From: Cyanobium sp. NS01
GTDB lineage: Bacteria; Cyanobacteriota; Cyanobacteriia; PCC-6307; Cyanobiaceae
Direction: 5' to 3'
Length of the DNA: 64,000 bases
NCBI RefSeq assembly: GCF_014280235.1
Contig: NZ_CP047940.1
Coordinates: 868,001-932,000 of the forward strand
The first letter of the stretch is position 1; every line of letters starts with the position of its first letter. The notes beneath the pieces were generated by a model. That model saw nothing but the letters and a program-made list of their open reading frames with translations. It was not told where the DNA came from and did no database searches. Positions 1 to 64,000 of this stretch are shown piece after piece. A program made the translations under genes and the position numbers.

Positions 1-2
1 GC

Positions 3-92
3 CAGGCCCAGTTGATCGAAGTGCCCCCTGGGTCTGCCGGGATGCGCCTGGCTCCTTCCCTGGTGGAGTCAGCCCCCCTGGCCAACGCCTAG
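3..92 (+). CDS. C-terminal end of a gene cut by the window edge
   Basis: An open frame runs from base 3 to a TAG at 90-92 and encodes 29 residues ending in SAPLANA. Only the tail is visible, so no family can be named. It lies 51 bp upstream of the Cys-rich ORF on the same strand, so co-transcription is possible. It could also be a chance open frame. Confidence 0.35.
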   Translation, partial: QAQLIEVPPGSAGMRLAPSLVESAPLANA

Positions 93-143
93 CCGGCTCC
101 CATCCCCCCGTTTCTTTCCTCTCTTCGCCCGTCAATCCGCACC

Positions 144-284
144 ATGGCTCAGCCGATCGGACCCGCCAACGACAGCCCAGACTCCGCCAACCGCCGGGGC
201 CCCAGCGAACCCAAGAAAAAGGGCTGCAAGACCAGCAAGTGCTCCAACTGGAAGGGCGGCAAGTGCCGCTGCGGCAAGGCCTAG
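144..284 (+). CDS. small cysteine- and lysine-rich protein (46 aa)
   Basis: ATG start and 46 codons. The first 23 residues are polar and low in complexity. The C-terminal half is basic with four cysteines at 28, 33, 41 and 43 (C-x4-C-x7-C-x-C), a spacing that could bind a metal ion or an Fe-S centre. There is no signal peptide or membrane segment. The stop overlaps the stop of the convergent futB gene by a few bases. I do not recognise the family. Adjacency to iron-uptake genes makes a metal-related role an inference only. The cysteine arrangement and dense Lys/Gly composition argue that this is a real small protein and not a random frame. Confidence 0.55.
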   Translation: MAQPIGPANDSPDSANRRGPSEPKKKGCKTSKCSNWKGGKCRCGKA

Positions 285-1858
285 TCCTCCTTGAGGCTGG
301 GCACCAGGGCCAGGGAGGCCACCAGGCCCAGCAGCAGAATCAGCAGCGCTGGAATCAGGGCGGCCCCCACCCGCTCGTCACTGGCGTACTGGTACACCCG
401 CACCGACAGGGTGTCGAAATCAAAGGGCCTCAGGGCAAAGGTGAGGGGCAGCTCCTTGACGGTGTCGACGAACACCAGGAGACCTCCCACCAACAGGGGC
501 CCACGCAGCAGCGGCAGATGCACCCTCCGCAGCACCTGGGGCCAGCTGCAGCCCAGCCCGGTGGCGGCCTCATCCACGCAGGGGGGGATTCTCTCCAGGC
601 CAGCGTCGAGGCCGCCTTTGCCCACGGCCAGAAAGCGGTCGCTGTACCCCCACACCAACAGCAGCAGCGGGCTCAGCAGCCAGGGCCCGCCCAGCAGCAT
701 CAGGGCGAGGGCCAGCACGGTGCCGGGTACTGCGTAGCCCATTCCGGCCACGAAGGTGAGCTGTTGCAGCAGTGGCTGGTGAATCCAGCGCCGGGCGATG
801 GCGAGCAGCAGCGCCAGAACCATGGTGAGCCCCGCCGCCATCAGGCCCAGACCCAGGGTGCGCCCGGTGAGTCCGGCCAGCTCCGCCGCGGTTTCGCCCC
901 GCAGCTGGTCCCAGCTCATCGCCGTCCACACCAGGGGCAGGCCCAGGGTGAGCAGGGGGGGCAGGGCCGTGAGCAGCTGGCTGAGGCTGGCCCGCCAGCC
1001 CTTCAGCCGCCAGGGCTTGAGGCTGTCGCCGCTGCTGCCCATCAGCCAGCGGCGACTGCGGCGGCGCAGTTGACCCTCCACAGCCACCAACAGGCTCACA
1101 ATCGCCAGGGCCACAAGGGCCAGGGCCACCGCACCCTGGGGATCTCCCTGGTCCTGCCAGCGGCGCAGGATGCCGGTGGAGAGGGTGGGAACCCCCAGCA
1201 ACTCCACCGCTCCCAGCTCGTTCACCACCTCCATGCCGCTCAGGGCCACGCCGGCGCCGATCGCGGGCAGGGCCATCGGCAGGGCCACCCGCCGGAAGGA
1301 TCCCCAGGGGCCGGCGCCCAGAGAGCGGCAGGCCTCGAGCTGGCGCCGCCCACTGACGGCGAAGCTCTCGGTGCTGAGCAGGAACACATAGCTGTAGGTG
1401 CCCAGGGTGAGCACCACCAGGGCCCAGCCGAGCCCATGCACCCGCCAGCTCAGGCGGCTGCCGAGGTCGATGGCGGTGGCCGCCAGCAGGTAGGTGGGGG
1501 TGGCCAGGGGCAACAGCTGGGCGATGCGCAGCCAACGCCGGCCGGGGAACTGACAGTTGGCGGTGAGCCAGCCGTTGGCGGTGCCCAGCACGGCCCCGGC
1601 CAGGCCCACCCCCAGCACCAGCGCCACCGTGTTGGCCACCTGCTCGCCACCTTCGTAGCCCAGGCCAAGCTGCTCGAGGCCTCCCTCCTGGACGGCGAAG
1701 ACCAGCAGGGCCAGCACCGGCAGCAGGGCCAGGCCCGACACCAGCACCACGCCCGCCCCCAGCAGCGACCGCTGGGGCAGGTGGGTGGATGTGGGCCAAC
1801 GGGGCCAGGGGGCTGGACGCCCCCCCGGCCCCTGGACGTCTGCGGAATGGGCGATCAC
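281..1858 (-). CDS. futB: Ferric iron ABC transporter, fused permease FutB
   Basis: 525-residue inner-membrane permease of the FutB/AfuB/SfuB type. Two homologous permease halves are fused in one chain, each with about six hydrophobic segments. Each half carries an EAA-type loop that contacts the ATPase: near residues 178-200 (CRSLGAGPWGSFRRVALP) and near 430-450 (AATGLGCSWPQVLRRVHLP). It should move Fe(III) delivered by FutA across the plasma membrane. The start is GTG and overlaps the futA stop by 4 nt (GTGA), so translation is probably coupled. The ATPase (FutC) is not in the window and must be encoded elsewhere. The family assignment is firm; iron specificity rests on the FutA neighbour. 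Confidence 0.9.
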   Translation of the reverse strand: MIAHSADVQGPGGRPAPWPRWPTSTHLPQRSLLGAGVVLVSGLALLPVLALLVFAVQEGGLEQLGLGYEGGEQVANTVALVLGVGLAGAVLGTANGWLTANCQFPGRRWLRIAQLLPLATPTYLLAATAIDLGSRLSWRVHGLGWALVVLTLGTYSYVFLLSTESFAVSGRRQLEACRSLGAGPWGSFRRVALPMALPAIGAGVALSGMEVVNELGAVELLGVPTLSTGILRRWQDQGDPQGAVALALVALAIVSLLVAVEGQLRRRSRRWLMGSSGDSLKPWRLKGWRASLSQLLTALPPLLTLGLPLVWTAMSWDQLRGETAAELAGLTGRTLGLGLMAAGLTMVLALLLAIARRWIHQPLLQQLTFVAGMGYAVPGTVLALALMLLGGPWLLSPLLLLVWGYSDRFLAVGKGGLDAGLERIPPCVDEAATGLGCSWPQVLRRVHLPLLRGPLLVGGLLVFVDTVKELPLTFALRPFDFDTLSVRVYQYASDERVGAALIPALLILLLGLVASLALVPSLKED

Positions 1859-2931
1859 TTCCAGCCGCTGGCCTGCATCAACGCCACGGCGTCCTGGTTC
1901 TTGGTGCCCATCTGTTCAGCTGAGACGCCGTTGGCCTTGAAGGTGCCGAAGGTCTTGAGCACCTCATTATCGCCGTAGCCGCTGAGGGGGTACTCATTGT
2001 TGGCTTCGGCGTAGCCCTTGCCACCGGTGGGAGAGGCCAGGAACTCAAGCAGCAGCCGGGCTCCTTCTGGATTGCTGGCGTGGCGGGTCACGCCGGCACC
2101 GCTGATGTTCACGTGGGAGGGATCGGGGAACACCACCTTGAGCTTGCCAGCCAGCTCCTTGTCCTCCGCGCCGTTCTCGCCCGAGAGCATGCGCGCCACG
2201 TAGTAGGTGTTGACCACCGCCACACCACAGTCGCCCTTGGCCACGGCCCGGGACATGGGGGTGTCCGACGTGAAGAAGGGCTGCTCGACGTTGGCCACCA
2301 TGCCCTGCACCCAGCCCTTGGTGGCGTCGTCGCCCTGCTGGATCATCTGGTCTGCCACCAGGGACTGGTTGTAGACGCTCTTGCTGTTGCGCAGGCAGAG
2401 CTGGCCCTTGAGCTCCGGCTTGGTGAGATCGGCGTAGGTGGTGATCGTGGCGGGATCCACCAACTCGGGATTCACGATCACGGCCCGCACCCGGCGGGTG
2501 AGGCCGAACCAGCGGCCCTTGGAGTCGCGCAGCTCGGCGGGTACGTCCTGCTGCAACGCTGGCGACTCGGTGGGCTGGAACAGATCCATGCGGGTGGCCT
2601 TGTCCAGCCGGGCCGCATCCACGAGCACCAGCAGGTCGGCGGGGCTGTTCTCACCCTCGCTGCGCAGGCGCTCGATCAGGGCGTCGTCCTTGGCCTCCAG
2701 CAGCTTCACCTCGATGCCCGTGCGCTCGGTGAATTCCTTGTAGAGCTCCTTGTCGGTGTTGTAGTGGCGGCCGGAATACACGCCCACCTCGGTACCAGCC
2801 AGCTCAGGCGGCACGGCGGAGGAATCGGCTGCATCCTGCTTCTGGTTGGCGCATCCGATGGCACCAAGGGAGACGACCAGAGCCAGAGCCAGTTTGCCAA
2901 CGGCACGTCCGCTCAGGGTTGAAGAGATCAT
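1855..2931 (-). CDS. futA: Ferric iron-binding periplasmic protein FutA/IdiA
   Basis: 358-residue substrate-binding protein. An N-terminal hydrophobic segment ends in AIGC (Cys27), a plausible lipoprotein cleavage site, so the protein is probably anchored on the periplasmic side. The iron ligands known for FutA proteins line up: His56-Tyr57 in SGRHYNTD, Tyr187 in the SVYNQ segment, and Tyr243-Tyr244 in NTYYVARM. It should capture Fe(III) for FutB, whose start overlaps this stop by 4 nt. I saw no convincing Fur box in the roughly 100 bp upstream. Iron control is expected from family knowledge but not shown here. Confidence 0.95.
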   Translation of the reverse strand: MISSTLSGRAVGKLALALVVSLGAIGCANQKQDAADSSAVPPELAGTEVGVYSGRHYNTDKELYKEFTERTGIEVKLLEAKDDALIERLRSEGENSPADLLVLVDAARLDKATRMDLFQPTESPALQQDVPAELRDSKGRWFGLTRRVRAVIVNPELVDPATITTYADLTKPELKGQLCLRNSKSVYNQSLVADQMIQQGDDATKGWVQGMVANVEQPFFTSDTPMSRAVAKGDCGVAVVNTYYVARMLSGENGAEDKELAGKLKVVFPDPSHVNISGAGVTRHASNPEGARLLLEFLASPTGGKGYAEANNEYPLSGYGDNEVLKTFGTFKANGVSAEQMGTKNQDAVALMQASGWK

Positions 2932-3034
2932 TCGGGACGCTTGGCGTCAACAACCTCCAGAACCTAGGGATCAGCCCAGGCGTGGATCCGTGCCTAAGAG
3001 GCAAGGGCGCGTGACCATTGATACGGCCCTGGGA

Positions 3035-3178
3035 TCAGCCGTTGCGGCGAACGCGCACCGGCACGAGGGCCGGCTGCATCAGGCCGCCGCCGCCGTTGTC
3101 GTCGTCGGAATCCGTGGTGAGCCAGAACGCCAGACCGAGAACGCCCAGAACGCCGATGCACAACAGCAATTCAGCCAT
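3035..3178 (-). CDS. small single-span membrane protein (47 aa)
   Basis: ATG start and 47 codons. Residues 3-20 form one hydrophobic helix (LLLCIGVLGVLGLAFWL). An acidic patch (TTDSDDDN), a run of glycines and a basic tail (PVRVRRNG) follow. The layout is that of a small bitopic membrane protein. It sits between the cobW terminator hairpin and futA on the same strand, 103 bp upstream of futA, so it may start the futAB transcript. I do not recognise the family. The clean helix, charge pattern and ATG favour a real gene. Confidence 0.6.
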   Translation of the reverse strand: MAELLLCIGVLGVLGLAFWLTTDSDDDNGGGGLMQPALVPVRVRRNG

Positions 3179-3232
3179 GTTGTTCTCAGGAATGTGGGGA
3201 TGCTAGCCAGGCTGTCTGGTGCGGGTGTAACG

Positions 3233-3262
3233 GGGATCACCGTTCCCAGGGACGGTGATCCC
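3233..3262 (-). terminator. hairpin after the cobW gene
   Basis: A perfect 11-bp inverted repeat (GGGATCACCGT / ACGGTGATCCC) with an 8-nt loop lies 68 bp beyond the cobW stop. No clear U-tract follows, so it may act as a terminator or an mRNA 3' end stabiliser. It separates the cobW run from the small membrane protein and futAB. Confidence 0.6.
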
Positions 3263-3330
3263 GACACCGGCTGCTCGGAAACGGAAGCTGGCGATCAGGC
3301 GCGGGCCGGCCCGGTGGGGGCAGCGCTTGA

Positions 3331-4467
3331 TCAGCCAAAGCCCTTGCCGGCATCCTTGGCCACGCAGGCCTGCAGTTGGCGGCGCAGCTGGTCGTGGTTG
3401 AGCTCCTTGCCGATCAGCACGATCTGGTTCTGCCGCTTCGCCGTGGGCCAGTCGCTGTCATCGATTGAAAAGCGCTTGCCCGCCAGATGGAACACGTGGC
3501 GCCGCTCACTCTCGTTGAACCAGAGAATCCCCTTGGCCCGGAACACGCCGGCAGGAAGCTGGTTGTCGAGGAAGTTCTGAAACTTCCGCAGCGAGAAGGG
3601 CCCCTCGCTCTCGAACGAGAGCGACGTGTAGCCCTCGATGGCGGCATGGTCGGGATTGCTGCCGTGGTCGTGGTCGTGGTCGTGGTTATGGCTGTGGCTG
3701 TGGTTATGGCTGTGGTCGTGATGCCCGTGCTCTTGGTGGGGTTCGTGTTCGCAGTGGCCGTGGTCGTGGTCGCAGTGGCTGTGGTCTTCGGCGGCCGGTG
3801 CCGCCGCGGGCTGGGCCACGAGGCGATCGCTCTCGAACAGCCCCACGCTGAGCAGCAGCGGCAGCGGCACCTCCCCCTTCACCGAGCGCAGGATGCGGGC
3901 ATCGGTCTTGATCTCGCGCAACTGCCGCTCCAGGGCCTGGAGTTTCTCCTCCTCCACCAGATCGCACTTGTTGAGCAGCAGCATGTCGCCATAGACGATC
4001 TGGGCCCGGGCCACCTCCCCCTCCAGCAGATCGGCGCTGAAGTTCTCGGCGTCCACCAGGGTGATGATCGAATCCAGGCGGGTGGTGTCGCGCAGGTCGC
4101 TGCCCAGGAAGGTCATGGCCACCGGCAGCGGATCGGCCAGGCCGGTGGTCTCCACCACCAGGTAGTCCACCGGCTCGGGGCGCTCGAGGATGCGGTACAC
4201 GGCATCCAGCAGCTCACCGTTGATCGAGCAGCAGATGCAGCCGTTGCTGAGCTCCACCATGTCATCGCCGGTGGCGATCACCAGTTCGTTGTCGATGCCG
4301 ATCTCGCCGAACTCATTCACCAGCACGGCGGTCTTGAGCCCCTGCTGGTTGGTGAGGATGTGGTTCAGCAGGGTGGTTTTACCGGCGCCCAGGAAGCCGG
4401 AGAGGATCGTCACCGGCAGGGCGGCGGGGGCTGTGGGGCTGGAGGTGCTCATGGCTTGCGGGGACAT
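3331..4467 (-). CDS. CobW-family (COG0523) GTPase, His-rich metal chaperone
   Basis: About 378 residues. The P-loop GFLGAGKT is near residue 24, and the CxCC metal-binding motif (GCICC) characteristic of COG0523 is near 85. A long His/Asp-rich stretch (roughly residues 235-285), rich in HDHDHDH and HSHSH, follows. A CobW C-terminal domain with FRAKGILWF then closes the protein. Such GTPases deliver Zn (or Co) to client proteins. A Zur-like regulator just upstream points to zinc. The frame is open upstream to 4734, but that would run through the lectin-like gene. ATG 4467 starts 11 nt after that gene's stop; ATG 4452 is the alternative. Confidence 0.9.
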   Translation of the reverse strand: MSPQAMSTSSPTAPAALPVTILSGFLGAGKTTLLNHILTNQQGLKTAVLVNEFGEIGIDNELVIATGDDMVELSNGCICCSINGELLDAVYRILERPEPVDYLVVETTGLADPLPVAMTFLGSDLRDTTRLDSIITLVDAENFSADLLEGEVARAQIVYGDMLLLNKCDLVEEEKLQALERQLREIKTDARILRSVKGEVPLPLLLSVGLFESDRLVAQPAAAPAAEDHSHCDHDHGHCEHEPHQEHGHHDHSHNHSHSHNHDHDHDHGSNPDHAAIEGYTSLSFESEGPFSLRKFQNFLDNQLPAGVFRAKGILWFNESERRHVFHLAGKRFSIDDSDWPTAKRQNQIVLIGKELNHDQLRRQLQACVAKDAGKGFG

Positions 4468-4478
4468 GGGGGGAGGGC

Positions 4479-4940
4479 TCAGATCTGGAATTCGGCGATG
4501 CCGCCACTGATCAGCACCTCGCGGTAGGTGTTGTCGGAATTCTTCCAGCGCCCACGGGCATTCGGGTTGAAATAGAGGTGCACGAACCGCTGGTTGCGTT
4601 CCGGGCTGGGCTCGGGCCGGCGGTAGCCGGGAGTGCCTGCCGGCAGCCAGTTTCGGTACTTGGCCCGCTGGCCTGAGGACCAGCTGTAGCCGCCGGTCTT
4701 GTTGCTGCGTTTCAGACCGATCCAGAGCCCGCACTCATCGGCGGCGATGGGGGCGAAGCGGCGGGTGAGAAAGCGGTTTTCCTTGCGGTTGTTCACGGTG
4801 GCCAGGTCGCCGCCGAGCCTGCGCGCCCGCTTGCGGGCCCGTTTCCAGCTGAGCGGTCCTTCGAGCATCACGTAGGCGCTGCGCTTGCGGCGGAACACCC
4901 GGAAGCCAAGGCCGGTCAGGCGGTCGACGGTCTCGCTCAT
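4479..4940 (-). CDS. C-type-lectin-fold domain protein, no signal peptide
   Basis: 153 residues that are almost entirely one C-type-lectin-like domain. The opening is SYxxxxGPLSW-type (YVMLEGPLSWKRARKRA), then GGDLATVNN and E-N-R-F-L, the WIGL core (LWIGLKRS), YSWSSGQ, Y-R-NW and a closing W-K-N. The disulphide cysteines of secreted lectins are missing; only one Cys is present (near residue 69). No signal peptide is visible, so a cytoplasmic location is likely. The protein is very basic. It lies between the Zur-like regulator (52 bp upstream) and cobW (11 bp downstream) on the same strand. The ligand is unknown. The fold call is good and the function is open. Confidence 0.75.
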   Translation of the reverse strand: MSETVDRLTGLGFRVFRRKRSAYVMLEGPLSWKRARKRARRLGGDLATVNNRKENRFLTRRFAPIAADECGLWIGLKRSNKTGGYSWSSGQRAKYRNWLPAGTPGYRRPEPSPERNQRFVHLYFNPNARGRWKNSDNTYREVLISGGIAEFQI

Positions 4941-4992
4941 GGGCGCAGGCGGTGTGGGAGTGAGCTGATGGGCCAGGAAGCCCAGCCCAAAC

Positions 4993-5439
4993 CTAGGCGG
5001 GGCCTGCGCCTCCTCCCTGCGCCGCTCGCTGCACCCCTTCCTGGGCTTGCTGTTGCTGACGCTGCTGGCAGGCCTGGCACAGCCCGAAGAACTCCAGGGT
5101 GTGGAACAGGGGCAGGAAGCCGGCCAGTTCGTGGCGGGGTGGCTCCAGGCCGTGCACCGGGCAGCACTGCAGCCTGTGGGTGTGGCCACAGTCCACACAG
5201 GTGAGGTGGTGGTCGTCGCGCTCGGTGGGGGCGAACAGGGCCTCGCCACTGGGCAGATGGCGGCAGCGCACCAGGCCCCATTGCTGCAGCTGGCGCAGGT
5301 GCCGGTAGACCGTGGCCAGGCCCATGGGGGCGGCCTCGGCCTTCAGCCGCGCATGCAGATCCTGGCCGGAGAGCTCCTGGGGCGTCTGCCGCAGGGTGTC
5401 CAGCAGGCGCGTCTGCCTGGCGTTGAGTGTGGGACCCAC
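4993..5439 (-). CDS. Fur-family metalloregulator, probably Zur
   Basis: 148 residues. An N-terminal winged helix (residues about 5-75, with GLATVYRHLRQLQ as recognition helix) is followed by a dimerisation domain with DDHHLTCVDCGHTH and a second Cys pair CQAC near residue 125. The two CxxC pairs form the usual structural zinc site, and the His-rich segments form the sensor site. It represses genes when its metal is bound. Linkage to a COG0523 GTPase favours Zur over Fur, although the sequence alone cannot exclude an iron sensor. The start is GTG, 24 bp after the upstream gene's stop. The Gln-rich tail (RQQQQ) is a low-complexity extension. Confidence 0.85.
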   Translation of the reverse strand: MGPTLNARQTRLLDTLRQTPQELSGQDLHARLKAEAAPMGLATVYRHLRQLQQWGLVRCRHLPSGEALFAPTERDDHHLTCVDCGHTHRLQCCPVHGLEPPRHELAGFLPLFHTLEFFGLCQACQQRQQQQAQEGVQRAAQGGGAGPA

Positions 5440-5463
5440 AGGCGCATGGTCGATGCTGGTGTT

Positions 5464-6846
5464 CTAGCCGGGGGGGAGCCAGTGCACCTGGCTCACGGCC
5501 AGCGGCAGCGGAGTCAAGGCCAGGCTCACCGCGTCAATCAGCACGGGTTGGGCCGGCGGCGGCGGCTCGTTGATCGGGGAGAGGGGCCGCAGGGCGGCCA
5601 GCAACTGCTCGCTGCTGGGGTCGTAGTAGAGGCCTGTGCCCGGCTCCAGTTCCCAGCCGCCCAGGCGCCGGCGCCTCAGCTCCCGGCCCTGCCGGTCGAG
5701 CACGAGCAGGGAGAGTTCGGGCTGGCCGCGACCCTCCACCAGCAGTGCCCAGGAGCGGTCGCCGCCCCGGCTGCAGGCGCTGGCCACCAGGGCCTCCGGG
5801 CCCAGCCACAGCTGGCGGGGGGCCTGGCCCGGTTCCACCAGCTCCAGGGAGCGGCGGAAGTCGGGCCAGTGCCGCAGCAGCAGGGCCCGCCCCGCCTGGG
5901 GGCAGAAGCTGCTCAGGTCGCGGCTTCCCGGCAGGGTCTGGTGGCGGGGCTGACGGGGCGGCAGGGTTTCCAGATGCAGCCCCTCGCTGTCGGGCACCAC
6001 CACAGCGCCGCCGCCGGGCAGGAGCAGCATCGGTCCGGTGGCCTGCCAGCGCAGGCGCGAGCGCGACCCCTGGGGGGTGCCATCCCGGCGCGGTGCGATC
6101 AGCTCGGCGCGGGTGCCCGAGGCGTCGAGGTCGCCGCTCTGCACCAGCAGTTCCCCCAGCCGGTTGCTGCTGAGGTGGGCGAAGGTCACCGGCTCCTCCC
6201 CCAGGGGCTGGGGGGCGGCCGCCTGCACGGACGCCAGCCCGCGCTCAGCGGGCGCCAGGTTGCGCTGCTGCAGGGCGATGGTCCAGAGCCGCAGCTGCCC
6301 GGAGGTTTCGCGGCTGGCGGCAGCCACGCCGGAGCCATTGCCGAGTGGGATCACCACGGGAATCGAGGGCCACACCGGGCTGATGGCGCTCCAGCTGCCG
6401 TCGTGGTGGCGCAGCTGCAGCTGCTCCCCGTCCCCCTCAGGAACCACCGCCATCACCCTGGGGCGTGGATCCCACAGCCAGCGGCTGGGCGGCAGGGCCA
6501 GGCCGCGGCCATCGCGGCCGGTGAGATCGAGTTGCAGGGGCTGGGTCAGCCGCTGGCCATCGCTGAGGCTGAGCAGCAGGTTGTCGCCCCTACCCAGCCA
6601 GCGATGCTCCAGGGCTGGCTCCAGGTGGCTGCCTTGCTGCAGGCTCTCGGCCGTGATCGGTCGGCTGAAGCGCGCCTGCAGCGCCGCGGGGCCGGAGCTG
6701 GCCGGGGCCGTGCTGAGGCGCTCCAGACGCGGTGGCAGGTGCAGCAGCAGCTGTTGCTGCACCGTGGCCACAGCAGCCAGCGCGCCCAGGGCCCCGAACA
6801 GCCCGCGGCTGCCGGGGGAACGCAGCGCCTCCAGCCTGGGTTTCAT
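5464..6846 (-). CDS. membrane-anchored beta-rich protein of unknown function
   Basis: 460 residues. An N-terminal hydrophobic segment (about 17-32) would anchor or export it. Next comes a possible bacterial Ig-like stretch (ARFSRPITAESL), then repeated short beta-like blocks ending in W, G and D motifs (for example GSWSAISPVW, DRSWALLVEGRG) that suggest a beta-propeller. Few cysteines and no catalytic motif are visible. The start ATG overlaps the stop of the TIGR03943 gene (ATGA), so it is translationally coupled to the putative permease pair. This suggests a periplasmic partner of that system. The family is not recognised beyond this. Confidence 0.65.
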   Translation of the reverse strand: MKPRLEALRSPGSRGLFGALGALAAVATVQQQLLLHLPPRLERLSTAPASSGPAALQARFSRPITAESLQQGSHLEPALEHRWLGRGDNLLLSLSDGQRLTQPLQLDLTGRDGRGLALPPSRWLWDPRPRVMAVVPEGDGEQLQLRHHDGSWSAISPVWPSIPVVIPLGNGSGVAAASRETSGQLRLWTIALQQRNLAPAERGLASVQAAAPQPLGEEPVTFAHLSSNRLGELLVQSGDLDASGTRAELIAPRRDGTPQGSRSRLRWQATGPMLLLPGGGAVVVPDSEGLHLETLPPRQPRHQTLPGSRDLSSFCPQAGRALLLRHWPDFRRSLELVEPGQAPRQLWLGPEALVASACSRGGDRSWALLVEGRGQPELSLLVLDRQGRELRRRRLGGWELEPGTGLYYDPSSEQLLAALRPLSPINEPPPPAQPVLIDAVSLALTPLPLAVSQVHWLPPG

Positions 6847-7523
6847 GGCTCCAGCGGCCGGGCCGGCCGCGGAATCGGCTGAATCGAGCTGGGCACCACC
6901 TCCAGCCGACCCTCGCTCACGGCCATGCGGCCTTGGATGGCCAGCCACTGGTCGGTCTGGGGGCTGGGTCCGTCGCTGGGCCAGCGCACCGGCAGCCCCA
7001 CCGGCGTGGCATCGGCCAGGCAGCAGCGCACCAGCAGCCGCGCCAGCTGGGGGGACTCCCCCTCCATGGGCAACACGAAGCCGCTGATCCGCACCGGATC
7101 ACCCTCGAACAGCTGCGGGTCGGGCTGGCTGCGCAGCAGCCGCACCCAGTCCGTGAGGCTGCGCTGGGCCGGGGGCAGCACGAAGCTGAGCTCGGCATCG
7201 GCAGTCTCGTCGCTGGGACGCTGGCTGGCCAGATCGGCAAAGGAGGGGTTGGGCGGCAGCAGCAGCAGGCCGATGGCGATGGCCACGGTGAGCAGGTCGC
7301 GCCAGTGGCTGCCAGTCAGGGGGCGTTCCGGCCGGCAGCGCAGCAGGGCCACGGCCAGGCCGAGCAGCAGCACCCCGGCGACCCACACCAGCGGGTGGAA
7401 CACCGCCCGCAGCAGCAGATCCAGCCGGCCGTCCACGCTGCTGCGCAGCATCACGGCGGCCCAGAGGGCCAGGGGCATGGCCTGGCGCAGGCGGAGCAGG
7501 TGGCGGTGCCTCAGGTTCACCAT
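6843..7523 (-). CDS. TIGR03943 family putative permease subunit (YcgQ-like)
   Basis: 226 residues. Two or three hydrophobic helices lie in the first 95 residues. A soluble region follows with the SGFVLP motif (near 145) and LVRCCLADATPVGLPV (near 165), typical of the TIGR03943/YcgQ family. These proteins are nearly always encoded beside a UPF0718 permease, as here. The substrate is unknown in the family. The gene starts 1 bp after the permease stop and overlaps the next gene by 4 nt, so the three are one translational unit. Confidence 0.85.
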   Translation of the reverse strand: MVNLRHRHLLRLRQAMPLALWAAVMLRSSVDGRLDLLLRAVFHPLVWVAGVLLLGLAVALLRCRPERPLTGSHWRDLLTVAIAIGLLLLPPNPSFADLASQRPSDETADAELSFVLPPAQRSLTDWVRLLRSQPDPQLFEGDPVRISGFVLPMEGESPQLARLLVRCCLADATPVGLPVRWPSDGPSPQTDQWLAIQGRMAVSEGRLEVVPSSIQPIPRPARPLEP

Positions 7524-7524
7524 C

Positions 7525-8487
7525 TCAGAGCTTCCACAGGTTCACCCACTGGCCGATCACCAGCACCAGCAGGCTGGCGCCGGCGGCCGTCACCAGCAGG
7601 CCCTTGGGGCGGAACAACAGGCCCAGCAGGCCGATCAGTTTGAGGTCGATCACGGGCCCCAGCAACAGGAAGGCGAGCAGGGCCCCAGGCGTGACCTGGG
7701 CCGCGAAGCCCAGGGCCAGGAAGGCATCCACGCTCGAGCACACCGACACCACCAGGCTCAGGGCCATCAGCGCCAGGATCGAGAGGGTGGGGGCGCCCCC
7801 CACGGCCAGCAGCCACTGGCGCGGCAGGAGGCTCTGCACCAGGGCGGCGATGGCGCAGCCGAGCACCAGCAGCAGGGCCAGGTCGATGAACTCGCGGCTG
7901 CCGTGCTGCAGCACGGTGGCCCAGCTTGGCCGCGCCACCGGCTCCGGTGGCGCCACGGGTTCGGTGAGGCCCACCAGCCCGGTGCGGCGCTCCAGCAGGC
8001 TGACGCTGCTGAGGGGCTGGTTCAGGCGCCGCTCCTCCAGCAGGTCGGTGCGGAACAGATCCGCCTCCGGCAGCTGCCGCAGCACCAGGGCCAGCCCCAG
8101 GGCGAGCACCACGGCCCCGAGGGGCCGGGCCAGCAGCATCCAGGGACGGTCCGGGAAGGCCGCCCAGGTGCTGGCCAGCACGATCGGGTTGAGCACCGGC
8201 GCCGCGAACAGAAAGCCCAGGCCCGTGCCCACCGGTGCCCCCCCCACCAGCAGCCGCCGCGCCACCGGCACATTGCCGCACTCGCAGGCGGGCAAAGCGA
8301 AGCCCAGGGCGGCGCCGGTGAGGGGCCCCCAGACGGGGTGGGCCGGCAGCCGCCGCAGCCAGCGCCCCCCCGGCGCGAAGCGCCTGGCCAGGGCGGCGAT
8401 CGCCACGCCGATCAGCAGAAAGGGCAGCGCCTCCACCAGCAACCCCTGAAACAGGGCCCAGGCCGTGGCCAGGCGGGTGAGACTCAC
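7525..8487 (-). CDS. UPF0718 / DUF318 family permease (YcgR/YraQ-like)
   Basis: 320-residue polytopic membrane protein with about eight hydrophobic helices in two blocks and a hydrophilic middle (about 155-205). The family hallmark LPACECGNVPVARRLL is near residue 66, with the two cysteines kept. A second block carries VVSVCSSVDAFLALG. The family is a transporter-like group of unknown substrate, with ArsP as a distant relative. The GTG start overlaps the stop of the QueD-like gene by 4 nt. Its place in a cluster with Zur-like and CobW genes suggests metal transport, which is an inference. Confidence 0.88.
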   Translation of the reverse strand: MSLTRLATAWALFQGLLVEALPFLLIGVAIAALARRFAPGGRWLRRLPAHPVWGPLTGAALGFALPACECGNVPVARRLLVGGAPVGTGLGFLFAAPVLNPIVLASTWAAFPDRPWMLLARPLGAVVLALGLALVLRQLPEADLFRTDLLEERRLNQPLSSVSLLERRTGLVGLTEPVAPPEPVARPSWATVLQHGSREFIDLALLLVLGCAIAALVQSLLPRQWLLAVGGAPTLSILALMALSLVVSVCSSVDAFLALGFAAQVTPGALLAFLLLGPVIDLKLIGLLGLLFRPKGLLVTAAGASLLVLVIGQWVNLWKL

Positions 8488-8975
8488 GCTTGCGGCCCCG
8501 CAGGGAGGCTGGCGTCAAACCAGGAGGGCGTTGCGGCGAAAGCAGCGGCGTTGTGGCTGTTCTCGCGGGCTTCGGTCTTCCAGCAGCAACTGCGGCCGCC
8601 GTCGCGGCGCTGCAGAAGGTCGTTGGCCCAGCTCCACACCAGAGCGGCGCTGGCCTCCATGCCCACGTTCTCCATCACCCGCAGATCCAGGGCGCCGGCG
8701 TTGTGCAGGGTCTGCCACTGCTCCAGCAGGGGATCGTCGGCATTGGCCAGAAAGGTGTGGTCGAACTGATGGCTCAGCTGGGCCTCCAGGGGCCTGAGGC
8801 TGGAGAAGTCCACCACGAAACCGCAGGCATCGAGGGCGGTGGCGCTGAACCAGAAGGTGAAGCTGCGGCTGTACCCGTGCACGAAGCGGCAGTGGCCCTG
8901 ATGGCGCCACTGGCGATGGCAACACGGATAGCCCTCGAAGTGCTTGCTGCAGGTGTAGGTCGCCGGCGCGGGCAT
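8484..8975 (-). CDS. QueD/PTPS-family protein (COG0720), atypical zinc site
   Basis: 163 residues of the 6-pyruvoyl/6-carboxy-tetrahydropterin synthase fold. Family signatures are [17 protein letters not shown] (zinc ligands and catalytic Cys), [12 protein letters not shown] and FDHTFL (catalytic Asp-His), and a later MENVGMEAS acid. The usual HGH zinc pair reads HGY, so one ligand differs from Escherichia coli QueD; extra His residues nearby may compensate. It may make a pterin or queuosine precursor, or bind metal differently. It leads the minus-strand run into the putative permease genes. Its ATG overlaps the divergent hisIE ATG, which argues that one of the two starts is further in. Confidence 0.8.
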
Positions 8976-9705
8976 GGGAGAGAATCGGGTCAGCGGCAGA
9001 GCGGTGGCCTTGCAAGGTCTATTTCAGCGTGGAGCGGGGCAGCGGCCGGAGCCCGGCTTCATTGAGGCGCTGCGCTTCAATGGCGAGGGCCTGATTCCCG
9101 CCGTGGCCCAGGACTGGCTGGACGGGGCGGTGCTGATGCTGGCCTGGATGAACCGGGAGTCGCTGCAACGCACCCTTGAGAGCGGCGAAGTGCACTACTG
9201 GAGTCGTTCGCGGCAGGAGCTCTGGCACAAGGGGGCCACCAGCGGCCACATCCAGCACCTGCGCGGTCTGCGTTACGACTGCGACGCCGATGTGCTGCTG
9301 CTCAGCATCGAGCAGGTGGGCGATGTGGCCTGCCACACCGGCGCCCGCAGCTGCTTCTATGACGACGGGCCCGAGCCCAGCGCCGGCGGAGCCGCCGCGC
9401 CGCCTCCACCCGCCGATGCCTGCACGGAGCTGATGCGGGTGATTGAGGGGAGGCGGGACCAGCCCGAGCCCGGCAGCTACACCAACACTCTGCTGGAGGG
9501 TGGTGACAATCGCATCCTCAAGAAAATCGGCGAGGAGAGTGCCGAGTTCGTGATGGCCTGCAAAGACGGTCAGCCGGCCGAGATCGCTGGGGAGGCCGCC
9601 GATCTCGTGTATCACCTGCAGGTGGCCCTGGCCTTCCACGGTGTCAGCTGGCGTCAGGTGCAGCAGGTTCTGGCGGCTCGCCGGGGCGCCCCACGCCGGG
9701 GATGA
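8974..9705 (+). CDS. hisIE: Bifunctional phosphoribosyl-AMP cyclohydrolase / phosphoribosyl-ATP pyrophosphatase
   Basis: 243 residues carrying steps 2 and 3 of histidine synthesis in one protein. The HisI domain (about 30-135) has [32 protein letters not shown] and the metal-binding CDAD plus [10 protein letters not shown] Pro/Ala-rich linker follows, then the HisE domain (about 150-235) with [19 protein letters not shown] motifs and [11 protein letters not shown]. Such fusions are normal in cyanobacteria. ATG 8974 overlaps the start codon of the divergent QueD-like gene, and the first 20 residues look unlike the family, so GTG 9004 is a serious alternative start. Confidence 0.95.
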
Positions 9706-9795
9706 GAGCCCTCCGCCATCCATGGGCACGCGGCTCGTTCAGGCCGCAGGCAGCAGGAGGTTGCGGGAGCCGCGATGCCCCGATCGCAGGCCCGC

Positions 9796-10638
9796 TCAAT
9801 CGGCCCTCAGCACCGTCTGCGCTGATCCTGCGGCTGGCGCCGGGGCTGCGGGCGGCGGCTGGCTGAGCCCAGGCTGGGACTGAAGCCAGCCCAGGGTGGC
9901 CCGATCCCGCGCGCTCAGCTCCAGCACCGGCACCGGTCCGGGAATGGCGGCCAGGGCGTCGCCGGCAACATCGCTGTGGCCCCAGATCCCGAAGGCGTGG
10001 CCCAGCTCATGCAGGGCCGTCGCCTGGGTGGCCTCCAGCCGCTGCCCTGGACTGATGCTCACCAGCACCTCGGGCTCCAGCTGCCAGCTGCCCTGCCGCA
10101 ACACGGCCACGAGCTGCAACTCGGCGCGGCCATGGCTGGCGCGCCCACCCCTGAGGGGAGGCCGGCGGCGCAGCAGCTGAATCTGGGCCTGGCGGGGATC
10201 GTCCACCAGGGTGATCGGCAGCTCCGCGCTCCAGGTGTTGAGGGCGGCCTGCACCGCCTGGCGCCAGCGGCCATCCCAACGTGCTGCCGGCCCTGCGATG
10301 GCGCCCGGCTCGATCCAGAGGCACCAGTGGTCGCGCCGGGGCCAGCCCCAGGGGGTGGGCTTCAGCAGGTGGCGGTAATCGCTGGCCACCGCAGGAGCTG
10401 TTGGGGGCGGGGTGCGCTCAGTGGGCGAAGGGCGGGGCACCAGGCGCCTGGCTTCAGCGACGGGACAGGCTCGTGGGCCGGCTGGCCTGGCGGCCGGTAG
10501 CGGCTGGGCCTGGAGGGGGCCGCCCAGGGGCGGGGCCTTGAGGGGGCTGGTTAAGGGGGCTGAGATCGCCAGCCCAAGCAGGCCCAGGCCCAGAGCGCCA
10601 GGGACAGCTGGGAGCAGCCGTTGCGGCAAGCGATGCAT
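9796..10638 (-). CDS. secreted metzincin-like zinc metalloprotease
   Basis: 280 residues. The N-terminus has Arg/Leu residues and a hydrophobic stretch (about 8-28) that could be a signal peptide. A Pro-rich linker runs to about residue 90, then a catalytic domain. The zinc motif HELGHAFGIWGH starts at residue 210: His210 and His214 bind zinc, Glu211 is catalytic, and the third His comes after G-x-x-x rather than the textbook G-x-x. It resembles cyanobacterial M10/matrixin-type proteins. Both ends are Pro/Ala-rich. Substrates are unknown, and an extracytoplasmic location is likely. Confidence 0.75.
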   Translation of the reverse strand: MHRLPQRLLPAVPGALGLGLLGLAISAPLTSPLKAPPLGGPLQAQPLPAARPAGPRACPVAEARRLVPRPSPTERTPPPTAPAVASDYRHLLKPTPWGWPRRDHWCLWIEPGAIAGPAARWDGRWRQAVQAALNTWSAELPITLVDDPRQAQIQLLRRRPPLRGGRASHGRAELQLVAVLRQGSWQLEPEVLVSISPGQRLEATQATALHELGHAFGIWGHSDVAGDALAAIPGPVPVLELSARDRATLGWLQSQPGLSQPPPAAPAPAAGSAQTVLRAD

Positions 10639-10652
10639 CCTGCTCAGCGGTC

Positions 10653-11153
10653 TCAGCCCAACCCCTGGCTGGGTAGACCGACGCCCCGGGCCATGAGGGT
10701 GGCCAGCAGGGGGATCAGGGCGAACCCGGCCAGTTCAATGTTCAGGATCCAGGACAGCCGTTGGGCCAGGGCCTCACTCACCTGGGGCAGTTCGCCCTTG
10801 CGCAGCGGAATCGCCCAGAGGATGTAGGTGACTGTTGGATACAGGGACAGGGCGCCCACGGAGAGGTAGACCCCGACCTTCCACCAGAAGAGGGGATTCT
10901 CGGTGTAGAAGCCGCTTCCCTGTCCGTAATACAACACACGCAGGATGCCGCTGCCCAGGAGCGCCAGGGCCGCCAGGCCGTAGACGATGTCCGTGATCAC
11001 CATCAAGGTGGCGTTCTCCCGGCTGGGGTTTGGGGCGATCAGGCGACGCTCCAGCACAAGAGCCCCGAAACACACCATGAAGCTCAGGTAATGCAGATAA
11101 GCCACCCCGGCCCGGGGCAGCACTTCAGCGGGAAGCGAGTCCAGCAGTGGCAT
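10653..11153 (-). CDS. DUF2214 family membrane protein
   Basis: 166 residues with four hydrophobic helices (about 18-36, 50-70, 85-105, 135-155). Between the second and third lies the family segment RVLYYGQGSGFYTENPLFWWK. The protein is a small integral membrane protein of unknown function seen widely in cyanobacteria (COG3556). The frame stays open upstream to 11843, antisense to the sigma factor gene. The ATG at 11153 fits the family length and is the likely start. It is 14 bp upstream of the metalloprotease start on the same strand. Confidence 0.85.
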   Translation of the reverse strand: MPLLDSLPAEVLPRAGVAYLHYLSFMVCFGALVLERRLIAPNPSRENATLMVITDIVYGLAALALLGSGILRVLYYGQGSGFYTENPLFWWKVGVYLSVGALSLYPTVTYILWAIPLRKGELPQVSEALAQRLSWILNIELAGFALIPLLATLMARGVGLPSQGLG

Positions 11154-11348
11154 GTGGGGGTGAACTCCAGGGTTGTTCAGCCGCGGGAGTTTAACGGTGA
11201 CATCCCGCAGGCTGCGAGCCAGGGGGGCTGGAGATGAAGATGAAGTGTTCCTGAAAATGTGTAGCAAGTTGGAAGGTTGGAAGCTTTTCCGTTGGTTCTT
11301 CATTTGGCCGAAAAACTCCTTAGGTTCATTGAACTGAAACCGCGATTG

Positions 11349-12269
11349 ATGCCAAGCTCCCTGAGCGCCTATCTGGCCGAAATCGGTCGCCATCAACTGC
11401 TCTCGCCGGAGCAGGAGCTCACCCTGGGCCGCAAGGTGCAGGCCATGGCCGGGTTGCAGGAGCGCTGCCGGGAGGCCGGCGGTCAGGGCCCCGCCTGTGA
11501 GTACAGCGACCAGGAGCGCCGCGCCCTGCGCCTGGGTGAGCGGGCCAAGAACCAGATGATCACGGCCAACCTGCGGCTGGTGGTGAACCTGGCCAAGCGC
11601 TACCAGAACAAGGGGCTTGATCTGCTGGATCTGATTCAGGAGGGCACCCTGGGCCTGACCCGTGCCGTGGAGAAGTACGACCCCACCCGCGGCCACCGCT
11701 TCAGCACCTACGCCTACTGGTGGATCCGGCAGGGTCTGAACCGGGCGCTCTCCACCCAGAGCCGCACGATCCGGATCCCCGTCAATGTGAATGAGAAGCT
11801 CACCCGCCTGAGGGCCGCCAAGGCCCGCTACCTGCAATGCCATGGCGTCAACCCTGGCGCCCCAGCCCTGGCCAGGGCGATGAACCTGCCGCTGTCTGAA
11901 GTGGAGGAGCTGCTGGGCTGCGAACTGCGCAGCATCACCGTCAGCCTGCAGGGGGTGGTGAAGTCCAAGTCAGACCCCTCCGAGCTGGTGGATGTGCTGC
12001 CAAGCCAGGATCTCGCGCCGATGGAGCGGGCCGAACTGGCCGAGCGCAGTGCCTCGGTGTGGGTGTTGCTGGAGCGCTCCAACCTCACTCCCAAGGAACG
12101 AACGGTGTTGATGCTGCGCTTCGGGCTGGATGGCAGCCACGAGTGGCGCACCCTGGCGGAAGTGGCGCGACAGCTGGATTGCAGCCGCGAATATTGCCGG
12201 CAGGTTGTGCAGCGCGCCCTGCGCAAACTGCGGAAAACCGGCATTGAAACGGGCCTGGTCGAAGCCTGA
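11349..12269 (+). CDS. RNA polymerase sigma-70 factor, group 2 (RpoD-like)
   Basis: 306 residues. Region 1.2 has YLAEIGRHQLLSPEQE, region 2 has NLRLVVNLAKRYQNKGLDLLDLIQEG and the promoter-melting FSTYAYWWIRQGLNRAL, region 3 follows, and region 4 closes with LRFGLDG and the helix-turn-helix EVARQLDCSREYCRQVVQRA. The protein lacks the long N-terminus of principal SigA and has the size of group 2 factors that respond to stress, light or nutrient state. ATG 11349 is chosen because the family begins there; the frame is open 72 nt earlier. An AT-richer 195-bp gap upstream holds its promoter. Confidence 0.93.
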   Translation: MPSSLSAYLAEIGRHQLLSPEQELTLGRKVQAMAGLQERCREAGGQGPACEYSDQERRALRLGERAKNQMITANLRLVVNLAKRYQNKGLDLLDLIQEGTLGLTRAVEKYDPTRGHRFSTYAYWWIRQGLNRALSTQSRTIRIPVNVNEKLTRLRAAKARYLQCHGVNPGAPALARAMNLPLSEVEELLGCELRSITVSLQGVVKSKSDPSELVDVLPSQDLAPMERAELAERSASVWVLLERSNLTPKERTVLMLRFGLDGSHEWRTLAEVARQLDCSREYCRQVVQRALRKLRKTGIETGLVEA

Positions 12270-12308
12270 CTCGGTCAAGAATGGCAAGGTCGGCCTGTTG
12301 AATGTCAC

Positions 12309-12659
12309 GTGTCAAATTCCGTTGATGCTGAGGTGCTGGAGAGCACCGTCGTTGACGAAGCCCTGCTGCTGAGACTGCTGCGCCGTGCTGGGCGGGGCAT
12401 TGCCAGGCCGGCTCTGGAATGCCTGGAGATGCTTCTGGATGGGGACACCCCCACGCCGGCCAAGCTCACGGTGCTCGCTGCCCTCACCTATCTCCTGGTG
12501 CCCCTGGATCTGATTCCAGATTTCATTCCGGTGGCAGGCTTCAGTGATGATCTGGTGGCCATCACCGCCCTTCTGGGCATCTGCGGTCGCCACCGCACCG
12601 AAACCATCAGGATGCGGGCGCAGCGCAGACTGGACCGCTGGTTCCCGCTGGGACGCTGA
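12309..12659 (+). CDS. DUF1232 (YkvA family) protein
   Basis: 116 residues. The DUF1232 core is LAALTYLLVPLDLIPDFIPV followed by GFSDDLVAITALL (about residues 58-92), a short membrane-associated hairpin typical of the family. The function is unknown. The start is GTG, 39 bp after the sigma factor stop on the same strand, so the two genes may be co-transcribed. The basic tail RMRAQRRLDRWFPLGR is a typical family ending. Confidence 0.85.
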   Translation: MSNSVDAEVLESTVVDEALLLRLLRRAGRGIARPALECLEMLLDGDTPTPAKLTVLAALTYLLVPLDLIPDFIPVAGFSDDLVAITALLGICGRHRTETIRMRAQRRLDRWFPLGR

Positions 12660-12718
12660 TCGGTCAAGCTTCTGGCCCGTTCCCCGCTGTCCCGTTCCTG
12701 CCGTGATTCGCTGTTGCC

Positions 12719-13048
12719 ATGTCCGCGCTGAGCCCTGAGCAGCTCGAGGGGCTTCAGGCCTTCCTCAAGGACTGGCTGCGGCACAGCGGCCGCACCCAGG
12801 CCGACCTGCGGCGGGCGCTGCAGGCGAGCTCGATCCGGATGCCGGTGCTGCTCGAGGCCCTGCAGCACACCTACGCGGGTGAGGGGCTCACGGGTCTGGC
12901 TGGCCAGCTCTGCGGCATTGAGGAGCGCTGGCAGCTGGAAGATCAGGCCATCGACACCGTTCCTGCGCCAACGGCCCAGGACGGCAGTGCTTCCCTCGGC
13001 CAGCTGGATCTGTTGTTGCAGGAGATCCGCTCTGAACGGCGCGATTGA
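12719..13048 (+). CDS. conserved-looking small cytoplasmic protein (109 aa)
   Basis: 109 residues, soluble, acidic and Leu-rich. The first half (LQAFLKDWLRHSGRTQADLRRALQAS) has a helix-turn-helix-like rhythm of short helices separated by a polar turn. The second half is Glu/Asp-rich and ends in LLLQEIRSERRD. It is reminiscent of XRE-type DNA-binding domains but lacks a clear recognition helix, so this is only a suggestion. ATG start, codon use like its neighbours. It is followed after 39 bp by a secreted protein gene. Confidence 0.65.
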   Translation: MSALSPEQLEGLQAFLKDWLRHSGRTQADLRRALQASSIRMPVLLEALQHTYAGEGLTGLAGQLCGIEERWQLEDQAIDTVPAPTAQDGSASLGQLDLLLQEIRSERRD

Positions 13049-13087
13049 GTCGTTGTCGCCAGAGTGGGCGCAACGCGTCACATCCGC

Positions 13088-13336
13088 ATGATCACGTCCT
13101 TGGTCCGGGTCCTGGCCCTGTTCTGCCTGGCGTGGGGAGCGGTGGAGCTGCCAGCAGCCCTGGCCCAACGGGAGGGCTATCTGCTCGGTCCAGGCAGTTC
13201 CGTCGGCCCTGCGACCAGGGTGAAGCCCACCAACTGTGTCACCGCACCCGATGGAGCGGTGACCTGTGACACCGAGTTGGAAAATCCTGCCGGCGACACC
13301 CCGGCCAGGCCGCAGTTCGAGTTGTTTGAGAACTGA
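13088..13336 (+). CDS. small exported protein (82 aa)
   Basis: ATG 13088 gives a classical signal peptide: Met-Ile-Thr-Ser, a hydrophobic core (LVRVLALFCLAWGAVELP) and a likely AxA cleavage near AALA/Q. The mature part is about 55 residues with two cysteines (NCVTAP, TCDTE) that could pair in the periplasm. I do not recognise the family. The frame is open 24 nt further up, but that start would bury the signal peptide. Confidence 0.65.
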   Translation: MITSLVRVLALFCLAWGAVELPAALAQREGYLLGPGSSVGPATRVKPTNCVTAPDGAVTCDTELENPAGDTPARPQFELFEN

Positions 13337-13418
13337 GCCTCCCCACGGGAGCTGCATCGTTCTTGGGGGTGTTCAGGCCCCAGGCCCACCTGTGGTGCAA
13401 GAGTTGGGCGCCTGATGG

Positions 13419-13934
13419 ATGCCAACCCTGTCCCGGCCCCTCGTGTTGCGTCTGCAGCGTCTGCTCGACGACGTCTACTACCTGTCCGTGATCGACCGCG
13501 CCGAGCGGCAGCTGGCCAAGCTGCTCGGCATCGTGCTGGTCGTGGTGATGGCGGCGGCCACCCTGCAGTTGATCTGGCAGGTGGCGTTGGCCCTGAGCGT
13601 TTCCGAGACCCCCTGGCTGGGCGACAAGCTGAACCGGGTGCTAGGCGATCTGCTCAACCTGCTGATCGCCGTGGAGGTGCTGCAGAACATCACCTCCTAT
13701 CTGCGCCGCCACGTGGTTCAGATCGAGCTGGTTCTGCTCACGGCCATGACCGCTGTGGCCCGGAAGGTGATCGTGTTGCCCGCCGGTGCCGAGAGCAAGC
13801 CCCAACTGCTGGCCGGGCTCGGCATCGCCGTGCTCGCCCTGGCCGGGGCCTACTGGTTGGTGCGTTCGCTCACCCTGCGCAGGAAGCGCTCCAGAAAAGT
13901 GCGAGCCAGACGGAGCCGGGGGCAGGATCTGTAG
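13419..13934 (+). CDS. PsiE-family phosphate-starvation-type membrane protein
   Basis: 171 residues with about four hydrophobic helices (35-58, 80-95, 100-115, 128-145). It matches the PsiE family in its paired helices separated by LLNLLIAVEVLQNITSYLRRH and the VQIELVLLTAMTAVARKVIVL segment. The molecular role of the family is unknown. Phosphate control is known only for the E. coli founder, and no Pho box was evident here. The last 65 nt overlap the end of the convergent Nif11-cupin gene. Confidence 0.8.
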   Translation: MPTLSRPLVLRLQRLLDDVYYLSVIDRAERQLAKLLGIVLVVVMAAATLQLIWQVALALSVSETPWLGDKLNRVLGDLLNLLIAVEVLQNITSYLRRHVVQIELVLLTAMTAVARKVIVLPAGAESKPQLLAGLGIAVLALAGAYWLVRSLTLRRKRSRKVRARRSRGQDL

Positions 13935-14415
13935 CGACGACGCGATGGCGTCGGTGGGGCGCGATCAGCATCCAGTCGCCCTGCTGAAGAGCCCTGGCGC
14001 CGGGCTCATCGGCGAACTGCAGCAGGGCTGAACCCTGCACCAGGGTGATCCACTCATGCTCCGTCTGGTCGTACCACTGATCGCCCGGCGTAGTGGCCGC
14101 GCAGGAGTGAATCCGCTCCAGCCTCCAGCCCTCACCCCTCACCAGCACGCTGCAGGATTCAGCCCCCTGCGGTGGGCAGGGCTGGCTCAGCAGGTTGGTG
14201 CTCACAGCTCCGGGTTGGGGCGGCTCTCCCCAGCGGCGCCCAATCTCAAAACCGCAACGGCTTGCCAGGTCCACGACCTGGTGATGGTGCTCACAGTCCC
14301 TCAAGGTCTGGCGCAGGGCTGGGTCTGTCTCGGCGAGCTCTACAAAGGCATTCAGTTGCCTCACCTTCTCCAGAAACTGTTGCAGTTGGGCTTCAGCCAC
14401 GGGCGGCAGCGGCAC
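13870..14415 (-). CDS. Nif11 domain / cupin domain fusion protein
   Basis: 181 residues with two parts. Residues about 10-60 are a Nif11-type helical domain (LQQFLEKVRQLNAFVELAETD, then DLASRCGFEIG), best known from leaders of ribosomal peptides and from nitrogen-fixation regions. Residues about 85-170 are a cupin barrel with EHEWITLVQGSALLQF and GDWMLIAPHRRHRV; His residues that could hold a metal are present. There is no GG cleavage motif between the parts, so this is not a peptide precursor. The start is GTG 14415 (or GTG 14400), overlapping the GNAT gene end. Its function is unknown; ligand sensing by the cupin is an inference. Confidence 0.8.
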   Translation of the reverse strand: MPLPPVAEAQLQQFLEKVRQLNAFVELAETDPALRQTLRDCEHHHQVVDLASRCGFEIGRRWGEPPQPGAVSTNLLSQPCPPQGAESCSVLVRGEGWRLERIHSCAATTPGDQWYDQTEHEWITLVQGSALLQFADEPGARALQQGDWMLIAPHRRHRVVATDPAPGSVWLALFWSASCAG

Positions 14416-14902
14416 CGAGGTGCGCGGTGGTCAGCGGTTTGATCATCCGCCAGCGCTCGAAGCTCACGCCTTGCAGCTGCACCGTTTCGGCCGCCTCCAC
14501 CTGCCAGCCGCGCCTCAGCAGCAGGGGCCGGGACAGCTGGCTGGCCTCCGTGCGCAGCTGGGGGACGCCATGCCGCCGGGCGTGGGCCTCCAACTGTTCG
14601 AGAATGGTGCTCGCCAGCCCGCGTCGGCTGGCCACGCCGCGGCAGTAGAGCAGGGAGAGGCGATCGGCTGGTTCGAGAATCCCGAAAGCCTCGAGCTCAT
14701 TGGGTTGATCCACTGGGTGGCTGCCCAAGCCGTAGCCCTGCTGCAGGGCGATCGCCACGCCATTGCTGCGGGAGGCATGCTCAACCCAGGCTGCAATCTG
14801 TGCGGGGCTGTAGAGCCGAACAGCCTGGCTGACCACGGCGTCCCGATAGAGCAGGAGCAACTGTTCCAGGTCGCTAGGCCGCAGGATGCGTAAGCGGTTC
14901 AT
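14393..14902 (-). CDS. GNAT family N-acetyltransferase
   Basis: 169 residues. The GNAT fold is suggested by RLRILRPSDLEQLLLLYRDAV at the N-terminus and by a beta4/alpha3 acetyl-CoA site near residue 88 in which the canonical Q/RxxGxG/A appears as SRRGLAS. A late RTEASQLSRPLLLRRGW, the common motif B, follows. The acceptor substrate cannot be told. ATG 14902 fits the family start; the frame is open to 15001. It lies just upstream of, and slightly overlaps, the Nif11-cupin gene on the same strand, so the two are probably co-expressed. Confidence 0.85.
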   Translation of the reverse strand: MNRLRILRPSDLEQLLLLYRDAVVSQAVRLYSPAQIAAWVEHASRSNGVAIALQQGYGLGSHPVDQPNELEAFGILEPADRLSLLYCRGVASRRGLASTILEQLEAHARRHGVPQLRTEASQLSRPLLLRRGWQVEAAETVQLQGVSFERWRMIKPLTTAHLGAAAARG

Positions 14903-15010
14903 CCACCCGATCCTCCCAAGGCATGTTCTATCACCTCGTTGATGGTGGCGGTGGCCGTGGCACAGAGGGCCGCCCAATTGGCTTGGGATCACCATTCTCA
15001 AGTTGCAAGC

Positions 15011-15038
15011 TTGTCAACAGCATCCGGTGGTGTAAATT
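15011..15038 (+). promoter_or_regulatory. candidate sigma-70 promoter of the cyAbrB gene
   Basis: TTGTCA (-35) and TAAATT (-10) are separated by 16 bp in an AT-richer gap, 59 bp before the cyAbrB start codon. A short hairpin (GGGAA / TTCCC) and pyrimidine-rich repeats (CACCTCCC) lie in the leader between them. The call rests on consensus match only. Confidence 0.5.
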
Positions 15039-15096
15039 TAAGAAGTCTTAGAGGGAAGTTTCCCCCTATCACCTCCCCCTACCACCTCCCTGACCG

Positions 15097-15462
15097 ATGC
15101 TCACTGGATCTGAACTGCTCGCCAAGGTCAAAGAGCTTGGTGACGTGAGTAAGTCGGAGATCGTCCGCGCCTGCGGTTACGTCTCCACCAAGAAGGACGG
15201 CGGCGATCGCCTCAACTTCACGGCCTTCTATGAAGCCCTGCTCGAAGCCAAGGGCGTCGAGCTCGGTGGCACGGGCAAGGTCGGCAAAGGTGGGCGCAAG
15301 CTCAGCTATGTGGCCACCGTGCAGGGCAATGGCAATCTGCTGATCGGCAAGGCCTACACCGCCCTGCTGGATCTCAAGCCCGGCGATGAGTTTGAAATCA
15401 AGCTGGGACGGAAGCAGATCCGTCTGATCCCCGCAGGCGCCACCGACGAAGACGAGGAGTGA
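15097..15462 (+). CDS. cyanobacterial AbrB-family transcription regulator (cyAbrB)
   Basis: 121 residues. The N-terminal part has the family segment MLTGSELLAKVKELG and ACGYVSTKKDGGDRLNFTAF. The C-terminal DNA-binding AbrB half has NLLIGKAYTALLDLKPGDEFEIKL. In other cyanobacteria these proteins influence carbon/nitrogen balance genes, including CO2-uptake and nitrogen-uptake operons, both of which occur in this window; a direct link here is inference. The gene stands alone with its own promoter region. ATG start. The acidic tail (TDEDEE) is typical. Confidence 0.92.
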   Translation: MLTGSELLAKVKELGDVSKSEIVRACGYVSTKKDGGDRLNFTAFYEALLEAKGVELGGTGKVGKGGRKLSYVATVQGNGNLLIGKAYTALLDLKPGDEFEIKLGRKQIRLIPAGATDEDEE

Positions 15463-15579
15463 TGCTTCGCCGGCTGCCTCAGCGCCGCAGCTGAGCCAGT
15501 CTGGATGGCGACGTTCTCCCCCTGCTGCTGATTTCCATCGGGGTGCCAACCTGATGGATCAGCAGGTGTGATTCAGCCG

Positions 15580-15990
15580 ATGCCATCCAGTGTTCTCTCC
15601 ATCCGACCTCCTGCTGCTCAACGGCTCCAGGAGGTTTTCAGCAGGGGCTTTGCGGACGTGGTGATGCTGGTGTGGGTCGCTCTGGTGGCGCTGGTGGCGC
15701 TGGTGCCTCCAGCCCACGCCGCCATGACCAGCAGCGACGGATCCCAGCTGTTTGCCAATCACTGCGCCGGCTGCCACATCCATGGCGGCAATGTTCTGCG
15801 TCGGGGCAAAACCCTCAAGCTGGCTGCCCTGGAGCGCCAGGGCGTTGCCTCCGAGGCCGCGATTGCTGCGATTGCAGCAGCTGGTGTGGGCCAGATGGGG
15901 GGGTACGCGAACGTGCTCGGCGAGGACGGCGTCCAGGCTGTAGCGGCCTGGGTCTGGGATCAGGCCCAGGCGGGCTGGCCCCGCAGCTGA
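15580..15990 (+). CDS. cytochrome c6-type lumenal electron carrier, variant (c6B/c6C-like)
   Basis: 136 residues with an export signal (hydrophobic 30-48, cleavage near AHA/A). The mature domain has the haem motif CAGCH (in FANHCAGCHIHGGN), TLKLAALERQG, and the sixth ligand Met in GQMGGY. True c6 normally reads AMP-x-F at this site, so this resembles the alternative c6B/c6C class, which has a different redox potential and unclear partners. It ends in a Trp-containing helix (AAWVWDQ). ATG 15580 is preferred over GTG 15568. Confidence 0.85.
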   Translation: MPSSVLSIRPPAAQRLQEVFSRGFADVVMLVWVALVALVALVPPAHAAMTSSDGSQLFANHCAGCHIHGGNVLRRGKTLKLAALERQGVASEAAIAAIAAAGVGQMGGYANVLGEDGVQAVAAWVWDQAQAGWPRS

Positions 15991-16014
15991 TCCCATCCCT
16001 GTTTGTCTGCAGGG

Positions 16015-16284
16015 TCAAAAGGCCTGAATCCAGCCATGGATCTCCACGGCAGTCCAGATGCCTTCTCGCCAGTAGATGTCCCCTTTGACGAGGGCCTCGA
16101 CCTGCTCACGGCTGTCGGCCTCATAGATACCGAACACATGGGTGCTGCCTTCGGTGGGTCCCAGGGTGATCAGCGTTCCCGCCTGCTTCTGCCGTTTGAG
16201 CCCGGCGAGATGCTCCTCCCGAAACGGTGTGCGCTTGTCCAGCGCATCGTTGCAGTAGGTGCCCCAGAGCACGAAGCGGGCCAT
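16015..16284 (-). CDS. YCII family protein
   Basis: 89 residues that start like YciI proteins (MARFVLWGTYCNDALDKR), continue with REEHLAGLKRQKQAGTLITLGP and end with FVKGDIY-type residues (ALVKGDIYWREGIW). Small alpha/beta proteins of this family have a conserved His-Asp pair and are suspected enzymes without a settled reaction. The ATG at 16284 matches the family; the frame is open further up. It is divergent from a small exported protein, with a 131-bp shared promoter region. Confidence 0.85.
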   Translation of the reverse strand: MARFVLWGTYCNDALDKRTPFREEHLAGLKRQKQAGTLITLGPTEGSTHVFGIYEADSREQVEALVKGDIYWREGIWTAVEIHGWIQAF

Positions 16285-16415
16285 GGCGGAGTGGTGGAGG
16301 GCCTCGACCCTATCGGTGCCGGTGCACAAAGCGGAACGCGCTGGCGCCAACGCCACCCTCAGCCCCACCTCAAGGTGATAGGACAGCACGACGACCATCG
16401 CGCCCTTCTCCAGCC

Positions 16416-16685
16416 ATGTTGATCCGTGCCGCTGCCCTGGTGTTCCTGGCCTTCGGAGCGCTGGTGTCTGAGCTGCCAGCCGAAGCCAACATGATGGATT
16501 TCATGATCCGCAAGTATTGCCTCGCTGCGGTGAATGATGAGGTCAAGGCTTCCGGGAAGCCGGCGCCGGCCGGCATGGCCGACTACACCTGCGACTGCGT
16601 GGTGCAGCAGATGAAGAGCGGCAGCAGTCAGGAGCAGGCCAAAACCACCTGCAAGGCCCGCACGGCCAAGAAGTACAACCTCTGA
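16416..16685 (+). CDS. small exported Cys-containing protein (89 aa)
   Basis: A signal peptide (MLIRAAALVFLAFGALVSEL, cleavage near AEA/N) leads a mature part of about 65 residues with four cysteines (KYC, YTCDC, TTCKA), probably paired. The segment DYTCDCVVQQMKSGSSQEQA resembles small secreted proteins common in picocyanobacteria. The function is unknown. ATG 16416 was chosen because of the signal peptide; the frame is open to 16227. Confidence 0.7.
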   Translation: MLIRAAALVFLAFGALVSELPAEANMMDFMIRKYCLAAVNDEVKASGKPAPAGMADYTCDCVVQQMKSGSSQEQAKTTCKARTAKKYNL

Positions 16686-16725
16686 GCCCCCTGGGCCGTC
16701 GCCACCGCGGTGTCGTTCCCGGGGG

Positions 16726-17337
16726 TCAGGGCTGCCGGCGCCAGATCAGCACGCGGTTGTTGGCGGGTAAGGGCAGATCCGCCACCGGCTCCAGCCCCTT
16801 TCCCTTGGCCAGCTGAATCAGATCGCGGCTGTCGCGCACGCCCATGGCTGGGTCGATGCTGCGCAGGTGGGCATCAAAGGCAGCGTTGCTCTCCGCCGTG
16901 TGCACGCCGTTGTCGCAGAAGGGTCCATAGAGCAGCAGCAGGCCCCCGGGAGCCAGCACCCCGGCGCTGCCGTTGAAAAAGGCCGCCACGGCGGGCTCGC
17001 CCATGATGTGGGCGGTGTTGGCACTGAACACGGCGTTGTAGGGCCCTGCCGGCCAGGCGTGTGCCTCCAGCACATCGAGCGCCATCGCCGGCAGCAGCCG
17101 CGACCCTGGGGCGGCGTGCTCAGCCCCCTCTGCGTCGATGCGCTCCTGCAGGGGGCCAACCCCTTCGGAACGTTCACTCGGCTGCCAGATCAGCTGCGCC
17201 AACTGCCTGGTGAAGGCCACCCCGTGCTGGCCGCTGCCGGAGCCCACCTCCAGCACCGCGCCCCCCGCGGGCAGCCACTGGCGCAGCACCGCCAGGATCG
17301 GAGCCGCGTTGCGGTCGCAGGCAGGGGAGTACAGCAT
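16726..17337 (-). CDS. DUF938 family SAM-dependent methyltransferase-like protein
   Basis: 203 residues. A Rossmann methyltransferase core with motif I VLEVGSGSGQHGVAF (about residue 29) is followed by ALDVLEAHAW and FSANTAHIM (acceptor side), LAPGGLLLLYGPF (motif post-II), and a C-terminal NNRVLIWRR. The start MLYSPACDRNAAPIL is diagnostic for DUF938. The substrate is unknown. It lies 19 bp downstream of trpA on the same strand and may be the last gene of the ndhL-trpA transcript. Confidence 0.88.
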   Translation of the reverse strand: MLYSPACDRNAAPILAVLRQWLPAGGAVLEVGSGSGQHGVAFTRQLAQLIWQPSERSEGVGPLQERIDAEGAEHAAPGSRLLPAMALDVLEAHAWPAGPYNAVFSANTAHIMGEPAVAAFFNGSAGVLAPGGLLLLYGPFCDNGVHTAESNAAFDAHLRSIDPAMGVRDSRDLIQLAKGKGLEPVADLPLPANNRVLIWRRQP

Positions 17338-17356
17338 CACGGTTCGCTTGAGAAGC

Positions 17357-18172
17357 TCAGGGGTCCAGTCCGGCCCGCAGCTCGGCGCAGAAGCGGCCAG
17401 CGGCCGCGGCCACATCGGCCTGCTGGGTGTGGGCCTCAGCCATCACCCGCACCAGGGCACTGCCCACGATGGCGCCATTGGCTCCCCAGTCGCGCACCTG
17501 GCGCACCTGCTCCACCCCGGAGATGCCGAAGCCCACGGCCACCGGGGTGTCTGCCTGCGCCTTGAGCTGGCTCACCAGGGGGCCCACCCGGGCCTCGAGC
17601 CCTGCGCGCACGCCCGTGACCCCGGTGACACTGACCAGATAGGTGAAGCCGCGGCTGGCCTGGTGAATGCGGGCCATGCGTTGGGCCGGGGTGGTGGGGG
17701 CCACCAGCAGCACCAGATCGAGCCCGGCGGCGGCGGCGATGCCGGAGAGTTTCTCGGCCTCCTCCAGGGGCAGGTCCGGCACCACCAGGCCGGCGGCACC
17801 GCTGGCCGCGGCGGCCTGGCAGAAGGCCTCCATGCCCCGGTTGAGCAGTGGATTGCTGTAGGTGAACAGCACCACCGGCAGCCTGAGCTCGCCGCGCAGG
17901 CTGGCCAGCATCTCCAGCACCCTGGCGGGGGTGGTGCCGGCCGCCAGGGCCCGGCTGGCCGCCGCCTGAATCACGGGGCCGTCGGCGAGGGGATCGCTGT
18001 AGGGAATGCCCAGCTCCACCAGGTCGGCGCCGGCCGCCTCGAGGGCCAGCAGGGCGGCCCGGGTGGTGGCCAGATCCGGATCCCCGGCCATCAGAAACGG
18101 CATCAGGGCACAGCGACCCTGCTGCTCCAGCTGATCGAAGCGCTGCTGAATCGGAGTTGGGGCGACGGACAC
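17357..18172 (-). CDS. trpA: Tryptophan synthase alpha chain
   Basis: 271 residues, full length. It cleaves indole-3-glycerol phosphate to indole for the beta subunit. Catalytic Glu is in [19 protein letters not shown] (near residue 50) and Asp in the [10 protein letters not shown] segment; the phosphate site is GFGISG and IVGSALV. The start is GTG ([15 protein letters not shown]). It follows ndhL and DUF3007 on the same strand, an arrangement known in cyanobacteria. trpB is not in the window. Confidence 0.97.
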
Positions 18173-18199
18173 AGCGGCGGCAGGGGCTGGTCTGTGAGC

Positions 18200-18595
18200 C
18201 TATGCCTCGCCGTGGAGGGTCTCAGCGGTCGTGGTCTCGCCTGAGGCTGGAGCCGAGTCGGGCTCGTCCGCCTCCGGGCTGAGTTGGCCGGTGTCGCGCA
18301 GCAGCCTCAGCTGGTCTTCAGGGCTGAGGGCATCGAATTTGCGTTGCAGCGCCTCGGTGGTCGCGGCGTCGTAGGCCTCGCGATAGGTGCGGCGCTGCTG
18401 CATGTAGGTCATGTTGCCGCTGAGGGCCCTCAGCAGGTAGGTGGCGGTCCAGCCCACCACCAGCACCATCAGCAGGGCCGACGCGGCGATGCCGGCGGAG
18501 AAGCCCTCGAAACCATTGGCCTGGAACAGCGCATAGCCCAAGGCCCCGAGGCCGAACACCGCCAGCCCGAGCAGCAGGGATTGACCCTTGGTCAT
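18200..18595 (-). CDS. DUF3007 family membrane protein
   Basis: 131 residues. Two hydrophobic helices (about 6-25 and 33-55) precede a polar region [24 protein letters not shown] (split here for length) typical of cyanobacterial and plastid DUF3007 proteins. An acidic, Ala/Thr-rich tail closes it. It is probably a thylakoid protein of unknown role. Its ATG overlaps the ndhL stop by 4 nt, so it is translationally coupled to a subunit of the photosynthetic NDH-1 complex and may act near it. Confidence 0.88.
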
Positions 18596-18843
18596 CGGGC
18601 AGCCTGGCCGGCCATGCGCAGATTGATGAATGGCGCGAACAGAATCAGGCCAGGGAAGAACAGGAACACCAGTCCATAGATCCCGAAGCGCTCCACTTTG
18701 CCCATCACTGTCCAGCGCTTGACCATCCAGGCGTACAGGGCCAGGGGGATCACCACCAGATAGGCCCCGCCGAGGGCGACGTAGAGGGCGAGCACCGGCA
18801 GCACCCCGGAGGGCAGCGCTCCCAGAAGACCAAGAAGGGACAC
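18592..18843 (-). CDS. ndhL: NAD(P)H-quinone oxidoreductase subunit L
   Basis: 83 residues with two to three hydrophobic helices. [20 protein letters not shown] and [20 protein letters not shown] match NdhL, an oxygenic-photosynthesis-specific subunit near the ferredoxin-binding side of NDH-1. In other cyanobacteria its loss impairs CO2 uptake, so it is functionally tied to ndhF3-ndhD3-cupA further along. GTG start. First gene of ndhL-DUF3007-trpA. Confidence 0.95.
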
Positions 18844-18886
18844 GGCCGAAGTGGCATCGATGGGGCAAATCTAGAGTGCCTTTGCC

Positions 18887-18970
18887 GGGGGCATGGCGGA
18901 ATCGGTAGACGCAGCAGACTTAAAATCTGCAGACCGCGAGGTTGTGGGGGTTCAAGTCCCCCTGCCCCCA
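18887..18970 (+). tRNA. tRNA-Leu (anticodon TAA)
   Basis: Acceptor arms GGGGGCA / TGCCCCC pair over 7 bp with discriminator A. The anticodon stem GCAGA / TCTGC encloses the loop CTTAAAA (anticodon TAA). The variable arm is long, as expected for tRNA-Leu, and the T-arm GGGGG-TTCAAGT-CCCCC is perfect. CCA is not encoded. The group I intron found in this tRNA of many cyanobacteria is absent. Confidence 0.97.
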
Positions 18971-19001
18971 CTAGGGTCGAACCAAGCCGAAGGGATCCAG
19001 G

Positions 19002-19901
19002 GTGGTGAGAGACGTCCCAGCCCAGCAGCCAGCCTCAGCCTCGCTGCCAAGCCCAGCAAAGCATCCAAGCCCACCCCAGCAACCAAGCCCGTTTCTGGAA
19101 TCAGGCTCAGGCCGGCAGATCGCTTCCGTTGGGGCCTCTGGCCTGTTGTTCGGGTTGTTCGGCAGCCTCTGGGTTCTGGGGGGGCTCGGGACAGTGCTGG
19201 CCACAGCGGTGCTGCTGCCCGGAGCCCGGCCCGCCCTGGCCCAGGCGGCCGCCAGGCCGCGTCAGGTCACGGTGAAGGAGGGTGACACCCTCGAGGTGAT
19301 TGCCGGACGCCACGGGGTGTCCGTGGAGGCCCTGCAGCGTCTCAACAACATCAGCGATCCGCGCACCCTGCAGATCGATCAGGTGCTCAAGCTCCCCCCC
19401 GCCACCGCTGCGCGCCCCGCTGCCAAGCCGGCTCCAGCGGCGAAACCCGCTGCCGTCAAACCTGCCGCCAAGGCACCGGCCACCACGGCTCCTGCAACCC
19501 CCACCCCAGCCACTGCCCCCACCCAGACCAAGCCGGCTGAGCCGGCTGAGCCCCAGGCGGCCGAAGCCACCCCCGCTGAGAAGCCCCAGCAGGGCCGCTG
19601 GCGCTATTTCGGCAACACCCTTGTGGACTGGGGCAGCTGGAAGCTTCATCCCGGTGGGCTGCGGGTGACGGTGGTTCAGCCCGCCGCCGAAGACGTGGGG
19701 GCCTCCCGGGCCAGGGCCACGGCGGTGGCGGTGCAGTGCAGCAGCCTGCGCCAGACCTGGCGTGTGGATGGGGCCTGGCAGGCCTGGGCGGTGCCGGAGC
19801 CTCGCTCCGTGGGACAACAGATCGTGCTTGACCTCTGTGATGAGGTGCAGGCCTCGCCGGAGGGTGCCATTCCTCCTCCGGCTCCAGCCCCGGGGGTCTG
19901 A
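19002..19901 (+). CDS. LysM domain cell-wall protein
   Basis: 299 residues. A Pro/Ser-rich cytoplasmic lead (1-40) is followed by a hydrophobic helix (about 43-75) and an AxA site (PALA/QAAAR). One LysM domain (about 88-130) has TVKEGDTLEVIAGRHGVS and LQRLNNISDPRTLQIDQVLKL. A long Ala/Pro/Lys/Thr-rich linker comes next, then a C-terminal beta-rich domain (about 205-285) with two cysteines. It should bind peptidoglycan outside the plasma membrane. The start is GTG 19002 or GTG 19005, just 32 bp after the tRNA. Confidence 0.8.
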   Translation: MVRDVPAQQPASASLPSPAKHPSPPQQPSPFLESGSGRQIASVGASGLLFGLFGSLWVLGGLGTVLATAVLLPGARPALAQAAARPRQVTVKEGDTLEVIAGRHGVSVEALQRLNNISDPRTLQIDQVLKLPPATAARPAAKPAPAAKPAAVKPAAKAPATTAPATPTPATAPTQTKPAEPAEPQAAEATPAEKPQQGRWRYFGNTLVDWGSWKLHPGGLRVTVVQPAAEDVGASRARATAVAVQCSSLRQTWRVDGAWQAWAVPEPRSVGQQIVLDLCDEVQASPEGAIPPPAPAPGV

Positions 19902-19980
19902 GGCCGGATCCAACCACCCCGGACCCTGGCGGCAACGGTTCGGGGCCGATACGTTGCCGGCGAGTCACTGGCCCACAGGC

Positions 19981-20373
19981 ATGCCTGCCTGGTCCCTTCG
20001 TTCCACTGGCGGCCTGCTGCTGCCCCTGCTGCTGTCGGTCGCTGGGGCCCTCGGCACCCTCTCCCCGGCCGCTCTGGCGCGCGGCACGCCGAGGGCCGAT
20101 GCGCTTGAGGCCATCCGCCAGGTGTGGCCCCAGGAGCACCTCGACAGTGCCATCCGCCTGGCCCATCTGGAAAGCGGCCTCACCCCCACGGCCCGTGGCT
20201 GCGGTGGGGACTGCTTCGGCCTGTTTCAGATCCACTTCGGCGCCAACCGGGGTCTGATCGCCGCGATGGGCATTCGCAGCCCCGAGGAGCTGCTCGACCC
20301 TCTGGTCAACAGCAGCGTGGCCTACGCCATCTTCCGGCAATCGGGCTGGCAGCCCTGGGGGATCGAACCCTGA
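19981..20373 (+). CDS. small exported lysozyme-like (transglycosylase fold) protein
   Basis: 130 residues. A signal peptide covers about residues 1-33. The mature domain has LAHLESGL with the likely catalytic Glu64 and the substrate-groove motif FGLFQIHFG (compare GLMQI in SLT/lysozyme proteins), then VAYAIFRQSGWQPW. CGGDC may form a disulphide. It probably cleaves peptidoglycan glycan strands, which fits the LysM gene just upstream. It is short for a transglycosylase but keeps the key parts. Confidence 0.8.
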   Translation: MPAWSLRSTGGLLLPLLLSVAGALGTLSPAALARGTPRADALEAIRQVWPQEHLDSAIRLAHLESGLTPTARGCGGDCFGLFQIHFGANRGLIAAMGIRSPEELLDPLVNSSVAYAIFRQSGWQPWGIEP

Positions 20374-20390
20374 ACCGCCCATCCCCTCCT

Positions 20391-20807
20391 GTGGAGGTGG
20401 CCCTGGCCGTGCTCGAGCAGGGCGGCCAGTGGTTGATCCAGCTGCGGGATGACATCCCCGGGATCGTGGCCCCTGGGGCCTGGGGACTGTTCGGGGGCCA
20501 TCTCGACCCGGGTGAGAGCCCCGCAGAGGCGGTGCGCCGCGAGCTGCTCGAGGAGATCGGCTGGTGGCCCCCCGCCCCGCTGCCCTTCTGGTTCTCCCAT
20601 CGCAATGCCGATCGGGTCGCCCATGTCTTCCGCGCCCCACTGCCGATGCCCCTGCAGACGCTCCAGCTCCTGGAGGGTCAGGACATGGCGCTGGCCTGTC
20701 CTGCTCAGCTGCGCAGCGGCCGGGCATGGAGTCCGAGGTTGGGGGAACACCGCGCCATCGCCCCCTCGCTCCGGTGTGCTCTCGAGGCCCTGCAGCCGCC
20801 GCAGTGA
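20391..20807 (+). CDS. Nudix hydrolase
   Basis: About 138 residues. A complete Nudix box is present: GHLDPGESPAEAVRREL then LEEIG (G-x5-E-x7-REL-xEEIG, near residues 36-58), which binds the divalent cation and hydrolyses a nucleoside diphosphate derivative. The preceding VAPGAWGLFGG is typical. The specificity is unknown. No ATG is available; GTG 20391 is the best start, 17 nt after the lysozyme-like gene stop. A CTG at 20370 would give a longer form. Confidence 0.85.
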   Translation: MEVALAVLEQGGQWLIQLRDDIPGIVAPGAWGLFGGHLDPGESPAEAVRRELLEEIGWWPPAPLPFWFSHRNADRVAHVFRAPLPMPLQTLQLLEGQDMALACPAQLRSGRAWSPRLGEHRAIAPSLRCALEALQPPQ

Positions 20808-20864
20808 GGAGTCCAGGGCTGGCCCCCTTGGCTGAACTGCTGCCCAGGCGGCAGGCAGCTCTGC

Positions 20865-21440
20865 TCAGAAACGGGATCCCGGCTCCAGCAGGAAGGCCGT
20901 CTCCTCCGGCGTGGAGGGGCGCCCGAGCAGCTGGTTGCGGTGGGGGAAGCGCCCGAAGCGGGCGATCACAGCGTGGTGCCGCTGGGCGAACAGGGCGGTG
21001 CGAGGGTCGCTCCAGCGAGCGAACAGGGGCAGGGAGGCTTCCTGCACGGCCAGGTCCTCGCTGTGCATCATCGGCATCAGCCAGAACTGCCGGCGGGCTC
21101 TGGCGGGCTCAGTGGCCACCCAGCCCCGCGCCACGGCGGCCTGGCTGAGGGCCAGGGCCTCAGGGTCCGTGCTGAAGGCCCGGGCACTGCCACGCCAGAT
21201 CTGGCGTGGCAGCTGGTCGAGAAGCAGCACCAGGGCCAGAGCCCCGAGTGGCTCGTCCCCCCATCTCAGCAGCGTTCCCGCGGCGGCCTGTTCGGTGAGC
21301 GGAAGGAAGCGCTGGCGCACGCGGGCGTCGAAGGCCCCATCCCTGGCGAACCACAGCCGGGGCTCGATGGTCTCAAACCAGAACTGCAGCAGCTCCAGTG
21401 CCTGAGGGTTGGAGACAGCGCCATCGGGTGCAGGGGTCAT
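20865..21440 (-). CDS. DUF924 family protein
   Basis: 191 residues, helical and soluble. DUF924 marks are LLQFWFET near the N-terminus, LALVLLLDQLPRQIWRGSARAF in the middle (split by function, not a gap), PMMHSEDLAVQE and the closing GRFPHRNQLLGR and TPEETAFL. The fold resembles TPR-like helical repeats; the biochemical role is unknown. ATG 21440 fits the family start. It is convergent with the Nudix gene. Confidence 0.88.
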   Translation of the reverse strand: MTPAPDGAVSNPQALELLQFWFETIEPRLWFARDGAFDARVRQRFLPLTEQAAAGTLLRWGDEPLGALALVLLLDQLPRQIWRGSARAFSTDPEALALSQAAVARGWVATEPARARRQFWLMPMMHSEDLAVQEASLPLFARWSDPRTALFAQRHHAVIARFGRFPHRNQLLGRPSTPEETAFLLEPGSRF

Positions 21441-21820
21441 CCCAAGCACGATCTCACCACCAGGCCCCTCCCCGGCACGGCCGATGCCCAGCCTTGCGGG
21501 ATAACAGCTTGCTTGTTGCGAGCACATGCGGTAGTGTTCTGGGTGGCCAAAGCAGGCAGTTCGGGCCATCGCCGTAAGCCCGCTCTGCTCTCGCCGCCGC
21601 TACAGCACCCTCGCTCTCCGTGCTTTCCGGCAGAGCAGCCCGGGCCGGGAGGCCTGAAGGTCACAACCCATGGAGAGTCCCGTCAGCGCGGGAAGGGTCG
21701 TTCCCGGTGCGTCATGCCGATATCTCCGTCAGGCCATGGGGCCTCGCTGCAATGGCGTTTCGGCGTCCAGGCCAGTCCATGGATTCAGTTTGTTCCACCC
21801 TCGTTTTTCACCCCATCACC
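21441..21820. other. intergenic stretch without a supported gene
   Basis: 380 bp between the DUF924 gene start and a small ORF. It is somewhat less GC-rich and contains the promoter region of the DUF924 gene. Open frames on both strands have no family signature and mixed composition. I see no RNA gene or strong hairpin. Confidence 0.4.
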
Positions 21821-21988
21821 ATGACCACATTCCATCGCTCCAACCGCCAACGCCCCCTGAGGGGGGCCTCTGCGGGTCGCGGTCCTTCCGGCCCGTGCTG
21901 CCCGCTGCGACCCCTGGGCAGCAGCGGCTCACGACAGTCGGGAGCTCCCCAGCCGATCACCTGGGAAGACCTGCTCGGCCAGCGCTGA
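21821..21988 (+). CDS. possible small protein (55 aa)
   Basis: ATG start and 55 codons: a basic, Arg/Gly/Pro/Ser-rich peptide with two adjacent cysteines (PCCPLRPLG) and a more ordered end, PITWEDLLGQR. The ending looks like a short conserved motif, and the start lies at the end of an otherwise empty 380-bp stretch. No family is recognised and no strong ribosome binding site is visible, so it may be spurious. Confidence 0.35.
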   Translation: MTTFHRSNRQRPLRGASAGRGPSGPCCPLRPLGSSGSRQSGAPQPITWEDLLGQR

Positions 21989-22012
21989 GACCCATCGCGG
22001 CCCAGCCGCCCA

Positions 22013-22405
22013 TCAGCCCAGCTCGCGGATGGCACCGATCAGGGCCAGCACCCAAAGCCCTGCGGCACTCAGAAAGCTGATGCCAAAGCCAGGGCCCCGT
22101 CGTTCAGGCGCCTGCAGGTAGCCCACGGCATAGGCCACACGGCCTGCGACCCAGAGGATCCCCAGCAGGTTGGCCAGTGCCGCCTCACTCCAGAGGCAAG
22201 CCAGCCAGTAGCTGGGCAGAAAGAACACCAGCTGTTCAAGGGTGTTCTGCTGCACCCGCACGGCCCGCTGGAACGGCTCGGGGCCGTCCATGGCCGGCGG
22301 CTTCACCAGGTGCTTGAACCGTGCCCGGCCCACCGCCAGCGCCGTGCCCTGATAGAGGCTGAGGCCCGCGAGGGTCACCAGGGCAGGCAGGGCGAGGCTC
22401 GTCAT
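22013..22405 (-). CDS. MAPEG family membrane protein
   Basis: 130 residues with four hydrophobic helices. The MAPEG signature is FQRAVRVQQNTLEQLVFF (Arg, Asn and Glu kept, near residues 45-62). GRVAYAVGYLQAPERRGPGF follows, close to microsomal glutathione S-transferase members. It may conjugate or reduce lipophilic electrophiles with glutathione; glutathione reductase is also in this window. ATG 22405 is preferred to an upstream in-frame Met that would precede the first helix by 24 residues. Confidence 0.88.
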   Translation of the reverse strand: MTSLALPALVTLAGLSLYQGTALAVGRARFKHLVKPPAMDGPEPFQRAVRVQQNTLEQLVFFLPSYWLACLWSEAALANLLGILWVAGRVAYAVGYLQAPERRGPGFGISFLSAAGLWVLALIGAIRELG

Positions 22406-22510
22406 TGTGGTGCGGCAGCAGGCCCCATCTTTGCCGCCGCCTCGCCGCCGGCTTGGCCACCAACCCCCTGGCCCCACAATTGAGCAGACTCACCCTGCGA
22501 CGGCTCGCGC

Positions 22511-23587
22511 GTGACCAACCTGCTCCCCAGCCTCCTGCAGATCCTGCTGGGCATCCTGTTGCTGTTCGGTGGTGGCGAGCTGTTCGTGGCGGGGTCCACC
22601 GCGGTGGCCCTGATGCTGGGCATCCCCCAGATCGTGATCGGCCTCACGGTGGTGTCGCTGGGCACCAGCGCCCCGGAGCTGTTCGTGAGCCTGATCGCCA
22701 CGGTGCAGGGCAACGAGGCCATTGCCATGAGCAATGTGGTGGGCAGCAACATCTTCAACGTGCTGGTGGTGCTCGGCATGAGTGCCCTGGTGATGCCCCT
22801 GAGCGTGCGCAGCCGCCTGGTGCGCCGCGATGTGCCCCTGCTGGTGGCCCTCTCGATGGCGGTCTGGGGTATGGCCAGTGGCAGCCAGCTCACCTGGCAG
22901 GCCGGCGTGGCCCTGTTGGTGGGACTGCTGATCAATCTGGTCTGGGAGATCCGTACGGCCGGGGAAAACCCCGAGGAGGCGGGGGAGTTCGACGCCAGCG
23001 AGCGCCTTTCGGCCCTGGTCGCCGGACTGCGCCTGCTGGGCGGGCTGGCGCTGCTGGTGGTGGGCTCCCAGGTGCTGGTGCGTGGGGCCACCACGGCCGC
23101 CCTGGGCCTTGGCGTCAGCCAGACGGTGGTGGGGCTCACGATCGTGGCGGCCGGTACGTCGATGCCGGAGCTGGTCACCTCGCTGGTGGCCACTTACCGC
23201 GGCAAGGTGGATCTGGCCATCGGCAATGTGGTGGGCAGCAATCTGCTCAACCTGTTCCTGATCCTCGGAGTCTGCGCCACGGCTTCAGGCGGCAGGGGCC
23301 TGGCGGTGGACCCCGTGCTGATCCAACGCGATCTACCGGTCATGGTGGTCACCACCCTGGCCTGTCTGCCGATTTTCTGGAGCCATGGCCAGATCACCCG
23401 GCTGGAGGGGGGGATCCTGGTGATGCTGTACGCGCTGTACCTGGGGGAGCAGGTGCTCAGCAACAGCGTCAGCAGCCTCACCGATGAATACCGACTGATT
23501 ACCCTCACCGCCGTGGTGCCGCTGGTGCTGGTGTTTCTGGTGTGGCAGGCCCTGCGCTGGCGGCATGAGCGCAAGGCCGGAGTCTGA
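22511..23587 (+). CDS. CaCA-family Na+(H+)/Ca2+ exchanger (YrbG-like)
   Basis: 358 residues, ten to eleven hydrophobic helices in two inverted halves. Each half has its alpha repeat: GTSAPELFVSLIATVQGN with VVGSNIFN, and GTSMPELVTSLVATYRG with VVGSNLLN. These hold the ion-binding Glu residues. It exports calcium (or another cation) using the Na+ or H+ gradient. GTG start. It is divergent from the MAPEG gene and convergent with the SLC13-type permease. Confidence 0.93.
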   Translation: MTNLLPSLLQILLGILLLFGGGELFVAGSTAVALMLGIPQIVIGLTVVSLGTSAPELFVSLIATVQGNEAIAMSNVVGSNIFNVLVVLGMSALVMPLSVRSRLVRRDVPLLVALSMAVWGMASGSQLTWQAGVALLVGLLINLVWEIRTAGENPEEAGEFDASERLSALVAGLRLLGGLALLVVGSQVLVRGATTAALGLGVSQTVVGLTIVAAGTSMPELVTSLVATYRGKVDLAIGNVVGSNLLNLFLILGVCATASGGRGLAVDPVLIQRDLPVMVVTTLACLPIFWSHGQITRLEGGILVMLYALYLGEQVLSNSVSSLTDEYRLITLTAVVPLVLVFLVWQALRWRHERKAGV

Positions 23588-23603
23588 CCATGGGCCTGCC
23601 GCC

Positions 23604-25421
23604 TCAGAGCCCGAACTGTCTGCAGATCAGCCAGGGCACCAGCAGCGTCATCAGCAGCGTCAGCGGAAAGCCGTAGCGGGCCACATCGAGAAAGCGGTAG
23701 CGTCCCGGTCCGAACACCATCAGGTTGGTCTGGTAGCCCACCGGGGTGAGGAAGCTCTGGCTGGCCCCGAACAGCACGGCGAAGATGGCGGCCATCGGTG
23801 GCATGCCCAGCCCCAGGGCCAGCTGAGCCGCGATCGGGATCAGCATCGCCACGCTGGCGGCATTGCTCATCACTTCGGTGAGCAGGGTGGTGAAGAGGAA
23901 CACCACCGCCAGGGCCCAGTAGAGCGGCCATGCATCCAGGCCTCGGATCAGTGCCTGGGCCAGAGCCTCCGCCAGACCCGTTTTCTGCAGCGCCACGCTG
24001 AAGCTGGCCAGAGACCCCAGCAGCAGGATCACATCCAGCCGGATCGAGCGCTGCAGCTCCCCTGGCCGCAGGCAGCCGGTGACCACCATGGCCACACTGC
24101 CCAGCAACACAGAGGCCACCAGGGGCAGCACCTGCAGGCTCGGCAGCAGGATCGACAGGCCCACGATGGCCAAGGCCACACGCTTGCGGCTCACGGTGGG
24201 CAGGTCGTCTTCAATCTGCTCCAGCACCACCAGATCGTTGCCGGCCAGCAGACCGCGGATGGCATCCTGTGGTCCCTGCAGCAGGAGCACATCGCCCTCC
24301 TGCAACTGGGCCTTGCCCAGGCGTTCCCGCACCACGGCGCTGCCGCGGCGCAGGGCCAGCACGGTGGCGTTGTAGCGCTGACGGAAGCGCAGATCGCGCA
24401 GGCAGCTTCCCGCCAGGGCCGAGCCTGCCGGCAGCAGGGCCTCCACCATCCGCTGGCTGTTCTGGGCGTCGGGAATCGGAGGGCTGGAGGCCCCCTCCTC
24501 CGGCGTGGGCGCAAGCACCACCGTGTGCTCCTGCTGCAGCCGCAGCAGGTCGTTGCGGGTGCAGCGCAGCACCAGCCGATCGCCCAGCTCCAGGCGCCGG
24601 TCGGCCAGGGGCGGCTGAAAACGCTCCTGATCCCGGTGCAGCTCCAGCACGTCCACATCGAAGCGTCGCTGCAGCCGGCTGCCAAGGAGCGACTGGCCCA
24701 CCAGCTCCGAACCCCTCGGAATCTCCACCTCGGTGATGTAACCGCTGCGGGCGAAGCCCCGGGCCAGATCGGTGTCGTCGTTGCCGCGATCCGGCAGGAA
24801 GCGATCCGAGAGCAGCACCATGGCCAGGCTGCCCGCCATCCACACGCCCAGGCCGATGGGCGTGAATGTGAACAGCTCGAAGCCGCCGTAACCCAGTGTG
24901 TTGCTCACCTCGCTGGCCAGCAAGTTCACCGAGCTGCCGAGCAGCGTCAGGGTTCCGCCCAGAACCGTGGCGAAGGAGAGGGGCAGCAGCACCTTGGAGG
25001 GGGCAATCCGGCGCTTGTGGCACCAGCTCTCGATCACCGGCAGCAATGAGGCCACGATCGGCGTGTTCGGCACAAAGGCCGAGACCGGTCCAACCACCCC
25101 AGCCAGCAGCAGGATCATGCGCCTGGGGCTGCGCACGGCATCGGAGCCGATCAGTCCCCGGAGCCGGTCCAGGCCACCCGAGCGGAACAGGCCGGCCGAG
25201 AGGGCGAACAGGCCCACCAGGGTGAGCAGGGCCGGGCTGCCGAAGCCCTCCAGGGCCTCGGCCGGCTTCAGCACCCCCAGGGCCATCAGCAGCCCCACGG
25301 CCAGCAGGCCGGTGACTTCCGCCGGAATCCAGCTGCCGATGAACAGCACCACCGACAGCACCATCACCGCCAGGGTGATCAGGGCCTGGGGGGCGAGAAC
25401 GGCCTCTAGCAGGGGGGGCAA
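23604..25421 (-). CDS. SLC13-type permease with two TrkA-C (RCK_C) domains
   Basis: 605 residues. About five helices lie in the N-terminal half, with PNTPIVASLLPVIESW. Two cytoplasmic RCK_C modules follow (about 210-290 and 305-390: LVGQSLLGSRL, LAGSCLRDLRFRQRY and GDVLLLQGP). The C-terminal helices carry SNAASVAMLIPIAAQL and the TPVGYQTNLMVFGPG motif, matching cyanobacterial SLC13/DASS anion:Na+ symporters, some of which move sulphate. The substrate is not certain. No ATG exists near the start; TTG 25421 is used. It lies 58 bp downstream of ktrA on the same strand. Confidence 0.85.
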   Translation of the reverse strand: MPPLLEAVLAPQALITLAVMVLSVVLFIGSWIPAEVTGLLAVGLLMALGVLKPAEALEGFGSPALLTLVGLFALSAGLFRSGGLDRLRGLIGSDAVRSPRRMILLLAGVVGPVSAFVPNTPIVASLLPVIESWCHKRRIAPSKVLLPLSFATVLGGTLTLLGSSVNLLASEVSNTLGYGGFELFTFTPIGLGVWMAGSLAMVLLSDRFLPDRGNDDTDLARGFARSGYITEVEIPRGSELVGQSLLGSRLQRRFDVDVLELHRDQERFQPPLADRRLELGDRLVLRCTRNDLLRLQQEHTVVLAPTPEEGASSPPIPDAQNSQRMVEALLPAGSALAGSCLRDLRFRQRYNATVLALRRGSAVVRERLGKAQLQEGDVLLLQGPQDAIRGLLAGNDLVVLEQIEDDLPTVSRKRVALAIVGLSILLPSLQVLPLVASVLLGSVAMVVTGCLRPGELQRSIRLDVILLLGSLASFSVALQKTGLAEALAQALIRGLDAWPLYWALAVVFLFTTLLTEVMSNAASVAMLIPIAAQLALGLGMPPMAAIFAVLFGASQSFLTPVGYQTNLMVFGPGRYRFLDVARYGFPLTLLMTLLVPWLICRQFGL

Positions 25422-25479
25422 AGGCCAGGCGCCGACGCCGCCTGAATGTAGGGGCTTCGCTGCCGCGGCCCCCTGGGGG

Positions 25480-26184
25480 TCAGCTCCCCGGCAGCTCGGC
25501 CAGATCCTCTGTGGCGCCCATCACCACCAGCAGTTCCCCCTTCTGCAGCACATGGGAGGCGGGGGGATTCACGGTGAGCTGGTTGTCCGGCCCGGCGGCC
25601 AGCACACTCACGTTGAAGTTCTTGCGCAGGTTGAGATCCCGCAGCGACTGACCGATGAACGGTCCGGGAACCCGGATCTCCTCGATGCTGTTGCGGTCGT
25701 CGAGCCGAAGCCGGTCCAGCAGGTTGGGGCGCACCAGCTCAAGCCCCAGCCGCTGGCCCTGCATCTTGGAGGGGAAGATCACCCGGTCGGCACCGACCCG
25801 CTGCAGCATCTTCATGTGCAGGTCGTTGGTGGCCCTTGCGATCACCTGCTTCACCTGGCTGCCTGTGCTGTCTTTGGCGATCAGGGTGGCGGTGACACTC
25901 ACCTCGATCGGTTCACTCATGGCCACCACCACCGTGGTGACATCGAGCACCCCCGCGGCCCGCAGGGCCTCTTCATCGGTGCTCTCCACCTTGCGGGCCG
26001 TGATCGAAGGGTCCTGCCTGTTGATCCGATCCACGGCGGAGGGGTCATTGTCGATCGCCAGCACGTCGGCGCCGCCCTTGCTCAGTTCCAGGCAGAGGGC
26101 CGTGCCGAAGCGCCCGATCCCGATCACCGCGAAGCTGCCCAGGGCCCGGCTCTCGGCTGGATTCCAGTTCCACCAGTTGCTCAT
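25480..26184 (-). CDS. ktrA: KtrA-type regulatory subunit of K+ uptake
   Basis: 234 residues. An RCK_N Rossmann domain (about 15-140) with the nucleotide motif VIGIGRFGTAL and the acidic end of beta2 (AIDND) is followed by an RCK_C domain (about 150-230). It binds ATP/ADP and gates the membrane partner KtrB, encoded 72 bp upstream on the same strand. In cyanobacteria Ktr uptake is Na+-dependent and needed under osmotic shift. A third subunit (KtrE) is not seen here. Confidence 0.92.
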   Translation of the reverse strand: MSNWWNWNPAESRALGSFAVIGIGRFGTALCLELSKGGADVLAIDNDPSAVDRINRQDPSITARKVESTDEEALRAAGVLDVTTVVVAMSEPIEVSVTATLIAKDSTGSQVKQVIARATNDLHMKMLQRVGADRVIFPSKMQGQRLGLELVRPNLLDRLRLDDRNSIEEIRVPGPFIGQSLRDLNLRKNFNVSVLAAGPDNQLTVNPPASHVLQKGELLVVMGATEDLAELPGS

Positions 26185-26256
26185 GGTTGCCGGGAGTCGC
26201 GCGGGGCCAGATGAGTGGATCCTCGCTCAAGGCCCGACCCTGGCCCGTCGCCTGCC

Positions 26257-27699
26257 TCAGATGTAGAGGTCTTCGCGGGGGTAGCCCACCCGCGGCTGGC
26301 GGCGGCTTCCATACAGCGCCGAGAGCAGCAGCAGGATGCCCAGCCGACCCACAAACATTCCCACCATCAGCACCAGCTGGCCCCAGCGGTTCAGCTGGGC
26401 CGTGACGCCCAGATCGAGCCCCACGGTGGCGAAGGCGGACATGCAGGTGAACAGCTTTTCGAGAAAGTTGAAGCTGTTGGCTCCTTCCGCTCCACTCGCC
26501 GTGGGTCCCAGGCCCAGCAGCAGGGCCATCAGCAACACGAAAATCAGCGAGGCGATCGTGACCCCGATGGCTCGCATCACCACCCGATCAGGAATCTGGC
26601 GGTTGTGAATCACCACCTCTTCTTTCCCCTGCAGGGTGGAGCGGGTGGTGGCCATCAAGGTGGCAAAGGTGGTGGTCTTGATGCCACCGCCGGTGCCGCC
26701 CGGACTGGCGCCGATGAACATCAGCACGATCACCAGCAGCAAGCCGGCGTCGGAGATCGTTTCCACCGAGAGGGGCAATGTGGAGAACCCCGCTGTGCGG
26801 GTGCTGATCGACTGGAACAGGGAGACCTGAAGCCGCTGCAGCCCACCGAGCGATTGGACAACGCCCCCCGTGGCGAAGGATTCGGTGAACACCAGGCCCA
26901 GGGTGCCGAACAGCACCAGCAGCAGGGTGGAGCGCAGCACGAGGCGTGTGTGCAGGCTGAGTCGGCGCATGCCACGCCAGGTGGCGCGGTTGGCCCAAAG
27001 GTCATTCATCACCCGCCAGCCGATTCCCCCCACCACGATCATCGTGGCGATCACACCATTCACCACGGCGTTGTCGCGGTAGCGCTCCAGGCTGCTGCTC
27101 CACAGCCCGAAGCCCGCATTGTTGTAGGCGCTGATGGCATGGAAGAGCGAGGCCCAGAACCGCTCCAGCGGGTTGGCGATGTCGGTGAAGCCAAAGCTGT
27201 AAAGCAGCACGGTGCCCAGACCCATCACCCAGCAGCCCGCCACCAGGATGCTGTTGAAGGTGGGGCCGATCCCGCCCACGCCGAATTCATCGAGGGCACG
27301 GCCCTTGTCAAGACGGGAGCGCAGCCCGGAGTGGCCCTGCACGAAACCCTGCAGGAAGGTTGTGATGGCCATCAAGCCCAGCCCGCCGGTGATGATCAGG
27401 CCCGCCAGGGCCACCTGCCCCAGCAGGGTGAGGTCGGTGCCGATGTCGATCACCGTCAGCCCCGTGACCGTGATGGCGGAGGTCACGGTGAAGAGCGCTT
27501 CCCACAGCCCCACCTCGGGCGAGGAGCAGAGCGGACTGGAGATCACCAGGGTGCCGGCTGCGATCACCAGAGCGCCGGTGACCACCGCAAACTGAGGCAC
27601 GGTGAGGGCGTGGCGCCAGCGTTTCAGGGCCTCCCAGGGGCCGGTGCGAGCGTTGCGGCGCAGATGGCTGTCTTGCAGGGCGATGTCAGGGGGCGGCAT
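26257..27699 (-). CDS. ktrB: KtrB-type K+ translocating subunit (Trk/Ktr/HKT superfamily)
   Basis: About 480 residues with four membrane-pore-membrane repeats. Each pore loop holds a selectivity-filter glycine: SAITVTGLTV, SAYNNAGFGLW, STRTAGFSTL and SAFATVGLDLG. Such Gly residues in all four loops indicate K+ selectivity. ATG 27699 is chosen. GTG 27744 would add 15 odd residues and leave only 10 bp to the divergent dedA remnant. The gene pairs with ktrA just downstream. Confidence 0.93.
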   Translation of the reverse strand: MPPPDIALQDSHLRRNARTGPWEALKRWRHALTVPQFAVVTGALVIAAGTLVISSPLCSSPEVGLWEALFTVTSAITVTGLTVIDIGTDLTLLGQVALAGLIITGGLGLMAITTFLQGFVQGHSGLRSRLDKGRALDEFGVGGIGPTFNSILVAGCWVMGLGTVLLYSFGFTDIANPLERFWASLFHAISAYNNAGFGLWSSSLERYRDNAVVNGVIATMIVVGGIGWRVMNDLWANRATWRGMRRLSLHTRLVLRSTLLLVLFGTLGLVFTESFATGGVVQSLGGLQRLQVSLFQSISTRTAGFSTLPLSVETISDAGLLLVIVLMFIGASPGGTGGGIKTTTFATLMATTRSTLQGKEEVVIHNRQIPDRVVMRAIGVTIASLIFVLLMALLLGLGPTASGAEGANSFNFLEKLFTCMSAFATVGLDLGVTAQLNRWGQLVLMVGMFVGRLGILLLLSALYGSRRQPRVGYPREDLYI

Positions 27700-27754
27700 C
27701 GCCGCAGGGTCCAGGCCGGAGCCGCTTAACCTAAACCCCCTCACACCCTGGCTT

Positions 27755-28269
27755 TTGCCCCCGCTGCTGGCCTGGTTTCCCGATCTCCCCCAGCTGATCG
27801 ACCGGGCCGCCCAGCTGGATCCCTGGCACGGCTACGGCGCCATCGCCCTGGCCATGCTGCTGGAAAACCTGATCCCGCCCATCCCCTCGGAGGTGATCCT
27901 GCCCCTGGCGGGTTATGGCGTGGCCCGAGGTGATCTGGTATCTGGTGGGTCGGCTGGTGCCGCGGCCGCGGTTGGAGGGATGGCTGGAACGCCATGGCGG
28001 CTGGGATGCGCACGCTGATCTCGGTTCCCGCCGGCCTCGAGCGGATGCCCCAGTGGCCTTTCCTGGCCTGGACCACTGCAGGAAGCCTGATCTGGAGTTT
28101 CGCCCTGATCCTGGCCCGCCGTCTGCTTGGGCAGCAGTATTCCCTGGTGGCCGAGCGCTTGGAGCCCTATGGGCAGATGCTGCGCGTGCTGCTGCTGGCC
28201 ACCCTGCTGCTGGGGCTGGGGGTGATCGGGACGCGCCTGTTGGCCCAGCCGCAGCGACGGCAATCCTGA
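27755..28269 (+). pseudogene. broken DedA-family membrane protein gene
   Basis: DedA pieces occur in three frames in the right order. First, YGAIALAMLLENLIPPIPSE and PLAGYGVARGDL (from about 27755, TTG start, to 27935). Second, WYLVGRLVPRPRLEGWLERH in another frame (to about 28000). Third, MRTLISVPAGLERMPQWPF and the last helices (28006-28269). Family members have about 25 and about 30 more residues at the two joins, so two internal deletions with frame changes fit best. The tail is intact to its stop. The loss looks recent because the remaining pieces still match well. Confidence 0.8.
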
Positions 28270-28742
28270 GCCGGAACCATCCCCCGATTGGATTGGATCA
28301 CCCCTCCTTCTTGAAGCCATAGGACATTCCTTCGCGACGCCTGCCCAGCGGGCAAAGAACCCGCTTAAGGTTTCCTTCGCAACCCCCTACTCCAGCCACT
28401 CGCCATCGCATCAAACCCTTGTTCCTTGAGTTGAGCTGCTCTTGACGAGGCTCAATCACCATTTCCCGCACGGCCTGGGCAGTCGCTCGCCACGGCCATC
28501 CACGTGTGCCTGATGGCACCACTCCTGGTTCTTCTGGATCTCAGGATTGTGGCCGTTCTTCCCCTGATTCAGCTTGCTGGCTTCTCCCCGGGGCATCATT
28601 AAGTTGGCAGATTGCTTCCGAGCTATCAGTCCATCAATGTCCCAATCGCTGCCAAGGTCTTCAGGGCCCTTAGTTCAGGACCCGTAGTTTCATCCTCTCA
28701 CTGACGTTCTCCCGTTCAGATGCCACCGGAATTGTCGTCATC
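28270..28742 (+). promoter_or_regulatory. leader/promoter region of the ndhF3-ndhD3-cupA-cupS operon
   Basis: 473 bp without a supported gene and visibly richer in A+T than its surroundings. It holds a small hairpin (AGCGGG / CCCGCT at 28347-28365), the 14-bp tandem repeat listed separately, and a TCAATG/ATCAAT-like element near 28633. In other cyanobacteria this operon is controlled by a LysR-type regulator (NdhR/CcmR) that senses carbon status. No perfect consensus site was found. The one open minus-strand frame (28298-28522) has no family signature. Confidence 0.55.
28660..28687 (+). repeat. 14-bp tandem direct repeat upstream of ndhF3
   Basis: TTCAGGGCCCTTAG is followed directly by TTCAGGACCCGTAG, 12 of 14 identical, ending 55 bp before the ndhF3 start codon. 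Two adjacent copies could form a regulator operator or a leader element. Confidence 0.6.
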
Positions 28743-30662
28743 ATGACTGTCGCCTTTCTGGAGACGGCCTGGCTTGTGCCGCTCTATCCACTCGCTGCCG
28801 CTTTCCTCTCCCTCGCCTGGTCACCCGGCGTCATCTGGCGCACCGGACCCCGCCCCTGCGGCTACCTCAACCTGCTGATGGTGAGTGTGGCGTTCTGCCA
28901 TGCCGTGCTGGCACTGCTCGGGCTCCACGCCAGGCAGCTGGCCGTCGACGCGACGGCCCTGGAACCGGTGCGCTTCGGCTGGACCTGGATGGACACGGCA
29001 GGCCTGAAGATCGGCTTCGATGGGCTGATCACCGAGCCAGCCCTGATCGCCATGATCGTGATCACCGGTCTGCATGTGCTCGTGCAGATCTACACCATTG
29101 GCTATTTGGAAATGGATTGGGGCTGGGCTCGTTTCTTCGGCTCGCTCAGCTGCTTCGAAGCCGGCTTGTGTGCCCTCGTGCTCACAGACTCTCTCTTCTT
29201 CAGCTATGTGATTCTCGAGCTGCTCACCTTGGGCACCTACCTCATTGTGGGCACTTGGTACAACCAGTCGCTCGTGGTCAAGGGGGCCCGGGATGCCTTC
29301 CTCACCAAGCGGATCGGAGACCTGATCCTGCTGGCCGGCGTGATCGCCCTGCTGCCGATCACCGGCACCTGGAACTTCCATGGATTGCAGGCCTGGGCCG
29401 AGGCTCAGATCGCCGCCAGCCCCGATGGCCATGTCACCCTGCCACTCAGTGTCACCCTGATCCTGCTGGCCCTGATTGCCGGGCCGATGGGAAAATGTGC
29501 CCAGATTCCCCTGCACCTCTGGCTCGATGAGGCCATGGAGAGCCCCCTGCCCTCCACGGTGCTGCGCAACTCCGTGGTGGTTCTGGGTGGGGCCTGGGTG
29601 CTGTTGCGGCTGCAGCCGCTGCTGGCCCTCAGCCCGCTGGTGGGTTCGGTGCTGGTGGTGGTGGGAGGTTCCACGGCCCTGGTGGGCGCCCTGATTGCCC
29701 TGGCCCAGGTGGATGTGAAGCGAGCGCTCTCCTTCCTGGTGAGCAGCTGGTTGGGCCTCCTGTTTGTTGCGGTCGGTCTGGGCGGCGTTCCCGTGGCCAA
29801 CCACCTGCTGCTCGTCTACCCCCTGCCCATGGCCCTGCTGCTGATGGTGGTGGGCACCGTGCTGGTGAGCAATGTGACCCAGGACCTCACCCAGCTCGGG
29901 GGCCTGTGGAGCCGGCGTCCCCTCACCGGTCTGGCCTTTCTCGTGGGCAGCGCCGGATTGATCGGCCTGCCGCCCTTCGCTGGTTTTTCACCCCTGCGCG
30001 AGTTGCTGGCTCTCACCGCCGGCAGCACCCATCCCGTTCTGCTCTCGGGCGTGGTGCTGCTGAGCAATGGCCTGATCGCCGCCGGATTGATCCGGGTGTT
30101 CGGCCTCATCTGGGGGGGCAGCCCTTCGGCCTTCACCGCTCGTTCGGCTGAGGTTCTCTGGCTGATGGTGCTTCCCACCACCGTGCTGATGGGTCTGGTG
30201 CTGCATCTGCCGATCATCCTGACCAGCAGCGGCGTGTTCGGGCTCTCAGCCCTGCCGGCCTGGGGCCCCATGGCCGTGCCGCTGCTGCTCAGCACCGTGG
30301 CGGGCTGCGGTCTTTCGGCCGTGTTCTATCTGCGCCCGCACCCTCTGGCGAAGCTGCCTGCTGCCATGGGCGGCTTCCAGCGCTGGTTGGCCCACGACAT
30401 GGACACCGAGCGCTTCTATCACCGCACGGTGGTGGCCCTGGTGCTGGCCCTGGCCCGGCTCGGGGCCTGGAGTGATGGACGGGTGGTGGATGGCTTCAGC
30501 ACCGGCACCGGCGCTGCGGCCATGGCCAGCGCCCGCCGGCTCAGCTTCACCACCAGCGGCCGCACTCAGCTCTATGCCCTCACCTTGATCGTCGGCGTGG
30601 TGCTGATGGCCGCCTGGCTGCTGGCCAATCCCACCCCGCTCCTTCCCACGACCCTGCCCTGA
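28743..30662 (+). CDS. ndhF3: NDH-1MS subunit F (NdhF3), inducible CO2 uptake
   Basis: 639-residue antiporter-like membrane subunit with about 15-16 helices. The proton-channel signatures are ELLTLGTYLIVGTWY (conserved Glu), Lys in the KGARDAF and GKCAQIPLHLWLDEAMESP segments (typical LHxWLPDAMExP), and a C-terminal extension with a long amphipathic region. It belongs to the CO2-uptake form of NDH-1 and not the respiratory one. The F3 rather than F4 assignment rests on the order with ndhD3, cupA and above all cupS. Confidence 0.92.
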   Translation: MTVAFLETAWLVPLYPLAAAFLSLAWSPGVIWRTGPRPCGYLNLLMVSVAFCHAVLALLGLHARQLAVDATALEPVRFGWTWMDTAGLKIGFDGLITEPALIAMIVITGLHVLVQIYTIGYLEMDWGWARFFGSLSCFEAGLCALVLTDSLFFSYVILELLTLGTYLIVGTWYNQSLVVKGARDAFLTKRIGDLILLAGVIALLPITGTWNFHGLQAWAEAQIAASPDGHVTLPLSVTLILLALIAGPMGKCAQIPLHLWLDEAMESPLPSTVLRNSVVVLGGAWVLLRLQPLLALSPLVGSVLVVVGGSTALVGALIALAQVDVKRALSFLVSSWLGLLFVAVGLGGVPVANHLLLVYPLPMALLLMVVGTVLVSNVTQDLTQLGGLWSRRPLTGLAFLVGSAGLIGLPPFAGFSPLRELLALTAGSTHPVLLSGVVLLSNGLIAAGLIRVFGLIWGGSPSAFTARSAEVLWLMVLPTTVLMGLVLHLPIILTSSGVFGLSALPAWGPMAVPLLLSTVAGCGLSAVFYLRPHPLAKLPAAMGGFQRWLAHDMDTERFYHRTVVALVLALARLGAWSDGRVVDGFSTGTGAAAMASARRLSFTTSGRTQLYALTLIVGVVLMAAWLLANPTPLLPTTLP

Positions 30663-30671
30663 ATTCCGGCC

Positions 30672-32252
30672 ATGTCGCTGCTCATCCTGTTGCTGTTGGT
30701 GCCCCTGGTCGCCGGCCTTGCGGTGGCCGTGCTGCCCGCCGAGGCAGCCGTTCGGCCCCGCACCCTGGCCCTCGCCGCCGTTTCCGTTCAGCTTCTGCTC
30801 GGGGGTCTGTGCTGGCTGAGTCAGCCGGCCGACCTGGCCCTGGCCTGGCTGCCGAAGCTGGGACTGGCGCTGGAGCTGGGCCTTGACGGCCTGTCCCTGC
30901 CGGTGGTGCTGCTCACCGCTCTGCTCACGATGCTGGTGCTGCTGGCCTCCCCTGCCGATCAGAGTCGGCCGCGGCTCTACGTGAGCCTGCTGCTGGCCAC
31001 CAACCTCGGTCTGGTGGGAGCCTTCCTGTCCCAGAACGCCCTGCTGTTTCTGCTCGCCTTCGAACTGGTGCTCATCCCCACCACCCTGCTGGTGGCGATC
31101 TGGGGACGGGCCAATGGCCGCGGAGCCGCCATTCGCTATCTGATGTACGGGGCGGTGTCCGGCCTGGCCCTGCTGGCCGCGGTGCTCGCCTTCGGTTGGC
31201 TGGCCCAGCCTGGGGCTGATGCCGCCGCCGGCATGACGCTGTTCAGTTTCCAGACCCTCGCCAACGCCAGCTTCAGTCCATCGGCGGGCCATTGGATCCT
31301 GGGCCTGCTGCTTTTGAGCTTCGGCCTCAAGCTGCCGATCGTGCCCCTGCATGGCTGGCAGCCAATCACCTACGCCGAGGCACCGATCCCTGTGGTGATG
31401 CTGCTCAGCGGCTCAGTGTCGAAGCTGGGGGCCTATGGCCTGCTGCGCTTCGGCGTGGGTCTGCTGCCGGATGCGTGGGCCAGCTTCTCGCCCTGGATTG
31501 CGGCGGCGGCAGCCGTGAGCGCGGTGTACGGCGCCCTCAACGCCATTGCCCAGACCGACATCCGCCGTGTGATGGCCTACAGCGCCCTGGGCCACATGGG
31601 ACTGCTCACCCTGGCCCTGGCCGCCGCCACGCCGATGAGCCTGCAGGGCGCCGTGGCTCAGGTGCTGGCCCAGGGGTTGATCACGGCCCTGCTGTTCTCC
31701 TGTGTGGGGCTGATCGAACGCAAGACGGGCACCACCTCCATCCCTGAACTCTCGGGCCTGATGAACCCGATTCGCGGCCTGCCGTTCACCACGGGCATGC
31801 TGTTGATTGCCCTGATGGCTGCCGCCGGTATTCCTGGACTGGCGGGCTTTCCGGCTGAGTTGCTGGTGTTTGAAGGCAGCTGGGTCACCTTCCCCAGGGC
31901 CACGCTGGTGTGCCTTGTGGCTTCCGGGTTCACCGCCGTCTACGCGGTGCGGCTGTTCAACCGTGTGGGCTTTGGACGTCTGGACAATGACCGCGCCGAC
32001 TGGCTGGCCACGACATGGGCTGAGCGGGCTCCGGCGATCGTGCTTTCAGCCCTGGTTCTGTTTGCTGGACTCCGCCCGGCCCTGTTGACCGGATGGAGTG
32101 AATCCACCACGGCCTTTCTGGCCCTGAGACAGTCCACAGGCACCACCTCCACCCTGCTCTCCCGGTCGACGGCGACAGCAGCCGCCATTGCCGCTGCCCT
32201 ACCTCCAGCCCCTGCCTTTCCCTCTGCCGCCACCAAGGAGCTCCTGGCATGA
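30672..32252 (+). CDS. ndhD3: NDH-1MS subunit D (NdhD3)
   Basis: 526-residue antiporter-like subunit with about 14 helices. Marks are LLAFELVLIPTTLLVAIWG (conserved Glu), LLLSFGLKLPIVPLHGWQPITYAEAP (split motif: GLKLPIVPLHGW), and DIRRVMAYSALGHMG. It pumps protons and contacts CupA in the CO2-hydrating module. It begins 9 bp after ndhF3, and its stop overlaps cupA by 4 nt. The last 60 residues are Ala/Thr/Pro-rich and unlike the family, perhaps a lineage extension. Confidence 0.93.
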   Translation: MSLLILLLLVPLVAGLAVAVLPAEAAVRPRTLALAAVSVQLLLGGLCWLSQPADLALAWLPKLGLALELGLDGLSLPVVLLTALLTMLVLLASPADQSRPRLYVSLLLATNLGLVGAFLSQNALLFLLAFELVLIPTTLLVAIWGRANGRGAAIRYLMYGAVSGLALLAAVLAFGWLAQPGADAAAGMTLFSFQTLANASFSPSAGHWILGLLLLSFGLKLPIVPLHGWQPITYAEAPIPVVMLLSGSVSKLGAYGLLRFGVGLLPDAWASFSPWIAAAAAVSAVYGALNAIAQTDIRRVMAYSALGHMGLLTLALAAATPMSLQGAVAQVLAQGLITALLFSCVGLIERKTGTTSIPELSGLMNPIRGLPFTTGMLLIALMAAAGIPGLAGFPAELLVFEGSWVTFPRATLVCLVASGFTAVYAVRLFNRVGFGRLDNDRADWLATTWAERAPAIVLSALVLFAGLRPALLTGWSESTTAFLALRQSTGTTSTLLSRSTATAAAIAAALPPAPAFPSAATKELLA

Positions 32253-33559
32253 CCCCTCCAGCCGCCCTGGCCCCCTCCGAGGCCCAGGCCCCGCCGATTC
32301 CCCCCTCCACCCACCCCTACGCCGAGGTGATCCATCGCCTTGAGGCCGGTGGCTCGATGCTGCCTGACAATCCGGAGAATCTGCAGCAGATCATCGGCAT
32401 CTACAAGGCCTATGCCGTGCCGATGGATTTCTATTGGCGCGACCTTCTCTACATCGCCGAGAAGGTTTTCCTGAACCCGTTACCGGCCTTCAAGTACTTC
32501 ATTTCTCAGGAGTATCTGGATCGGCCCAACAGCTATTCAGGCGATCAGTCTCAACTTCGGATCTGGCGAGGTGGCGAAAAGGCCCATCCCGAACTGCTGG
32601 AGTTCATGGCCAAGGGTGAAACCGGCTCCATGTCCAAACTCTTGCATCACCTCTGGCACGACCGGGTGAACATGGAGTTCGCGGAGGCCTGCATGGATGC
32701 CATGTTCTGGCACCAGGGCATGGGTGGCCGCTTCAACGACTACCTCGTTTCCGAGCCCTATCGGGAGCAGGCAGACCGGGCCATCAAGGCCTACTTCAAG
32801 GGCAATCCCCTGATGCTGGGCCTCTACCGACTGTTCCCGGATCTGTTTCTTGAGCAGGTGCGCAAACTCTCCTACTACGCCAATCTGGGCCTCTTCTGGG
32901 AGGTGATGGCCCCGGTGTTCTTCGAGATGAGTGACCTCTACGACGAGGGCAAACTCACCTCGGTGCCTGCGGCCATGGACTTCCTGGTGAACGGGATCTT
33001 TGCCGTCGCCGGCCGACCGATCTATCACCATGTGTTCATCCGGGGCGAATGTTTCGAGATCATTCCCAAGAGCTGTGGCTTCACCTGGCTGTATGAGGCG
33101 GCCTTGCCCTATGTGGAGGCTGTCTTCTATCGCACCTCGCCCTTCCGTGGCACCAAGAGCTACAACGCCCAGGCGATGCAGGTGCCCGCTGATCAGGCCG
33201 ACTTTCACTACGGCATCCTCTATGCCGATGTGTTCCCTGTGGGCTCAGCGGGGATCCCTCCCACCCTGTTGATGCAGGACATGCTGCACTTTCTGCCTCC
33301 CTATCTGGAGGTGATGTACCGCAACCACAAGCGCGGTGATGAGGACAAGCTGATTCAGCTGGGCATCACCTTCCAGCGCTCGATGTACAACGTCACCTCC
33401 GCGGTGATCCAGGCTCTGCGCTGCGCTCTGCTGTACCCCCTCGACGACCCTGATCCCGCCCACCTGCGCGCCAATCGCCAGTTCTTTGAAGCCCAGATGG
33501 ACCGTTTCCTGCGGCCCGAAGCCCGCCTCACCGCCATCCAGACCCAGGACTACCGCTGA
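32249..33559 (+). CDS. cupA: CO2 hydration protein CupA (ChpY)
   Basis: 436 residues. Soluble, helical, Trp/Tyr/His-rich protein with IIGIYKAYAVPMDFYWRDLL, HHLWHDRVNMEFAEACMDA, and a C-terminal segment SMYNVTSAVIQALRCALLYP. CupA docks on NdhD3/NdhF3 and converts CO2 to bicarbonate on the cytoplasmic side, coupled to electron flow. It is translationally coupled to ndhD3 (ATGA overlap) and followed by cupS, as in other beta- and some alpha-cyanobacteria. The 25-residue Pro/Ala N-terminus is variable. Confidence 0.95.
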   Translation: MTPPAALAPSEAQAPPIPPSTHPYAEVIHRLEAGGSMLPDNPENLQQIIGIYKAYAVPMDFYWRDLLYIAEKVFLNPLPAFKYFISQEYLDRPNSYSGDQSQLRIWRGGEKAHPELLEFMAKGETGSMSKLLHHLWHDRVNMEFAEACMDAMFWHQGMGGRFNDYLVSEPYREQADRAIKAYFKGNPLMLGLYRLFPDLFLEQVRKLSYYANLGLFWEVMAPVFFEMSDLYDEGKLTSVPAAMDFLVNGIFAVAGRPIYHHVFIRGECFEIIPKSCGFTWLYEAALPYVEAVFYRTSPFRGTKSYNAQAMQVPADQADFHYGILYADVFPVGSAGIPPTLLMQDMLHFLPPYLEVMYRNHKRGDEDKLIQLGITFQRSMYNVTSAVIQALRCALLYPLDDPDPAHLRANRQFFEAQMDRFLRPEARLTAIQTQDYR

Positions 33560-33616
33560 TCCGTCCCCCAGGCGGCACAGCTGCCTGCCCTTCTCCTGGC
33601 CCCTCGCCCTTTTTCC

Positions 33617-34018
33617 ATGGCCACCATTCTCGAAACGGCTGCCTCTGCGGGCAGCTTTCAGACCCTTCTTGCCGCCGTTGATGCCGCTGGCCTGCGGGGC
33701 GCTCTGGAGGGACCGGGGCCGTTCACCGTGTTTGCCCCTGTGGATGATGCCTTCGCGGCCCTGCCCCCCGGCACCGTCCAGACCCTGGTGGACAACCCAC
33801 CCCAGCTGGCCCGCATCCTCAAGTTCCATGTGCTCTCCGGCGACCATCGCCGCGAGCAGCTGGTGCAGCAGCCCCAGTGGGACAGCCTGGAGGGAGCTCC
33901 CGTGGCGATCCGGCGGGCAGAGCCCTTTGAAGTGAAGAACGCCACGGTGGTGGCTGCCGATGTGGTCTGCGACAACGGCGTGGTTCACGTGATCGATCGG
34001 GTGATCCTGCCTGGGTGA
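33617..34018 (+). CDS. cupS: CupS, fasciclin-domain subunit of NDH-1MS
   Basis: 133 residues forming one complete fasciclin (FAS1) domain. H1 is TILETAASAGSFQTLLAAV, the FTVFAPVDDAFAALP box follows, and H2 is VVCDNGVVHVIDRVILP. No signal peptide is present, so it is cytoplasmic like CupS and unlike adhesive fasciclins. It lies 57 bp after cupA. Its presence is the main reason to call this the inducible, high-affinity operon and not the constitutive NdhF4-NdhD4-CupB one. Confidence 0.92.
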   Translation: MATILETAASAGSFQTLLAAVDAAGLRGALEGPGPFTVFAPVDDAFAALPPGTVQTLVDNPPQLARILKFHVLSGDHRREQLVQQPQWDSLEGAPVAIRRAEPFEVKNATVVAADVVCDNGVVHVIDRVILPG

Positions 34019-34411
34019 TCACCCGGCTGCCGCCGGATCGGCGGAGCGGCGCGTCTGAGGGATGGGGCCATCCAGGTCGGAACGGAACTGAAGCGTCATC
34101 CCGCCCAGATGCTGGCTCACCAGCTCCAGCAGCCGCATGAAGGTCTGGTGGGTCTTGGGCGCTCGCAGGCCCATCGCCTCGCGGCTGAGCAGCACTAGTT
34201 CCAGCACCCTGCCATCGGCCTTGGATTGCACGTCGGCAAAGAGCTGCATGCGCTGGGTTTCGCCGCCCTGTTTGACCATGGCGCCGAGGTGGGCCGAGGT
34301 GCGGTGATCCACCTCGGCGTTCAGGTCCCTGAGCACCGGGTCGAGAGCCTTGAGCATGGCCCCCGACTCGGGGTGGCCTTCAGGCTTGAGCACCAGCAGA
34401 AATCGCGCCAT
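34019..34411 (-). CDS. conserved-type hypothetical protein (130 aa)
   Basis: 130 residues, soluble. It starts MARFLLVLKPEGHPESGAML, has a helical middle with LVLLSREAMGLRAPKTHQTF and ends with a polar tail. No cysteine, signal peptide or membrane span. The domain looks compact and the ATG start is clear, but I do not recognise a family. It is convergent with cupS, the two stops being adjacent, so it is not part of the CO2 operon. Confidence 0.65.
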   Translation of the reverse strand: MARFLLVLKPEGHPESGAMLKALDPVLRDLNAEVDHRTSAHLGAMVKQGGETQRMQLFADVQSKADGRVLELVLLSREAMGLRAPKTHQTFMRLLELVSQHLGGMTLQFRSDLDGPIPQTRRSADPAAAG

Positions 34412-34546
34412 GGACGCTTACGTCGGGCTCGACGCTACTGCGACCGGGGCCCTGCGAGCTTGGCGGCCTGCTGGGGTCGCGGTTCGGCTTCTGCACCTGT
34501 GCGGCGGCGCTGGCATCCTGAGGGATTACTGGGTGGTGGCCCCGTC

Positions 34547-35758
34547 ATGGCCCGGTCTGGATCGGGATCCGTTGCTGTCATTGGGGCTGGGGTCGCTGGC
34601 TGCGCCACTGCCGCCCAGCTGCGTCGGGCCGGTTTTGATGGCCGGATCAGCCTCTGGGAGACCGGGCGCGGCCCGGGCGGGCGGGCCAGCACACGCCGCT
34701 CCCGGGGCGATGGTGCCCTGGCCATCGACCATGGGGCCCCCCTGCTGAACATCCGCAGCGAGCGGCCCCCGGAGCTGCTGGAGCCCCTGCTGGAGGGGGG
34801 CTGGATCACGCCGTGGAGCGGTCTGATGGCCCTGCTGGAGGGGGAGTCGCGCCTGCACATCGGGCGCCCCGATGTCCTGGGGATCGGCCAGCTCTACCGG
34901 GGTGCGGACGGGATGGATGGTCTCTGCCGCGGCCTGCTGCAGCTGGGGGCCAGTGGTGCCCAGCCCGCTGCCGAGGCCCATTACGGCACCTTGATCCGCT
35001 CCCTGGAGTGCGCCTCCAGCGGCAGCTGGCTGCTGCGGGATCGCCAGGGAGAGCTCCAGGGCGAGGCCGACTGGCTGGTGCTCAGCAGCACCCTGCTGGC
35101 TCACCCCCGCAGCTGCCTGCTGTTCGAGTGGCCGGAGGTGCCGCTGGTGCGGGCGGCCGCATCGCTGGGGGATCTGCAGCTCGATCACGCCCTCACCACC
35201 ATTGCGGGCATCCGCGCCGAGGCCCGCAGCAACCTGTTGTTGCTGTTCCCCCCCGAGGACGCGCTCCCCTGGAGCTCACTGCCGTTCTCCCTGGTGAACT
35301 TCGATCCAGCGGCTCAGCAGCGCTGGGGCCTGCGCCGGATCAGCATCCAGCCGCTCCCGGACGGCCGCTGCGCCGTGGTTGCCCATTCCAGCGATGCCTT
35401 TGCGGCCGACCACCTCGATGTCTATGGATCCCACTCCGCCGTGGCCCGGCTGCTGGATCTTCCCGTCGATGCCGGCCGTGAGGAGGATGTGATCCAGGCC
35501 CTGGCCAGGGCCGTGATGGAGTGCCTGGCCCCCTGGATTGATGACCTCACCCTGGAGCGTGCTTCTCCGCAGCTGATGCGCTGGGCGGCGGCCTTCCCGG
35601 TGGCGCCAGGTCTGCCCCCGTCCCTGCGGCTGTGCCCGCTCAGCCGCGTCGGCTTCTGCGGCGACTACCTCGACGGCGAGGGCTTTGGCCGCATTGAGGG
35701 TGCCCTGCACAGCGCCGAACAGCTGGCCGCTTCCCTGCTGCAAGCTGGACTGACCTAG
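34547..35758 (+). CDS. FAD-dependent amine-oxidase/renalase-like oxidoreductase
   Basis: 403 residues. Dinucleotide-binding motif VAVIGAGVAGCATAAQLRRAG at the start (GxGxxG, with the acidic residue in LWETG) and then GPGGRASTRR, a match to renalase-type NAD(P)/FAD proteins. It ends with a second FAD motif, FCGDYLDGEGFGRIEGALHS. The substrate is unknown. ATG 34547 places the FAD motif at the proper distance; the frame is open to 34226. A 135-bp gap separates it from the divergent hypothetical gene. Confidence 0.88.
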   Translation: MARSGSGSVAVIGAGVAGCATAAQLRRAGFDGRISLWETGRGPGGRASTRRSRGDGALAIDHGAPLLNIRSERPPELLEPLLEGGWITPWSGLMALLEGESRLHIGRPDVLGIGQLYRGADGMDGLCRGLLQLGASGAQPAAEAHYGTLIRSLECASSGSWLLRDRQGELQGEADWLVLSSTLLAHPRSCLLFEWPEVPLVRAAASLGDLQLDHALTTIAGIRAEARSNLLLLFPPEDALPWSSLPFSLVNFDPAAQQRWGLRRISIQPLPDGRCAVVAHSSDAFAADHLDVYGSHSAVARLLDLPVDAGREEDVIQALARAVMECLAPWIDDLTLERASPQLMRWAAAFPVAPGLPPSLRLCPLSRVGFCGDYLDGEGFGRIEGALHSAEQLAASLLQAGLT

Positions 35759-35773
35759 AGCCGGGAGCGCCCG

Positions 35774-36211
35774 ATGCCGTCCCACCTGCTGATTTCCGCG
35801 GCTGCAACGCGATGGCTGCTGTCGCCCCTGCTGGCCCTGGGACTGCTGCTGCTGGGCCCAGGCTCGGCGGCCTGGGGGCTGGAGGCGGCCAACCAGCCCA
35901 GCCGCTACAGCTGCGATGGCGACCTGCTGCTGGCCCGGGTCGAGAACGGCGCGGTTGATGCTCCCGGCATCCCCAACACCCTGGCCGGCACCCTGCCAGG
36001 GGCCTTTGTGGTGATCGATTGGCGCGAGCTGCACCTGCAGCTGCCCCGCACCAACAATGCCGGAGCTCCCAGCTTCGGTGATGGCCGCTGGTGGTGGAGC
36101 CTCGAGGATCCAAGTCGGCCCACCCTGCTGCTGCAGCAGGCCCAGCAGACCAGCTTCGCCTGCTCGGCTCTGCCCGCTTCAGGCTCGCCAGCTGCTGCCG
36201 CGTCCCGGTAG
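35774..36211 (+). CDS. exported small protein (145 aa), possibly MliC-like
   Basis: A signal peptide covers about residues 1-35 (hydrophobic LLALGLLLLG, cleavage near AAWG). The mature part has two cysteines (YSCDGD and FAC) at either end of a predicted beta domain (LHLQLPRTNN, GRWWWSLED). The spacing is reminiscent of MliC lysozyme inhibitors, but the match is weak. It starts 15 bp after the FAD gene. It is followed by two tandem terminator hairpins, so it ends the transcript. Confidence 0.6.
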   Translation: MPSHLLISAAATRWLLSPLLALGLLLLGPGSAAWGLEAANQPSRYSCDGDLLLARVENGAVDAPGIPNTLAGTLPGAFVVIDWRELHLQLPRTNNAGAPSFGDGRWWWSLEDPSRPTLLLQQAQQTSFACSALPASGSPAAAASR

Positions 36212-36237
36212 CGTCGACAGGTCGAGGTGGACGATGT

Positions 36238-36289
36238 CCCCAATCCGTTGGGGGCGTTTTCCGAGATGGGGCTCTGCGGAGCCCCTTTT
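36238..36289 (+). terminator. two tandem intrinsic terminators
   Basis: First hairpin CCCCAA-TCCG-TTGGGG (36238-36253) is followed by GCGTTTT. Second hairpin GGGGCTC-TGCG-GAGCCCC (36268-36285) is followed by TTTT. Both sit downstream of the exported protein gene and upstream of the SepF-like gene. Confidence 0.85.
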
Positions 36290-36358
36290 GCTTGGCAGCC
36301 GTTTCCGGATGGACGCCACCCGCTCCCCCCGAGTAACCTTCGGTCCTACGGCACGGCT

Positions 36359-36634
36359 ATGCAGAGTCCCTTTGGCGACTGGCTGCCGGAGGTGGTGGTG
36401 TTCCACCCCATCGGTTTCGAGGATGCCCAGGCGATCGTTGAGGCGGTGCGGGAGCTCAAGACCGCGGTGGTCCATGCCGGTGCCATGGACCGGGCCGAGG
36501 CCCAGCGCCTGATCGATTTTGTGGCCGGGGGCGTCTGCGCCATCGATGGGCAGGCCGAGTGCCTCGATCCCCTCACCTTCGTGTTTGCTCCTGAGGTGAT
36601 CGCCCTGCAGCGCGACAGGCCCGCCGAGTCCTGA
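36359..36634 (+). CDS. short SepF-like (DUF552) cell-division protein
   Basis: 91 residues that are almost only the SepF core: EVVVFHPIGFEDAQAIVEAV, LKTAVVHAGAMDRAEAQRLI, then DFVAGGVCAIDGQAE and FVFAPEVIA. Normal cyanobacterial SepF (Cdv2) has a membrane-binding N-terminal helix and linker (about 190 residues in all); both are missing here. The frame is open upstream to 36227, but those residues lack the amphipathic start. It may be a second, minimal paralogue that dimerises with full-length SepF. Confidence 0.75.
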   Translation: MQSPFGDWLPEVVVFHPIGFEDAQAIVEAVRELKTAVVHAGAMDRAEAQRLIDFVAGGVCAIDGQAECLDPLTFVFAPEVIALQRDRPAES

Positions 36635-36641
36635 GCCTGGC

Positions 36642-36863
36642 TCAGTGGATTGAGGTCACCGTGTTGAGTTGCAGCCAGCAGCCGCTGGGTGCCAGCTTCT
36701 CCACCACCACACTGCGGTGCTGCTGCTGGGCGAGGGTCTGGGCGAAGGTCTCGGCCTCATCCCGGTCCCAGAACCTGGGCGCGATCACCTGCTGGGGCAC
36801 ACTCTGCTCGCGCTCAACTTTGGGGCGCACGCGATACCGACCTTCTGGATTGGGCACGACCAT
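36642..36863 (-). CDS. small hypothetical protein (73 aa)
   Basis: ATG start, 73 residues, soluble and basic. It contains PRFWDRDEAETFAQTLAQQQ and closes with GCWLQLNTVTSIH. The alternation of short strand- and helix-like blocks suggests a compact domain. No family recognised. It is convergent with the SepF-like gene, stop codons 7 bp apart. Confidence 0.55.
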   Translation of the reverse strand: MVVPNPEGRYRVRPKVEREQSVPQQVIAPRFWDRDEAETFAQTLAQQQHRSVVVEKLAPSGCWLQLNTVTSIH

Positions 36864-36959
36864 CGGACCATTCTGGGGGCAGGCTCTGCGCTCTGGTCCA
36901 GCCTCCGGATTTCTCCAGGATTGGCGAGCCCACCCGCCCGCCGCTCACCGCCTCGCCGC

Positions 36960-37559
36960 TCACGGCCTCAGCAGTTCCTTGCCCAGCCGCTCCAGGGCAA
37001 GCGGTGAACGCAGCAGCTGGTCGTGGGTCCACACCAGCAGTTCCTCGCGGCGGCCCCAGGGCAGCGCCGCCTGCCACCCCGGCGTCACGATCAGATCGAA
37101 TGGGGTGTAGAGGCTCACGCACTCCAGCTGCTGCAGGGCCCTGCTGTCCTGGTTGAGGCGCCGCAGCAGGGAGCTGCCGCGGCCCATGTCGGCGATGCCG
37201 GGCAGCAGCCAGGGCGGGCAGGCCAGGGCGTTGAGGGTGCCCTGCTGGGGACTGCCCAGGCTGATGAACCGACGGGTGCGCCGATGGCCCCCCAGCCACT
37301 GCAGCCAGATGCGGGCGATCACCCCGCCCATGGAGAAGCCCAGCAGGTCGATCGGCTGTTCCGTCCCCACGTGGGTGGTCAGATATGCGGCCAGCTGCTC
37401 CGCCAGCCTTTCCAGGGGAACCTGGCCGATGCCATGGGGAAGATGCGGTATCAGGATCGGCTGGCGCCTGCCGTCCAGGTGTCGGATCAGGGGGTTGAAC
37501 ACCCGCGGGGTGTCCCAGAGCCCATGCACCAGCACCAGGGGTGGTGCTGCCTCAACCAT
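36960..37559 (-). CDS. lipase-like alpha/beta hydrolase
   Basis: 199 residues. The oxyanion/lid start is LVLVHGLWDTPRVFNPL, the nucleophile elbow is LGFSMGGVIARIW (Ser near residue 72), and a late WTHDQLLRSPLAL provides the catalytic His; the Asp is probably in FDLIVTP. No signal peptide. It resembles short triacylglycerol lipase-like esterases of cyanobacteria. ATG 37559 overlaps the preceding gene by 8 nt, so the two are linked. Substrates are unknown. Confidence 0.85.
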   Translation of the reverse strand: MVEAAPPLVLVHGLWDTPRVFNPLIRHLDGRRQPILIPHLPHGIGQVPLERLAEQLAAYLTTHVGTEQPIDLLGFSMGGVIARIWLQWLGGHRRTRRFISLGSPQQGTLNALACPPWLLPGIADMGRGSSLLRRLNQDSRALQQLECVSLYTPFDLIVTPGWQAALPWGRREELLVWTHDQLLRSPLALERLGKELLRP

Positions 37560-37899
37560 CCAGGCGCAGCATCCGCTGGCCCGGCGCCAGCTTGGCCTGC
37601 TCCTCGAAGATCGCGGCCAGTACCGCCTGGCTGGCGGCGGGGTGTGCCTTGATCCCGGCGACAATCCGCTGGACATCCTCAGGGGCCAGGCCTCCCTGCA
37701 GGGTCCTGGCATGGAGCTTCTGGCGGAACTGCTCCAGCAGCGCCTCCTCCTCGGCGTTGAGGGGGCGGGCCCCCGGGCAGTCGATCTCCACGGTGTGCCT
37801 CGGCCACGGACCTGATCGTTTCACGCTAGGTGCGGCAGGTCCTGAGGTCAGGGGCGCCTGCGTCAGCACCTCATGACGCTCGCCCCCTTTGACCCGCAC
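37552..37899 (-). CDS. hypothetical helical protein (up to 115 aa)
   Basis: The strong part is residues about 37-115: VEIDCPGARPLNAEEEALLE, then helical FRQKLHARTLQGGLAPEDVQ and VLAAIFEEQAKLAPG. The first 36 residues are irregular, so the true start may be GTG near 37791 and not GTG 37899. No family recognised. It is translationally linked (8-nt overlap) to the lipase-like gene. A start at 37791 would also leave room for promoters between it and hli. Confidence 0.55.
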   Translation of the reverse strand: MRVKGGERHEVLTQAPLTSGPAAPSVKRSGPWPRHTVEIDCPGARPLNAEEEALLEQFRQKLHARTLQGGLAPEDVQRIVAGIKAHPAASQAVLAAIFEEQAKLAPGQRMLRLDG

Positions 37900-37948
37900 C
37901 CCTTCATGTTCTGTTACACTCCACGCAACGTTTCGTCACCCGCCTCCC

Positions 37949-38095
37949 ATGGCCGACAACACCGCTTCCCGCTTCGGCTTCGTTGCTTTCGCTGAAACCT
38001 GGAATGGCCGTCTGGCCATGATGGGCTTCGTCATCGGCCTGGCCACCGAAATCCTCACCGGCCAAGGCATCCTGGCCCAGGTTGGTCTCGGCTGA
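37949..38095 (+). CDS. hli: High-light-inducible protein (Hli/Scp)
   Basis: 48 residues. The single chlorophyll-binding helix motif is AETWNGRLAMMGFVIGLATE, with the Glu/Asn/Arg ligands of the CAB/ELIP family kept. A short N-terminus (MADNTASRFGFVAF) and tail follow. Hli proteins dimerise in the thylakoid and dissipate light energy during stress or pigment turnover. A -10-like TACACT is at 37915-37920, and a strong hairpin terminator follows the gene. Confidence 0.95.
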   Translation: MADNTASRFGFVAFAETWNGRLAMMGFVIGLATEILTGQGILAQVGLG

Positions 38096-38223
38096 AGTTC
38101 ACCTGCTTGCGGGCTCAGACTGTTCGGCTCCGTGCCGATCGTGGCTGCGCCCCATCCCCTCTTCTGATTCCAGAAAACAAGCCCAGGACACCCTGTTCTC
38201 CAGCCTCCGGGCTGGGCTCCTCA

Positions 38224-38252
38224 CCGGGTCTCTGACACTGTCAGAGACCCGG
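38224..38252 (+). terminator. strong hairpin downstream of hli
   Basis: A perfect inverted repeat with 14-bp arms (CCGGGTCTCTGACA / TGTCAGAGACCCGG) around a single central base is followed by a short T-rich stretch. It lies 129 bp after the hli stop and could terminate from either side. The arms are too long for a typical protein operator. Confidence 0.7.
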
Positions 38253-38262
38253 TTTGCGTTCC

Positions 38263-38376
38263 ATGCCTCCCTCCCAGACGCCCTCTCCAAGGGTCGTGAA
38301 GCTGCAGATCATGGCGGCGGTGTTTGTGCCCATGGCCCTGCTGGGGCTGTGGCTTCGCTCCCAGGGCTTCTGGTGA
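38263..38376 (+). CDS. possible 37-residue membrane peptide
   Basis: ATG start. A basic head (MPPSQTPSPRVVKLQ) is followed by a hydrophobic helix (IMAAVFVPMALLGLWL) and RSQGFW. The shape is that of a one-helix small membrane protein. It begins 10 bp after the hli hairpin and overlaps the 3' end of the convergent UmuD-like gene by 68 bp, in a part where that protein has a non-conserved tail. No family recognised. Confidence 0.4.
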   Translation: MPPSQTPSPRVVKLQIMAAVFVPMALLGLWLRSQGFW

Positions 38377-38854
38377 CCCGCTGACGCCGCGGCAGCAGGT
38401 GGTGCACGGCATGCATCACCACGCCCCAGATCAGCAGCTCTCCGCCGGGGTCGTCCACGCGGATGGCGGGGATGGCGGGATCGCTGGCCACCAGGTGCCA
38501 TGGCGGCCGCTCGCCGCGCAGCTGTCGCAGCACGAAGCGCCCCTCGTGAATGGCCACCACCGTGCAGCCCGGCCGCGCGGCCACGCTCCGGTCGATCACC
38601 AGCAGGTCGCCGTGCTGGATGCCGGCTGCCTGCATGGCGTCGCCCTCCACCCGCATCAGGAACGTGGAGGTGGGCCGCGGCACCAGGGCCGTGTTCAGGT
38701 CGATCGACGCCTCCACGTAGTCGTCAGCAGGACTGGGAAACCCCGCCGCCACGCTCTCCAGGGCGAGCGGCAGCGCCTCACCTGAGGCCTCGTCGCTGAG
38801 GGCGCCCAGCCAGCGCAGATCGGCTCGCTGGGCGGTGTTGTCAAGGCGGCCCAT
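38309..38854 (-). CDS. UmuD-like S24 protein with both catalytic residues replaced
   Basis: 181 residues that align without gaps to E. coli UmuD: the cleavage site region AAGFPSPADDYVEASIDLN, then FLMRVEGDAM and AGIQHGDLLVIDRSV. UmuD self-cleaves with Ser60 and Lys97. The matching residues here, 36 and 73 positions after the cleavage site, are Ala73 (GDAM for GDSM) and Arg110 (VLRQL for VKKL). So it should not cleave itself, though the Ala37-Gly38 site is kept. The tail of about 25 residues is extra. A LexA box lies upstream. No umuC is in the window. Confidence 0.9.
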   Translation of the reverse strand: MGRLDNTAQRADLRWLGALSDEASGEALPLALESVAAGFPSPADDYVEASIDLNTALVPRPTSTFLMRVEGDAMQAAGIQHGDLLVIDRSVAARPGCTVVAIHEGRFVLRQLRGERPPWHLVASDPAIPAIRVDDPGGELLIWGVVMHAVHHLLPRRQRVTRSPGSEATAPAGPWAQTPPP

Positions 38855-38876
38855 CCAGCTCCAACCCAGTCTGATG

Positions 38877-38890
38877 CGTACATTTGTACT
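38877..38890 (-). promoter_or_regulatory. LexA (SOS) box upstream of the UmuD-like gene
   Basis: Read on the minus strand: AGTACAAATGTACG, a full match to the cyanobacterial LexA consensus RGTACNNNDGTWCB and a palindrome of GTAC half-sites. It ends 22 bp before the UmuD-like start codon, where repressor binding would block transcription. Confidence 0.85.
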
Positions 38891-38911
38891 GCACCTCTGG
38901 GGCGGCCGGTG

Positions 38912-39499
38912 TCAGTCGCCGCAGCCGCGGCGGATCACCTCCTGCTGCAGGGCTCTGAGCTGGCCATCGTCGGGGATCTGGGGCGCGAACAGCAGCGCCC
39001 AGGCGAGGGGGACATCGCCCTCCCGCAGGGCGCTGTCAATGGCTCCCAGCCACCCGGCCGGCTGCCCCCCCGCGCTGAGCTGGTCGATCAGCCGCTGGCT
39101 CTGGGCCATGCGGCTGGCCGAGGCACCCACCAGGTGCACATGGGCAAAGGCCTCAGCGGACGCCTCCTCGGGGCGCAGCTGCAACAGCACCGGTTCGCCG
39201 GGCCCGATCGGCGTGGTGGGCCAGTCCAGGGGGGTGCGGATGGGTTGGTCGGGGCTGCTCACCAGGCGCCAGGTGTCGGCTCGGGGCCGTTCGATGCGCA
39301 GCTCCAGCAGGGGTTCCACCAGCACCAGCCGGGGGCGGGACACCGGCACAACGCCGAGGGCGTCGGCCATCTCGACCGGCTCCACGCGCGGCGCCACCAC
39401 ACACACGGCCACCGGCAGTTCCGGCTGCTGCAGGGCACGGCTCGAGGGTGTGGCGGCCAGCCCCACCAGCACCAGCCCGGTGATCAGCCGGGAGTGCAT
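38912..39499 (-). CDS. exported hypothetical protein (195 aa)
   Basis: A signal peptide covers about residues 1-22 (LITGLVLVGLAATPSSRA). The mature part is hydrophilic with three cysteines (AVCVVAP, and GCGD at the end) and alternating beta-like blocks (PRLVLVEPLLELRIERP, EPVLLQLRPEEA). A Gln/Leu-rich helix precedes the C-terminus (DDGQLRALQQEVIRRGCGD). No family recognised. It lies upstream of, and on the same strand as, the UmuD-like gene, but the SOS box sits between them. Confidence 0.65.
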   Translation of the reverse strand: MHSRLITGLVLVGLAATPSSRALQQPELPVAVCVVAPRVEPVEMADALGVVPVSRPRLVLVEPLLELRIERPRADTWRLVSSPDQPIRTPLDWPTTPIGPGEPVLLQLRPEEASAEAFAHVHLVGASASRMAQSQRLIDQLSAGGQPAGWLGAIDSALREGDVPLAWALLFAPQIPDDGQLRALQQEVIRRGCGD

Positions 39500-39807
39500 C
39501 AGGACAATCCTGCCGCGGGGCTGAGGCCATCGTCAGGGATCGGCGTGTCGATCAATGGCCGCTGGTCCGGCCTGGAGGGGGGCATGGGCCTGGAGGAAGA
39601 GGAGCGGGACCGCCGGATGGATGGACGACCGCCATCACGCTATCCATGGCCGCTTGCAAGCCAAGGGTGTTGTGGCGGCCCTGTCAGAGCGACCCTGTCA
39701 GACCTTCGGAGTGGTTCAGCTCAGGATGCGTGGGCCGGCGCGCCAAGCTGGGACGTGACTAAGTTCCGGATCCCGTCGAGGGGGCCCACGCTCAACACGC
39801 CGCCACC
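39500..39807. other. intergenic stretch with a short direct repeat
   Basis: 308 bp between two divergent genes. It holds the repeat CCCTGTCAGA twice (39679-39688 and 39693-39702, 14-bp period), which could be an operator for the downstream FMN reductase-pirin pair. Short open frames have no family signature. Confidence 0.4.
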
Positions 39808-40320
39808 ATGAACGATCTGCTTGTGCTCGCCGCCAGCAACGGCGAGAACCTGCGCCTGGCCGAGCGCTTTGTGGCGGCGGCCACGGCGCACAAGCTCAGG
39901 GCCGAGGTGCTCGACCTCACCGCCCTGGAGCTGCCGCTGTATTCCCCCAGGGCCCAGGCCGCGGGGACGCCCGCCGTCCTGCCCGCCCTGGAGACCACCC
40001 TGGCGGCGGCGCCGCGCTGGGTGATCTGTGCGCCGGAATACAACGGCTCGATTCCGCCGGTGCTCACCAGTGCCATCGCCTGGCTCTCCGTGCAGGGCAG
40101 CGACTTCCGGGCCCTGTTCAACCAGCGGCCGATTGCCATCGCCACCCACTCGGGTGGGGGCGGCCACACCGTGCTGGCGGCGCTGCGCTTGCAGCTGGCT
40201 CACCTGGGGGCCCATGTGGTGGGCCGCCAGCTGGTGAGCAATGGGGCCAATCCCGCCAAGGAGAGCAGCATCGCCGATCTGGTGGAGCGGCTGAGCTCCA
40301 TGCAGGCACCCCGCCCATGA
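39808..40320 (+). CDS. NADPH-dependent FMN reductase family protein
   Basis: 170 residues, flavodoxin-like fold. The N-terminal strand and phosphate loop is LLVLAASNGENLRLAERF (usually GSxRxxS; here ASNGENLR). The flavin-binding APEYNGSIPPVLTSAIAWLS is typical of the FMN_red family, and HSGGGGHTVLAALRLQL follows. It probably reduces FMN, quinones or chromate-like electron acceptors. Its stop overlaps the pirin ATG by 4 nt, so the pair acts together. Confidence 0.92.
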   Translation: MNDLLVLAASNGENLRLAERFVAAATAHKLRAEVLDLTALELPLYSPRAQAAGTPAVLPALETTLAAAPRWVICAPEYNGSIPPVLTSAIAWLSVQGSDFRALFNQRPIAIATHSGGGGHTVLAALRLQLAHLGAHVVGRQLVSNGANPAKESSIADLVERLSSMQAPRP

Positions 40321-41075
40321 CCACCGACGTTGCCGCGGCCCCCGCACCGCTGTTGCGTCCGGCGGCGCAGCGGTTCCACAGCCGGTTCGACTGGCTGGAA
40401 AGCTGGCACTCGTTCTCGTTTGCCGATCACTACGATCCGGCCTGGATGGGCTTCGGACCACTGCGCGTGATCAATGACGACACCATCGCCGCTGGTCGGG
40501 GCTTCGGCATGCACCCGCACCGCGACATGGAGATCATCACGGTGATGGTGGAGGGCCAGCTCAGCCATCGCGATTCGATGGGCCAGGTTGCGGTGATTGA
40601 GGCGGGAGAGGTGCAGGTGATGGGTGCCGGCACGGGCGTGCTGCACAGCGAGATGAACCAGGGCGATCGCCCCTGCCGGCTGCTGCAGATCTGGATCGAG
40701 CCCAGCCAGGCCGGTCTGCCGCCGGTCTACGGCCAGAAGCCGTTCCAGCTCGGTGCCGACTGGACACCCCTGCTGGATCCTGCCGGTGCCGCAGGTGCTC
40801 TCTCGGTGCGGCGGCCGATCCGTCTGTGGCGGGCCAGGCCCGGGGCCGGCGACGTGCTGGATCTGCCCCTGGCCCCCGGCGGGCTCGGCTGGTTGCAGCT
40901 GATCGATGGCACCGGCGCGGTGCAGGCTGCGGCTGAGCCGCCTGGAGCCTCCGGCGAGCATCAACGGAGCCGGCCGCTGCAGCGCGGCGATGGCCTGGGC
41001 TTCGGGGCGGATCGCCTGCGGGCCTTCAGCGCCGGCCCCGGCGGTGCCGACCTGCTGCTGTTTGAGCTGGGCTGA
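40317..41075 (+). CDS. Pirin family protein (cupin, possible quercetinase)
   Basis: 252 residues, two cupin barrels. The N-terminal metal site is GFGMHPHRDMEIITVMVEG with a later GTGVLHSEMN (three His and one Glu), as in YhaK/YhhW-type pirins with quercetin 2,3-dioxygenase activity in E. coli. RFDWLESWHSFSFADHYDP is the family start. Coupled to the FMN reductase gene, which suggests a shared role in quinone or flavonoid-like detoxification, an inference. Confidence 0.92.
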   Translation: MTTDVAAAPAPLLRPAAQRFHSRFDWLESWHSFSFADHYDPAWMGFGPLRVINDDTIAAGRGFGMHPHRDMEIITVMVEGQLSHRDSMGQVAVIEAGEVQVMGAGTGVLHSEMNQGDRPCRLLQIWIEPSQAGLPPVYGQKPFQLGADWTPLLDPAGAAGALSVRRPIRLWRARPGAGDVLDLPLAPGGLGWLQLIDGTGAVQAAAEPPGASGEHQRSRPLQRGDGLGFGADRLRAFSAGPGGADLLLFELG

Positions 41076-41087
41076 GGGGCAGCACTG

Positions 41088-41540
41088 ATGGCCGTACGTC
41101 CGCCGTATCCGACCATGGGGGACCCCGTGCTCCCCGCCCGGCTTGCCATGCTTCAGCCCCCCCGCGGCTACCTCACCCTCAGCTGGCTGGGTCTGGTGGC
41201 GAATCTCCTGGTGCTGCCGCTGATGCTCTGGGTGATTCTGCGGGAGCCCACCTGGCGCACGGTGCACATCGTGGTGGGGGCCAGTGCGGTGCTGCCCACG
41301 GCGGTGGTGGGCCTGGTGGGCACGATCGCGCTGCTCAAGTGGCGGGCCTGGGGCCAGATCGTGGTGATCGTGGCCCTGGCCATGAGCCTGGCGGTGGGGC
41401 TCCCGTACGGAATCGTGCGGCTGGCCCTGTTCAGCGAAGGCCGTGGCCTGACCGCCGTGGTGGCTGGTGTTCTCTGGGCCGCCAACACGGCGGCGCTGGT
41501 CTATTGGTGCCGTCCCAGCATCCGCCGCTACCTCACCTGA
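41088..41540 (+). CDS. four-helix membrane protein of unknown function
   Basis: 150 residues. Four hydrophobic helices lie at about 29-48, 58-80, 87-108 and 118-140, separated by short basic loops. The N-terminal 25 residues are polar, and ATG 41148 (MLQPPRGYLTLSW) is an alternative start. No catalytic motif. It follows the pirin gene by 12 bp on the same strand. Confidence 0.65.
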   Translation: MAVRPPYPTMGDPVLPARLAMLQPPRGYLTLSWLGLVANLLVLPLMLWVILREPTWRTVHIVVGASAVLPTAVVGLVGTIALLKWRAWGQIVVIVALAMSLAVGLPYGIVRLALFSEGRGLTAVVAGVLWAANTAALVYWCRPSIRRYLT

Positions 41541-41591
41541 GGGCGGCTGTCCAGGCTGCAGCCACCCGCCTGACCCGAAGATGTTGTGAAG

Positions 41592-41612
41592 GTGACAGTT
41601 TCTGGCTGTCAC
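41592..41612. repeat. hairpin between two small genes
   Basis: GTGACAG and CTGTCAC (7-bp perfect arms, 7-nt loop) lie 51 bp after the membrane protein stop. It may be a weak terminator or an operator for the next small gene. No U-tract follows. Confidence 0.4.
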
Positions 41613-41650
41613 AAGGGCGATGATCAGAACAGGCTTTCGCGTTGTGGGAG

Positions 41651-41884
41651 ATGGCTTCAGTTCATGCCCAGCATTTGCGTCACTACCGCCTTGTTGATCA
41701 GCAGGGCTCACCCCACCCGGTGCTGGACGACCTCTACGACTCGCTCGACGCCGCCTGGGCCGAGGCGATGGGATGGTGGCAGGAGCAGGTGGGTGCCAGC
41801 CAGGGACCGGTGGAGATCGGCGTTGAGGTGAGCACGGCCAGCGGTGATTGGCGCACCTTGCGCTACCCGGGTGGCAGCGCCTGA
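41651..41884 (+). CDS. small conserved-type protein (77 aa)
   Basis: ATG start; 77 residues, acidic and soluble. YRLVDQQGSPHPVLDDLYDS, then WAEAMGWWQEQVGASQGPV and VSTASGDWRTLRYPG. The mixed alpha/beta pattern and Trp/Tyr placement are like the short orphan proteins common in picocyanobacteria. No family named. It is convergent with the DUF2808 gene, 18 bp apart. Confidence 0.6.
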   Translation: MASVHAQHLRHYRLVDQQGSPHPVLDDLYDSLDAAWAEAMGWWQEQVGASQGPVEIGVEVSTASGDWRTLRYPGGSA

Positions 41885-41902
41885 TCGCCAACCCCTTCAG
41901 GT

Positions 41903-42490
41903 TCAGCGCCAGTCCGGCTGATAGATCCGCAGGGTGGCGAAGCCCAGCGACGAGGGCGTGGGTTGGGGGCCAGCCGGGATGGCCTGCACCTGGAACATGT
42001 AGGTGTCGCTCATGGATGGATTGGCCCAGGGCTTGAGCATCACGGTGATCGTCTGACCGGGTGCCACGGGTTCGGGAAAGGTCACCTGCACCTCCCGTTT
42101 CCCGGGGTCAAAGCTGGCCTCCACCGCAATCGCAGCACCCTCCCGGCGCGGCCTGCCGACAAAGGCCCTGGTGCGTTCAGGGCTGAATGGGAAGTGGGTG
42201 TCGACGCCACGGGTCTGACGGACCGTCAGGCCTCCCAGGGAGGCGCCGGCGTCGGCCGCCAGCTCCACACTGAAGTAGTACTCCGCTGCGGGCTGGGACA
42301 CGGTGGTGTAGTAGCTGACCAGATCCACCTTCCAGGGCGGGCGCGTGAAGTAGGTGCTGCCGCGCAACTCCAGAGCCCGCAGCGGGGCCGGAGCCAGCAG
42401 GGCCAGCAACGCCAGGCCCATGGTCGCGCTGCCCAGGTGGCGCTCCTGGCTGGGCTGCCCAGGACCGGCATGACGGCTGAGAGGGGCCAT
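41903..42490 (-). CDS. DUF2808 family exported protein
   Basis: 195 residues. A hydrophobic export segment lies at about 24-42 (MGLALLALLAPAPLRALE). The DUF2808 domain follows: STYFTRPPWKVDLVSYYTTV, PAAEYYFSVELAADAGASL, RTRAFVGRPRREG and FPEPVAPGQTITVMLKP, ending in a YQPDWR tail. The family is cyanobacterial, extracytoplasmic and of unknown function. ATG 42490 is used; Met24 could also start a shorter signal peptide form. Confidence 0.85.
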   Translation of the reverse strand: MAPLSRHAGPGQPSQERHLGSATMGLALLALLAPAPLRALELRGSTYFTRPPWKVDLVSYYTTVSQPAAEYYFSVELAADAGASLGGLTVRQTRGVDTHFPFSPERTRAFVGRPRREGAAIAVEASFDPGKREVQVTFPEPVAPGQTITVMLKPWANPSMSDTYMFQVQAIPAGPQPTPSSLGFATLRIYQPDWR

Positions 42491-42512
42491 GGGCGCGAAC
42501 GTCGGCTTGCCC

Positions 42513-43811
42513 TCAGACGCTAGGAGCGGAGCTGAGAAAGGGCTGGGGATCCTGGTCGCGCCGGTGGTGGACGGGCAGGGCCTCGGGCTGGGCCGAGGGG
42601 TCTGTGGGGTCGAGCGCGGCGGTGGTTTCCAGGCTGGTCCGCAGGCGTCGGGCCGCATGCAGGGGCATGTCGCGCGGCACGCTGATGCGATCGCGCAGGG
42701 TGCGCAGGCCAACGGCCGTGCCCGCCGGTGGCGGGCAGGGTGTGCCGTGCACCAGGTGAGTGAGGGCACAGCGCAGGGCCTGGTCCATGACAGGTCCGGC
42801 CAGGGCCGGGCGCTGCTGCAGGGTGACCCGGTGGCGCAGCATGCGGCCCAGGGCCACGACGGCGGCATCGACTGGTTCTGGGGCAGAGGTTTCCGGATCG
42901 GTGCCCGAGGCGTCACGCAATGGCCAGGGGCCCCGGTCGATGCGGGCGGCCAGGGTCTGTTGTGCGGCGCTGCCGCTGACGTAGCAGCCGCCCATCTGGG
43001 GTGGCAGGTCGTGGGCGTGGGTGTGGAAGTCGCTCTGGGTGCCGAGGTAGGAGGAACGCTGTTCCAGAGCGGCGAACCAGCGGTCGATCGCCGGGTGTTC
43101 CTGGCGCAGCAGAAAGCCCTTGTAGTAGGCCAGGGAGGCGTTCATTCGCTCCAGGTAGGGCACAAACACAAGGTCTGCGCTGCTGAGCTCCTCCAGCAGG
43201 AAGGGCCCGGGTCCTTCCTCCAGGGCCTGTTCCAGCCGGGCGGCCGTGCGCTGGAAGCGCAGGCGGGCGTCCTGCTCGGCGGCTGGGCCGGGCTGGGGCT
43301 GACACAGCCACTGGCACCAGGCGCGAAACAGGTGTCTTTCCAGCTGTCGCAACGGCAGGACCTGGGGATGGCCCAGGCCTGCCACCAAGGGCCCGAAGGC
43401 CCGTTCGAGACACTCAAGGATGCGATCACTCTCGGTGATCCGCTCTCCATCGAGTTCCAAGGCCGGCAACATCCCGGAAGGAACCAGCTGGCGGTACCAG
43501 CGCTCCTTCTCGCCGTAACAGAACATCGTGACCTTGCGGATTCGATAGGGAATCCGCTTCTCCTCCAGCCAGAGCCACACCTTCTGGCAATAGGGGCACC
43601 AGGCGTGATGATCGCGGTAAAAGGTGACCCTCAGCGCTGATTCAGGCTGACCGAACAGTCGCAGCAGGGCCTGGGCGTTGGTGCTGCCCTGGACGCGATC
43701 AGCCTCAGGCTGCGCCCAGGTGGCAAGCTCGGACCATGGCAGTGGAAGAGGCGAGCCGGTAGTGGTGACCAACCCTGGTTCGCCCATCGTCTCGGGGGAC
43801 GGAGCCTGCAT
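42513..43811 (-). CDS. glutathione S-transferase-like protein with CPYC motif
   Basis: 432 residues. A thioredoxin/glutaredoxin-like N-domain (about 60-150) has [20 protein letters not shown] and the cis-Pro segment [19 protein letters not shown]. The helical GST C-domain follows (about 155-280) with [20 protein letters not shown]. The last 150 residues are a further domain with no clear family. The CPYC pair suggests glutathione-linked disulphide reduction or omega-class GST activity. It is longer than usual GSTs. ATG 43811 is chosen among several. Confidence 0.82.
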
Positions 43812-43876
43812 GGCGATACTCAACTGGGGTGAGGTGGTGCCGCTGGACAGGCTTCCGCCATGGGGCCGCTGGCTGG

Positions 43877-43909
43877 ACCCAGTGACCGGCCAGGGGCCGG
43901 CCACTGGGT
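43877..43909 (-). terminator. hairpin after the PII gene
   Basis: 15-bp arms with one mismatch (ACCCAGTGACCGGCC / GGCCGGCCACTGGGT) and a 3-nt loop lie 32 bp past the PII stop on the minus strand. No U-tract. It separates the PII gene from the GST-like gene. Confidence 0.6.
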
Positions 43910-43940
43910 GACTGGGAGTGCAGCGGTGCTGGTGCCGCCC

Positions 43941-44285
43941 TCAGGGATTGAGGGTGTCGTCTCCGGATTCGCCGGTGCGGATCCGGATGGTGTTGTCCAC
44001 CGGGCTGATGATGATCTTGCCGTCGCCGATCTCCCCGGTGTGGGCGGCGCTCTTGATCGCTTCCACAACGCTGTCCACCACCTGATCCGTCACCACGGTG
44101 GTGATGTGCATCTTGGTGAGCAGCTTGGCCTCCACCTTGACGCCGCGGTAGACCTCGGTGTGACCCATCTGGCGTCCGAAGCCCTGAACCGTTGACACTG
44201 TGATGCCGTTGATGCCGATGGCCACAAGGGCATCCTTGACAGCGTCCAGCTTTCCAGGGCGCACAATGGCTTGAATTTGTTTCAC
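43941..44285 (-). CDS. PII family signal protein with altered T-loop (GlnK-like)
   Basis: 114 residues with a full PII fold: VKQIQAIVRPGKLDAVKDAL, GFGRQMGHTEVYRGVKV, and the ATP site TGEIGDGKIIISPVDN with IRIRTGE. Residues that bind ATP and 2-oxoglutarate remain (Gln39, Lys58, the RxR pair). The T-loop differs from canonical GlnB: Ser49 is Val and Tyr51 is Val, with Lys50 and Ala53-Lys54 between, so neither phosphorylation nor uridylylation of these sites is possible. GTG start. It faces away from amt 0.9 kb off with DUF4278 between. A second, divergent PII. Confidence 0.9.
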   Translation of the reverse strand: MKQIQAIVRPGKLDAVKDALVAIGINGITVSTVQGFGRQMGHTEVYRGVKVEAKLLTKMHITTVVTDQVVDSVVEAIKSAAHTGEIGDGKIIISPVDNTIRIRTGESGDDTLNP

Positions 44286-44300
44286 GTGATACCAGGTTGA

Positions 44301-44323
44301 CCCAGCCTCTTCTAGAGGCTGGG
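44301..44323 (-). repeat. perfect hairpin just upstream of the PII start codon
   Basis: CCCAGCCTC and GAGGCTGGG (9-bp perfect arms, 5-nt loop) end 15 bp before the GTG of the PII gene. It may terminate the DUF4278 transcript or control access to the PII ribosome binding site. Confidence 0.6.
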
Positions 44324-44480
44324 AGCGCCCGCTTCTGTAGCAATGACGGCTTTCTGCAGGCGTATCTGTCGAACGCCGACACGGCTGAACCGTTCGGGTT
44401 GAGGCAGGGGGTGAGCCAGAGGATGGAACGGCCCGCAACAAGGGCCGATGGCCATCCTCCTGCAGAGTCCCTTCTGGGGC

Positions 44481-44666
44481 TCAGTGGTGGTAGTGGGCAC
44501 CGCGGTACTGCAGATCCGTGGAGGGGTCTGCCGGTGCAGGCTCATGGCGCAGAGGGGCCACGTAGTGCTGGCCTCGGTAGGTGTGCTCCACCGCCTCAGT
44601 GGAGGGATGCTCATGCTGGCTGGCGTCGTAAGCCACGCCGCGATAGCGCAGAGGGGAGTTGGTCAT
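44481..44666 (-). CDS. DUF4278 family protein
   Basis: 61 residues. The DUF4278 hallmark YRG-x-x-Y appears three times: LRYRGVAYD, TYRGQHYVA and QYRGAHYHH. These short repeats are typical of this small cyanobacterial family, which is of unknown function. ATG 44666. It lies between the PII variant and amt, 195 bp upstream of the PII gene on the same strand. Confidence 0.85.
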   Translation of the reverse strand: MTNSPLRYRGVAYDASQHEHPSTEAVEHTYRGQHYVAPLRHEPAPADPSTDLQYRGAHYHH

Positions 44667-44862
44667 GGTGGCGTCCTCAGTTGGAAGAGAAGGGCCAAGT
44701 GGGGCGGCGCGGAGCGCTTGGGCGTCGTTGACGGCCCCCTTGACATGGAGGAGCGTTGCTTCGTCCGTGCCCGCGGCGACCGGGGTCAACGCGAGGATCG
44801 GGCTACTTCCAGCAGACACGGCCTGCAGGGCTCGGGGGAGTCCGGCGGAGCGTGCACAGGCC

Positions 44863-44943
44863 CAACGTTTTGTCCTGAGACCTCATCAAAGCCGAGATTT
44901 CTGTCCACTGCGAACAGATCTCGGAAACCGTGCTGAAACGTTG
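44863..44943 (+). other. candidate structured element upstream of amt
   Basis: Two nested pairings: outer arms CAACGTTT / AAACGTTG, and an inner hairpin CCGAGATTTCTGT / ACAGATCTCGG with a 2-nt bulge. The rest of the 500-bp gap (44667-45166) before amt holds no supported gene. The element lies upstream of the predicted NtcA promoter, so it would be a separate RNA or the 3' end of another transcript rather than the amt leader. It does not match the glnA riboswitch pattern. Confidence 0.4.
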
Positions 44944-45059
44944 CAATCCTTGGGTGTGCCTGGCGGGCGTGCTGCGCGCCCCGCGGCGCTGGGCGACGCC
45001 TGGGAGATCACCGCTGCTGATGTCCCGGGTTCGGCAACCGAGGCCGCCGGGAGCCATTT

Positions 45060-45102
45060 TGTAGCGAAAACAACATCAGCCGGCAGCGTCAGAGCGCATT
45101 GT
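45060..45102 (+). promoter_or_regulatory. probable NtcA-activated promoter of amt
   Basis: TGTA-N8-AACA (consensus TGTA-N8-TACA, 7 of 8) is followed after exactly 22 bp by CATTGT, a near -10 box (consensus TAN3T). This spacing is the class II NtcA promoter layout. The start site would fall about 58 bp before the amt ATG. It agrees with ammonium transporters being nitrogen-controlled in cyanobacteria. Confidence 0.6.
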
Positions 45103-45166
45103 CAGTCGCAATGGATGTCTTGCGGCATCCAAAACTCCATCGTGCAGCCGTCTTTCTGATCTGCCC

Positions 45167-46603
45167 ATGACCATTGCTTCGCACCCTCCCAGGCGTACGA
45201 AACGCCTGCAAGAGGCGAGTCTGATGGAAGGACCAGCCCTGCTGATGAGCAGGATCCGAGGTCTTTCTTCCCAGCGCGGCCTCATCTGGTTCGCCTGCAT
45301 TCCTTTGGCACTCTTCGGCCTGGGAGTGTTCAACCTCTCAGCCCACGCTGCTGAGCTCCCGGAACTCACGGCCGCCTTCCTGGCCAACAACCTCTTCATT
45401 TTCATCTGCGCGGTTCTGGTCATCTTCATGAATGCCGGCTTCGCCATGGTGGAGTCGGGTATGTGCCGCCAGAAAAATGCGGTCAACATCCTGCTGAAGA
45501 ACCTGATCGTCTTCGCCCTGGCGGCCACCGCCTACTGGTTCATCGGCTACTCGGTGATGTACGGCGATTCGGTGCTGGGCGGCTGGCTGTTCTTCAAGGG
45601 CCTGTTCTTCGATCCCACCGTCACCCCTGAGATGGTGAGCGAAGGCTCTCTCGTTCCCACCGTCGACTTCTTCTTCCAGGTGGCCTTCGCCGCCACGGCA
45701 GCCACCATCGTCTCCGGACTGGTGGCCGAGCGCATCAAATTTGGTGAGTTCGTGGTCTTCTCCCTGGTTCTGGTTGGGATCCTGTATCCCATCTCCGGCT
45801 CCTGGCAGTGGAATGGTGGCTGGCTCTCAGAGCTTGGATTCATCGATTTCGCCGGCTCCTCGATCGTGCACTCCTTCGGGGCCTGGGCCGGCCTGATCGG
45901 AGCGATCCTGCTTGGCCCCAGGATTGGTAAGTTCGCCGAAGGCAGGCCTCAGGCCCTGCCAGGCCACAACATGGCCATTGCCACCCTCGGCTGCCTCATT
46001 CTCTGGATCGGCTGGTACGGATTCAACCCAGGCTCTGTTCTGGCCATGGATCAAACGGTTCCCTACGTGGCCGTGACCACCACCCTGGGCGCCGCTGGCG
46101 GCGGTATCGCCGGCACACTGGTGTCCCAGATCAGGGGCGGCAAGCCCGACCTGACCATGACCATCAACGGCATCCTGGCCGGACTGGTGGCTGTGACGGC
46201 GGGCTGTGACGGCTTCTCGATGGCTGGAGCATGGGTTGTGGGCTTCATCGGTGGCGCTCTTGTGGTGCTCTCGGTGTCCTTCATCGACGGCCTCAAGATC
46301 GACGACCCCGTGGGAGCCTTCTCGGTGCACGGCACCTGCGGCATCTGGGGCACCCTGGCCGTGGGTCTGTTCAACATGGACAAGGGTCTGTTCACCGGCC
46401 ACGGTGCTTCCCAGCTCGGCTTTCAGATCGTCGGCGTTCTTGCCTACGGGATCTTCGCCATCGTGGCCTCCCTGATCACCTGGTCGATCATCGGTGCCAT
46501 CTTCGGAGGCATCCGCGTCTCCGAGAAGGAGGAGATCGAAGGCCTCGACATCAGCGAGCACGGCATGGAGTCTTACCCCGACTTCGCTGCCAGCGCCAAG
46601 TAA
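45167..46603 (+). CDS. amt: Ammonium transporter (Amt family)
   Basis: 478 residues, eleven hydrophobic helices. An N-terminal signal-like helix ends [10 protein letters not shown]. Family signatures include [20 protein letters not shown] (near 90), [40 protein letters not shown] (first pore His), and [16 protein letters not shown] (second pore His). It conducts ammonium into the cell. The first 30 residues before the helix may mean a later Met (near residue 20 or 27) is the true start. A terminator follows. A PII variant nearby may regulate it, as GlnK does AmtB elsewhere. Confidence 0.95.
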
Positions 46604-46646
46604 CGCTGCGAGCCGGGGCTCAGGCCTCGGCGTTCGCTGCCATCAG

Positions 46647-46671
46647 CCCGCGGCTCTGCCGTGGGTTTTTT
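46647..46671 (+). terminator. intrinsic terminator of amt
   Basis: Hairpin CCCGCGG-CTCTG-CCGTGGG (7 bp with one G-U pair) is followed by six T residues, 44 bp after the amt stop. A textbook rho-independent terminator. Confidence 0.9.
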
Positions 46672-46760
46672 GTTGTTTGGGACCCCTCGGGCGTTCTCCG
46701 AGCCGGACCCCGACCAAGCAAGCTGGGGGTTCTTCCCCGCCGTCCTCTGCGTCTGTCTCC

Positions 46761-48125
46761 ATGGGTGACCGCTTCGATCTGATCGTTCTCGGTGCCGGCT
46801 CCGGAGGCTTGGCTGCCGCCAAGCGGGCGGCCAGTTACGGGGCCAAGGTGGCGATCGTGGAGGGCGATCGGGTGGGCGGCACCTGCGTGATCCGTGGCTG
46901 CGTCCCCAAGAAGCTGCTTGTCTATGGCTCGGCCTACAGCCACCTGCTCGCCGATGCCGCCAGCTACGGCTGGGCGCTGGCCCCCTGGCGCAGCGATCCG
47001 GCGCGGCTGCTGGCGGCGGTTCGGGCCGAGGTGGATCGGCTCAACAGCCTGCACATCGGCTTCCTGGAGAAGGCCGGCGTGGCCCTGGTGCGGGGCTGGG
47101 GGCGCTTTGTGTCTGCCGATGCCGTGGCGGTGCAGGGCGCCGATGGTTCTGAGCGGCAGCTGCAGGCGGATCACATCCTGGTGGCCGTTGGCGGCCGGCC
47201 CTATCGCCCCCCCTTCCCAGGCGCCGAGCTGGCCTGGGTGAGTGATGACATGTTTCTGCAGGAGAGGCTGCCTGAGGCGGTGGCCGTGGTGGGCGGCGGG
47301 TTCATCGCCTGCGAATTCGCCTGCATCCTCAACGGCCTCGGCGTGCGGGTGACCCAGCTGGTGCGGGGCGATCACCTGCTGCGGGGCTTTGACCGCGAGG
47401 CCAGCGAGGCCGTGAGTGAGGCCATGCAGGAGCAGGGCATCGATCTGCGCTTCGCCCACACCCCGAAGGCGCTCACCCAGGCCGCCAGCTCCGCCGGCCT
47501 CACTCTCACCACCCAGTCCGGCGAGGAGATTGCCTGCGGTGGAGTGCTGCTGGCCACCGGGCGCAAGCCGTTTCTGGACAACCTCAACCTCGAGGCGGCC
47601 GGCGTCGCTGTGGAAGGCGATGCCATCCCGGTGGATGCCGACCAGCGCACCAACGTGAGCCATGTCTATGCCGTGGGCGATGTGACCGACCGCATCAACC
47701 TCACGCCGGTGGCGGTGGACGAGGGCCGGGCCTTTGCCGACACGGTCTACGGGCAGCGGCCTCGGCAGGTGAACCACGACCTGGTGGCCAGCGCCGTGTT
47801 CTCCCAGCCGGAGCTCTCCGGGGTGGGTCTCACCGAGGAGCAGGCCTATGAGCGCCATGGCGCCGCGGCGATCCAGGTGCATCGGGCCCGCTTCCGGGCG
47901 ATGAGTCAGGCGCTGCCGGCCCGGGGGCCCAGGGTGCTGCTGAAGCTGATCGTGGAGAAGGCCAGTGACCGGGTGCTGGGCTGCCACATGGTGGGAGAGC
48001 ACGCGGCTGAAATCATTCAGATGGCGGCTGTGGCGATCGGCATGGGGGCCACCAAGGCTGACTTCGACCGCACCATGGCCCTCCATCCCACGGTGGCGGA
48101 GGAGTTCGTGACGATGCCCAACTAG
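46761..48125 (+). CDS. gor: Glutathione reductase
   Basis: 454 residues. The FAD motif is LIVLGAGSGGLAAAKRAASYG, the redox-active disulphide is GGTCVIRGCVPKK (CxxxxC), the NAD(P) motif is VAVVGGGFIACEFACIL, and the dimerisation domain ends HPTVAEEFVTMPN with the catalytic His of the partner subunit. It reduces glutathione disulphide with NADPH and protects against photosynthetic oxidants. GST-like, MAPEG and ferritin genes nearby share this theme. Confidence 0.95.
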   Translation: MGDRFDLIVLGAGSGGLAAAKRAASYGAKVAIVEGDRVGGTCVIRGCVPKKLLVYGSAYSHLLADAASYGWALAPWRSDPARLLAAVRAEVDRLNSLHIGFLEKAGVALVRGWGRFVSADAVAVQGADGSERQLQADHILVAVGGRPYRPPFPGAELAWVSDDMFLQERLPEAVAVVGGGFIACEFACILNGLGVRVTQLVRGDHLLRGFDREASEAVSEAMQEQGIDLRFAHTPKALTQAASSAGLTLTTQSGEEIACGGVLLATGRKPFLDNLNLEAAGVAVEGDAIPVDADQRTNVSHVYAVGDVTDRINLTPVAVDEGRAFADTVYGQRPRQVNHDLVASAVFSQPELSGVGLTEEQAYERHGAAAIQVHRARFRAMSQALPARGPRVLLKLIVEKASDRVLGCHMVGEHAAEIIQMAAVAIGMGATKADFDRTMALHPTVAEEFVTMPN

Positions 48126-48156
48126 GGACGAGCCCAGTCTGCGCCAGCTGGCGTCA

Positions 48157-48600
48157 TTAGCTGGCCGGGTCGACTCCGGGGGCACCTGCGTTGGCCCTCG
48201 GCTCGAAGCCCCACTGGGCCCTCAGCCCCGGGTTGCTCAGCTCCCAGGCGTGCTCGGAGGGGGCGACGTTGTGGGGTTGGCGGCAGGGAACCAGAGCCCG
48301 CTGGGCGAAGGCCTTCTGCAGCTGTGCGGCGTAGTGCTCGCTCTGGGCGATCAGGCCGTTGAGGTGCTGCTGGCCTCCTGCCGCCTTCAGCATCGCCTCG
48401 TTGGAGCGGCACAGGGCAAGGTCCTGAAGGTGCTGCTCCAGCCAGTTCCATTCGTAGTGGAGCATCGCGTCGCTGCAGTGCTCCAGCTCGCTCACGTAGA
48501 GATCGGCCGGAGGCCGCTCAGGCGCGCCGGCTGGCCGGACAGCGGCCTGGTGATCCAGGCGCTGGCCAAGGCGCTGCATGATGGCGCGCAGTTCACTCAT
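48157..48600 (-). CDS. hypothetical helical protein (147 aa) downstream of ferritin
   Basis: 147 residues, soluble and mostly helical: LYVSELEHCSDAMLHYEWNW and EQHLQDLALCRSNEAMLKAA. The second half includes AQRALVPCRQPHNVAPSEHA. His, Glu and Cys are frequent, which could suit metal binding, but no family motif is recognised. It is 47 bp after the ferritin stop on the same strand, so co-expression is likely. Confidence 0.6.
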   Translation of the reverse strand: MSELRAIMQRLGQRLDHQAAVRPAGAPERPPADLYVSELEHCSDAMLHYEWNWLEQHLQDLALCRSNEAMLKAAGGQQHLNGLIAQSEHYAAQLQKAFAQRALVPCRQPHNVAPSEHAWELSNPGLRAQWGFEPRANAGAPGVDPAS

Positions 48601-48647
48601 GGGCCCAGGCGATGCTCCTGGCCATTGTTGCTGGGCGAAGGGGGCCT

Positions 48648-49184
48648 TCAGGCGCCGCCAGCGGCGCCGTAACCCACCATTGTGGCCTTGACGTGGGCCA
48701 GGGCTGTCCCTTCGAGGAACTGTTGATCCAGCAGCAGCAGTGCTGCCGAATTGTCCCCGGCGAGCCGCAGGCGTTTGCGCACGAAGCGGGCCTCCGCCTC
48801 CTCCTTGATCTGCTCCTCCACGAACCAGTCGAGCATCGCCGAGGCACTGCGCTCGCAGTTCTCCTCGGCCAGGCCATAGAGCCGGTTGATGGAGGCTGTC
48901 ACCTCCTTCTCCATCTCCGAGACCCGGTCGAACAGCTGCTGCACCGATTGCCAGTCGCGCTGGGGTGCCTGGATCGTGGGCAGGATCACCTCCTCATCAC
49001 AGTCCACCAGATAGGCGATCATCCGCGCCGCGTGGGCGCGCTCCTCGTTGCTCTTCTCGAGCATGTACTTGGAGAATCCCGCCAGATCCTTTTCCCGCAG
49101 CCAGATCGACATCGACAGGTAGCTGTGGCTGGCCTGAAACTCCGATTCCAGATGGCGGTTGATGGCGGTGGTGAGCTGGTTCAT
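48648..49184 (-). CDS. Ferritin (non-haem iron storage)
   Basis: 178 residues, four-helix bundle. The ferroxidase centre residues fit: Glu15 in HLESEFQASHSYL, Glu48 and His51 in SNEERAHAARM, and Glu in the CERSASAMLDWFVEEQIKEE helix. It oxidises Fe(II) and stores Fe(III) in a 24-mer. It complements futAB in iron handling. The ATG overlaps the stop of a 44-codon ORF by 4 nt. Confidence 0.93.
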   Translation of the reverse strand: MNQLTTAINRHLESEFQASHSYLSMSIWLREKDLAGFSKYMLEKSNEERAHAARMIAYLVDCDEEVILPTIQAPQRDWQSVQQLFDRVSEMEKEVTASINRLYGLAEENCERSASAMLDWFVEEQIKEEAEARFVRKRLRLAGDNSAALLLLDQQFLEGTALAHVKATMVGYGAAGGA

Positions 49185-49315
49185 CGCAGGGGAGCGGGGC
49201 CACGGTTGGGTTTGGAGGCCAGCCTATGAACCCTGGGGATGGCCAGCTGCTGATGGGCCCAGTGGGCACTGAGCGCCGCCAGCAGGCTGAGCTGGTTGCC
49301 ACGGATGCGAAGCAT
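49181..49315 (-). CDS. possible 44-residue peptide coupled to ferritin
   Basis: ATG start; 44 residues, basic, with a semi-hydrophobic first half (LSLLAALSAHWAHQQLAIP) and a Pro/Arg tail. Its stop overlaps the ferritin ATG as ATGA, the layout of translational coupling. It could be a small protein or a leader peptide for ferritin translation. No family recognised. Confidence 0.4.
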   Translation of the reverse strand: MLRIRGNQLSLLAALSAHWAHQQLAIPRVHRLASKPNRGPAPLR

Positions 49316-49461
49316 GGGTGCCGGTGCGGTTGCGTTCAGACTGCCGCTCACCGCTCCCCCGGTCGAGCCGTCAGGTGACGCCTGCGGGCAACCGATGGCA
49401 CAGAGCGAGGTGGCCTCCGCTCGGATGGGCCGGCCAGGATGGGGGTCACTGGAAGGTGGCC

Positions 49462-50220
49462 ATGGCCCGACTGCTCGTGATCCAGCACCTGGAGCGCGAA
49501 GGCCCGGGCCAGTTTGCCGCCGCAGCGGCTGCCCGGGGCTGGCAGCTGGAGGTGCTGCGTCCCGACCTGGCCCAGCCCCTGCGCGATCCCCTCGACGACG
49601 AGATCCTGCTGGTGCTGGGGGGGCCGATGGGTGTGGCCCAACTGGGCGACCCCGCCCTTGCCTGGCTCGCCGAGGAGGTGGCCCTGCTGAAGAGGGTGCT
49701 GGCACGCCAGCAGCCCGTGATCGGCATCTGCCTGGGCGCCCAGCTGCTGGCCCATGCGGCGGGAGGCACGGTGGAGCCGCTCACCTGCGGGGTTCCAGCG
49801 CTGCAGGTGCGGGAGGTGGGCTGGGGGGCGGTGAGCTTCCTGGGGGACCCCAGCCAGGAGCCCCTGCTGCGGGGGCTGGAGGCCAGTGAACTGATGCTGC
49901 ACTGGCATGGCGATCGGGTGCGTCTGCCCGCCGGTGCCGAGCTGCTGGGCTCCACGTTGCTTTGCCCTGAGCAGATCTTCCGCCTCGGCGCGCGGGCCTA
50001 CGGCCTCCAGTGTCACGGCGAGGTGCTGGAGCGGGATCTGCAGCGCTGGCTGGAGGAGGACGCGGCCTATGTGGCGGCCGCCCTGGGCCCTGGGGGGGTG
50101 GAGCGGATCCACGCCGACACGCGCCGCTGGGGCGCCAGGGCCGAGCGGCAAGGGCGCCGCCTGATCGACAATCTGCTCGATCTGCTCGTGCAGACGACCC
50201 CGGCATCCCCGCTCAGCTGA
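49462..50220 (+). CDS. class I glutamine amidotransferase-like protein
   Basis: 252 residues. GATase-I triad: Cys90 in IGICLGAQLLAHAAGG and the His-x-Glu pair in GLQCHGEV (near 190); the oxyanion LVLGGPMGVAQ is kept. The acceptor substrate is unknown; the family includes GMP synthase-like stand-alone amidases and gamma-glutamyl hydrolases. ATG 49462 fits. Its end overlaps the convergent metallophosphoesterase by 8 nt. Confidence 0.9.
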   Translation: MARLLVIQHLEREGPGQFAAAAAARGWQLEVLRPDLAQPLRDPLDDEILLVLGGPMGVAQLGDPALAWLAEEVALLKRVLARQQPVIGICLGAQLLAHAAGGTVEPLTCGVPALQVREVGWGAVSFLGDPSQEPLLRGLEASELMLHWHGDRVRLPAGAELLGSTLLCPEQIFRLGARAYGLQCHGEVLERDLQRWLEEDAAYVAAALGPGGVERIHADTRRWGARAERQGRRLIDNLLDLLVQTTPASPLS

Positions 50221-51265
50221 TCCCGATCTGCAGCGGGCGCCGCTGCAGACGCGGCCCCTGGCTGGGTTGGATCGCCTGGGGCAGGGAGCCGGCGGCCAGC
50301 GGCTCCAGGCTGTTGAGGCTGTAGGTGGTTTCGCTCAGTCCGCCCGCGCCGCCGGAGAGCTCCAGCAGGGTGAGGCTCTGCTGCGGCGGGGCGGTGCTCT
50401 GGAGCAGCTGGCGCGGGCCGCTGCCCATGGCGCCGAGGCTGAGCAGGTTGAGGCCCCCCACCCGGCCGGGGAACCAGGTGTGGTGATGGCCACTGATGTA
50501 GAGGGCGACCCCCTGGCGCTCCAGCAGCGCCCGCAGCAGGGCGGGCTGATGCAGCACCTCGCCGCTGCGGTCCCGGCCCTGGCCCACGGCGTAGAGGGGC
50601 AGGTGGCCGATCGCCAGCCGCAGCCGGGCCTGGCGGGCCTGGGGGCTGGCGAGCTGCCGTTCCGCCCAGCGCAGCTGCTCCCCCCCCAGCCCCGCGGAGG
50701 ACGCGTCCAGCACCAGCACGAACACGCCTCGGTGCAGCAGGCTGTAGCGGAAGGGGAAGTTCGAGCCGTCCAGCAGCGTGATCCTGAGGCGGGAGCGCTG
50801 GGCGAGCCAGAACCGGCTGGCTTCCTGGCGATCCAGGGCGAACACGTAGCGCCCGTTCTGCTGGCTGCTGGAGGCATCGTGGTTGCCCATCGCCGCAGCG
50901 AAGGCGAGGCCATCGCTCAGCAGGGGATCGAGCACGTTCACCCCGAAGCTGCGCCACATCGCCTGCAGCTGGCTGGCCGTGAGCCCCCGTTTCTGGCCGG
51001 CCACCATGTCGCCGGCGCAGAGCACCAGCTCAGGGCGCAGGCGGCCCAGCAGAGCCACCCCCCGCTGCACCTGGGGCACGTAGGTGGTGGAGCCGTAGCT
51101 GCTGTTGAGATCGCTGATCAGGGCGATGCGCAGGGGGCTGTCGTCTGCGCCGGTTCCTGGCGTGAGGCTGGCGGCGCTGCCCGACCTGCTCCACAGGGGC
51201 CGGGCCAGCCAGAAACCGGCCCCCCCGGCGGCCAGCTGCAGGAGATGCCGTCGGGAGCAATGCAT
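50213..51265 (-). CDS. metallophosphoesterase with Tat-like leader
   Basis: 350 residues. The leader MHCSRRHLLQLAAGGAGFWLA resembles a twin-arginine signal (SRRHLL). Calcineurin-like motifs: ISDLN (normally D-x-H; here Asn replaces His), GDM, GNHDA, GHLPLY and GHHHTWF. The metal-binding Asp, Asn and His are present apart from the first His. A secreted phosphatase or phosphodiesterase is likely. The gene ends within the convergent amidotransferase gene. Confidence 0.85.
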   Translation of the reverse strand: MHCSRRHLLQLAAGGAGFWLARPLWSRSGSAASLTPGTGADDSPLRIALISDLNSSYGSTTYVPQVQRGVALLGRLRPELVLCAGDMVAGQKRGLTASQLQAMWRSFGVNVLDPLLSDGLAFAAAMGNHDASSSQQNGRYVFALDRQEASRFWLAQRSRLRITLLDGSNFPFRYSLLHRGVFVLVLDASSAGLGGEQLRWAERQLASPQARQARLRLAIGHLPLYAVGQGRDRSGEVLHQPALLRALLERQGVALYISGHHHTWFPGRVGGLNLLSLGAMGSGPRQLLQSTAPPQQSLTLLELSGGAGGLSETTYSLNSLEPLAAGSLPQAIQPSQGPRLQRRPLQIGIS

Positions 51266-51322
51266 CGGCGTGAGGGAGTGGCTGGGCAGGGCGGCTCAGG
51301 GGGAGGCCAGGCCCTGCTCCGA

Positions 51323-51484
51323 TCAGAACACGGCGAGGGAGGCGCCCAGCACCACCACCATCGTCGCGATCAGAGCCACGGCCCAGAGGGCGTGGGACGT
51401 GGCGTCGGCGGGAGTTTCGCCAGCTACCGCGGCAATCTCGTCGGCGTAGAGATTGTCGTGGTTCTCGAGGTCGTGAGTGCGCAT
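51323..51484 (-). CDS. small single-span membrane protein (53 aa)
   Basis: ATG 51484. A polar acidic head (MRTHDLENHDNLYADEIAAV) is followed by one hydrophobic helix (ALWAVALIATMVVVLGASLA). The frame is open upstream to 51532, with less typical residues. No family recognised. It lies upstream of the metallophosphoesterase by 57 bp. Confidence 0.6.
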   Translation of the reverse strand: MRTHDLENHDNLYADEIAAVAGETPADATSHALWAVALIATMVVVLGASLAVF

Positions 51485-51591
51485 GGTGGTCCTCCCGAGG
51501 GGTGGTTTCAACCTAGGCAGCAGCCCCAGCACGCACCACCTTCAGGCCGTGACGAGATGTGTGGGGGTATGACGAATTGCCGTGGCGGTGA

Positions 51592-52014
51592 TCAGCTACC
51601 GGGCGTCGCCTGGCGCTTGCCGCCCCTGCGGCCCTTGCCGGGGCCTCCCACGGGCGCCTCGATGCCATTGCGCTCATAGATCTTGCGCATCTCGTCGCGG
51701 TACTGGGCCCGCAGCTTCTGATTGGCCTTGCGCTCGTCTTTGCGGCAACTGCGCAGCTCCTGCTGGTTGGACGCCCCCGACACGCAGCGCTCGCTCTTCT
51801 GCTGGATCTGGGAGCGCTCCTTCTGCAGCTTGAGGGTGAGCGCCTTGCGCTCCGGAAAGATCTTCTCCCGCTGGGCCGGGGTGAGCCGCTCGGGGGGGGC
51901 GGACGTCTGGGCCAGGGCGGGGCCCAGGCTGCCCAGGGCGAGGCTGAGACCGGCGGCGGTGGCCAGGCCGGTGCGCACGAGGCGACGGGACAGGCAGATG
52001 GAGGAAATGGTCAT
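51592..52014 (-). CDS. exported charged helical protein (140 aa)
   Basis: A signal peptide (LVRTGLATAAGLSLALGSLG, cleavage near ALA/Q) is followed by a mature part of 105 residues rich in Lys, Arg, Glu and Gln (LTPAQREKIFPERKALTLKL, QKERSQIQQKSERCVSGAS). Two cysteines (RCVSG, RSCRK) may pair. The helix pattern recalls periplasmic stress proteins of the Spy/CpxP kind, a weak resemblance. It lies 3 bp downstream of the histidine kinase gene, so periplasmic stress signalling is a possible link. Confidence 0.65.
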   Translation of the reverse strand: MTISSICLSRRLVRTGLATAAGLSLALGSLGPALAQTSAPPERLTPAQREKIFPERKALTLKLQKERSQIQQKSERCVSGASNQQELRSCRKDERKANQKLRAQYRDEMRKIYERNGIEAPVGGPGKGRRGGKRQATPGS

Positions 52015-52017
52015 GGC

Positions 52018-53391
52018 TCAGGGATGTTCAACGCCATTCATCCTGTCCTGCTGGTCTGAATGAGATCGGTCTGGAGAGCGCGAAGATGTGACCAGATCTG
52101 ACAGAGATCGCCCCCGCAACCCCAGGGTGAAGCCCCCCTGGCCGGGGCGGTGGTGGAAGAGTTCGCCGCCATGCTCCAGGGCGACGCGCTGGGCGATGGC
52201 CAGGCCGAGGCCACAGTGGCCGTCGCCGCCCCTGGCCTCATCGAGCCGTCGAAAGGGCTGCAGCGCCTGGTGCCAGAGCGCCTCGGGAATCCCCTCGCCG
52301 GCGTCACTCACGGCGATCGCAAAGCCCCCAGCGTCCCAGGGCTGCAGGCTCAGCTGGTAGGGGGGGTGGCCGTGGTGGGCGGCGTTGCTGAGCAGGTTCC
52401 CCACCGCCCGGGTGAGGGCGATGGGCCGCACCCAGGCCTGCAGAGGCTTCAGGTCCAGGCTCAGGTTGCTCAGGCCGCTCTGGCCGGCGACTTCGGCCAG
52501 CAGGGCCGCCAGGTCCACCCGCACCGGCTGCTCTTCTGCGTCTCCCCGGGCGAAGGCGATGAACTGGCTGGTGATCCGTTCGAGGGCATCGAGGTCGCCC
52601 TGGGCCTTGGTGCTCTCGGCGGTGGACATCGGCTGGCCCTCGGCCAGGTGCAGGCGCAGGCGCAGCCTGGTGATCGGGCTGTTGAGGTCGTGGCCGATGC
52701 CGGCCAGCATCGTGGCCCGTTCCTGCCTGTCCAGCCGCAGGTGCTCAAGCAGGCCGTTGAAGCGGCGGGTGATCTGGCGGACCGCCCTGGTGCCGCGCTC
52801 CGGCAGCGGTTCGGGGTCCTGGCTGGTGCCCAGCTGCTGCAGGGAGTTCTCCAGCTGGCGCAGGGGGCGCTGAACCTCCAGGCTCAGCACCAGGGTGGAG
52901 AGTGCCAGGCCCGCGGCCCCCAGCGACAGGATCAGCGAGAGGGGGTCGGGGGGCCAGCGCCGCGGGTCGGGAATGGCCACCGCCAGCCAGATCGACTCGA
53001 AGGGCGACACCACTTCGACCCAGAGGCTGCCTCCAGCGGCCACCACCTCCCGGCAGAAGCCCAGCTGGCTGCAGAGCTCGGCGTGGAGAGCCTCGGCTTC
53101 CGCTCCGCCCCTGTCCCCTGCCGGCGGATGGTCCTCCGCCAGCTCCAGGCCGCTGAGTTCCGCCACAGACTCCATCGGGTAGCTCTCCAGGGCCAGCTCC
53201 CCCAGGCGCAGGCTGAAGGCCACCTCCGAGCCCAGCTGCACCATCTGGCTGCGGGCCAGCCGGCGGCTGAGCAGGGTCTGAACCAGCAGCAGGCTCAGCA
53301 GCCAGAGCCCCAGGCCGCCCGCCCCGTAGGCCAGCACCCTCAGCCATCGGCGGGATCCCGCCGCAGAGCGGCTAGGCACGCGGCTGGCCAT
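52018..53391 (-). CDS. sensor histidine kinase (EnvZ type)
   Basis: About 457 residues. Two membrane helices (about 20-45 and 170-195) flank a periplasmic domain of about 110 residues. A HAMP region and the DHp domain with the phospho-acceptor His in AGIGHDLNSPITRLR follow. The catalytic domain has the N box (NLLSNAAHHG), DAGEGIP, and the G2 box (CGLGLAIAQRVA). It phosphorylates the response regulator whose gene overlaps it by 20 nt. ATG 53391 is used; ATG 53412 is possible. Confidence 0.9.
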   Translation of the reverse strand: MASRVPSRSAAGSRRWLRVLAYGAGGLGLWLLSLLLVQTLLSRRLARSQMVQLGSEVAFSLRLGELALESYPMESVAELSGLELAEDHPPAGDRGGAEAEALHAELCSQLGFCREVVAAGGSLWVEVVSPFESIWLAVAIPDPRRWPPDPLSLILSLGAAGLALSTLVLSLEVQRPLRQLENSLQQLGTSQDPEPLPERGTRAVRQITRRFNGLLEHLRLDRQERATMLAGIGHDLNSPITRLRLRLHLAEGQPMSTAESTKAQGDLDALERITSQFIAFARGDAEEQPVRVDLAALLAEVAGQSGLSNLSLDLKPLQAWVRPIALTRAVGNLLSNAAHHGHPPYQLSLQPWDAGGFAIAVSDAGEGIPEALWHQALQPFRRLDEARGGDGHCGLGLAIAQRVALEHGGELFHHRPGQGGFTLGLRGRSLSDLVTSSRSPDRSHSDQQDRMNGVEHP

Positions 53392-54094
53392 CGGGAACGA
53401 AGACGTAGCCATAGCCCCACACCGTCTGGATGTGGCGGGGTTGGGAGGGGTCCGCCTCCACCAGCCGCCGTAACCGCGACACCTGCACATCCATGCTGCG
53501 GGCGTCGGTCTCGCTGGTGGGTCCCCGCGAGAGTTCAATCAGCCGCTCCCGCGACAGGGGCCTGTGGGGGTGCTGGGCCAGGGCCAGCAGCAGGCTGAAT
53601 TCGCCGCTGGTGATCGTCACCGGCTCGCCGTCGCGCTCCAGCCGCCGCGTGCTGGGATCCAGCTGCCAGGCCCCGAAGCCGATCGGGTTGGCGTCAGGCC
53701 GCGGCGTGCCCGGCGGACCCTGCTGACGCCGGCGCAGCACCGCCTCGATGCGGGCCATGAGCTCGCGGGGCAGGAAGGGTTTGGCCAGGTAGTCATCGGC
53801 GCCCTGCTCCAGCCCGATGATCCGGTCCACCGCATCGCCCCTGGCGGTGAGCATCAGCACCGGCAGGTCATCGCCGCCGTCGCGCAGCCGCCGCAGCACC
53901 AGCAGGCCGTCGTCTCCGGGGAGCATCAGATCGAGCACCAGCAGGTCTGGCCGCTGACTCTCCAGCCGCGCCGTGAGCTGCTGACCATTGGCCAGGCAGC
54001 GCACCTCGTAGCCCTGTTCACCGAGATAGCGCTGCAGCATCTGACGTAGCTCGGCGTCATCGTCGACAACCCAGATGCGGTGGGAACGGGCCAT
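53372..54094 (-). CDS. OmpR-family response regulator
   Basis: 240 residues. The receiver domain (about 5-120) has the acidic pair in WVVDDDAELR, the phospho-acceptor Asp in LLVLDLMLPGDDG, and Lys in LAKPFLPREL. A winged-helix DNA-binding domain (about 145-235) with SRERLIELSRGP and SRLRRLVEADPSQPRHIQTV follows, like OmpR/PhoB. The partner kinase gene overlaps at the end. The regulated genes are unknown; the exported protein downstream is one candidate. Confidence 0.93.
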   Translation of the reverse strand: MARSHRIWVVDDDAELRQMLQRYLGEQGYEVRCLANGQQLTARLESQRPDLLVLDLMLPGDDGLLVLRRLRDGGDDLPVLMLTARGDAVDRIIGLEQGADDYLAKPFLPRELMARIEAVLRRRQQGPPGTPRPDANPIGFGAWQLDPSTRRLERDGEPVTITSGEFSLLLALAQHPHRPLSRERLIELSRGPTSETDARSMDVQVSRLRRLVEADPSQPRHIQTVWGYGYVFVPDGQPRA

Positions 54095-54204
54095 GGCGCC
54101 GGGCAGCCGGGGTGGCTCAGGAGGCGATCATCCTGAACCGATCCAGGCCCGGTCGGTCGAGCCACTGTCCCTGCGGCGGTGCTGTCCCCAAGCCGGCCAC
54201 GGCC

Positions 54205-55182
54205 TCACACCAGGGCCAGACCCCGTTCGTTGAACACCCCCTCGAACAGCATCGAGCTCAGGTAGCGCTCGCCGGAGTCAGGCAGCACCACCACGATCGT
54301 CTTGCCGGCATAGGCGGGATCGGCGGCCAGGCGCAGCGCCGCGCAGGTGGCGGCACCGCAGGAGATGCCCGCCAGGATGCCTTCCTCCCGCATCAGCCGC
54401 CGGGCCATGGCCACCGCCTCGGCGTCAGACACGGTCTCCACCCGGTCCACCAGGCTGAGGTCGAGGTTGCCTGGAACAAAGCCCGCGCCGATCCCCTGGA
54501 TCTTGTGGGGCCCCGGGCTGATCTCATCCCCTGCCCTGGTCTGGCTGATCACCGGGCTGGTGAGCGGCTCCACCGCCACCGATTCAAGCGGCTGGCCCAG
54601 CGTGGTCTTGATGTAGCGGCTGACGCCCGTGATCGTGCCCCCCGTGCCGACCCCGGCCACCAGCACATCGATCTGCCCGTCGCTGTCGTCCCAGATCTCC
54701 GGGCCTGTGGTGTCGTGGTGGATGCGGGGGTTGGCGGGATTGGCGAACTGCTGCAGCAGCACGTAGCGGCCTGGCTCCGATTCCGCCAGTTCGCGGGCAA
54801 CGTTGATGGCACCGGGCATCCCCTGGCGCCCCTCGGTGAGCAGCAGCCGGGCGCCGTAGGCCGTGAGCAGCTTGCGGCGCTCCAGGCTCATCGTCTCCGG
54901 CATGGTGAGGGTGAGGGGGATGCCGCGCGAGGCCGCCACGAAGGCCAGGGCGATGCCGGTGTTGCCGCTGGTTGGCTCGATCAGTTCCTTGCCGGGGCCC
55001 AGCAGCCCATCCCGTTCGGCCTGCCAGATCATGGCGGCGCCGATCCGGCACTTCACCGAGTAGGCGGGATTACGCCCTTCGATCTTGGCCAGCACGGTGG
55101 CGCCACAGCCCTCAGTGATCCGGTTGAGCCGCACCAGGGGGGTCTTGCCGATCGTGAAGCTGTTGTCGGCGTAGACCGCCAT
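54205..55182 (-). CDS. cysK: Cysteine synthase (O-acetylserine sulphhydrylase)
   Basis: 325 residues, fold-type II PLP enzyme. PLP Lys44 in [13 protein letters not shown], substrate loop [12 protein letters not shown], phosphate loop [10 protein letters not shown], and the closing [12 protein letters not shown] and [11 protein letters not shown]. It makes cysteine from O-acetylserine and sulphide. The start [19 protein letters not shown] is typical. It is divergent from bicA, with a 94-bp shared promoter region. Confidence 0.95.
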
Positions 55183-55276
55183 TGCTGAACGCCTTACCTG
55201 AGCCTCAGCCTAGGGAACCCCCCTGCCTAGGGTTCAGGATCCCTTCACGCTCGCTGTTGAGCCGGGGTCTCGTGCC

Positions 55277-57031
55277 ATGGCCACCGCCACGACGCCATCG
55301 GGGCACCCCTCCCTGCGGCTGCTGAACCACTTCAGCCTCGACACCATCAAGGGGGATCTGTTCGGGGGGGTCACCGCGGCGGTGATTGCCCTGCCGATGG
55401 CCCTGGCCTTCGGGGTGGCCTCCGGTGCCGGGGCTGCGGCCGGCCTCTGGGGGGCGGTGCTGGTGGGTCTGTTCGCCGCCCTGTTCGGCGGCACCCCCAC
55501 CCTGATCTCCGAGCCCACCGGCCCGATGACCGTGGTGATGACCGCCGTCATCGCCAGCCTCACCGCCCAGGACCCGGAGAACGGCCTGGCCATGGCCTTC
55601 ACCGTGGTGATGCTGGCCGGGGTGTTCCAGATCCTGTTCGGCCTGCTCAGGCTGGGTCGCTACGTGACCCAGATGCCCTACACGGTGATCTCGGGCTTCA
55701 TGAGCGGCATCGGCCTGATCCTGATCATTCTCCAGATCGGCCCCTTCCTGGGCCAGGCCATCCCCAAGGGCGGTGTGCTCGGCACCCTCGGTGCCCTCCC
55801 CTCCCTGCTGGCCGGGGCGCGCCCGGCGGAAGTCACCCTGGCTGTGGTGACCCTGGCGATCCTGTGGCTGACGCCGGCGCGGCTGAAGAAGGTGGCACCG
55901 CCCCAGCTGATCGCCCTGATCGCCGGCACCGTGCTCTCGCTCACCCTGCTGAGCGGCGCCGATGGCTCGGCTGAAGTGGAGGGCATCCGCCGCATCGGTG
56001 CCATCGCCTCCGGCCTGCCGAGGCTGCAGCTGCCCCACTTCGAGGTCTCTCAGCTCCAGCTGATGCTGGTGAACGGGGCCGTGCTGGGGATGCTGGGCTG
56101 CATCGACGCCCTGCTCACCGCCGTGGTGGCCGACAGCATCACCCGCACCGAGCACAACTCCAACAAGGAGCTGATCGGCCAGGGCCTCGGCAACCTCGTC
56201 TCCGGCCTGTTCGGCGGCATCGCCGGTGCCGGCGCCACCATGGGCACCGTGGTGAACATCCAGGCCGGCGGCCGCAGTGCCCTCTCCGGCCTCAGCCGTG
56301 CCCTGATCCTGATGCTGGTGATCCTGGCCGGCAGTGGCCTCGCCGCCCAGATCCCCCAGGCCGTGCTGGCCGGCATCGCCCTCAAGGTGGGCTTTGACAT
56401 CGTCGACTGGAGCTTTCTCAAGCGCGCCCACCAGATCTCGCTCACCGGCGCGCTGATCATGTATCTGGTGATCGGCCTCACCGTGCTGGTGGACCTGATC
56501 GCGGCGGTGGGCATCGGCGTGTTCATCGCCAACATCCTCACCATCGACAAGATGAGCGCCCTGCAGAGCCGCTCGGTGAAGTCGATCTCCACCGGCGATG
56601 GCGACCTGCTGCTCAGCGGCGAGGAGAAGGCGCTGCTGGATCAGGGCAAGGGCCAGGTGCTGCTGTTCCAGCTCACCGGCGCCATGATCTTTGGTGTGGC
56701 CAAGGCGATCGGCCGCGAACACAACGCCATCGGCGAGTGCAAGGCGGTGGTGTTCGATCTCACCGAGGTGTCCCACCTGGGCGTCACCTCCGCCCTGGCG
56801 GTGGAGAACGCCGTGGAGGAAGCGATCGAGAAGGGCCGTGAGGTGTTCGTGGTGGGGGCCAGCGGCACGACCCGCCAGCGGCTCGAGAAGCTCGGCCTCT
56901 ACGCCAAGTTGCCGCCGCAGCACCATCAGCTCAGCCGGGAGGAGGCCCTGCGCAGGGCTGTGGAGGGCCTCGCCATCAGCCCTGGCGCCAGAGCCGCCGC
57001 GGTCACCGATCTCCATCCCGCGGGGGCCTGA
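55277..57031 (+). CDS. bicA: BicA-type Na+-dependent bicarbonate transporter (SulP family)
   Basis: 584 residues. Fourteen-segment SulP membrane domain with GDLFGGVTAAVIALPMALAF, GGTPTLISEPTGPMTVVMTA (Na+/bicarbonate site region), YTVISGFMSGIG, and DSITRTEHNSNKELIGQG. A STAS domain (about 450-560) with VFDLTEVSHLGVTSALAVEN closes it. The match to BicA of Synechococcus PCC 7002 is very close in every motif, including the TEHNSNKEL segment, so bicarbonate rather than sulphate is favoured. BicA is a low-affinity, high-flux system complementing NDH-1MS. Confidence 0.93.
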   Translation: MATATTPSGHPSLRLLNHFSLDTIKGDLFGGVTAAVIALPMALAFGVASGAGAAAGLWGAVLVGLFAALFGGTPTLISEPTGPMTVVMTAVIASLTAQDPENGLAMAFTVVMLAGVFQILFGLLRLGRYVTQMPYTVISGFMSGIGLILIILQIGPFLGQAIPKGGVLGTLGALPSLLAGARPAEVTLAVVTLAILWLTPARLKKVAPPQLIALIAGTVLSLTLLSGADGSAEVEGIRRIGAIASGLPRLQLPHFEVSQLQLMLVNGAVLGMLGCIDALLTAVVADSITRTEHNSNKELIGQGLGNLVSGLFGGIAGAGATMGTVVNIQAGGRSALSGLSRALILMLVILAGSGLAAQIPQAVLAGIALKVGFDIVDWSFLKRAHQISLTGALIMYLVIGLTVLVDLIAAVGIGVFIANILTIDKMSALQSRSVKSISTGDGDLLLSGEEKALLDQGKGQVLLFQLTGAMIFGVAKAIGREHNAIGECKAVVFDLTEVSHLGVTSALAVENAVEEAIEKGREVFVVGASGTTRQRLEKLGLYAKLPPQHHQLSREEALRRAVEGLAISPGARAAAVTDLHPAGA

Positions 57032-57060
57032 GGGACTGGAAGCCCACAGCGGTGATGGCC

Positions 57061-57079
57061 CTGGGCCGTGCTGGCCCAG
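57061..57079 (+). terminator. hairpin after bicA
   Basis: CTGGGCC and GGCCCAG (7-bp arms, 5-nt loop) lie 30 bp after the bicA stop. No U-tract, so its terminator role is uncertain. Confidence 0.4.
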
Positions 57080-57165
57080 CGCCGCAGTGGGCCGGGATTC
57101 GGTGGCTGGTCTTCGCAGTCGCCTGACGGCTGCGCCAGAGTGTTGTGTAACGAACCATCACGGCG

Positions 57166-57411
57166 ATGCTCAAGCCGCTCTGGCTGGTGCGTCCCCGCCC
57201 CGACGGGGGTTGCGACTACGTCAGTTTCCAATTCGAGACCCTCGGTGGACCACCCCTCACCGGCTCTGTTGAGATGCGGGAAGGCAGCCATCTCCCACCC
57301 CAGATGCCCCTGCTCAAGCGGCGGCATCGGCTTGATCCCGATGAGGCCGAGCGCTGGAGGCTGCGACTGGAACAGGAAGGTGGCTTCCGTTTCAGTGAGC
57401 CCCTCTTCTAG
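57166..57411 (+). CDS. small conserved-type protein (81 aa)
   Basis: ATG start; 81 residues, soluble. LKPLWLVRPRPDGGCDYVSF and GSVEMREGSHLPPQMPLLKR, then DPDEAERWRLRLEQEGGFRF. Compact alternation and a conserved-looking Trp/Arg tail. No confident family. The next gene begins 44 bp later on the same strand. Confidence 0.6.
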   Translation: MLKPLWLVRPRPDGGCDYVSFQFETLGGPPLTGSVEMREGSHLPPQMPLLKRRHRLDPDEAERWRLRLEQEGGFRFSEPLF

Positions 57412-57455
57412 GCCGGCCTCGATACGCTCTATGCAGGCTTAGTTGTCCGCCGGCG

Positions 57456-58139
57456 ATGGTGATGCCCGACCCTTCCGATCCGCAACCCCCAGCGGCCGAG
57501 CCATTGGAGCCCTATCAACGCCTTGGCATCAGCCCCGACGCCAGCTTCGAGGAGGTGCAGGCGGCCAAGCAGGCCCGCCTCGACGAGGCCGGTGAGGACA
57601 CCATGGCCCGCTCGCGCATTGAGGCGGCCTACGACACCCTGCTGATGGAGCGCCTCAAGCAGCGCCAGCAGGGTCGGGTGAGCACGGCGGCCCGAACGGC
57701 TTCGGCACGGGAGCAGATCGCTCCGCCTCCGCCTCGCCTGGCGATGCCTGCCCTGCCCCAGCTGCCCCTGCCCAAGGTGGCGGCGCCGACCCTGAGCATG
57801 CCCGGGCTGGAGCTGGCCGAGGGCGGTGTTCTGAACCTGGCCCTCGGCGGCTTCGGGGTGCTGCTGGCCCTGCTGTTGCTGGTGCCCTCGGCCTCACCGG
57901 AATTTCTGCTGGCCCTGGCCACCGCCCTCACGGTGGTGTGTCTGCAACGCCGCCGCCGCCGCTTCCTGGCGGCTGTGGGCTGGGGCTTCGGTCTGCTCAC
58001 GCTGGGGCTGGTTTTGGGTGGCCTGGTGGCCGGCCTGGCCGGATCCGGCCTGCCCCTGGGGCTGCCGCTCTCCCTGCAACAGCTGCAGAGCTTGCCCGCC
58101 TTCGTGCTGCTGCTGTTGGCGGCGCTGTTTGTGGCCTGA
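57456..58139 (+). CDS. CPP1-like protein (DUF3353), J-like domain plus membrane helices
   Basis: 227 residues. An N-terminal J-like module (about 18-70) has YQRLGISPDASFEEVQAAKQ and ARSRIEAAYDTLLMERLKQR. The HPD of true J proteins is absent. A Pro/Ala linker is followed by three or four hydrophobic helices (about 130-225). It matches CPP1, a plastid/cyanobacterial chaperone-like protein that stabilises protochlorophyllide oxidoreductase. A role in chlorophyll synthesis is inferred from that family. Confidence 0.85.
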   Translation: MVMPDPSDPQPPAAEPLEPYQRLGISPDASFEEVQAAKQARLDEAGEDTMARSRIEAAYDTLLMERLKQRQQGRVSTAARTASAREQIAPPPPRLAMPALPQLPLPKVAAPTLSMPGLELAEGGVLNLALGGFGVLLALLLLVPSASPEFLLALATALTVVCLQRRRRRFLAAVGWGFGLLTLGLVLGGLVAGLAGSGLPLGLPLSLQQLQSLPAFVLLLLAALFVA

Positions 58140-58144
58140 GCCGC

Positions 58145-59092
58145 TCAGGCGACGCCAGCCTCCTCCAGTTCGGCGATCAGGCCCTCGAGCTCCCGGCCGC
58201 TCACCTCATAGACCGAGCTGCAGAAGTGGCAGGTGAGCTCAGCCCGGCCATCCTCCTCGAGGATGCTGCTGAGTTCGTCGCGGCCCAGGAGCTTGAGGGC
58301 GCCAAGGCTGCGCTGGCGGCTGCAGGGGCAGTGGAAGTGCACAGGCTGAGCCTCAGCTTCCAGAGGCTGGGGGTCGAGGTCGGGAAAGATGGCCTCCAGC
58401 AGCGTCAGCAGGTTGCCCTGGCAGGCCTCCAGGCGGGCACTGAAGCCCTGCACCGCCCGGCACCGCTCCTCCAGCAGGGCCACCAGGGCGGGCTCCCGGG
58501 CCGCCTTGGGCAGCACCTGCACCAGCACCCCGCCGCTGCAGCGCAGGCCGCCGCTGTCCATCCGTTCACCCACGAACACCGCCGAGGGGGTCTGCTCGGA
58601 GTGGAGCAGGTAGGAGGCCACGTCATCGCCGATGCCACCGCTCACCAGTTCCACCGTGGAGCTGAACGGCTGGCCCCGGCCCCAGTCGCGCATCACGTGG
58701 AGATAGCCCGTTCCGGTGGCGCCCGCCAGATCGAGCTGGGGTGAGCCGTCGGCGCCGGTGATCGGGTCGAGCTCCAGGGCCGGATTGCCCACGTAGCCGC
58801 GCACGGTGCCATCCCGGCCGGCATCCACCATCAGGCCCTTCAGCGCACTGTCTGAGGAGATGCGCAGGTTCACCCTGCTGTGGCTGATTTTCATCGAGCT
58901 GGCCAGCAGCAGAGCAGCTCCCATGGCCCGACCGAGCAGGGCCGTGGTGAGAAAGGAGAGCTGGTGGTGCTCGGCGGCGGCGCGGCTGGTGGCTGTGGTG
59001 GACACAGCCACCAGCCGGATGCCGCCGTCGGCAGCTGTGGCCCGCAGCAGCCTGTCGCTCAGGCAGGACTCGCTCATGCAGCCGGTGCTCAT
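58145..59092 (-). CDS. hslO: Hsp33, redox-regulated chaperonin
   Basis: 315 residues. N-terminal domain with [20 protein letters not shown] and GYVGNP. The C-terminal redox switch has four Cys in [10 protein letters not shown] and [10 protein letters not shown] (CxC and CxxC), which bind zinc when reduced and form disulphides on oxidation to activate the chaperone. ATG 59092; a second Met (MSESCL) is 5 codons in. Its start abuts the ABC ATPase gene, with no gap. Confidence 0.95.
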
Positions 59093-59746
59093 TCAGACCA
59101 TCGTAAGGAGCTCGCTCGTCTGCAGATCGGTGAGCGTGCCCTGCTCCAGGCGCCAGGCCCTGCCTGCTGCGCGCTGGAACAGCTCCGGTTCGTGGGTCAC
59201 CACCAGCACGGCCCGCTCCCGGGCCAGCCCCTCCAGGAGAGCCACGATCTCGCCCCGCACCGTCCAGTCCAGCCCGGCGGTGGGTTCATCCAGCAGCAGC
59301 ACCTGGGGGTGGCGCAGCAGCTGAACCGCCAGGGCCAGGCGCCGCTGCTGGCCGCCGCTCAGTTGTTCAGGCCGCTGCTGGAGGCTGAGCCCAGCGAGGC
59401 CCACCCGCTGCAGCACCGCCTCCAGCCGCTCGGACTCCACGCGGCGCTGGCCCAGCCGCAGCTCCTGGCCCACCGTGAGCCCGAGAAAATGGCGCTCGGG
59501 AAACTGGAACACCAGGCCGCACAGCCAGCGGCGCTGGCGAGCCCGGAAGCGTTCTCCGTTCCAGTGGATCGTGCCCTGATCAGGGTCGGCCAGGCCGCTG
59601 ATCAACTCCAGCAGGGTGGTTTTGCCGCCGCCGCTGCGGCCGGCCACCAGGCCGATCGCCCCGGGCTCCAGGACCAGACTCACCTCGCGCAGCACCGGCT
59701 GGGGGGCTGTGGCGGGCTGGTAGCCGAGGCCGCGCAGTTCAAGCAT
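59093..59746 (-). CDS. ECF/CbiO-type ABC transporter ATPase
   Basis: 217 residues. Walker A GRSGGGKTTLLE (near 36), Q-loop segment VFQFPERHFLGLTV (the FQFPE form is typical of energy-coupling-factor ATPases), signature LSGGQQRRLALA, Walker B VLLLDEPTAGLD, and H-loop VVTHEPE. It probably powers a vitamin or metal uptake module whose membrane parts are elsewhere. ATG 59746; the frame is open far upstream. It is 0 bp upstream of hslO on the same strand. Confidence 0.9.
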   Translation of the reverse strand: MLELRGLGYQPATAPQPVLREVSLVLEPGAIGLVAGRSGGGKTTLLELISGLADPDQGTIHWNGERFRARQRRWLCGLVFQFPERHFLGLTVGQELRLGQRRVESERLEAVLQRVGLAGLSLQQRPEQLSGGQQRRLALAVQLLRHPQVLLLDEPTAGLDWTVRGEIVALLEGLARERAVLVVTHEPELFQRAAGRAWRLEQGTLTDLQTSELLTMV

Positions 59747-59818
59747 GGCTCCAGCATGCCTGCGGTGGGGGAGAGTGGCCTCTGCTGTTGTGGCTGCGGC
59801 CCAGCCCGATCGGTGCCG

Positions 59819-60283
59819 ATGGACGTTCAATTTCGTGAGCTCGACCCCTTCAACTGCTGGATCTGGATGCGCTTTGCCGATCCACTCGGCAGCGGCGAGA
59901 AGGGCTATCTGGAAACCGTCTTCGACAGCTGGTTCTTTCTGGGCAAGCTGGGTGGCTTCAATGCCGAGTCGCTCCAGGTCCATGAGGAGGGGGCGGAACT
60001 GAGCTGGATGGCCTACGACCAGCAGGCCGCCGCCACGGCCCTGCCGGCCCTGATGCACAACATGGGCCCGATGGAATATCAGGGAGTGTGGGCGCGCTGC
60101 TGGCTGGATCTGGGCACGAGTGATGCCTTCGCCCTCGACGTGCTGATCAACACCCTGCGCCAGCTCAACAACGACGTGGTGGAGGTGGAGCAGGTGCTGA
60201 TCGGTGGCCTCAACGACGACTGGGCCATCGACGAGCAGCCTGAGACCATTGACCAGCTGCTGGATTCGATCCCCGATTCCTGA
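59819..60283 (+). CDS. DUF3531 family protein
   Basis: 154 residues, soluble. Family marks: MDVQFRELDPFNCWIWMRF, YLETVFDSWFFLGKLGGFNA, WMAYDQQAAATALPALMHNM and VWARCWLDLGTSDAFALDVL. Found in cyanobacteria and plants, function unknown. ATG 59819 fits the conserved start. rsmE follows after 7 bp on the same strand. Confidence 0.88.
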   Translation: MDVQFRELDPFNCWIWMRFADPLGSGEKGYLETVFDSWFFLGKLGGFNAESLQVHEEGAELSWMAYDQQAAATALPALMHNMGPMEYQGVWARCWLDLGTSDAFALDVLINTLRQLNNDVVEVEQVLIGGLNDDWAIDEQPETIDQLLDSIPDS

Positions 60284-60290
60284 GCGCGCC

Positions 60291-61127
60291 ATGGTCCGCG
60301 AGCTGCGCCGCCTGCTGGTGGAGCGCCCTCGCCTCGAGGGCGCCGAGGGGCGCCTGGCCCTTGAGGCTCAGGAGCTGCACTACCTGCGGCGGGTGCTGCG
60401 GCTGCGAGCGGGGCAGGTCTTCGGGTTGGTGGATGGCTGCGGCAGGCTCTGGTCTGCGGCTCTCGAGCCGGGCCCGGTGCGGCAGCAGGGCTGGGCCGTG
60501 CTGCAACAGAGCCTGGAGGCGCCTTTGCTGAGCGTTCCGGCCCCACAGCCCAGCCTGCAGCTGGCCGTGGCCCTGCCGCGCCGGGATCCGGAGGTGATGC
60601 TGCGCATGGCCTGTGAGCTGGGCATCGACAGCTTCCAGTGGCTGCAGGCCGAGCGCAGTGTGGCGGAGGCAGCGATCCGCCCGGAGCGCCAGCAGGCCGT
60701 GCTGCGCGAGGCCCTGGAGCAGTGCGAACGGCTGTGGCTGCCCCACTGTCTGCCGGCGCAACCGGCCCTGGCCTGGCTCTCGGCGGCAACGAGCGGGGTG
60801 CGGCTGCTGGCCACCAGCCGCCGGCCCACGGCCCTGCCGCTGGGCGAGGCCCTCCATGCGCTCTGGCCTCGGGCGTCAGCTGCGCAGCCCAGTGGTGCCA
60901 CTCAACCCCGGGGTGCCCCTCAACCAGTGAGGGTGGCCATCGGCCCGGAAGGGGGCTGGAGCCCCGCGGAGGAAGCGGCAGCCCTGGAGCGTGGCTGGCA
61001 GGCGGTGCAGCTGGGCGAGGGGATCCTGCGCACCTCCACTGCCGCCGTGGCAGCGGCGAGCCTGCTGGCGGCCTGGCGCGGCGGGCTGGGGTTCAGTTGC
61101 GGAACATCTCCGACACCATCCCCTTGA
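60291..61127 (+). CDS. rsmE: 16S rRNA m3U1498 methyltransferase RsmE
   Basis: 278 residues. An N-terminal PUA-like domain (LHYLRRVLRLRAGQVFGLVD) is followed by a SPOUT methyltransferase with the trefoil knot IGPEGGWSPAEEAAA and LGEGILRTSTAAVAAASLLA. It methylates U1498 near the ribosomal decoding centre using SAM. The Gln/Pro-rich insert before the knot is lineage-specific. The 3' end overlaps a convergent gene by 35 nt. Confidence 0.93.
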   Translation: MVRELRRLLVERPRLEGAEGRLALEAQELHYLRRVLRLRAGQVFGLVDGCGRLWSAALEPGPVRQQGWAVLQQSLEAPLLSVPAPQPSLQLAVALPRRDPEVMLRMACELGIDSFQWLQAERSVAEAAIRPERQQAVLREALEQCERLWLPHCLPAQPALAWLSAATSGVRLLATSRRPTALPLGEALHALWPRASAAQPSGATQPRGAPQPVRVAIGPEGGWSPAEEAAALERGWQAVQLGEGILRTSTAAVAAASLLAAWRGGLGFSCGTSPTPSP

Positions 61128-61506
61128 ACACGCCCAGATTGGCCCCGGGCCGCCGCCGACCCATCGGCAGGGCGTTAGCGGGGTTGAGGCAGTCCGGGGC
61201 GTAGGTGACCTGGGAAGGGGGCGGCAGAGCCTCCTGGGCGGCTCGCAGTTCAGCGGCGATGGCCTCGGCCGTGGTGAGAGGACTCTTGGCCGGGGATGGC
61301 GGCGTTGCGGCCGGGGGCGCCGTGCTGGCGGCGGGCTGGGCCGACGGCTGAGCGGCGGGCTCGGGAGTGGCGGTGACCTCAGCCGTGCTGGTGCCCTTGG
61401 AGCTGGCGGGGGGGGCCTCCGCGATTGCCACCTGCACCGGTTCAGCCTTGGTGTCGCCGGCGCCGGTGAGGTCGAGGAAGAAGGAGCCCTTGCGCTTGAA
61501 CACCAT
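61093..61506 (-). CDS. hypothetical protein with Ala/Pro/Thr linker (137 aa)
   Basis: A short ordered head (MVFKRKGSFFLDLTGAGDTK) is followed by a long Ala/Pro/Ser/Thr-rich linker (about 30-85) and an ordered tail (TYAPDCLNPANALPMGRRRP, GVFKGMVSEMF). One Cys. The layout is like small picocyanobacterial proteins with an N-terminal and C-terminal conserved block. No family known. It overlaps the rsmE end by 35 nt on the opposite strand. Confidence 0.65.
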   Translation of the reverse strand: MVFKRKGSFFLDLTGAGDTKAEPVQVAIAEAPPASSKGTSTAEVTATPEPAAQPSAQPAASTAPPAATPPSPAKSPLTTAEAIAAELRAAQEALPPPSQVTYAPDCLNPANALPMGRRRPGANLGVFKGMVSEMFRN

Positions 61507-61647
61507 CGCGACTGAGCCGGCAACATCTGTGGCCGATTATCCGTTGGGCCGGCGCCGCCATGGCCTGCTGCTTAGGGCAGTGCAACACATGCTCCCTGCC
61601 ACACACTGGGGAGCCCCGCCGCGATCCCTCGGCGCCGCCCTGCGTTC

Positions 61648-62403
61648 GTGTTCGTTCCACCTCCCCAGCAGCCAATCCCCTGGCTGGTCGCCCTGGCGGT
61701 CAATGCCGCCCTGATCAGCGCGGCCCAACGGCTGCCTGTGCTCACCCGCGCCGGCTGGATCCATGCCGGCGCCCTCGGCACCGTGCTGTGGGGCTGCCTC
61801 GGGCCCCTGGGCTGGCTGGCGGTGGTGGGCTATCTGGCCCTGGGCTCGGCCGTGACCCGGCTGGGCCTGCGCCACAAGCAGCGCGCCGGGCTGGCGGAGG
61901 CGCGCGGCGGCCGGCGTGGACCCGAGAACGTGTGGGGCTCGGCGGCTCCCGGCGCCGCCCTGGCCATGCTCACCGCCCTGGCGCCCATGAGCTGGCTGGC
62001 ACCGTTGCTGGTGGGCTTCGCCGCCAGCTTCGCCGCCAAGCTCGGTGACACCTGTGGCAGCGAGATCGGCAAGCGCTGGGGCCGCCACACCCTGCTGATC
62101 ACCACCTTGAGGCCCGTACCTCCCGGCACCGAGGGGGCGATCAGCCTGGAGGGCACGGCGGCCAGCCTGCTGGGCAGCGTGGTGATGGCCGCCTGGATGC
62201 TCCTGCTGGGCCTGCTGGGCGGCTGGGCAGACGCCGGGCTGGTGGCGGCCGTGGGACTGCTGGCCACCCTGGTGGAAAGCCTGATCGGTGCCACCCTGCA
62301 GCCCCGCCTCGCCTGGCTCAGCAACGAGCTGGTGAATGGCCTTCAGACCACCCTGGCCGCGGTGCTGGCGATTGTGCTCTGGCTCTGGTGGGCCTCGCCC
62401 TGA
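61648..62403 (+). CDS. DUF92 / VTE6-like membrane protein, possible phytyl-phosphate kinase
   Basis: 251 residues with about six hydrophobic helices. DUF92 signatures: LGTVLWGCLGPLGWLAVVGY, AASFAAKLGDTCGSEIGKRW, LRPVPPGTEGAISLEGTAAS, and VESLIGATLQPRLAWLSNE. In plants and Synechocystis the VTE6 member phosphorylates phytyl phosphate from chlorophyll turnover for tocopherol and phylloquinone synthesis. The start is GTG. The 3' end overlaps the convergent sigma factor gene by 61 nt. Confidence 0.88.
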   Translation: MFVPPPQQPIPWLVALAVNAALISAAQRLPVLTRAGWIHAGALGTVLWGCLGPLGWLAVVGYLALGSAVTRLGLRHKQRAGLAEARGGRRGPENVWGSAAPGAALAMLTALAPMSWLAPLLVGFAASFAAKLGDTCGSEIGKRWGRHTLLITTLRPVPPGTEGAISLEGTAASLLGSVVMAAWMLLLGLLGGWADAGLVAAVGLLATLVESLIGATLQPRLAWLSNELVNGLQTTLAAVLAIVLWLWWASP

Positions 62404-63263
62404 AGCTGGGCCAGCAGCTCACCGCCCCGCTGCCGGCAGTGTTGGGGGGCCAGCCCCAGCTGCCCGGCCAGGTCGCTCCAGGTGAGGCCATCGATCCAGC
62501 GGCCTTCCAGGAGCTGCCGGTCCAGGGGCGCGAGGCGGGCCAGGTGTCGGCGCAGCCAGGCGAGCTGGGGATCGTGCTGGTCCGCCGCATGGTCGCAGGC
62601 GGTGCTGACGGGATCAGCGAGCAGGTCGAGCCGGCACGGCGGGGCGCCCTCGTCGCCATCGCTGCCCAGGGGCGCATCCAGGCTGCTCAGCTGCAGGGCC
62701 CGCCGCACCCGGCCGGCCTCCTCCAGCTGGGCCTGCGTGCAGCCCAGGGCGGTGGCCATTGCCGCCAGGTTCAGCGGCGGCAACCCTGCGCTGCGACGCT
62801 GCTCCAGCCAGCGATCGGCCCGCTGGTTCAGCTCCCGCAGCCGCCGGGGAGTCTGCAGGGGCTGCAGCCTGTCGCGGCGCTCCATCTGCATCGCGCCCCT
62901 GACGCAGGGCACCGCATAGGTGCTGAGGCTCACCGGGCGGCTGGTGTCAAAGCTGTCCACGGCCCGCACCAGCCCCTCGTAGCCCACGGAGCAGAGGTCG
63001 TCGAAGGGCTGGCCGGTGCGGCGGCTTTCGCGCTGGGCCACCATCCGCACCAGGGCCAGGTTGTTCACCACCAGGGCGTTGCGCCATTGCAGCTGCACCG
63101 CCCTGGGCCCGGAGCGGCCCAGCCGCCGCAGCAGGGTGCGGTTGTGGCTGCTGTGGTCGGGAGAGGCGGCCCGCAGCCGGGTGGAAGCGGTGCGGAGAGG
63201 AGGGCGGCGCCGAGGGGCGGCAGTGTTGGCCTGCATGGCGGTGGAGCGGGGACGGGGATCCAT
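62343..63263 (-). CDS. RNA polymerase sigma factor, alternative (group 3-like)
   Basis: About 306 residues. A basic, Ala/Arg-rich head (about 1-45) is followed by region 2 (NNLALVRMVAQRESRRTGQP, FDDLCSVGYEGLVRAVDSFD, SLSTYAVPCVRGAMQMERRD), region 3 (LRELNQRADRWLEQR), and region 4 with DLAGQLGLAPQHCRQRGGEL. Region 2.1/2.2 is shorter and the -10 recognition helix differs from RpoD types, so a group 3 (SigF/G-like) or lineage-specific class is likely. Start ATG 63263, GTG 63269 or ATG 63236. Confidence 0.88.
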   Translation of the reverse strand: MDPRPRSTAMQANTAAPRRRPPLRTASTRLRAASPDHSSHNRTLLRRLGRSGPRAVQLQWRNALVVNNLALVRMVAQRESRRTGQPFDDLCSVGYEGLVRAVDSFDTSRPVSLSTYAVPCVRGAMQMERRDRLQPLQTPRRLRELNQRADRWLEQRRSAGLPPLNLAAMATALGCTQAQLEEAGRVRRALQLSSLDAPLGSDGDEGAPPCRLDLLADPVSTACDHAADQHDPQLAWLRRHLARLAPLDRQLLEGRWIDGLTWSDLAGQLGLAPQHCRQRGGELLAQLQGEAHQSQSTIASTAARVV

Positions 63264-63318
63264 CTCCACGCTCTGTGGCCTGGCGCCGGACTGGCTCGCC
63301 GCCGGGAGTGATCCGCTC

Positions 63319-63996
63319 TCACCCGAATGGGTGAGGCGCGGCTGCCGAGGTCAGTCCAGCCCAGCTGTTGAGGGCGGGCCACTCGCGCAGGCGACGAAAC
63401 ACCTCCGCATGGCCGCTGCCGTTGAGGTGAAGGCCGTCGGCGCACAGCCAGCGGGGCCAGCTCGTGTCGCAGAGCAGGGGGCGCAGCAGGGGCAGAAAGG
63501 GCACGTCGGCCTCGAGGCAGGCCAGCTCCAGCAGGGCCTCGTAGCGCCGCAGCTGCTCCTGGGAATACCACAGCACATCGGCGAAGGGCATCGCCTGCTC
63601 CACCACCGGGGTGAGGCCCACCACCAGCACGGGGGCCAGCTGGCCCGCCCGTTGCAGCAGCTGCTGCAGGCCATAGAGAAAGCCATCGGCATCGAGCTGG
63701 GGGCGCCCGTCCGGACGACCCACCCGGGCCGTGTCGTTCACCCCCACCGACAGCAGGATCCCCTGGGGCCTCTGGCGGCGCAGCTCACCCCTGCAGCCCA
63801 CCTCCCGCTCCAGCCGGGCCGCCACCCGCTCCAGCCCATCGCCCCGCACCCCCAGGGGGTACACCACAGGGGCCTGGGGCAGGGCCATCCAGTGCCGCCG
63901 CAGCCGCTCGCACCAGCCCCCCTGCTCGGGATCGCCCCAGCCGTACACGCCGCTGTCCCCGATCACGATCAGCTTGCGGGGAACCTGGAGACCCAT
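63319..63996 (-). CDS. SGNH/GDSL-type hydrolase
   Basis: 225 residues. Block I VIGDSGVYGWG (nucleophile Ser; the GDSL motif reads GDSG), oxyanion Gly in the VRGDG segment, block III GVNDTARVG (Asn), and block V ADGLHLNGSGH (Asp and His). No signal peptide. A cytoplasmic esterase or lipase-like enzyme of unknown substrate. The ATG is 4 bp from the window end, so upstream context is missing. Confidence 0.9.
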   Translation of the reverse strand: MGLQVPRKLIVIGDSGVYGWGDPEQGGWCERLRRHWMALPQAPVVYPLGVRGDGLERVAARLEREVGCRGELRRQRPQGILLSVGVNDTARVGRPDGRPQLDADGFLYGLQQLLQRAGQLAPVLVVGLTPVVEQAMPFADVLWYSQEQLRRYEALLELACLEADVPFLPLLRPLLCDTSWPRWLCADGLHLNGSGHAEVFRRLREWPALNSWAGLTSAAAPHPFG

Positions 63997-64000
63997 GGCG

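Follow-up and report, generated by a model that had tools for sequence, protein, structure and literature searches.

The umuD-A locus of Cyanobium sp. NS01

The window analyzed here, a stretch of 64,000 nucleotides from Cyanobium sp. NS01, carries on its reverse strand an open reading frame with an ATG start (positions 38309..38854), which encodes a protein of 181 amino acids. We designate this protein UmuD-A and the second, partner UmuD of the same genome UmuD-B. The initial annotation had described the window gene as a umuD homologue with an intact AGFPSP cleavage site, and profile searches bear this out: UmuD-A scores 76.8 bits against the Pfam family Peptidase_S24 (cut-off 23.3) and 121.7 bits against the NCBIfam model PRK10276, "translesion error-prone DNA polymerase V autoproteolytic subunit" (cut-off 110). 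The NCBIfam HumD model also matched, at a score below its cut-off. UmuD is the top match among PDB sequences and UmuD' the top match in Foldseek, the best hits by sequence and fold being UmuD' and UmuD-RecA structures. AlphaFold models support the fold as well; the AF2 arm of UmuD-A is poor (mean pLDDT 65), and because of this low confidence no geometry was drawn from the models. In the alignment with E. coli UmuD (8gmt), the stretch that begins ahead of the cleavage site and extends beyond the catalytic residues is free of gaps, while two gaps of one residue each follow further on, so that the gapless alignment originally reported holds for this stretch only.

Sequence and family alignment place the AGFPSP site at codons 37–42 (38729..38746, reverse strand), with the scissile bond between A37 and G38. 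This pair matches what is expected of a UmuD cleavage site, i.e. A/C-G about 24 residues into the chain and 36 residues before the Ser. Both members of the Ser-Lys dyad are replaced, as had been proposed: codon 73 (38636..38638, reverse strand) specifies Ala where the catalytic Ser60 of E. coli UmuD sits, and codon 110 (38525..38527, reverse strand) specifies Arg in place of the catalytic Lys97. Ala73 and Arg110 lie 36 and 73 residues from A37-G38, the same spacing that separates S60 and K97 of the E. coli protein from C24. The first Lys in the ‘TVKKL’ motif of that protein is K97, with which Arg110 aligns. A third active-site position, which the initial annotation was not in a position to recognize, is lost too: codon 108 (38531..38533, reverse strand) encodes Val where E. 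coli has Thr95. UmuD-A consequently lacks the dyad required for self-cleavage. UmuD-A and its orthologues do not start at GFPSP; they retain a pre-arm of 35–45 residues, and this region ahead of the site shows partial conservation (LPLA-E). With this full arm, UmuD-A differs from HumD and from constitutive UmuD' forms, which have no cleavable arm, a description that would apply to UmuD-B.

The LexA box reported upstream of umuD-A could be located precisely. The sequence AGTACAAATGTACG occupies positions 38877..38890 of the reverse strand, ends 22 bp before the ATG and is the sole match to the pattern within the window, where 0.02 matches are expected by chance. Its presence predicts SOS regulation of umuD-A. 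Further upstream, on the same strand, lies a gene for a protein without Pfam match (38912–39499, reverse strand), relatives of which are found near umuD-A orthologues in genera g1, g45, g47 and g59; this gene and umuD-A may form one SOS unit. Just downstream, in opposite orientation, a small protein of the chlorophyll a/b-binding type, likely high-light inducible, is encoded (37889–38095, forward strand). A gene of this type is also found near umuD-A in four other genomes (G099, G072, G059, G081). umuC is not among the neighbors, and except in genus g47 umuD-A orthologues lie apart from umuC.

The second UmuD adjoins umuC and lacks the cleavage site

A search of the genome for other umuD, umuC and lexA genes, as suggested in the initial annotation, was informative. 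The complete genome of Cyanobium sp. NS01 (2.75 Mb) encodes three S24 proteins, namely LexA, UmuD-A and UmuD-B, and no further UmuD was found in it. LexA possesses its cleavage site as well as Ser and Lys. The umuD-B gene (L003; C1:1310013-1310411) is located directly upstream of umuC, ~0.40 Mb from umuD-A, and a perfect LexA box precedes it. UmuD-B contains the motifs GDSM and FTVKRL, i.e. both Ser and Lys are present. The cleavage site is absent, and a low-complexity stretch following the likely GTG start replaces the arm. In most genomes of genus g6, UmuD-B likely starts with MGVDLNEQ, and as a consequence most UmuD-B proteins of this genus would lack even the arm that E. coli UmuD' retains.

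Since UmuD-A carries only the site and UmuD-B only the dyad, the genome encodes one UmuD that could be cut but is predicted not to cut, and one that could cut but offers nothing to be cut. This arrangement bears on the three roles initially proposed for UmuD-A. That it keeps a second UmuD uncleaved is, in this form, untenable, as the second UmuD of this strain has no site to protect. Cleavage in trans by another protease fits best, and the second UmuD adjoining umuC is the candidate for this protease. Among the genes compared, 20/29 umuD-A and 18/20 umuD-B orthologues are preceded by a LexA box; judging by these boxes, both proteins are probably induced in the SOS response.

Reciprocal loss in two UmuD classes

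We used a sample of 151 genomes of the family to follow the distribution of both forms. In most of them, umuC adjoins one canonical umuD, the product of which has the site as well as Ser and Lys, and certain genera have the pair. Alignments comprised 23 A and 20 B proteins, and the classes were compared using 29 A, 20 B and 101 canonical UmuDs. In class A (E. coli numbering), residues 24–33 are kept in 27–29 of the 29 proteins, with Ala at P1 in 27 and G25-A30 nearly invariant, while S60 is replaced by Ala and K97 by Arg without exception (29/29), and T95 by Leu, Val or Ile. Class B displays the converse: S60, T95 and K97 are kept in 20/20 proteins and the site region is gone. This reciprocal loss and retention had escaped the initial annotation, which had however asked whether Ala and Arg are fixed among orthologues. 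They are, in every A-class orthologue read. A strain-specific lesion or a sequencing error is excluded by this fixation in dozens of genomes.

A pattern scan of 400 genomes of the family returned 67 matches, three of which were of another kind, leaving 64 genomes with class A. One additional genome (G509; GDAL) raised the total to 65 picocyanobacterial A genomes. In the scan they were confined to genera g1, g6, g23, g45, g47 and g59. Class B is co-inherited with class A in 56 of the 65 genomes, i.e. 54 by the phmmer-based count plus G673, in which B is cut by a contig end, and G509. Eight A genomes from four lineages have no B, and G022, which is 62% complete and in which no umuC was found, was counted in neither group. 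No genome with B but without A turned up in the family scans. A looser scan at class level gave many matches outside the family, which by inspection represented another gene (GFPVGFVGA...) or chance; no class A protein was seen there.

To avoid grouping by the diagnostic residues, columns 60, 95 and 97 were left out of the UmuD tree. Class A formed one clade with 99/99 support and class B one clade with moderate support (81/88), and each class is of single origin. In the UmuC tree most split genomes formed a group, within which three canonical genomes from the genus to which the window belongs were nested, so that one to three changes are needed. As the split is essentially one evolutionary event, the genome counts given above are not independent observations. 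umuC is intact in split genomes.

Canonical UmuD had a median dN/dS of 0.20, class A one of 0.34 and class B one of 0.41. Classes A and B are thus under purifying selection that is looser than in the parent. The higher rate of A relative to canonical UmuD (0.34 vs 0.20) is what one would see if A were a degenerating duplicate. However, the same Ala and Arg occur in six genera, the site is near invariant, selection is purifying and the LexA boxes are kept, which makes decay scarcely credible. The initial proposal that the altered active site is a selected state agrees with its fixation across six genera at a dN/dS of ~0.34.

The scans also revealed UmuD variants outside the two classes. In genus g45, a third class (L070, L071; genomes G106, G045) has no site, and GNGM and FLMRP stand where the dyad would be; it groups with class A, has a LexA-like box upstream and possibly has further members in G533, G541 and G555. 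Two single UmuDs of canonical type show isolated changes and are possibly decaying: L214 in G073 (Ser to Arg) and L211 in G016 (Lys to Arg, with FTLRK). In the Synechococcus lacustris group (g44; L082, L205, L206, L132), the sole UmuD starts with MVV(A/G)GFPSP and resembles a natural near-UmuD'; here Ser60 is replaced by Ala and T95 and K97 are kept, in one clade only. G677 has two umuD-B/umuC loci (L332, L339), but with 4% contamination this assembly is possibly mixed. Finally, in G026 (99% complete) umuC (L278) has no umuD upstream, and no UmuD match at all was found in that genome.

The P1 residue of UmuD-A where UmuD-B was lost

Conservation of GFPSP alone is no proof of cleavage, because this motif is also part of UmuD'. 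Only the P1 residue and the arm upstream of it bear on cutting. Cutting of A by B would predict that P1 of A is under constraint in the presence of B only. All 55 counted A genes from genomes with B specify Ala at P1, and so does that of G509. In the four lineages without B, P1 is Thr in one (G059/G111), Ser in two (G640/G645; G680) and Ala in the fourth (G629/G692/G695). No umuD was found upstream of umuC in the region read in G059, G111, G640, G680 and G629. At the level of genomes, which are related to each other, association of P1 with B gave p = 8e-6 in Fisher's test. The three P1 changes all map to branches without B, and these branches account for 23% of the tree length; placing the changes at random by branch length yields p ~0.012, or ~0.018 when the long G680 branch is omitted. 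A sign test on independent pairs did not reach significance, as there were too few pairs. The retained Ala of G629/G692/G695 counts against an enzyme-substrate relationship of B and A, and retention of A in four B-less lineages means that A has some use without B.

The pattern also speaks to the identity of the putative protease. LexA, or another RecA-dependent S24 protein, might cut A in trans, and LexA of Cyanobium sp. NS01 indeed has its cleavage site, Ser and Lys. However, genomes have LexA irrespective of B, and P1 nevertheless changes only where B is missing. Moreover, A and B are homologues and putative dimer partners, and LexA is more distant. Cleavage by LexA therefore appears very improbable to us. 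The P1 data are suggestive of B rather than LexA as the protease that would act on A.

A proposed split of UmuD into substrate and enzyme

Taken together, the sequences suggest that the UmuD autoprotease was split by duplication into a substrate half, A, and an enzyme half, B, with trans cleavage and an asymmetric Pol V as the likely outcome; we give this reading a probability of roughly 60%. Following gene duplication, A would have kept the A|GFPSP site together with the arm at its N-terminus while losing S60, T95 and K97, and B would have kept these three residues while losing site and arm. We infer that A and B form a heterodimer which, bound to RecA/ssDNA, would place the arm of A in the active site of B. 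B would then cut A in trans, generating A'/B. In the subsequent assembly with UmuC, A' would provide the freed GFPSP arm, which would enter UmuC, and the UmuC C-terminus would be taken by B, whose S60/T95/K97 pocket is intact. Pol V would accordingly be an obligately asymmetric A'.B.UmuC complex, for which neither paralogue alone would suffice.

Work on E. coli provides precedents for the individual steps. Trans cleavage is known for E. coli UmuD: an arm-truncated, uncleavable UmuD cleaves UmuD S60A in a RecA-dependent heterodimer assay (PMC5342242). In a model of Pol V, the two UmuD' subunits are non-equivalent: S36/T71/K73 of one subunit bind the UmuC C-terminus, and the second subunit has its arm inserted near the UmuC active site (PMC11791011). 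This asymmetry comes from modelling supported by older experiments (PMC11791011; also PMC12926913). S36/T71/K73 of UmuD' correspond to S60/T95/K97 of UmuD, and it is just these three residues that A has lost and B retains.

The same correspondence opens another explanation, in which the subunits specialized without proteolysis. S60, T95 and K97 of B could have been kept for binding of the UmuC tail instead of for cutting, with A supplying the arm and B the pocket, each fixed to one UmuD' position, and A remaining uncut or being trimmed by a general protease. Such a division is compatible with the Pol V model (PMC11791011), in which one subunit holds the UmuC C-terminus in its S60/T95/K97 pocket and its partner inserts the arm into UmuC. 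It is also compatible with the joint loss of all three pocket residues in A and with the persistence of A in four lineages without B. Against it, A keeps the 35–45 residue pre-arm and the P1 Ala, whereas the S. lacustris UmuD starts at MVVAGFPSP. In that UmuD, loss of Ser60 with T95 and K97 retained is what would be expected if Ser serves cutting and T95/K97 something else. This suggests that Ser is dispensable for tail binding, and yet B keeps it in 20/20 proteins. We therefore regard specialization without cleavage as unlikely.

Alternatively, uncut A might pair with B, a constitutive UmuD'-like protein, and hold Pol V inactive or hand B over to ClpXP. In E. coli, UmuD/UmuD' heterodimers are preferred and the UmuD arm delivers UmuD' to ClpXP (PMC5342242), and partial conservation of the arm upstream of the site in A (LPLA-E) would suit such a role. 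However, a brake or delivery factor gives no reason for retention of the site and of the P1 Ala, nor for the change of P1 after loss of B. Furthermore, armless UmuD' dimerizes but reportedly does not support mutagenesis (PMC11791011), and B, being armless, would not by itself form an active Pol V that had to be restrained. We consider this function of A quite improbable.

Discussion

The proposed enzyme-substrate pair shares with the E. coli UmuD/UmuD'/Pol V (UmuD'2C) system its fold, an AGFPSP-type site, the SOS box and partnership with UmuC. It differs in that the single UmuD of E. coli combines site and dyad in one chain and acts as a homodimer, whereas two genes share these parts in the cyanobacteria. 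The closest likeness is the engineered E. coli combination of arm-truncated UmuD and UmuD S60A, in which an uncleavable live chain meets a dead chain with a site and cuts it in trans. That pair was made in the laboratory, whereas A and B are natural and fixed, and the substrate half has lost T95 and K97 as well (PMC5342242).

Other departures from the canonical arrangement are known. Phage HumD proteins (P1 and relatives) are naturally short UmuD' forms without cleavage arm, a feature that they share with UmuD-B. HumD is, however, a stand-alone UmuD' substitute, whereas UmuD-B adjoins umuC, is even shorter and has a dead full-length partner. Acinetobacter species likewise have several UmuD paralogues per genome with divided roles (UmuDAb and multiple umuD alleles), but UmuDAb is a LexA-like repressor, and a reciprocal split of site and dyad was not found for them in the literature searched. 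Synechocystis LexA is another cyanobacterial S24 protein without catalytic Ser; in contrast to UmuD-A, it lacks the Ala-Gly site too and acts as a transcription factor without a partner (PMC3091678). A dead paralogue kept as obligate partner of an active one is exemplified by the trypanosome prozyme of AdoMetDC (PMC5201418), which acts as an allosteric activator, whereas UmuD-A would be a substrate. For Cyanobium gracile PCC6307, two umuD genes have been mentioned without further detail (PMC5101192). No earlier description of such a split was found in the open-licence literature searched, and within that literature the pair is an undescribed variant of UmuD.

A second occurrence of the substrate-only form was detected in phages. 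Two contigs emerged from a scan of viral contigs for the class A signature, and two relatives were obtained with a protein search (L309:1544-2047, L310:868-1371, L349:230-730, L350:123-560). The encoded UmuDs keep AGFPSPA, S60 is replaced by Ala, K97 by Arg, and T95 is replaced as well. A CTGT-N8-ACAG box is present ~17–18 bp before the ATG in three of the four, with a near match in the fourth. Neither umuC nor a second umuD was recognized in the stretches examined of these contigs. By their sequences, the phage proteins appear to have converged independently on the substrate-only state, and a UmuD of the host could act on them. A wider reading would join both cases: two obligate, mutually dependent genes, one substrate-only and one enzyme-only, would form an asymmetric Pol V (A'.B.UmuC), and the same substrate-only form would have arisen independently in SOS-boxed phage UmuDs that are cut by the host UmuD. 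We advance this extension tentatively, at somewhat short of even odds.

Cis versus trans cutting of UmuD, and the individual contributions of the two UmuD' chains to Pol V, have so far had to be studied in a homodimer, in which one chain cannot be distinguished from the other. If the split into substrate and enzyme is correct, neither half can cut itself, and the family name “autoproteolytic subunit” would mislead for both. Evolution would in this case have labelled the chains, one as the arm and the other as the active site and pocket for the UmuC tail, and trans cleavage as well as Pol V asymmetry could be tested directly with native proteins. The picocyanobacterial pair would then be a clear example of how reciprocal loss after duplication makes an enzyme and its substrate out of one protease.
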